DNA from: a virus
Length of the DNA: 23,013 nucleotides
Virus record (IMG/VR): IMGVR_UViG_3300006920_000264
Span: 1-23,013 of that record
Strand: one strand, 5' to 3'
In this document: positions 1-23,013 of the stretch, piece by piece
How the letters are laid out: each line of letters begins with the position of its first letter
How positions within the stretch are numbered: the first letter of the stretch is position 1
Translations under genes and position numbers: made by a program
Notes under the pieces: generated by a model
What the model saw: the letters and a program-made list of their open reading frames with translations, nothing else
Database searches by the model: none
What the model was told of the DNA's origin: nothing

Positions 1-12
1 AAATAAAATAAA

Positions 13-225
13 ATGAATAATTTCGATTTAAAAAAATACTTAGATGAAGGTAAGCTATTAAAAGAAGAAGGAAAAACCTTAGTTTATATAGTTGTTGAAG
101 ATGGTGATAACAATCAACATGTGTTGAGTGATATGAAAGTATTTTCCAACAGGAATGATGCTGATGATTATGCCGATAGTTTCAAGTATGGTGGAATGAT
201 GGTATTCCAGAGTGAAGTAATATAA
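13..225 (+). CDS. Small putative virion cargo protein 1 with capsid-targeting-like N-terminus
   Basis: Encodes 70 residues. Residues 1-19 read MNNFDLKKYLDEGKLLKEE, almost identical to the N-termini of the next three genes, while the rest is unrelated to them. The shared segment resembles the capsid-targeting sequence of T4 internal proteins (MKTYQEFIAE, cut after I-A-E) and holds two L-x-E sites, L10-D-E12 and L16-K-E18. The inferred role is a small protein packaged into the prohead and trimmed by the prohead protease. The mature part is about 50 residues, acidic, with a beta-rich start (TLVYIVVEDG) and no recognised domain. The ATG directly follows TAAAA pentamer repeats, as in the following genes, which supports this start. 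The next gene begins 11 bases downstream. The mature function is unknown. Confidence 0.8.
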   Translation: MNNFDLKKYLDEGKLLKEEGKTLVYIVVEDGDNNQHVLSDMKVFSNRNDADDYADSFKYGGMMVFQSEVI

Positions 226-237
226 AATAAAATAAAA
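223..237 (+). repeat. TAAAA pentamer repeat (3 units) bridging stop and start
   Basis: Three tandem TAAAA units form the whole gap. The first contains the TAA stop of the upstream gene, and the last A begins the next ATG. It probably serves as an A-rich translation-initiation region in place of a Shine-Dalgarno site. Confidence 0.85.
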
Positions 238-581
238 TGGAAAATTTCGATTTAAGAAAATATTTAGCAGAAGGTAAGCTATTAAAAGAAGAAATGAAAG
301 CACCTAGTGGCTGGACTGAAATCAAAGACTTATCAGACCTACATTATAGCGAAGAAGATGGCGAAATAGCTGTTAAAGCATGGGATGCACCAATGGAAGG
401 GTGGGATGAAGAACATAAAGACATGATCATAATAAGAAAAGATGATGATGGATTTTATTTAGATGGGTATGTATCTTTTGGTGATTTTGAAATGCAAGGT
501 CCATTTAACACATATGAAGAAGTGCTTAAATTAGCTGTTGAAGAAATGGAAGCCTTTAAAGAAGATTGGGACGAACAATAA
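237..581 (+). CDS. Small putative virion cargo protein 2 with capsid-targeting-like N-terminus
   Basis: Encodes 114 residues. It starts MENFDLRKYLAEGKLLKEE, with L-A-E at 10-12 and L-K-E at 16-18 as candidate prohead-protease sites. After this leader the protein is strongly acidic and Trp-containing (W at 26, 49, 56 and 111 approximately), with alternating strands and a C-terminal helix (region TYEEVLKLAVEEMEAFKEDW). I recognise no family. The shared leader and position suggest it is packaged with the genome like T4 internal proteins; this is inference. It lies 11 bases after gene 1 and 26 bases before gene 3, so all are probably on one transcript. The start is supported by the leader shared with its neighbours. 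Confidence 0.8.
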   Translation: MENFDLRKYLAEGKLLKEEMKAPSGWTEIKDLSDLHYSEEDGEIAVKAWDAPMEGWDEEHKDMIIIRKDDDGFYLDGYVSFGDFEMQGPFNTYEEVLKLAVEEMEAFKEDWDEQ

Positions 582-608
582 AATAAAATAAAATAAAATA
601 AAATAAAA
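579..608 (+). repeat. TAAAA pentamer repeat (6 units)
   Basis: Six perfect TAAAA units run from the stop codon of the upstream gene into the ATG of the next. This is the longest copy of the pentamer array in the window and looks like a product of slipped-strand expansion. Shorter versions precede other starts, including that of the tail-tube gene. Confidence 0.9.
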
Positions 609-1195
609 TGGACAATTTCGATTTAAAAAAATATTTAGCTGAAGGTAAGCTATTAAAAGAAGAAGTATCTTCAAGGTTTATAAAAAAATACCTTTCTATG
701 GTTGAACCTGAGAATTTTAAAGATATTGAAGATATAGAATCATATAGTGATAGAGATAAAGCTATATTTTTATACTTAGAAATAGGCCCAGGTATCATGG
801 TAAGCGATGAGTTAGCAAGGGATCTTAAAGACAAGCCAAGTGAAGAAATAGTCCAATATTTTAAAGATAGAAATTATAGTTATATGCCTTATAGTGCGAT
901 GGATAGAATATTTGGTTCTATAACCCCTACTGGAATGGAATTTGAAAGAGGATCCCCAGAAAAAGTACATCTAGATGCTTATGGACATAATAGAAAAATT
1001 AATAAAATCTTAAGAGACAAATACCCAGATGTTATTGATTTTATGAAAAGTGATAGAACAGGAGGTAATGCAATAGAAGTTCATAATGCTATCCAAGATA
1101 GATATAGTGATGAAGCAAAAGACGGAAGAAGCAGAGAAGTAAGTTATGAAGAATACGCTTCAGATTTTGCTGATGCTATGAGGGGCAGAATGTAA
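608..1195 (+). CDS. Putative virion cargo protein 3 with capsid-targeting-like N-terminus
   Basis: Encodes 195 residues beginning MDNFDLKKYLAEGKLLKEE, the same leader as its neighbours, with L-x-E sites ending at residues 12 and 18. The remaining about 175 residues are mainly helical and charged, with no membrane segment and no catalytic motif that I can name. A central part (around GSITPTGMEF and KVHLDAYGHN) looks like a compact globular domain. The leader is nearly identical at the DNA level to those of the other three genes, but the downstream sequence is not. The inferred role is an internal, possibly injected virion protein. Function after entry is unknown; counter-defence is one possibility by analogy with T4 IPI. 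It ends 21 bases before gene 4. Confidence 0.8.
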   Translation: MDNFDLKKYLAEGKLLKEEVSSRFIKKYLSMVEPENFKDIEDIESYSDRDKAIFLYLEIGPGIMVSDELARDLKDKPSEEIVQYFKDRNYSYMPYSAMDRIFGSITPTGMEFERGSPEKVHLDAYGHNRKINKILRDKYPDVIDFMKSDRTGGNAIEVHNAIQDRYSDEAKDGRSREVSYEEYASDFADAMRGRM

Positions 1196-1216
1196 TTAAA
1201 ATAAAATATAAATAAA

Positions 1217-1969
1217 ATGGATAATTTCGATTTAAAAAAGTACTTAGCTGAAGGTAAGCTATTAAAAGAAAATGAAAACCAACTAGTAATAGATGGAGAT
1301 TTTATTAAGAGAAAACATAACCCATTCTTACCACAAGAATTCTTTGGGGGTGGGGACCAACAACAAATGCTTCATATGTTTAGCCAAAACGCTATCCTAT
1401 ATGATATAACAGGAGAATTATTACCTTACCTTGAAGAATTTGGAGGTTATAGATCTAGCTACAATGGTGCGGATGTAATTAAATTTCCTCTAGATAATCC
1501 AAGAATCACATTATTAAACCCTGCACAAAAGTTTTTAAAACCTGGTGAAAAGTACAAATCATTCAATTCTTTTGATGATTTAGAAACACTAGACAGATAT
1601 TCAGATGAAGGTAGTTCATTAAAAGAAGAACAAGGAGAGAATGATAACATAGTGTCATTTCTAAATGCTAATATTGAAGATGTAAAACAACACATGCGTG
1701 ATGAATTTTTTGATGATGATGAAGATGAGGCAGAGTACAATGAAGAAATGGGTGAAGAAATTGATAGTGTAACATCATTCGAAGGTGCAGATAATGATGA
1801 TGATTTAGCTGGAGCTGTACCTAACCAAGAAATAGGTATATCTTACATGCTTAAAGATGATTATGATGCTTTGGAAGACAAAACTAGATTTGAAACTGAT
1901 AATGGTTTTCCTCCTGCAGATGTAAAAATAGCAGGTAAAGATTTAAAATTCATTACTTATAGTATTTAA
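1217..1969 (+). CDS. Putative virion cargo protein 4, capsid-targeting-like N-terminus plus internal relic copy
   Basis: Encodes 250 residues starting MDNFDLKKYLAEGKLLKEN, with L-x-E sites at 10-12 and 16-18. A second, decayed copy of the leader lies inside the protein at residues 119-139 (FDDLETLDRYSDEGSSLKEE). There the second site (L135-K-E137) is retained and the first is lost (S129). The gene therefore looks like a fusion of two cargo genes: residues 20-118 as one mature unit and 140-250 as another. The second unit has a very acidic stretch (residues about 160-200, with DDDEDE). No known domain was recognised. This is the last gene of the cassette, followed by a 244-base non-coding region with a terminator. 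Confidence 0.78.
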   Translation: MDNFDLKKYLAEGKLLKENENQLVIDGDFIKRKHNPFLPQEFFGGGDQQQMLHMFSQNAILYDITGELLPYLEEFGGYRSSYNGADVIKFPLDNPRITLLNPAQKFLKPGEKYKSFNSFDDLETLDRYSDEGSSLKEEQGENDNIVSFLNANIEDVKQHMRDEFFDDDEDEAEYNEEMGEEIDSVTSFEGADNDDDLAGAVPNQEIGISYMLKDDYDALEDKTRFETDNGFPPADVKIAGKDLKFITYSI

Positions 1970-2022
1970 TATACTTTTTTAAAATATAAAAAACAATTAA
2001 AAATCGTCTGCTACCTTAGGCG

Positions 2023-2050
2023 AACATAATATGAATTAAATTTCATATAT
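2023..2050 (+). other. AACATAATAT element and ATATGAA inverted repeat
   Basis: AACATAATAT (2023-2032) overlaps an inverted repeat, ATATGAA (2029-2035) and TTCATAT (2042-2048), with a 6-base loop, just before the terminator. AACATAATAT recurs at 2119, 9385 and 15410, always in non-coding leaders. Its function is unknown. Confidence 0.4.
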
Positions 2051-2052
2051 TT

Positions 2053-2077
2053 AAGCCCTCGAAAGAGGGCTTTTTTT
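2053..2077 (+). terminator. Rho-independent terminator after the cargo cassette
   Basis: A GCCCTC stem, GAAA tetraloop and GAGGGC arm, extended by A-T pairs, are followed by seven T residues. It should end transcription of the four-gene cargo block and separate it from the scaffold/capsid unit. Confidence 0.88.
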
Positions 2078-2213
2078 ATTGCGAACTTGCGATTTTGAAA
2101 TCTCCCCCCATACGTATCAACATAATATGCCATCTCTTATATGGTATCTAATCAATTATAAACCCCCTATTACGTTTCTTTAATAAGCGTAGTTTCCCAA
2201 AAAATTTAGGAAA
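2078..2213 (+). promoter_or_regulatory. Leader of the scaffold gene with two small hairpins
   Basis: This non-coding stretch precedes the scaffold ATG. It holds a second AACATAATAT (2119-2128), an inverted repeat ATGCCAT/ATGGTAT (about 2127-2148, one G-U pair) and another TACGTTT/AAGCGTA (about 2171-2192, one G-U pair). A scaffold promoter is expected here, but I cannot place it. The sequence AGGAAAATGG gives a weak ribosome-binding context at the start codon. Confidence 0.35.
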
Positions 2214-3404
2214 ATGGATAGAGACTTTTTTAAAGGTGCTATCGCTGAAGCAAAAACAGTAAGAGAATCAGCAATAGCCAATGCAAAAGCAGCTTTAGAG
2301 GAAGCATTCGAACCAAAAATGAGATCTATGCTAGCTACCAAGCTAGAGGAGATGGAAATGGATGACGAAGATGCAACTAATGAAGTAGAAGAAGAGAACT
2401 ACAAAAATGAAGGAAAAGGAGAAGTTGAAGAACTTGACCTTGACGAAATTTTAGCAGAACTCGAAAATGAATTATCAGAAGAAAATTCTGAAGAAATGTT
2501 GAAAGAAGAAGAAGAAGTAGAAATGGAAACTGAAGAAGACGAAATGGATTCTGAAGAAGAAGTAGAAATGGATTCGGATGATGAAGATATCGATCTTGAA
2601 GACATGACTGAAGATGAATTGAAGAAATTTATTGAAGACGTTATTGAAGATATGGTTCAAGCTGGAGAGCTAGAAGCAGGAGATAGCGCAGAAGAAGAAA
2701 TGGAAGACGAAATGGAAGATGATATGGAATCTGAAGAAGATGAAGTAGAAATTGAAATGGAAGACGATATGGAATCTAAAGAAGAAGTAAACGAGTTTAT
2801 GGGTATTGGTAAATCTAAAAAAGTAGCTGAGGAGTTTGCATCTGCAAATCCAGAATTAATACAGGCTGCTAAAGGTAAAGACCAATCATCAGATGAATTC
2901 AAAACTCTTGTTCTTAAGTTTAATAGCTACCTAAGAAAAGAAGGAATATCTTCAAGTTACAGAGGTAACTATATGGATAAACTTTATGATATGGTAGGAG
3001 TAGATCGTAAGGGTAAATTGGCACCAATGGCTAGTACAATGGAAAACGAAGATTTATCTGAAGCAGTTGAAACAATTAATACTTTAAGATCAGAATTGAA
3101 CGAAATCAACTTATTGAATTCTAAACTTCTTTACACAAACAAAATCTTTAAAGCTAAAAACTTAACTGAATCTCAAAAGGTAAAAGTGTTGAACGCATTT
3201 GACAATGCTAATACAACTAAAGAAGCTAAATTGGTATTTGAAACATTAAACAATAGTTTAACAAAATCAAAAACTATAGTAAAAGAATCTCGTATGGGAT
3301 CTGCTTCTAAGTCAATTAGTAAAGTTAATACAACAACAAAACAACCAATTGTAGAGTCAAATGAGATGGTGAAAAGATTTCAAAAACTCGCAGGAATAAA
3401 ATAA
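2214..3404 (+). CDS. gp22: Prohead core scaffolding protein, T4 gp22-like
   Basis: Encodes 396 residues, longer than T4 gp22 (about 269). The N-terminus MDRDFFKGAIAEAKT has I10-A-E12, the same spacing as the protease site in the upstream cargo proteins and close to the T4 capsid-targeting/scaffold N-termini. Residues about 45-190 are extremely Glu/Asp-rich and internally repetitive. Residues about 195-270 (from FMGIGKSKK) form a non-acidic inserted segment. The C-terminal part has a coiled coil and the stretch KNLTESQKVKVLNAF, which matches the DLTESQKEKVSAL stretch of T4 gp22, and it ends RFQKLAGIK. In T4-like phages this protein forms the prohead core and is degraded by the prohead protease. 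It lies 33 bases upstream of the major capsid gene, as in T4. Confidence 0.85.
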   Translation: MDRDFFKGAIAEAKTVRESAIANAKAALEEAFEPKMRSMLATKLEEMEMDDEDATNEVEEENYKNEGKGEVEELDLDEILAELENELSEENSEEMLKEEEEVEMETEEDEMDSEEEVEMDSDDEDIDLEDMTEDELKKFIEDVIEDMVQAGELEAGDSAEEEMEDEMEDDMESEEDEVEIEMEDDMESKEEVNEFMGIGKSKKVAEEFASANPELIQAAKGKDQSSDEFKTLVLKFNSYLRKEGISSSYRGNYMDKLYDMVGVDRKGKLAPMASTMENEDLSEAVETINTLRSELNEINLLNSKLLYTNKIFKAKNLTESQKVKVLNAFDNANTTKEAKLVFETLNNSLTKSKTIVKESRMGSASKSISKVNTTTKQPIVESNEMVKRFQKLAGIK

Positions 3405-3437
3405 TTAAATTAATAAAAAACAAAAAAACAAAAAACA

Positions 3438-5006
3438 ATGTCACAACTAAATTCACTTTTAGAAAGTGCTAACCCTCACAAATCACTACAAAGTGATGCA
3501 GTAAGGTTAGCCAACAAATGGGGAAAGACAGGATTGTTAGAAGGAATCTCAAATGAGACTGACAAGAACAATATGTCTATGATCCTAGAAAACCAAGCTA
3601 AGCAATTGGTAACTGAAACTTCTGCAACAGGAGGAACAGCAAACTTTACAGCAGGAACAGGAGAAACTTGGGCTGGTGTAGCTTTACCATTGGTAAGAAA
3701 AGTATTCGGACAAATCGCAGCAAAAGAATTTGTTTCGGTTCAACCAATGAACTTACCTTCAGGTCTAGTATTTTATTTGGATTTCCAATATGGTACTACA
3801 AAAGCTCCATTCGCAGCTACAGACTCAATGTACGGAACACCTTCAGCAAACTTTGGAAACGAAGCAGCAGGTGGTGCTTACGGTGCTGGAAGATTCGGAT
3901 ATTCTATCTTGAACGCAACTGGAACTGGAACAGTAACTACTAGTTCAGCAGACTTCTTTACAGATTTTAACGCAAACTCTACTTATTCTGCATCTGCAGC
4001 AGCTGGGGATTATAGTGTATACTCAGTACCAACTTCATCAATGGATTCATTTGATGCTGAAGGTGTAAGAGCATTTACATTATCATCTGCATCAGTAGCA
4101 TTCGGACAACTTCCAGAATTTACTAAATTGAATGGTGGAAACATCGAATTCGTTGCTGCCAAAGATAAAGTAGTTTCAGGAACATCAGTAGCAACAGTTA
4201 CTTATTCAAAACAACCAGCTGATAACACAAGAGGTGATTTCGAAAATAGCACAGCTATTCCAGAAATTAACGTTGAAATGTCAAGTGAAGCTATCGTAGC
4301 GAAAACTAGAAAACTGAAAGCTGTATGGACTCCAGAATTTTCTCAAGATTTAAATGCATACCATTCATTAGATGCTGAAGCTGAATTAACTTCAGTAATG
4401 AGTGAGTACATTTCTTTAGAAATTGACTTGGAAATCTTAGATATGTTAATTGATTCTGCAGCAGCAGGAACTGAATACTGGTCAGCAGTAAACAACACTT
4501 CTATAACAACTGCAGGATACGGATCTGATTTAGGATTCTTCAACACTCAAGGACAGTGGTTCCAAACTTTAGGAACTAAAATGCAGAAATTGAGTAACAT
4601 TATTCACCAAAGAACATTAAGAGGTGGTGCAAACTTCCTAGTATGTTCTCCAACTGTAGCTACTATTTTGGAATCAATTCCAGGATTTGCTGCTAATACA
4701 GATGGTGATGCTGCTAAAATGAGCTACGCATTTGGAGTTCAGAAAGCAGGTACAATGAATTCAAGATACACGGTGTACAAAAACCCGTATATGACTGAAA
4801 ACACTATCTTAATGGGATACAGAGGAGGACAATTCTTGGAAGCAGGTGCAGTATTTGCTCCATACATTCCATTAATCATGACTCCAATGGTTTACGACCC
4901 AGAAACTTTCGTACCTAGAAAAGGATTACTTACTAGATATGCTAAGAAAGTGGTTCGCCCGGAGTTTTATGGTAAAATTTATGTTGAAGGTTTGAACAGC
5001 CTATAA
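3438..5006 (+). CDS. gp23: Major capsid protein, T4 gp23-like
   Basis: Encodes 522 residues, matching T4 gp23 (521). The N-terminal prodomain contains LANKWGKTGLLEGI and MILENQAKQ, echoing LLNKWKPLLEG and IFENQEKDF of T4. A likely maturation site is V58-T-E60, followed by TSATGG, comparable to T4's L-T-E cut before AEIGG; the mature protein would be about 462 residues. VQPMNLPSGLVF corresponds to the T4 segment VQPMNSPTGQVF. The C-terminal part (residues about 270-522) carries the conserved HK97-fold region, ending VRPEFYGKIYVEGLNSL. It follows the scaffold gene directly and is followed by a strong terminator, consistent with a high-expression unit. The start is preceded by an A-rich leader without a Shine-Dalgarno site. 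Confidence 0.95.
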   Translation: MSQLNSLLESANPHKSLQSDAVRLANKWGKTGLLEGISNETDKNNMSMILENQAKQLVTETSATGGTANFTAGTGETWAGVALPLVRKVFGQIAAKEFVSVQPMNLPSGLVFYLDFQYGTTKAPFAATDSMYGTPSANFGNEAAGGAYGAGRFGYSILNATGTGTVTTSSADFFTDFNANSTYSASAAAGDYSVYSVPTSSMDSFDAEGVRAFTLSSASVAFGQLPEFTKLNGGNIEFVAAKDKVVSGTSVATVTYSKQPADNTRGDFENSTAIPEINVEMSSEAIVAKTRKLKAVWTPEFSQDLNAYHSLDAEAELTSVMSEYISLEIDLEILDMLIDSAAAGTEYWSAVNNTSITTAGYGSDLGFFNTQGQWFQTLGTKMQKLSNIIHQRTLRGGANFLVCSPTVATILESIPGFAANTDGDAAKMSYAFGVQKAGTMNSRYTVYKNPYMTENTILMGYRGGQFLEAGAVFAPYIPLIMTPMVYDPETFVPRKGLLTRYAKKVVRPEFYGKIYVEGLNSL

Positions 5007-5036
5007 TATAAGTTAACACATATATAACTTAATGAG

Positions 5037-5065
5037 AAGGGGATGCATTTTTGCATCCCTTTTTT
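5037..5065 (+). terminator. Rho-independent terminator after the major capsid gene
   Basis: GGGATGCA (5040-5047), a TTTT loop and TGCATCCC (5052-5059) form a perfect 8-bp stem, followed by a run of T. A weaker inverted repeat, AAGTTA/TAACTT (5010-5030), lies just upstream. An open frame from 5032 runs through this hairpin, so that upstream start is unlikely to be used. Confidence 0.9.
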
Positions 5066-5097
5066 ATATGTATAACGGACCCGAAAATTCTGGACTT

Positions 5098-5682
5098 ATG
5101 AAAATGTGTAAAATGTGTAAAATAGAGAAAAATTTAGATGAATTTTATAATAAATCAACAACTAAAGATGGTAAACATATCTATTGTAGTACCTGTATGA
5201 AGGACGAAAAGAAAAAATATTACAAACGTACAAAACACGACAGAGCAGATTACTATGCATCCTACCGTGAAAAAAACAAAGAATATTTCAACCAATACTC
5301 TAACAACCACTACCACACCAACAAGGAATTATATAGGGAATGGAATAGAAATAAATACACTACAGACCCACATTTCAGAACTAAACATATAACCTCATCA
5401 AGGATACATGAGGCCCTAAAAACATACCAAGTATTAAAAACCGAAAGAACGATTGAATATTTGGGCTGTTCTATAAGTGAGTATTGTGGCTATTTAGAAT
5501 CGAAGTTTGACGATAAGATGAACTGGAATAACCAGGGAACATATTGGCACATTGACCACATCATACCTGTTTCTTCATTCGATTTTAACAACGAAGATGA
5601 GCTATACAAATGTTTCCACTATACAAATACTCAACCTATGGAAGCCCTTGAAAATAGGATTAAAAGTGATAAAATGATTTAA
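5098..5682 (+). CDS. HNH endonuclease with N-terminal zinc finger, probable free-standing homing enzyme
   Basis: About 194 residues from the preferred ATG at 5098, which gives the typical start MKMCKMCK. In-frame ATGs at 5032 and 5068 also exist, but the first would translate through the capsid-gene terminator. C4-x2-C7 and C30-x2-C33 form a zinc finger around DGKHIYC. The middle is basic and Tyr-rich (KKYYKRTKHDRADYYASYREK), suiting DNA binding. The HNH core is WHIDHIIPVSSF (H151, D153, H154), followed by CFHYTNTQPMEALENRIKSDK. Such enzymes cut double-stranded DNA and often promote their own spread. It sits between the capsid gene and phoH with a terminator in front, consistent with a mobile insertion. 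Its promoter is not obvious. Confidence 0.85.
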   Translation: MKMCKMCKIEKNLDEFYNKSTTKDGKHIYCSTCMKDEKKKYYKRTKHDRADYYASYREKNKEYFNQYSNNHYHTNKELYREWNRNKYTTDPHFRTKHITSSRIHEALKTYQVLKTERTIEYLGCSISEYCGYLESKFDDKMNWNNQGTYWHIDHIIPVSSFDFNNEDELYKCFHYTNTQPMEALENRIKSDKMI

Positions 5683-5744
5683 ATATTTTATAGAACATTT
5701 TATTGTACGTATTACCAAAATATATAAGTTTTTAAAATCAAATT

Positions 5745-6458
5745 ATGAGTTCAAAACATCACAATGACCCTGTATTTAAGGGTAAGAGGGTTCCAAAAAA
5801 TCCAATTAAGTTTAAGATTACATTAAACGAAGAACAAAAAGAAGCAAAACAACAAATTCTAGATAATACATTAACCATCCTAGCAGGTTCAGCAGGTTCG
5901 GGTAAAACATTACTCTCATGTCAAGTAGCACTTGATGGGTTGTTTAGAAAGCAATATGAAAAAATAATTATCACACGACCAACCGTATCTAAAGAGGACA
6001 TTGGATTTTTACCCGGTGATCTGCGAGAAAAAATGGATCCATGGGTGCAACCAATATACCAAAATATGTTTTTGTTGTATGATAAAGCTAAAATTGAAAA
6101 ATGTATAGCTGATGGTCAAATAGAAATAGTACCTGTATCATTTATGAGAGGTAGAACATTCCTAGATAGTATTGTTATAGTAGATGAAGCCCAAAACGTT
6201 ACACACGATCAAATGCAAATGATAGTAACTAGAATTGGTTTACGTTCAAAAATGATAATTTGTGGTGATGACCACCAAGTAGATTTAAAATCCAGAAAAG
6301 ACTCAGGATTTAGATTTTTATACACAGCCGCTAGAAAAATTAAAAATATGGTAGGTATTACTTTAAAACAAAACCATAGAGATCCAATCGTAGAGGGATT
6401 AATTGAAATGTATGAAGATGCAGAAGAGCGTGGTATAACCGGAGGGAAAAAGAAATAA
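5745..6458 (+). CDS. phoH: PhoH-like P-loop ATPase
   Basis: Encodes 237 residues covering the PhoH ATPase domain. Walker A is G48-SAGSGKT (48-55) and Walker B is IVIVDEAQN with D147/E148. The conserved surroundings TLTILAGSAG, RPTVSKEDIGFLPGD, ICGDDHQVDL and LKQNHRDPIV are all present. There is no N-terminal PIN domain, so this is the short form common in phages. PhoH proteins bind ATP and have been linked to RNA metabolism and phosphate stress, but the role in phages is unsettled. The gene lies between the HNH gene and the neck genes. The leader contains ATATATAAG about 20 bases before the ATG, which could be a promoter element. Confidence 0.93.
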   Translation: MSSKHHNDPVFKGKRVPKNPIKFKITLNEEQKEAKQQILDNTLTILAGSAGSGKTLLSCQVALDGLFRKQYEKIIITRPTVSKEDIGFLPGDLREKMDPWVQPIYQNMFLLYDKAKIEKCIADGQIEIVPVSFMRGRTFLDSIVIVDEAQNVTHDQMQMIVTRIGLRSKMIICGDDHQVDLKSRKDSGFRFLYTAARKIKNMVGITLKQNHRDPIVEGLIEMYEDAEERGITGGKKK

Positions 6459-6490
6459 TCACACTCCCCAAATAGGAACGTTTTTCCTCA

Positions 6491-6500
6491 ATATTTATAA
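6491..6500 (+). promoter_or_regulatory. ATATTTATAA element upstream of the neck operon (candidate late promoter)
   Basis: ATATTTATAA lies 13 bases before the ATG at 6514. The same element precedes the starts at 11177, 13111 and 15421, with relaxed forms before 9410 and 12094. It may be the -10-like element of a phage late promoter. It also partly fits the Bacteroidota -7 box TAnnTTTG. Confidence 0.45.
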
Positions 6501-6513
6501 TAAAAATAATACT

Positions 6514-7665
6514 ATGGCAAACATTCCTATATGGCCTGGAACTTCAACATTCACACCAGGTTCAACACCTTTTGGATTTTATGATGCTGATGCTGATTTT
6601 ATATTAGATGCTGACAAGGTAGCAAAATTTTGTGCCCAAAGGCTAGGATATCCTATTGTAGACATTGAATTACAAGATATCCAATTCTATACAGCTTTTG
6701 AAGAAGCAGTAACTACATACGGTAATGAATTATATGCTTATAAAATTAGACAAGATTATTTGTCTTTAGAAGGTGCATCCTCAACAACAAACCTAAATAC
6801 AGCACTTGTAACACCAAATTTAGCAAATGTAATCAAAATATCAGAACAGTATGGAACTGAAACAGGTACAGGGGGTAATACAGATTGGCATACAGGTTCT
6901 TTAGCCCTAACTGCATCAGTTCAAACCTACGATTTAGGTAAATGGGCTGAAGATAATTTAGGTGTTAGTGGTAGTGATTTTGAAATAAAAAGAGTATTTT
7001 ATGAAGCACCACCTGCAATAATCAAATATTTTGACCCGTACGCAGGTTCAGGTACAGGGGCGATGAATATGATGGATTCATTTGGTTGGGGTGAATATTC
7101 ACCAGCAGTTAACTTTATGTTGATGCCTATGAATTTTGACATACAAAAATTACAGGCTATTGAGTTAAATGATCAAATAAGAAAATCAAACTATTCATTT
7201 GAAATTCAAAATAACAAATTAAGATTATTTCCTATCCCTAAAAATGATTTAAATGAACTACACTTTCAATATTTGTTAAAATCAGAAAGGTTAGCTAATA
7301 GCATAACCCCTACAACAGATACAATTACTAATGTATCCAATGTACCTTACGCTAATCCAACGTATGCTCAAGTGAATTCTGTAGGTAGAAGTTGGATATT
7401 TGAATACGCTTTAGCATTAAGTAAAGAAATGTTAGGGTATGTTAGAGGAAAATATTCTACAATACCAATCCCAGGGGATAGTGTTACAGTAAACTCAGCA
7501 GATTTAATATCAGCCGCAACAAACGAGAGAACAGCTTTAATAGAAAGGTTAAGAGCATATTTTGATGAAACTTCTAAGGAGAAGTTAATGGAGAGACGTT
7601 CATTAGAAACAGATTATTTAAAGAAAGAACTTACAGAAGTTCCAAACGTAATTTACATAGGATAA
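6514..7665 (+). CDS. Neck/head-completion protein, gp13-like candidate
   Basis: Encodes 383 residues. The protein is mostly soluble, with Gly/Thr-rich loops, and shows segments such as FYTAFEEAVTTYGNELYAYK, IKYFDPYAGSG, DSFGWGEYSPAVNF and RKSNYSFEIQNNKLRLFPIP. I associate these with structural neck proteins of T4-like environmental phages. I assign the gp13-like role (portal-to-neck joining, head completion) mainly from context: it is followed without a gap by a gp14-like and then a gp15-like gene, the T4 order 13-14-15. Direct similarity to T4 gp13 is not something I can demonstrate by eye. It begins a four-gene unit with gaps of 1, -1 and 3 bases, preceded by an ATATTTATAA element. Confidence 0.55.
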   Translation: MANIPIWPGTSTFTPGSTPFGFYDADADFILDADKVAKFCAQRLGYPIVDIELQDIQFYTAFEEAVTTYGNELYAYKIRQDYLSLEGASSTTNLNTALVTPNLANVIKISEQYGTETGTGGNTDWHTGSLALTASVQTYDLGKWAEDNLGVSGSDFEIKRVFYEAPPAIIKYFDPYAGSGTGAMNMMDSFGWGEYSPAVNFMLMPMNFDIQKLQAIELNDQIRKSNYSFEIQNNKLRLFPIPKNDLNELHFQYLLKSERLANSITPTTDTITNVSNVPYANPTYAQVNSVGRSWIFEYALALSKEMLGYVRGKYSTIPIPGDSVTVNSADLISAATNERTALIERLRAYFDETSKEKLMERRSLETDYLKKELTEVPNVIYIG

Positions 7666-7666
7666 T

Positions 7667-8218
7667 ATGGCACTTTTTGGAGGAGCAAGAGACATCAGTC
7701 TATTCAGACATTTGAATAGAGAATTAATGGGAGAGATAATCACCCAACAGTGTGCTTTCTACAAATATAAACTTGAGGAAACGAAAGTAAATATTTATGG
7801 TGAAGCTGCTGAAGAAAAATATTATATGGGTCCTGTTTTGCTTAACTGTCTAATAGAGAGACCAGATCAAGATTATCCTGAAACTGACCTAGGTACGGAT
7901 TTTAGTTGGGGTGCAACATTTAAATTTTTACGTGACGATTTATTAAATAAAAACGAAGAATTTAATGTAGATACAAATATTTATGGGGCTGACTTGGTTC
8001 CTGAAGTGGGGGATATTATATTATATCAAGAAGGATATTACGAGGTAGATAAAACAACATCTAATCAATACTTTTTAGGTAAAAACCCAGATTACCCAAA
8101 TAATACTAACCCACTTAACCCTGGATTAGAAAATTTTGGTTCAAGTATTTCAATTGTTTGTGAAACACATTACGTACCTGCAGATAAAGTAGGAATTACT
8201 CAAGAAAGATTAATATAA
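7667..8218 (+). CDS. gp14: Neck protein, T4 gp14-like
   Basis: Encodes 183 residues (T4 gp14 has about 256). It starts MALFGGARDISLFRHLNREL, contains ITQQCAFYKYKLEETKVNIY, and has LVPEVGDIILYQEGYYEVD followed by NQYFLGKNPDYPN. This last part parallels T4 gp14, with its PKEGDLIYFP, LFEINWV and FYQLGQN. In T4-like phages gp14 joins gp13 on the portal to form the neck that receives the tail. The gene starts one base after the upstream gene, and its stop codon shares one base with the next start (TAATG), indicating translational coupling. A short AGGA precedes the ATG. The protein is shorter than the T4 version, lacking an equivalent of its C-terminal extension. Confidence 0.62.
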   Translation: MALFGGARDISLFRHLNRELMGEIITQQCAFYKYKLEETKVNIYGEAAEEKYYMGPVLLNCLIERPDQDYPETDLGTDFSWGATFKFLRDDLLNKNEEFNVDTNIYGADLVPEVGDIILYQEGYYEVDKTTSNQYFLGKNPDYPNNTNPLNPGLENFGSSISIVCETHYVPADKVGITQERLI

Positions 8219-9093
8219 TGGCTGAAAGAGGAAAAAAACCAATACCAAAAACACAAAGGGAACTTAGTAAATCTCTTCAGGAACCTTATGTTAATCCAGA
8301 AACTGGGGAAACTAGAGGTAACCCAAATGATTCATCATTTGATCCTAAAAATAGAGGTAACCATGTATCATTTAAAGGTGACACAACAAAACCATTTAGT
8401 TTAGGCTTTAAAGAAATTGATGAAGCTATATTTTATTATGTTGAAAATATAATCAAACCAACAGTTCAACAAAATGGTGTAGTCCAGAAAGTACCTATAA
8501 TATATGGTTCACCTGAAAGGTGGAAACAAATACAAAAGGACGGATATTATAGGGATAAAAAAGGTAAAATAATGATGCCTTTAATTACATTTAAACGTAA
8601 TAATATTGAAAAGAACAGAACTGTAACCAATAAATTAGATGCTAATTTCCCAAACAATATTAGTGTATTTGAAAAACCATATTCATCTAAAAATGCATAT
8701 AGTAATTTTAATTTACTTAATAATAAAAAACCAATAAAACAATATTATGCTGTTGTTGTACCTGATTATGTAACAGTTACATATGATTTTATAATTTCTA
8801 CTTACTATGTTGAACAATTAAACATACTAATAGAAGCTATGAATTATGCTTCGGATTCATATTGGGGAGATCCTGAAAAGTTCAAATTTAGAGCAAGAAT
8901 AGATTCATTTGCAACACCTATTGAAGTCCAAACTAGTGGTGAAAGGGTAGTTAAGTCTACATTTTCTTTAAAAATACACGGATATATTGTACCACCAACT
9001 ATTCAGAAAGAATTAGCATCCATAAAAAAGTATTATGGTCCTAACCAAATTACATTTAACTACGAAACCACATCCAATATAAAAGATATATAA
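8218..9093 (+). CDS. gp15: Tail completion/sheath terminator protein, T4 gp15-like
   Basis: Encodes 291 residues (T4 gp15 has about 272). Aligned by eye with T4 gp15, VPIIYGSPERWKQI matches VPITYASKEHFMMKL. The segment ISTYYVEQLNILIEAMNYA matches the gp15 region around FTRYEDDMFQIVEQI. VVKSTFSLKIHGYIVPPT matches EWSLTFEVNGWMYPP. gp15 caps the finished tail tube and sheath and makes the tail end that docks to the neck. The N-terminal about 60 residues are charged and low in structure (GETRGNPNDSSFDPKNRGN). Its ATG overlaps the stop of the gp14-like gene by one base, and a small gene follows after 3 bases. Confidence 0.7.
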   Translation: MAERGKKPIPKTQRELSKSLQEPYVNPETGETRGNPNDSSFDPKNRGNHVSFKGDTTKPFSLGFKEIDEAIFYYVENIIKPTVQQNGVVQKVPIIYGSPERWKQIQKDGYYRDKKGKIMMPLITFKRNNIEKNRTVTNKLDANFPNNISVFEKPYSSKNAYSNFNLLNNKKPIKQYYAVVVPDYVTVTYDFIISTYYVEQLNILIEAMNYASDSYWGDPEKFKFRARIDSFATPIEVQTSGERVVKSTFSLKIHGYIVPPTIQKELASIKKYYGPNQITFNYETTSNIKDI

Positions 9094-9096
9094 AAA

Positions 9097-9348
9097 ATGA
9101 TAAAAAAAGTTTTAACACAAGAAGAAATTCAACAAGTTACAAAATTAAGAGAAGAATTTAACTCATTAACAATTTCAGCCGGGGAGATAGAAATGCAAAT
9201 TATCAATCTACAATTACAAAAAGAAAAAATAAAAGATAATTTCATAAAACTCCAAACCCAAGAATCAAAAGTTATCAATGAGTTAGAGAATAAATATGGG
9301 AAGGGAACAATTTCATTAGAAACCGGTGAATTTATTTCAAATTCATAA
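9097..9348 (+). CDS. Small coiled-coil protein between gp15- and gp18-like genes
   Basis: Encodes 83 residues. Residues about 5-68 are a continuous amphipathic helix rich in Leu/Ile/Gln/Glu/Lys (EEIQQVTKLREEFNSLTI through QLQKEKIKDNFIKLQTQES), with the look of a coiled coil. The short tail GKGTISLETGEFI may add a beta hairpin. There is no signal peptide, membrane segment or catalytic motif. It starts 3 bases after the gp15-like gene and so is co-transcribed with the neck genes. A structural or assembly-helper role is possible but unproven. Confidence 0.72.
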   Translation: MIKKVLTQEEIQQVTKLREEFNSLTISAGEIEMQIINLQLQKEKIKDNFIKLQTQESKVINELENKYGKGTISLETGEFISNS

Positions 9349-9366
9349 TTTTTTGAATTCCCCTCA

Positions 9367-9394
9367 CATATTTATTATCAAATAAACATAATAT
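9367..9394 (+). promoter_or_regulatory. Composite leader: ATATTTAT element plus AACATAATAT (sheath gene)
   Basis: ATATTTATTA at 9367 is followed 18 bases later by AACATAATAT (9385-9394). The same pair with nearly the same spacing (17) occurs at 15393-15419. The sheath ATG follows at 9410. This is probably the promoter and initial transcribed region of the tail sheath unit. Confidence 0.42.
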
Positions 9395-9409
9395 TAATAT
9401 AACAATAAA

Positions 9410-11128
9410 ATGGCAGAAACATTAATTTCACCAGGGGTATTAACAAGAGAAAACGATCAATCTCAAATTACCTCTCAACCAGTTCAAGCAGGAGCAGCTA
9501 TTGTTGGTCCTACAGTGAAAGGTCAAGTAAACATTCCTACAATAGTTACATCATATAGCGAATATTTAGCAAATTTTGGTAGTACTTTTGAAAGTGGGTC
9601 AGATACCTACTCATTCTTAACATCAATCTCAGCATATAACTATTTCCAGAATGGTGGAGAATCATTATTAGTAACAAGAGTCCAATCAGGAACTTTTACA
9701 TCAGCAACATCTTCATTTGTATCTGGAACTATTGCTGAACAAGCAAATAATATCTTTACGTTGGAAACAATTGGTGAGGGTATTAATATGAATAGTACTT
9801 CAACAGAAACTTCAACAGGAGCTTTACCAAGTGGTTCATCCGATAATATCAGATGGGAAATTGTTAGCCCTAACAAAGCAAAAGGTGTATTTTCTGTAAT
9901 AATCAGAAGAGGAGACGATGTAACTAAATCAAAATCAGTATTAGAATCATTTACAAATGTTTCATTGGATCCAAAACAATCTAACTATATAGCTAGAGTA
10001 ATAGGAGACCAAAAACAAGTAATGAGGGGTGCAGGTGTAGATCCATACCTACAAACTTCAGGAAGTTTTAGAAATGCCTCAAGATATGTAAGAGTAAAAT
10101 CTGTAGATGTAAAAACACCAGATTACTTTAATAATAGTGGTGTAGCTAAAGATGATTATACAGGATCAATTCCAGTAGCTCAAAGTGGAACTTTAGGAGA
10201 CGCTTCAGGTAATATAGTAGGAGCAGGTGCTAACTATTATGAGAATATTTCTACAAATACACAAGGTTTAGCTGCTACAGATTATACAGATGCTTTAGGT
10301 TTATTAGCAAATGCTGATGAATTCCAATATAATGTCATTTCAACACCAGGTTTAATACAATCCGTAGCTGCCCATAGTACCACGTTAAATACATTAATAT
10401 CTAACGTAGAAAATAGAGGTGATGCCATTATAGTAATGGATTTATCAACATATGGTTCTACAGTAGCTTCAACAGTTCAAACAGCAGATAACTTAGATAG
10501 TTCATATGCTGCAGCTTATTGGCCTTGGGTTCAAATTACAGACCCAGATGCAGGTAAATTAGTATGGGTTCCAGCTTCAACAATGATTCCAGGAGTATAT
10601 GCTTCAAGTGATGCAACTTCAGAAGCATGGTTCGCACCAGCAGGTATTAATAGAGGGGGATTAGGAACTGTAAACCAAGCAGAAAGAAAATTAACAGCAA
10701 CAAATAGAGATAATTTATATGTTGGTAAAGTAAACCCAATAGCAACATTCCCAGGAAGAGGAGTTGTAGTATTTGGTCAGAAAACATTACAAACTCAAGC
10801 AAGTGCTTTAGATAGAATAAATGTTAGAAGATTATTGATTGAACTTAAATCATACATCTCTCAAGTATCAGATAATTTAGTATTTGAACAAAACTCAGCA
10901 GCTACAAGAAACACATTCTTAGGTCAAGTTAACCCATATTTAGAAAGTGTACAACAAAGACAAGGTTTATATGCATTCAAAGTAGTGATGGATGAAAGTA
11001 ATAACACAGCAGATGTAATTGATAGAAATCAGTTAGTAGGTGCTATTTACATTCAACCAACAAAAACGGCAGAATTCATTTACCTAGATTTCAACATTTT
11101 ACCAACAGGAGCAACTTTCCCAGCGTAA
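9410..11128 (+). CDS. gp18: Contractile tail sheath protein, T4 gp18-like
   Basis: Encodes 572 residues (T4 gp18 has 659). The N-terminus MAETLISPGVLTRENDQSQI followed by AGAAIVGPTVKGQVNIPTIV is the classic start of sheath proteins. The C-terminal domain (residues about 430-572) has the conserved VNPIATFPGRGVVVFGQKTL, INVRRLLIELKSYISQ, FEQNSAATRNTFLGQVNPYL and the final NILPTGATFPA. The middle is a variable Ser/Thr/Ala-rich insertion. The protein forms the outer contractile tube that drives the inner tube through the cell envelope. It is followed after 48 bases by the tube gene, the usual order. Confidence 0.95.
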   Translation: MAETLISPGVLTRENDQSQITSQPVQAGAAIVGPTVKGQVNIPTIVTSYSEYLANFGSTFESGSDTYSFLTSISAYNYFQNGGESLLVTRVQSGTFTSATSSFVSGTIAEQANNIFTLETIGEGINMNSTSTETSTGALPSGSSDNIRWEIVSPNKAKGVFSVIIRRGDDVTKSKSVLESFTNVSLDPKQSNYIARVIGDQKQVMRGAGVDPYLQTSGSFRNASRYVRVKSVDVKTPDYFNNSGVAKDDYTGSIPVAQSGTLGDASGNIVGAGANYYENISTNTQGLAATDYTDALGLLANADEFQYNVISTPGLIQSVAAHSTTLNTLISNVENRGDAIIVMDLSTYGSTVASTVQTADNLDSSYAAAYWPWVQITDPDAGKLVWVPASTMIPGVYASSDATSEAWFAPAGINRGGLGTVNQAERKLTATNRDNLYVGKVNPIATFPGRGVVVFGQKTLQTQASALDRINVRRLLIELKSYISQVSDNLVFEQNSAATRNTFLGQVNPYLESVQQRQGLYAFKVVMDESNNTADVIDRNQLVGAIYIQPTKTAEFIYLDFNILPTGATFPA

Positions 11129-11142
11129 GAATTTGAATTTAC

Positions 11143-11154
11143 AATATTTATAAA
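11143..11154 (+). promoter_or_regulatory. AATATTTATAAA element upstream of the tube gene
   Basis: A copy of the recurrent ATATTTATAA element lies between sheath and tube genes, about 22 bases before the tube ATG. It is followed by two TAAAA units (11168-11177) that run into the start codon. This arrangement would allow separate, stronger transcription of the tube gene. Confidence 0.43.
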
Positions 11155-11176
11155 CGAATTAAAATAATAAAATAAA

Positions 11177-11665
11177 ATGCCAGTATTAGATCCAAATGAA
11201 ATATTTTTCACCGCATTTGAACCAAAACAGAAGAATAGGTTTATCATGTATATTGATGGATTTCCATCTTACATGATTAAAGGGGTATCAGAAATAGGAA
11301 TGACACAAGGAGAAGTAACCTTAAACCATATTAACGTTCAACGTAAAGTGAAAGGTAAATCTACTTGGAATAACGTAACATTTACATTATTCGACCCAAT
11401 TACACCATCAGGAGCTCAAGCTGTGATGGAGTGGGTAAGATTACACCACGAATCAGTAACAGGTAGAGATGGGTATTCTGATTTCTACAAAAAAGACTTA
11501 ACATTCAACGTATTAGGACCAGTAGGTGACGTAGTATCAGAATGGGTATTAAAAGGTTCAATGATAGTAAACGCCAACTTTGGTGCTTATGGTTGGGATG
11601 ATGAAAATGCAGCTCAAGAAATATCTATGGAAGTAGCTATTGATTACGCAGTATTGAATTACTAA
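11177..11665 (+). CDS. gp19: Tail tube protein, T4 gp19-like
   Basis: Encodes 162 residues (T4 gp19 has 163). It shows the tail-tube family pattern: KNRFIMYIDGFPSYMIKGV near residue 20, STWNNVTFTLFDPITPSGAQ near residues 65-80, VMEWVRLHHESVTGRDGY near 85-100, and a C-terminal strand region ending EISMEVAIDYAVLNY. It would stack in hexameric rings to make the inner tail tube through which DNA passes. It follows the sheath gene by 48 bases and is closed by a strong terminator, consistent with its high copy number in the virion. Confidence 0.95.
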   Translation: MPVLDPNEIFFTAFEPKQKNRFIMYIDGFPSYMIKGVSEIGMTQGEVTLNHINVQRKVKGKSTWNNVTFTLFDPITPSGAQAVMEWVRLHHESVTGRDGYSDFYKKDLTFNVLGPVGDVVSEWVLKGSMIVNANFGAYGWDDENAAQEISMEVAIDYAVLNY

Positions 11666-11687
11666 TAAGTATTTAAATATCTTTAAG

Positions 11688-11717
11688 AAGAGCTTGGCTT
11701 ATACCAGGCTCTTTTTT
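11688..11717 (+). terminator. Rho-independent terminator after the tube gene
   Basis: AAGAGCTTGG (11688-11697) pairs with CCAGGCTCTT (11704-11713) through one G-U pair, with a 6-base loop and a run of T. It ends the sheath-tube transcription unit. Confidence 0.88.
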
Positions 11718-11749
11718 ATATTTAACCTTAAATAATTAATAAATAAAAA

Positions 11750-12037
11750 ATGGTTATAGCATTAACAATATCACTTTTACTCTCGGATGTAGCGATGGTA
11801 TATTTTATACTTAAATTTATAAAGTTATACAAATCCCAACAAGAATCACTTATTCAAGCTTCTGTTAAACTCCAAAACCTTGAAAAAGATATATTACATA
11901 ACAAATCAATAACCGAACTAGGTTTAAAAGACTTTGAGAAAGCAACAACAAAATATGTTCAATCTCAAGTGAATGGTTTAGAAAAAAAAATCCACAAAGA
12001 ATTTGACCTACATAGAAAACAAGGTAAAAATTATTAA
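11750..12037 (+). CDS. Small single-pass membrane protein with coiled coil
   Basis: Encodes 95 residues. Residues about 2-24 (MVIALTISLLLSDVAMVYFI) are a hydrophobic membrane segment, followed by basic residues KFIKLYK. Residues about 30-90 are predicted helical and coiled coil, with heptad-like spacing of Leu/Ile and a basic end (HRKQGKNY). The gene lies between the tube terminator and the gp26/gp51-like gene. The layout resembles an inner-membrane spanin or other small membrane-tethered helper, but no outer-membrane partner is visible and the positive residues after the segment favour a cytoplasmic C-terminus. The function is unknown. Confidence 0.7.
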   Translation: MVIALTISLLLSDVAMVYFILKFIKLYKSQQESLIQASVKLQNLEKDILHNKSITELGLKDFEKATTKYVQSQVNGLEKKIHKEFDLHRKQGKNY

Positions 12038-12052
12038 AAATTAAAATATATC

Positions 12053-12062
12053 ATATTTATCG
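12053..12062 (+). promoter_or_regulatory. ATATTTATCG element upstream of the gp26/gp51-like gene
   Basis: A relaxed copy of the ATATTTATAA element, preceded by TC, lies about 31 bases before the ATG at 12094. It is listed as a weaker member of the candidate late-promoter set. Confidence 0.33.
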
Positions 12063-12093
12063 CTAACAATAAAGTTATTTACAAATAAAAATT

Positions 12094-12840
12094 ATGGAAG
12101 ACAACAAACCCAATTTCCCAACCGAGACAATTGAATTACCATCTAAAGGATTAGTATATCCTGAAAGTAACCCACTATCAAGTGGAAAAATCGAAATGAA
12201 GTATATGACCGCTAAGGAAGAAGATATACTATCCAATCAATCATATATTAAAGATGGTACAGTAATAGATAAATTACTCCAGTCATTAATAGTTTCAAAA
12301 ATTGAATATAAAGATTTAATTGTGGGGGATAAAAATGCCATATTAATAGCCTCTCGCATATTAGGGTATGGTGCTGAGTATACATTTGAACATAAAGGTG
12401 AAGAAGTAACAGTAGATTTATCTATACTGGAAAATAAGGAAATTAATGAGGAAGATTTCACCCAAGGTCAAAATGAATTTTCATATAAATTGAAAACTAC
12501 AGGGGACAGTATTACATTTAAACTATTAACACACGGTGATGAACTTAGAATTGATGAGGAGTTAAAAGGTTTAAAACGTATTAATAAAAAATCATCTAAA
12601 GATGTTTCTACTAGGTTAAGATATATGATTCAATCAATAAACGGGGATGATAATCCATCATCAATAAGAACTTTTATTGATAATAATTTCTTAGCTAGAG
12701 ATGCTAGAGAATTTAGATTACATGTTAAATCATTCCAACCAGACATCAACATGAGAGTTTCAGTGGAAACTTCCGAAGGAACGGATGATATAGAGTTACC
12801 CATTAGTCTTAACTTCTTTTGGCCAGACGTCGAGTTATAG
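12094..12840 (+). CDS. Baseplate hub-assembly/tail chaperone-like protein, T4 gp26/gp51-like
   Basis: Encodes 248 residues. ETIELPSKGLVYP at the start, MKYMTAKEEDILSNQSYI, IDKLLQSLIVSKI and DLIVGDKNAILIASRILGYG are features I associate with the T4 gp26-type baseplate protein family found in many T4-like phages. The C-terminus reads ELPISLNFFWPDVEL. In T4, genes 26 and 51 lie just upstream of hub and tape-measure genes, and their products aid hub assembly. Here the gene lies directly before the tape measure, the position of tail-assembly chaperones in other phages. Its last 47 bases are overlapped in the +1 frame by an open frame with no normal start. Whether it acts as hub subunit or chaperone cannot be told from sequence alone. 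Confidence 0.68.
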   Translation: MEDNKPNFPTETIELPSKGLVYPESNPLSSGKIEMKYMTAKEEDILSNQSYIKDGTVIDKLLQSLIVSKIEYKDLIVGDKNAILIASRILGYGAEYTFEHKGEEVTVDLSILENKEINEEDFTQGQNEFSYKLKTTGDSITFKLLTHGDELRIDEELKGLKRINKKSSKDVSTRLRYMIQSINGDDNPSSIRTFIDNNFLARDAREFRLHVKSFQPDINMRVSVETSEGTDDIELPISLNFFWPDVEL

Positions 12841-13078
12841 AGTAAATCTATTTACACAAATACATGAGATAATATTCCACGGTAAGGGGGGATATGATTA
12901 TAATACCATATACAATATGCCTATATGGTTAAGGAATTTCACTTTTAATAAAATAAAACAGTTTTATGATAAAGAAAAAGAAGAAGTTAACAAAACTCCT
13001 ACCATTCCAAAAACCGGGAAAATAACTCCCCCAAACTTTAAACAACCTACCTATACAGCGAAGACATCAAAGAAATGA
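12794..13078 (+). CDS. Downstream +1-frame ORF, probably expressed by ribosomal frameshift from the preceding gene
   Basis: An open frame of 94 codons is in the +1 frame relative to the 248-residue gene and ends TGA at 13076-13078. It encodes SSYRVNLFTQIHEIIFHGKG, then YDYNTIYNMPIWLRNFTF, then a charged, Pro-rich tail ending KTSKK. This looks like real protein but has no ATG, GTG or TTG before the ATG at 12917, which lies inside the conserved-looking part and would give only 53 residues. A possible slip site is TTC TTT TGG at 12814-12822: tRNA-Phe on TTT can re-pair on TTT one base on. That would give a fusion of about 327 residues (242 + 85). Alternatives are use of a rare start or a sequencing error. 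Confidence 0.6.
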   Translation, partial: SYPLVLTSFGQTSSYRVNLFTQIHEIIFHGKGGYDYNTIYNMPIWLRNFTFNKIKQFYDKEKEEVNKTPTIPKTGKITPPNFKQPTYTAKTSKK

Positions 13079-13087
13079 TGTCTTCCT

Positions 13088-13097
13088 ATATTTATAA
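13088..13097 (+). promoter_or_regulatory. ATATTTATAA element upstream of the tape-measure gene
   Basis: A perfect copy of the element lies 13 bases before the ATG at 13111, the same distance as at 6491-6514. With the preceding T it reads TATATTTA, which partly fits the Bacteroidota -7 box TAnnTTTG. Confidence 0.45.
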
Positions 13098-13110
13098 CCA
13101 AAATCAATAG

Positions 13111-15393
13111 ATGGCTTTAAACGATGATTTAGAAAAAGGTAATAAATTACTCTCAGAAAGATTAAAAATCAACGAAGATATAGTAGATGATCTTAGGGAT
13201 TATACCAATTTATTACAAGATCAACTAAAAAATGTAAAATTTCAATCTCAAGAAAAGAAGGAAATTCTATCATCAACTAGAAAGATAAATAGCATAGCTC
13301 AACAAAATTATACCATACTTGAGAAAGAATTAGGTACTGAAAAGCTTTTAAAAAAGATAGGTGATGATAAATTAAAATTAGAAAAAGAAATTAAAAGGTT
13401 AAATAACCTTAAATCTAAAACTCTTGTTGATGATAAAAGACTGCAATCTGAGATAACTAGTAATGTACAATCTCAAATAAAAAACACAGAAAATCTATTA
13501 AATCAACTTAAAGGTGTTGAGCAAACCACCCAATCCATTTCTCAAAATCTAGGAGTTAAAACATTCTCAGCTCTTAAAGATATCACAAAATCAATCCCTG
13601 GGTTAAGAAAATTTAGTGAACCTTTTGATAATGCTGCTGAAGCTGCAAGAAAAATCGCAGCACGTAATAAAATTGCAGCAGGTATAAACAAACAAACAGG
13701 AAAAGGATTAGATAAAGATGCAATAAAATCCTTAGGATTAGCTGATAAATTAAAGGATAAAAATGGAAAAATCCTTACAGGAACATCAGCAATTGCTAAA
13801 ATGAGGAAAAAGGGATTAATGGGAGCCCTAAAACCTCAGAATGCTTTAGTATCGGGGACAAAAACCCTACTCAAAGAATTAAATTTGGGTAATTTAGCAT
13901 TATTAGGTTTTGTGAAAGGACTATTCCAAGCAGATAACATCACAGGTGATCTGGCTAAAAATATGAATATGTCATATGGTGAAGCTAGAAAACTAACAAG
14001 AGAACTAGCAGTTCAAGCTGAAAATAGTGGGAATACGTTTGTAACTACTAAAGGCTTAAGTGAATCTTTAACCTCTATAAATTCTACCCTAGGTACTAAT
14101 GTTAAATTAAATGGTAAAAACCTTGAATTTTTCACAGAAATGAGAAAATCAGCAGGTTTTACTAATGATGAGTTAATGGGGATGCAATCCCTAGCTAATG
14201 CTACTGGGGGTGATTTAGAAACTATGACTGGTGAGTTTATGGCCCAAGTCAAACTTTCTAATATAAAAAATAAAGTATCCCTTAATGAGAAAACTCTCAT
14301 GAAGGAGATTGGAAGTATCTCGGCAGCAACTACATTATCATATGGTAAGGATGTAAAACTATTAGGGAATGCTGTAGCAACAACTAAGGCTTTAGGTATG
14401 GAAATGTCTAAAGTTGAGGGTATTGCTGATAGTTTACTTAACTTTGAAACTTCTATATCTAATGAGTTAGAGGCAGAATTACTTATAGGTAGAGAATTAA
14501 ACCTAGAAAAAGCAAGAGAATTAGCTTTAAATAATGACATAGCTGGAGTTGCTTCTGAAATAGCAACACAGATGGGCTCATCAGCAGAATTCACAACCTT
14601 AAATCGAATCCAACAAGAAGCATTAGCTAAAGCTGTAGGTATGAACCGAGAAGACTTGGCAAGAACCTTACTACTTCAAGAACAAATAGGTAATGTTAGT
14701 AAAGAGGATTATGCACTTAGAGAAAAACAAGTAAAACAATTAGAAGCCCAAGGCTTAACCCAAGCTCAAATTAAAGAAAAACTAGCCAAAACTAGTATAG
14801 AAGATTTAAAAAACCAGGCCTCAGCCCAAGAAACCCTCACGGCCAGTGTGGATAAGATGAAAGAAATATTTGTCCAAGTGGGTAGTGTAGTTTTACCTTT
14901 ATTTGAGGGGTTTGCCAGTTTAGTAGGATACATTACCCAATCTAAAGCAGCTATGTTTGGTTTAAAGGTAGCTCTAACAGCCATAGCTGCAAAGAGTCTA
15001 ATAACCGCAGTTGCACAAATCTTTGCAGGTAATGCAAAATTTGGTCCCTTAGGGATAATCTCAGCTGGTATTGGGGTAGGAGCTCTTATGGGAGCTATAT
15101 CATCAGCTAAATCCATAGGTGATGGTGCTTTTGGCGCCGATGGTTCAACTCAAATATCAACTAAAGAAGGAGGATTATTCGAAATTTCCCCAAATGATGA
15201 TGTAGTAGTAGCTCCAGGTGCTATTGATAGAATGAACCAACCAGGAGGTGGAAACAACCAATCAGGGGTTATATCAGAATTAAGAAAACAAAACAGTATC
15301 CTAATGCAAATACTTCAAAAGGACACAAACATAGAAATAGACGGAACTATCCTAAATAAGAAAGTACAACAATCACTTTCTACATTAGGTTAA
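13111..15393 (+). CDS. Tail tape-measure protein (T4 gp29 counterpart)
   Basis: Encodes 760 residues. Residues about 1-135 are a long coiled coil. The centre is helical and Ala/Leu/Lys-rich. Residues about 588-668 contain several hydrophobic stretches (GSVVLPLFEGFASLVGYI, VALTAIAAKSLITAVAQIF, LGIISAGIGVGALMGAI), typical of tape measures that enter the membrane. The C-terminus has GGLFEISPNDDVVVAPGAID and a short helix VISELRKQNSILMQILQK, as in many tape measures. The protein should set tail length: at about 0.15 nm per residue the tube would be near 110 nm, an estimate only. The gene follows the chaperone-like pair, a standard arrangement. A 193-codon open frame on the other strand is a coding shadow. 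Confidence 0.8.
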   Translation: MALNDDLEKGNKLLSERLKINEDIVDDLRDYTNLLQDQLKNVKFQSQEKKEILSSTRKINSIAQQNYTILEKELGTEKLLKKIGDDKLKLEKEIKRLNNLKSKTLVDDKRLQSEITSNVQSQIKNTENLLNQLKGVEQTTQSISQNLGVKTFSALKDITKSIPGLRKFSEPFDNAAEAARKIAARNKIAAGINKQTGKGLDKDAIKSLGLADKLKDKNGKILTGTSAIAKMRKKGLMGALKPQNALVSGTKTLLKELNLGNLALLGFVKGLFQADNITGDLAKNMNMSYGEARKLTRELAVQAENSGNTFVTTKGLSESLTSINSTLGTNVKLNGKNLEFFTEMRKSAGFTNDELMGMQSLANATGGDLETMTGEFMAQVKLSNIKNKVSLNEKTLMKEIGSISAATTLSYGKDVKLLGNAVATTKALGMEMSKVEGIADSLLNFETSISNELEAELLIGRELNLEKARELALNNDIAGVASEIATQMGSSAEFTTLNRIQQEALAKAVGMNREDLARTLLLQEQIGNVSKEDYALREKQVKQLEAQGLTQAQIKEKLAKTSIEDLKNQASAQETLTASVDKMKEIFVQVGSVVLPLFEGFASLVGYITQSKAAMFGLKVALTAIAAKSLITAVAQIFAGNAKFGPLGIISAGIGVGALMGAISSAKSIGDGAFGADGSTQISTKEGGLFEISPNDDVVVAPGAIDRMNQPGGGNNQSGVISELRKQNSILMQILQKDTNIEIDGTILNKKVQQSLSTLG

Positions 15394-15419
15394 TATTTAT
15401 AATAAAACAAACATAATAT
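15393..15419 (+). promoter_or_regulatory. Composite leader: ATATTTATAA element plus AACATAATAT (baseplate unit)
   Basis: ATATTTATAA (15393-15402) begins at the last base of the tape-measure stop codon and is followed by AACATAATAT (15410-15419), right before the ATG at 15421. The arrangement copies that of the sheath leader at 9367-9394. It is the candidate promoter for the baseplate genes. Confidence 0.42.
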
Positions 15420-15420
15420 T

Positions 15421-15645
15421 ATGGCTTTAAAAAATAAATTATCATCAACAGGTTCACCCCTATCAAATTTAAATGGTGGAACTGCAACTGTACCTAACTT
15501 TAAGTTATCCAAAGTACACAATGAATACTCAATTAACGGTAACCCTACACTACCTGGTAAGCCTGCCCCATCTAAATTGGATTTAGACGGTAGAGTACCG
15601 GGAAATAACTACAGAAACAACACACCAGAAGGTAGAACATTTTAA
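15421..15645 (+). CDS. Small Pro/Gly/Asn-rich protein of unknown function
   Basis: Encodes 74 residues. The protein is low in hydrophobic residues and rich in Asn, Pro, Gly, Ser and Leu, with stretches GSPLSNLNGG, YSINGNPTLPGKPAPSKLDL and PGNNYRNNTPEGRTF. It has no membrane segment and no coiled coil. It is probably extended or disordered and might act as a linker or clamp in the baseplate. It sits between the tape measure and a large baseplate gene, whose ATG follows 3 bases after its stop. I do not recognise a family. Confidence 0.7.
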   Translation: MALKNKLSSTGSPLSNLNGGTATVPNFKLSKVHNEYSINGNPTLPGKPAPSKLDLDGRVPGNNYRNNTPEGRTF

Positions 15646-15648
15646 TAT

Positions 15649-17403
15649 ATGCCTTTAATTGACCTAAAAACAGACTTAAAATCATTAAAGTTTGGGAATG
15701 ATAGACCTCAAGGTGGTTCTAGTAATCAACCTTATATCCAAACCCAAATCCCAGATGATGATAAACAGGGAATACCTTCAACAGAGGATTTTTTGTTAAG
15801 GGGGGGATTATCTGCTCCTTTAAATGCTGCTAAAGATGTTAGTAGGTTAACTCAAATGTTTTTTGATCTAAAGGATCCTAGTGGTTTATTTTTTACTGCA
15901 AAGGAAAATTTATTATCTAGAACAGCTGTTAAAACAGAAGCATCTACAACAGCGGGTGCCATTTATACTCCCTTAAGTACTTTAGGTCAAGCAGCCTCAG
16001 GTTTTGCGGGTGGACATTTAAATTTATTAGGATTAGATCCAACAGGACTATCTGCATCCTCAAAAGACCCAGGTTTATCTGTACCTAAGTATTATGATTA
16101 TATAACAAATAAAATAAATACAGGAGAAAAATTTAATAGATTAACTTCACTCTCAGACACATCTTTTGAAGAAGTAAAAATAGGTAATAAATTCACCTTA
16201 TTCCCAAATGGTAGAAACACTAGTGAACCTACTTTCATGGAATATGGTGGTGGCCCAGGCTCTATATTAGGTATAGGAAAAACAAGATTAAAATTTGCTA
16301 CAAACTCAACCAGAAATTCAGGGAAACGAACCTGGGAGGTAGGTACAAAAATAGGAAATTATAAATCTTGGAGTAAAGAACAAATAGAATCTACTCCTGA
16401 TAATACAAATAAACCCACAGGAAATCCTTCAATTCAAGATTTTAGAAGAGATTTATTAGGTAATAGTACATATTCTACCATAATATCTTCATCTCCAAGT
16501 TATAAAACTGGGGAGGGAAAAAATATAGAAGAAAGAGTTAATCTAGGAGACCCAGGAAAGTCTCAAAACGTATACAGTTATACAACTGGGGGGAGATTAG
16601 TAGATAAAATAAACGCTAGTGGTATGTATGAAGCTGAAATAGCTAACCATTTAGGGGATAAAAATGATTTAGTTAAATTTAGTATAGGAGTTTTACAAAA
16701 CAATGATACTAAAAAAGCTGATTTTATGCACTTTAGATCATTTATAGATTCATTTGATGATTCATATACCTCAAATTGGGGAGATACCCAATATGTTGGT
16801 AGAGGGGACAAATTCCACAACTATCAGGGATTTGACCGTTCAATTAATATGTCATTTACTGTATATGCTCAATCTAAAGCAGAACTAATACCAATGTATG
16901 AAAAACTAAACTTTCTAGCATCTTCACTTGCTCCATCTTATAGTACAGGTGGGTTTATGCAAGGAAACTTGGTATATTTAACTATGGGTGGTTATTTATT
17001 TAAACAATTAGGATTTATAAGATCATTAACTTATACAGTTCCACAAGAATCAACTTGGGAAATTGGTATAGGAGATGCTGGTGGGTTTGACAATAATGTT
17101 AAAGAATTACCACATATGATTAAAGTATCGGGGTTAAGTTTTACTCCTATCCATGACTTCTTACCAAGAAAAGCAAAACCTTACAACCAAAGGGATACAA
17201 GGTTTATTGCTTTAGCTAACGGTACTAATGAGAAAGATATTTCATATTCTCAAACAAGAGAAGAACCTTATAGAATTGGAAAATTAGATAAAATACAATC
17301 AAAACCTATTACATTACCATCCCCAGTAAGTAATATCCCAAAAACCCCTTTTAATTCATTTGATGATGATCTATCAGATGGTGGTACACTTTTTAATCCC
17401 TAA
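15649..17403 (+). CDS. Large baseplate protein, possible tail-tube initiator (gp48/gp54-like)
   Basis: Encodes 584 residues. The N-terminal third is low-complexity with helices (SAPLNAAKDVSRLTQMFFDL, DPSGLFFTAKENLLSRTAVK). The C-terminal half (residues about 340-510) has the order FMHFRSFIDSFDDSY, YVGRGDKFHNYQGFDRSIN, FTVYAQSKAELIPMYEKL, FLASSLAPSY, YLTMGGYLFKQLGFI and TYTVPQESTWEI. This pattern is shared by tube-like baseplate proteins that join the hub to the first tube ring. In T4 the genes after the tape measure are 48 and 54, which fill that role, and this gene has the matching position. The family assignment is by pattern and context only. The last about 60 residues are probably disordered. 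Confidence 0.55.
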   Translation: MPLIDLKTDLKSLKFGNDRPQGGSSNQPYIQTQIPDDDKQGIPSTEDFLLRGGLSAPLNAAKDVSRLTQMFFDLKDPSGLFFTAKENLLSRTAVKTEASTTAGAIYTPLSTLGQAASGFAGGHLNLLGLDPTGLSASSKDPGLSVPKYYDYITNKINTGEKFNRLTSLSDTSFEEVKIGNKFTLFPNGRNTSEPTFMEYGGGPGSILGIGKTRLKFATNSTRNSGKRTWEVGTKIGNYKSWSKEQIESTPDNTNKPTGNPSIQDFRRDLLGNSTYSTIISSSPSYKTGEGKNIEERVNLGDPGKSQNVYSYTTGGRLVDKINASGMYEAEIANHLGDKNDLVKFSIGVLQNNDTKKADFMHFRSFIDSFDDSYTSNWGDTQYVGRGDKFHNYQGFDRSINMSFTVYAQSKAELIPMYEKLNFLASSLAPSYSTGGFMQGNLVYLTMGGYLFKQLGFIRSLTYTVPQESTWEIGIGDAGGFDNNVKELPHMIKVSGLSFTPIHDFLPRKAKPYNQRDTRFIALANGTNEKDISYSQTREEPYRIGKLDKIQSKPITLPSPVSNIPKTPFNSFDDDLSDGGTLFNP

Positions 17404-17415
17404 TAAAATTTATAA

Positions 17416-17739
17416 ATGAAAAGATACGCTAATATAGGGGAAACAATAAATCAAACCCAAAACCTAAGAACTTTAGGTTTAAGGTATAAGTTAACAAACA
17501 AATACCCTGAAATCCCCCTAAGTTCAGATGACATTCAAGTTATTACAAACTTTGGAGATCGTTTAGATTTAATGGCAAACCAATTTTACGGTGATTCAAC
17601 TTTATATTGGATTATAGCAGCAGCAAACCCCGATGAAGTAAATTTCGGTTCACTCTTCTTAACAGAAGGATCACAAATACGAATCCCAACAGATTTGAAT
17701 GAAATATTAAGAAATTACAAATTTTTAAATGAGTTATAA
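17416..17739 (+). CDS. gp53: Baseplate wedge protein gp53-like, LysM-type
   Basis: Encodes 107 residues. The central part reads ITNFGDRLDLMANQFYGDST, then LYWIIAAANPDEVNFGSLFL and EGSQIRIPTD. This is the LysM-like fold typical of gp53 and tail protein X families, with the conserved YGD and W-I-I-A-AANPD features. In T4, gp53 helps join wedges around the hub. The protein is shorter than T4 gp53 (about 196), comprising little beyond the LysM-like domain. It starts 12 bases after the upstream gene, with the motif TTTATAAATG at the start, and ends 2 bases before the hub gene. Confidence 0.75.
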   Translation: MKRYANIGETINQTQNLRTLGLRYKLTNKYPEIPLSSDDIQVITNFGDRLDLMANQFYGDSTLYWIIAAANPDEVNFGSLFLTEGSQIRIPTDLNEILRNYKFLNEL

Positions 17740-17741
17740 GA

Positions 17742-20700
17742 ATGGCATTATTAGGAAAAAGCTTCAGCGATTATGTTGACAAACAGGTAAAAATTCGCCA
17801 AAAATCTTTGGGTGGTCCTTCATTGACCTCAAAAACACTTAAAGTTTACAATAGTCAATCCCCTTGGATTAGACTAGCCAGTTCAGTAGATATAACAGCC
17901 GGAGATACATCTCTCCCAGGTAAATCTGTTTTGGAACAGGTTAAAGATTTATTTGATGGTTTTGAATATGTTGGAGATAAATTAGCAAAAAACTTTGTTC
18001 TGTTTGGTGGTGTTAATACTGAAAAAGGGGGGGTTGAAAACATGCCAACTGGAATTAATAAAACTCCCCTAAAATCAGCTTATGGTTTTGGTTATAAGGA
18101 TTTAAATAGAGATAATAGTAGGGGATATGTTCCTATGCCTGGTATAGAAAGTGTAGATTTTTCATATAAAAATGATGGAGCTTTAGCTCAAGCCTCAATC
18201 CAAATAAAATGTTTTTCTCCTGAACAATTCCAAATGGTAGATATTCTATTCCAAAGACCAGGATATACTGTACTTTTAGAATTTGGCCACTCAGTATTTA
18301 AAGATAATGAGGGGAAAGTGCAATACGCAGGCCAGGGGGATTATAGCTATGAAACAGAACCATTCTCAAATCTATATAACCCTAAAGAAAAACAAGGATT
18401 TTATAATTTATTAGATTTAATACAGGTTGAAAAAGAAAAATGGGATGGTAATTACGAAGCATTTTATGCTAAAATAACTAAATTTAATTGGAAATTTAAT
18501 AGTGATGGTAGTTATAATATCACAGTAAATTTAATAGGTTTAGGGGATGTGATTAGTTCACTAAAGATGGATGTTACCCCACCTAAAATACCAATCCAGG
18601 GTGATGACAATTTATTAAACTCAGATACCCTTTCAATAAAGAATTCATTAAAAGTCTTCAACCAAGAAGATAACCCATTTATACCTACTACTAGAAAAGA
18701 TCTCCAACTAAACACAGGAATAACTGGAACATTTAGAAGTAGTTTTGTGGAAGATGGAAGGAATGGGTTTGTATACTACGTAAAATTAAGAGATAATGGG
18801 GTTGGGGCTGATGTTTTTAAAATAGATAAAAAAGATTATATAAAAAATACCTTTACCCTTAGTGAAAGTCCAACAATTCAAAACTCTCTAACTTCTGCAT
18901 TTACCTATGAATTACGTAGGATTAAAGAAGAAATGAAAGAAAAAATAAAACAGAAAACAACCCAAGACGATACTATTTCCTCCTACACCTCACCCACACC
19001 TTATCCTTATACTGTAGGGAATACAATCTCTAAAGATTATAATGTTACAATCCCTAAAGGAGTACTAGGTATCATTACAGGTAATAAAGAACATGACCCA
19101 GGAACTTATATAAGTTTTGGTGTCTTATTATCTATTATTCAACAATATTGCAATCAATATTCTAAGGGTATACCAATCCTCCAATTTGACTTTAACTTTA
19201 CTAATATGAAGGAGGACAACAACTATATTAAAAAATACTCTGGTCTTTTTTCTTCTGACCCAACTAAGGTTTTAGTACCTTATAAACAACTCCCAATTAA
19301 TATTATAGGCGATTCAAAACCCTTAATAAAACCATCCACAAACAAAAATAAAGGAATATCATTTAATGATCCTTCTATTCTAGAATCTTCCCCATTCTTA
19401 GTTAGTGGTGATACTAATAAAGGTAGATTAGCTTATGTTTTTCTACACACTGATTACCTATCAACAAAATTTGTTGAATCTGTAGGATCAAATAACACAG
19501 GTCTTCCAATCTTAGACTTTCTAAAAGATGTTTTAAAAGATATAGATAATAATTTAAATAATCTAAATAACTTTAAAATTCTCCATAATAAAGAAACAAA
19601 CAAAATAGAAATAGTTTCTGAAACCCCCATTGGAAAAACAACTTCCAACGTAACTATAATTAATACATTTGGGGTAACAAAAACCGAAGGATCTTTTGTA
19701 AGAGATTTATCACTAGATTCAGAACTTTCAGACAATTATGCAACACAAATATCAGTAGGTGCTCAGAATAATGGGTTAAATTCACAATCTAATGGTTTGT
19801 CATTTTCAACATACAATAAAGGGTTAATTGATAGGATGATACCTGAAAAAAATGATAATGGTAGTATAAAAAACGATACCCCATCTACAGGTAGTAATCC
19901 ACCTGAACCTCAAACTTGGGGGAATATTTGGACCCCTAAAACCTTAGAAGTTTTTACATCGGTGTATGTTAACTATAATGCGGATTCTGAAACCTTATCA
20001 TCTTTAAAAAGTTTAAATTCTTCCATTTCCAATCTTGTATCAGGAGAACTAACTAAAAAAAGTTTAGCCCCACCCCCAATGTTCCTCCCATTTAATTTAA
20101 AATTAACTATGGATGGTTTAAGTGGTATGAGAATATATGATTCATTTGAGATTGATGGTAAAGTATTACCTGCGAGTTATAACCCAGAACAAATCCAACT
20201 AACCATAAAGAGTTTAAGTCATAAAGTAGATACAAATGGTTGGTCAACCCAAGTAGAAACTTTCTGCCAACCAAAATTTATATATGATCATACAAATATA
20301 AAAGTTGGAGAAGTACCATATGTCTCTATTACCGAATTAATATATGGGGAAGATCCCCCATTTTGGATGAAAACATATAAGGGAAAAACAGAACCAGGTG
20401 GGGGTGTTTTAAGAATTGCCGCAGGAGGTTACAAACTTAGTAGAATTAAAAAACAAAATATTAATGGGGTAGTCTACACTAATGGTGAAATCCCAGATAA
20501 TAAGTTAACCCAACTTCAAAATACCCAAAAATATAAAGGCTCAATTACTTCCGATGGGGGGCAAATAAGATTATTAGATTTTATAATGGTTAAACTAGAA
20601 AAAATGCTAAAAGCTTATGAAACCGACAACCCCGGAGAACAACTATACATAAACTCAGCATATCGACTCTACCAAGACCAGGTTAGAGTTAGAAAACAGT

Positions 20701-20933
20701 GGGAATCAAAAGGAAAACCCAATAACGCAGCATATCCAGGAAGATCAAATCATGGGTTTGGAAGGGCTATAGATTTTGCAAATAAAAAACTTCGAGCATT
20801 AACCCCATCTATGAAAGAATATAAATGGTTAAAAAAGAATGCTGGGAAGTACGGATTTACAAGAATTTGGTCTAAATCAGGAAAACCTGAATCTTGGGAG
20901 GCATGGCATTGGGAGCATTTAGGTAATAAATAA
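17742..20933 (+). CDS. Baseplate hub protein fused to a C-terminal VanY-like (M15) peptidase
   Basis: Encodes 1063 residues. Residues about 110-280 (RGYVPMPGIESVDFSYKN, IQIKCFSPEQFQMVDILFQR, PGYTVLLEFGHS) look like a hub domain of the gp27/protein D type. The middle is long and Asn/Ser/Lys-rich. The C-terminal about 120 residues are a D-Ala-D-Ala carboxypeptidase-type metallopeptidase: SAYR (972-975), SNHGFGRAID with H1004 and D1011, and EAWHWEH with E1053 and H1056. H1004, D1011 and H1056 should bind zinc and E1053 should be the base. T4 instead carries a lysozyme in gp5 at this place. The enzyme would cut peptide cross-links in the cell wall at entry. It follows the gp53-like gene by 2 bases. 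Confidence 0.82.
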   Translation: MALLGKSFSDYVDKQVKIRQKSLGGPSLTSKTLKVYNSQSPWIRLASSVDITAGDTSLPGKSVLEQVKDLFDGFEYVGDKLAKNFVLFGGVNTEKGGVENMPTGINKTPLKSAYGFGYKDLNRDNSRGYVPMPGIESVDFSYKNDGALAQASIQIKCFSPEQFQMVDILFQRPGYTVLLEFGHSVFKDNEGKVQYAGQGDYSYETEPFSNLYNPKEKQGFYNLLDLIQVEKEKWDGNYEAFYAKITKFNWKFNSDGSYNITVNLIGLGDVISSLKMDVTPPKIPIQGDDNLLNSDTLSIKNSLKVFNQEDNPFIPTTRKDLQLNTGITGTFRSSFVEDGRNGFVYYVKLRDNGVGADVFKIDKKDYIKNTFTLSESPTIQNSLTSAFTYELRRIKEEMKEKIKQKTTQDDTISSYTSPTPYPYTVGNTISKDYNVTIPKGVLGIITGNKEHDPGTYISFGVLLSIIQQYCNQYSKGIPILQFDFNFTNMKEDNNYIKKYSGLFSSDPTKVLVPYKQLPINIIGDSKPLIKPSTNKNKGISFNDPSILESSPFLVSGDTNKGRLAYVFLHTDYLSTKFVESVGSNNTGLPILDFLKDVLKDIDNNLNNLNNFKILHNKETNKIEIVSETPIGKTTSNVTIINTFGVTKTEGSFVRDLSLDSELSDNYATQISVGAQNNGLNSQSNGLSFSTYNKGLIDRMIPEKNDNGSIKNDTPSTGSNPPEPQTWGNIWTPKTLEVFTSVYVNYNADSETLSSLKSLNSSISNLVSGELTKKSLAPPPMFLPFNLKLTMDGLSGMRIYDSFEIDGKVLPASYNPEQIQLTIKSLSHKVDTNGWSTQVETFCQPKFIYDHTNIKVGEVPYVSITELIYGEDPPFWMKTYKGKTEPGGGVLRIAAGGYKLSRIKKQNINGVVYTNGEIPDNKLTQLQNTQKYKGSITSDGGQIRLLDFIMVKLEKMLKAYETDNPGEQLYINSAYRLYQDQVRVRKQWESKGKPNNAAYPGRSNHGFGRAIDFANKKLRALTPSMKEYKWLKKNAGKYGFTRIWSKSGKPESWEAWHWEHLGNK

Positions 20934-20951
20934 AAACATAAAACAAATTAT

Positions 20952-21554
20952 ATGTATTTTCCAAAAAATAAAATTATAACAAACCTATTTACAAGTGGGG
21001 AGGAATACATCACTCTAGATGGGGAGGATTATATAGGATTTTACCATAAACTATATACCAGTAAATATTTCACAGGTAAAACCCCAGAAGATAAACCTAC
21101 TACAGAAATATTCCCTTCAGTAGATAGTGATGATGACCGCCTACAAATCTTAACACCTCAAAAATTTAATAGTATTTCTATAGTTGATGAAGCTTATTTA
21201 CGTCAGCAATTCCCAAATCTAGGAGATAGATTAGTCCCTACCCAATCTTACCCAAAACCTGCAGAAAACGATTACAAAGTTGGAAATTTTAAAAGATATT
21301 TTTGTGTAAAGGCAAACGAAAACTCATACCTTGAATTAGATAAAAAATCATACGATAAATTATCATCTAAAAATTCAAATTGGGCTTATGAGTTATATGT
21401 TACATTTTCTCTTGTATGGTATATAACGGGTGAAGAATCTCAAGTTGAGAGTACTAATAAAAATTTAGTTCTAATACAAGAACAAAGATCCAAAAGAAGA
21501 GGATTAAAAGAATTTTTAAGAGAAAATTACACAAAATTCTACAAACCCCAATAA
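20952..21554 (+). CDS. Conserved-looking baseplate-region protein of unknown function
   Basis: Encodes 200 residues. The start MYFPKNKIITNLFTSGEEYI is followed by a beta-rich, Tyr-rich region (YIGFYHKLYTSKYFTGKTPE), a Pro-rich middle (TQSYPKPAENDYKVGNFKRY) and a helical, basic C-terminus (LVLIQEQRSKRRGLKEFLRE). No membrane segment or catalytic motif is evident. It is 18 bases downstream of the hub gene and closed by a terminator, so it is probably the last gene of the baseplate unit and perhaps a virion component. I cannot name the family. Confidence 0.72.
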   Translation: MYFPKNKIITNLFTSGEEYITLDGEDYIGFYHKLYTSKYFTGKTPEDKPTTEIFPSVDSDDDRLQILTPQKFNSISIVDEAYLRQQFPNLGDRLVPTQSYPKPAENDYKVGNFKRYFCVKANENSYLELDKKSYDKLSSKNSNWAYELYVTFSLVWYITGEESQVESTNKNLVLIQEQRSKRRGLKEFLRENYTKFYKPQ

Positions 21555-21573
21555 GTAAAAAGTAAAATAATTT

Positions 21574-21595
21574 GGCTCCCATCGGGAGCTTTTTT
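21574..21595 (+). terminator. Rho-independent terminator after the baseplate unit
   Basis: GCTCCC (21575-21580), loop ATC and GGGAGC (21584-21589) are followed by six T residues. It marks the end of the structural unit and isolates the polymerase gene downstream. Confidence 0.88.
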
Positions 21596-21618
21596 ATATT
21601 CACAACAAAATAAAAGTT

Positions 21619-22878
21619 ATGTACTGGTTAGTAGAAACCGAAGAACAAGTCAAAACCCTAGAAAGAATCAAATACGAGGATGTATTTGTAGAGATAGTTC
21701 CTCTATCAAATACGGTTCATCCCGTAGAAAATTCCATTTGTTCAATTTATATCCGACCGTTAAAATCAACAAAAGGATTTATGATGACACACTCCCATAG
21801 TGAAACGTTATCCGTGGATATTGACAGTATAGTACGCGTATTAAACACATTCAAAAACATATACGTTAGAGATAAAAAAGAATTCTTACACTATTTTATT
21901 CTTAAAGGTCTTTATGACATAACACTCACCCAACCTCCGTATATACAAAACTATACCCAGACTCACAACTACTTTTACCACAAATACCCAAATAAAAAAG
22001 ATATAAACCGTATTATACCCATTGTTAAACACTATGAGTATTGCGAAAAAACATTTGAAACCCTAAAACCAAGAATAAATGAACCAATCAACGACTTTTA
22101 CAACAATAGAGCCACAGTGGTATTCAACGCCATCGAACGAAGTGGTATACGAATTGATAGAAAAGAATTCGAATCGCGTTTTCATGATGTCGATTCCGAT
22201 TACGTCTACGGACAATTCAATTTCAAAACTCTCACAACAAGACCCTCAAACAGATATAAAGGAGTAAATTATGCAGCGATTAACAAAGAAAACGGAGACA
22301 GAAAATGCTTTATCCCAAGCAATGATCTTTTATTTGAGTTGGATATTAGTGCCTATCATCCTACTCTTTTGTCTCATTTGGTGGATTATGATTTTGGTGA
22401 TGGAGACATCCATCAAAACTTTGCAGATATGTACAAAGTGGATTACCAAAAATCCAAGGAATTAACATTTAAGCAACTATACGGAGGAGTTTTTGAACAA
22501 TACAAGGACCTGGAGTTCTTTAAGAAGGTACAAGTATATACTGATGATTTGTGGGCTCGGTTCCAAAATGATGGATACGTGGAATGTCCTATTTCAAAGC
22601 ATATATATAGGAAGGATGTGTTGGAAGATATGAAACCTCAAAAGTTGTTGAATTATATTCTACAAAACTTGGAAACGGCAACAAATGTTCGTATATTATG
22701 GGAAATATTTAAGTTATTGAAAGGGTGTAAAACAAAATTAATACTTTACACCTATGATAGTTTTTTGTTTGACCTAGATAAAAATGATAAAGAAACAATA
22801 AAAAAAATACAAGAAATTTTTAAAAAACACAAATTACAGACAAAATTCAATTATGGAACAACATATGACTTTACATAA
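21619..22878 (+). CDS. Short divergent family A DNA polymerase-like protein
   Basis: Encodes 419 residues. Motif A is LDISAYHPTLL with catalytic D242; H247 lies where E. coli Pol I has steric-gate E710. Motif B is K280-ELTFKQL-Y288-GG, matching the K-x7-Y-G pattern of the O-helix with F284 at the Phe762 position. Motif C is TYDSFLF with D380, having Tyr-Asp-Ser rather than His-Asp-Glu. TLTTRPSNRYKGVNYAAINK before motif A resembles the conserved T-x-x-R-x-S/N region of family A enzymes. Residues 1-150 might be a decayed exonuclease domain, without the Asp/Glu residues expected in an active site. The gene follows a terminator. T4 itself uses a family B enzyme, so the role here may be accessory or main replication. 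Confidence 0.72.
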   Translation: MYWLVETEEQVKTLERIKYEDVFVEIVPLSNTVHPVENSICSIYIRPLKSTKGFMMTHSHSETLSVDIDSIVRVLNTFKNIYVRDKKEFLHYFILKGLYDITLTQPPYIQNYTQTHNYFYHKYPNKKDINRIIPIVKHYEYCEKTFETLKPRINEPINDFYNNRATVVFNAIERSGIRIDRKEFESRFHDVDSDYVYGQFNFKTLTTRPSNRYKGVNYAAINKENGDRKCFIPSNDLLFELDISAYHPTLLSHLVDYDFGDGDIHQNFADMYKVDYQKSKELTFKQLYGGVFEQYKDLEFFKKVQVYTDDLWARFQNDGYVECPISKHIYRKDVLEDMKPQKLLNYILQNLETATNVRILWEIFKLLKGCKTKLILYTYDSFLFDLDKNDKETIKKIQEIFKKHKLQTKFNYGTTYDFT

Positions 22879-23013
22879 CCCTCCACATACGTATACAGTA
22901 GACGATTTTCATGAATCGTCACTCACAAATACAATAGATTTGAATAATAGATTACTTTGTACCTTTACTACTAAAGAAGACCTTGATGGGTTACTGGATA
23001 GTATCACAACAAA
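22853..23013 (+). CDS. Start of an unidentified protein, cut off by the window end
   Basis: The open frame starts with ATG at 22853 (an alternative in-frame ATG is at 22865), overlaps the end of the polymerase gene by 26 bases in another frame and stays open to the last base. The visible part (about 53 residues) begins MEQHMTLHNPPHTYTVDDFH and continues with an acidic, helical-looking stretch TTKEDLDGLLDSI. No family can be assigned from this fragment. The overlap suggests translational coupling to the polymerase. Confidence 0.6.
   Translation, partial: MEQHMTLHNPPHTYTVDDFHESSLTNTIDLNNRLLCTFTTKEDLDGLLDSITT

Follow-up and report, generated by a model that had tools for sequence, protein, structure and literature searches.

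Anti-defence proteins are loaded into the head of phage T4, whose internal proteins IPI, IPII and IPIII as well as Alt carry the capsid-targeting sequence (CTS) MKTYQEFIAE, a short N-terminal propeptide with an aromatic-[LI]-x-E end in front of unrelated small bodies. The internal proteins of the T-even phages form a highly diverse set of which the CTS is the sole common part (PMC3012670), those of T4 are mostly basic, and the CTS is a likely general route for loading proteins (PMC9026906). In a 2025 study, Ip1-3 were found to inhibit different GmrSD enzymes (PMC12373910). Given that diverse internal proteins sharing a CTS are already described in reviews, the general principle is known. The locus described below is also like that of phage P1 (DarB/Dar), where an N-terminal signal sends an anti-restriction protein into the head, but the Dar proteins are large, have no common N-terminal sequence and belong to a different capsid lineage (PMC9024508). 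In the phiKZ-like phage SPN3US, several head proteins have N-terminal propeptides cut by the prohead protease at A-x-E; these propeptides, however, exceed 100 aa, and no single short leader is shared there by exchangeable bodies (PMC7411985). The Bacteroidetes phage crAss001 likewise has protein cargo in its head, although that cargo is large and conserved and no shared leader has been reported for it (PMC10172136).

The window analysed here is a whole virus record of 23,013 bases. Four successive ORFs of 70, 114, 195 and 250 aa (positions 13–1969, + strand) were found to share one leader, with the consensus M-x-N-F-D-L-(K/R)-K-Y-L-(A/D)-E-G-K-L-L-K-E at all four starts. The leader lies, together with an A-rich upstream stretch, in a 70-nt direct repeat whose copies (1–70, 225–294, 596–665 and 1205–1274) are 89–94% identical, which confirms the near-identical gene starts described in an earlier note on this DNA. 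The 48-nt leader core has four matches in the record, none elsewhere in it, and none in 100 dinucleotide shuffles. The A-rich part before gene 1 (1–12, + strand) is truncated at the record end. Cargo gene 1 (70 aa; 13–225, + strand) consists of the leader (13–66) and an acidic orphan body. TAAAA arrays on the + strand precede gene 2 (218–236; 218–238 by the repeat finder), gene 3 (577–607; 6.6 copies) and gene 4 (1197–1216; 1197–1218 by the repeat finder). Cargo gene 2 (114 aa; leader 237–290) occupies 237–581, cargo gene 3 (195 aa; leader 608–661) 608–1195 and cargo gene 4 (250 aa; leader 1217–1270) 1217–1969, all on the + strand; the gene 4 body is very acidic, with a charge of −33. The cassette ends at 1969 and not at 1276, as had been proposed, because 1276 lies near the end of the fourth leader only. 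The four bodies fell into different clusters with no mutual relatedness, as the earlier note had claimed.

Gene 4 is probably made of two fused bodies. A decayed internal seam (...RYSDEGSSLKEE; 1590–1630, + strand; 78% identity) represents a fifth copy of the 3' half of the leader and was picked up independently by the repeat finder. On the 3' side of the cassette, one terminator-like hairpin (2053–2072, + strand) was found against 1.3 expected, which is not above chance. It is followed by a gp22-like acidic scaffold gene (2214–3404, + strand), assigned from position and composition, with the C-terminus ...RFQKLAGIK, by the gene of the major capsid protein gp23 (3438–5006, + strand; PF07068, E 3e-76), and then by PhoH, neck, sheath and tube genes. 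Among cultured phages, the closest by gp23 is Flavobacterium phage immuto (59% identity), followed by Microcystis phage Mel-JY01 (57%). Since the record starts inside the repeat at base 1, additional cassettes and the gp21 gene may lie upstream; the record has no gp21 because it begins inside the cassette.

To gather further loci, IMG/VR was scanned with two degenerate DNA patterns, the counts from the second being those of the matches listed. The relaxed peptide motif was found at no fewer than 200 places in at least 117 loci among these matches, and in 198 of 200 places the leader began two to four residues after a Met; the two that were not N-terminal are second leaders within fused proteins (L064 and L095). 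In the loci listed, at least 219 distinct leader proteins comprised at least 104 segment families, 69 of them singletons. A search with the 23-nt DNA of the leader end alone, which does not require the N-terminal half, returned N-terminal leaders, internal seams and a single match (L156) without recognisable leader or seam context. The strict leader pattern was absent from ∼85,000 bacterial and archaeal genomes, so that the occurrence in host chromosomes that had been named as evidence against the proposal was not found. In the cultured phage immuto, genes 3, 179, 194 and 195 carry relatives of the leader; gene 202, located between the gp21 protease and gp22 genes, has a divergent one. A tblastn search of cultured phages with the 20-aa leader gave no match, but with so short a peptide this blank is not a negative result, because the degenerate DNA pattern detected the leader in immuto. 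The leader is a trait shared across the T4-like relatives of immuto. In uncultured viruses of Flavobacterium-type bacteria it tags dozens of unrelated small proteins.

Among the loci listed, leader genes were always on the same strand as neighbouring marker genes (711 to 0). Their most frequent location is a few kilobases ahead of the terminase gene; other sites are gp21–gp22 (this window), gp20–gp21, near polA/ssb, after dnaB and among tail genes. T4, by comparison, has no such genes between gp21 and gp22, and several genomic sites are a feature of the phages studied here. The leader is N-terminal with variable C-terminal parts, as the earlier note had envisaged, whereas the notion that it always sits beside gp22/gp23 was rejected. 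The positions near replication genes (after dnaB, beside polA/ssb) are an observation that counts against the explanation preferred below. Copies of the gene 2 protein with 94% identity are encoded in L170 and, at a site upstream of the terminase gene, in L169; the presence of the same body at different sites indicates that the leader tags proteins in trans, independently of any one operon.

Leaders and bodies were found to have been exchanged. The gene 3 body is 86% identical in three loci (L166–L168), where it stands under a different leader, MKEL(Y/N)RFRQFLTEGxIVKE, and the DNA agreement resumes from the E-G codons. Conversely, positions 577–664 of the window (start region and leader) are 98.9% identical to L170, in which the body is unrelated. 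In L055, the bodies NRPHPTEVF and AINLDIEDD occur under the MKEL leader, and their relatives in L075, L006, L063 and L074 under the FDL leader; in L081 the FDL leader precedes a DUF5872 body, which in immuto 187 has another N-terminus. From these comparisons, a modular organisation of leader and body, as put forward in the earlier note, is strongly supported: the same body occurs under different leaders, the same leader DNA stands before unrelated bodies, and cassettes have been fused.

The leader DNA itself retains traces of common descent. Among the leaders listed, codon K14 was AAG in 53/99 cases versus 7/277, and codon L15 was CTA in 74/150 versus 16/300. This dependence of the Lys and Leu codons on the position within the leader argues for inheritance of the leader DNA by descent and not for convergence, with the binomial statistics on codons and seams being indicative only, since they treat related sequences as independent. 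Synonymous identity between leaders within one genome was 0.775 against 0.743, a value reached by 18 of 1000 permutations; this homogenisation is small, and ongoing gene conversion among leaders is not claimed. Three observations would fit a repeat that is a translation-start and recombination module alone, with a peptide that has no role in targeting or cleavage: the conserved DNA takes in the A-rich start region, the positional codon bias reflects descent of the DNA itself, and tandem cassettes are spaced by ∼11 nt. This reading is nevertheless most improbable, given that the other leader, which shows hardly any DNA similarity upstream of L-x-E-G, still ends in the same peptide, and that the second L-x-E is kept in two registers, the seams retain hydrophobic-x-E with body-derived residues and the bodies avoid the motif, as described below.

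The leader is a peptide of net charge 0 without signal-peptide character. It is not recognisably homologous to the T4 CTS; because it agrees with MKTYQEFIAE at its end alone ([YF]-[LI]-[AT]-E), it is taken to work like the T4 system and is not filed as a member of it. The leaders further differ from the CTS in having two L-x-E sites and at least two interchangeable types. In the window, L-x-E is found at residues 10–12 and 16–18, and the gp22-like scaffold has I-A-E at residue 12, as had been claimed; the scaffold argument is weaker than it appears, because the gp22 homologues here have I-A-E or I-A-D. The L-x-E at residues 10–12 was part of the search pattern, and residues 16–18 were unconstrained in the second pattern. 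A second L-x-E was found in 143 of the 148 leaders listed, either at 15–17 (KLHEE, RLFEE) or at 16–18 (KLLKE), against a background of 6.7% after L/I elsewhere in the bodies. That the motif stays while its register shifts argues for selection on it. As in T4, a gp21-family protease is encoded in the head cluster. In L116 it (Peptidase_S77, PF03420, 6.8e-31) lies directly upstream of the leader gene, which is flanked on the other side by gp23, and this order is repeated in other relatives. Read by eye, the N-terminal region of the gp21 homologues also contains leader-like strings (LISEGKMS, LLEGKLS), and TGLLEG and ILENQ occur in gp23.

Bodies that enter the prohead and survive should be without the protease motif, and scaffold proteins should have it in abundance. 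Across 144 non-redundant body segments from the loci listed, [LI]-x-E occurred 138 times against 245.5 expected from shuffles (ratio 0.57; bootstrap 95% CI 0.47–0.66), whereas the mirror motif E-x-[LI] was enriched (302 versus 245; 1.23), as was [LI]-x-D (1.24). The [LI]-x-E ratio was 1.17 in control ORFs and 0.98 in acidic control ORFs. The bodies of T4 internal proteins avoid the motif in the same way: 14 T-even internal-protein bodies contained 2 occurrences versus 10.4 expected, and the T4 core proteins 67, 68 and 22 contained 24 versus 10.3. Since both signatures recur in the internal and core proteins of T4, the test is calibrated. The four bodies of the window had 2 occurrences against 7.3 expected (p 0.014), one of the two being in the decayed seam. 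The five leader-like proteins of immuto showed no significant avoidance of [LI]-x-E (8 versus 10.8), and this lack of clear avoidance in immuto is an observation that counts against the preferred explanation.

These ratios bear on two further readings. In T4, gp67, gp68 and most of gp22 are degraded by the protease and expelled, and the leader proteins might likewise be accessory core or scaffold proteins that are led into the prohead, degraded and never delivered. Their bodies are acidic like gp22, and some cassettes lie between gp21 and gp22. Prohead core and scaffold proteins (gp22, gp67, gp68) have many sites, however, and here [LI]-x-E was enriched 1.5-fold in seven gp22-like proteins and 1.76-fold in five proteins from the gp68 position, in contrast to 0.57 in the bodies, the same split as between the T4 internal and core proteins; fast-turnover orphan bodies are also unlike a structural scaffold, and a core role is unlikely. 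The leader could, in turn, direct proteins not to the prohead but to a membrane, a host protease or adaptor, or the tail, as the cassettes adjoining replication or tail genes might suggest. The depletion, however, was found at every class of genomic site (0.37–0.69), including sites away from head genes (0.43), and both seams and leaders match the prohead protease rule L/I-x-E; together with the absence of signal-peptide character, this makes a different address very unlikely. Packaging and prohead proteolysis of the proteins as putative cargo are well supported by the retained L-x-E sites, the motif avoidance in the bodies and the T4 positive control.

Unlike T4, the phages studied here have fused multi-body chains. 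Of the 219 leader proteins listed, 20 had seams inside the chain, one to four each, that follow the pattern x-x-E-(G/N)-(K/R)-L-..-E; a few of these may be chance matches of the regular expression (L102, L143). At least a dozen body families were found both behind an N-terminal leader and behind an internal seam. A hydrophobic residue (L, I, V, M or F) stood third before the cut in 22 of the 25 seams (background 25%). When only seams whose P3-P2 residues differ from the L-A of the leader were considered, [LIVMF]-x-E was still present in 12 of 15, and a protease-like motif is thus kept even where the upstream residues stem from the preceding body. L108 is a five-body chain of 436 aa, and L168 is a chain with an MKEL leader. 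Tentatively, and at somewhat less than even odds, the L-x-E end can be viewed as a universal joint: unequal recombination would build cargo polyproteins of two to five bodies, and the prohead protease would cut the chain in the capsid and free several injected proteins. If so, the repertoire would evolve by module swapping and concatenation, with the bodies bound to avoid L/I-x-E. In placing several bodies in one chain, they recall polyvalent proteins, which have several domains per chain, are predicted to be packaged and delivered and have been likened to viral polyproteins; unlike these, which often have their own peptidase domain (PMC5512222), the joints here are propeptide-derived seams that are probably cut by the prohead protease. 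No credible peptidase domain was found in 134 leader proteins scanned, with one weak Peptidase_S41 match (E 0.007).

The bodies are small (median 115 aa) and acidic, with a median pI of 4.3 and 92% of them net negative, compared with a pI of 6.1 for neighbouring ORFs. The T-even internal proteins, by contrast, mostly have a pI of 9.2–9.8; the acidity of the bodies beside the mostly basic T4 proteins counts against the preferred explanation. One may speculate that it would fit DNA mimicry of the Ocr/ArdA kind. When the 134 leader proteins were compared with Pfam, NCBIfam, PADLOC and PHROGs, DUF5872 (E 4.7e-7) was the only convincing match, and the bodies are almost all orphans. Tad5, REase and other matches at E 1e-4 to 1e-2 were set aside, as about this many are expected by chance for 134 queries. 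No relative was found for the gene 4 body. Structure predictions were weak (pLDDT 66 for gene 3, 51 for gene 2), and the weak gene 3 model gave no fold match. With family matches near chance apart from DUF5872, the label of effector rests on analogy. The proposal of a targeting peptide on interchangeable injected effectors thus stood in its modularity and in its signatures of packaging and proteolysis, while its effector part is a matter of interpretation for bodies that are nearly all orphans.

A serious, though less probable, alternative is that the proteins are packaged but do not serve as injected effectors: they would be structural components inside the head, or would organise the DNA or take part in ejection, with no action on the host. 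A recognisable effector domain is found in none of the bodies, and many packaged phage proteins are structural or ejection-related, for example the crAss001 cargo (PMC10172136). The extreme turnover of the bodies, with 69 singletons among the 104 segment families listed, better fits an arms race, and the analogues studied in most depth, T4 Ip1-3, inhibit one GmrSD enzyme each, a different one in every case (PMC12373910).

The reading we prefer, with a probability of about 0.74, is that the 18-residue leader serves as a capsid-targeting propeptide like those on the T4 internal proteins, by which the protein enters the prohead and is cleaved by a gp21-family protease, the body being kept and then, by analogy, injected. 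While the strict N-terminal position, the two L-x-E sites, the motif depletion, the exchange of leaders and bodies and the fused chains are read from the sequences, we infer prohead entry, actual cleavage, injection and effector function. Following translation from the A-rich start, the leader would dock on the gp22 core and bring the protein into the prohead scaffold during head assembly. The gp21-family prohead protease would then cut behind residue 12, the end of L-A-E, or behind the second L-x-E (residue 17 or 18), or at both sites, and could also cut at the L-x-E seams, splitting the chains. The mature body would be left in the head amid the DNA and, by analogy with T4, injected, after which host defences or metabolism would be its possible targets. 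Together, the leader DNA and the A-rich translation start would form a reusable module that recombination places before new bodies; recombination would also swap leader types and sometimes link between two and five bodies in frame through L-x-E seams.

In the open-access literature, no description was found of such a system in this phage group, nor of exchangeable leader types, acidic cargo, seam-joined chains or the avoidance test. The claim that nothing of the kind had been described for this phage type holds in that respect, but the general idea is already in reviews, and what is added is the leader itself, its phage group, the acidity of the cargo and its fusion into chains. This carries the concept of T4 internal proteins from the enterobacterial phages, where it was known, into a large uncultured aquatic group, with ∼100 candidate families of packaged proteins without known relatives. 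The leader and its MKEL alternative provide a search handle for such cargo in metagenomes, and protease-motif avoidance, calibrated on T4, offers an apparently new sequence-only test for proteins that are packaged and survive maturation. As Flavobacterium phage immuto is cultured and has five such genes, the idea is directly testable. Leader exchange and chain fusion would illustrate how new cargo is acquired by phages, and the whole looks like a more elaborate form of the loading of anti-defence proteins into the T4 head.

Position 1 of the window was found to lie inside a leader repeat, the 70-nt direct repeat spanning the start region and the leader, exactly at the start of the record. Because assemblies probably break at such near-identical repeats, the cassette counts are to be read as lower bounds. 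A second leader family, MKEL(N/Y)xFRQ(F/Y)LTEGK(I/L), was found in the related viral loci L055, L166-L168 and L053; it is equal in role to the main-type FDLKKYLAEGKL leader, and the two are interchangeable.

The C-terminal motif of the scaffold protein gp22, (R)(M/W/F)QKLAGI, which terminates gp22 of the window (..RFQKLAGIK, up to 3404), was also present on non-scaffold proteins. It was observed at 3358-3720 of L027, 5993-6148 of L031 and 921-1913 of L032 (leader strand turned to +), and in gene 188 of the cultured Flavobacterium phage immuto. The motif possibly serves as an independent address for the capsid or core. A further N-terminal tag, MK(K/I/R)SxLxxxIKEEI..(L)LSE, recurred on proteins located 5' of the terminase gene and at other places: L008 2715-3020, L032 5171-5455, L064 3892-4710 and L084 2292-2636 (all with the leader strand turned to +), as well as immuto genes 176, 177, 191 and 199.

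Between gp23 (the major capsid protein) and PhoH, the window carries an Endonuclease VII/HNH-like gene (5032-5682; phrog_1035, 1e-20), possibly a homing endonuclease, and no such gene lies at this position in immuto. The C-terminus of a large tail protein of the window (17742-20933) reads, by eye, like a D-Ala-D-Ala carboxypeptidase (M15) domain.

Among cultured phages, the capsid protein of Microcystis phage Mel-JY01 (PP395634.1, L038) showed 57% identity to the Flavobacterium-type group of the window virus. Immuto (MW353175.1, L139) encodes a 7-deazaguanine DNA modification set at 18-37 kb (genes 28-69; DpdA, QueC/D/E and FolE as annotated); modification, alongside packaged proteins, may therefore help its DNA to withstand restriction.
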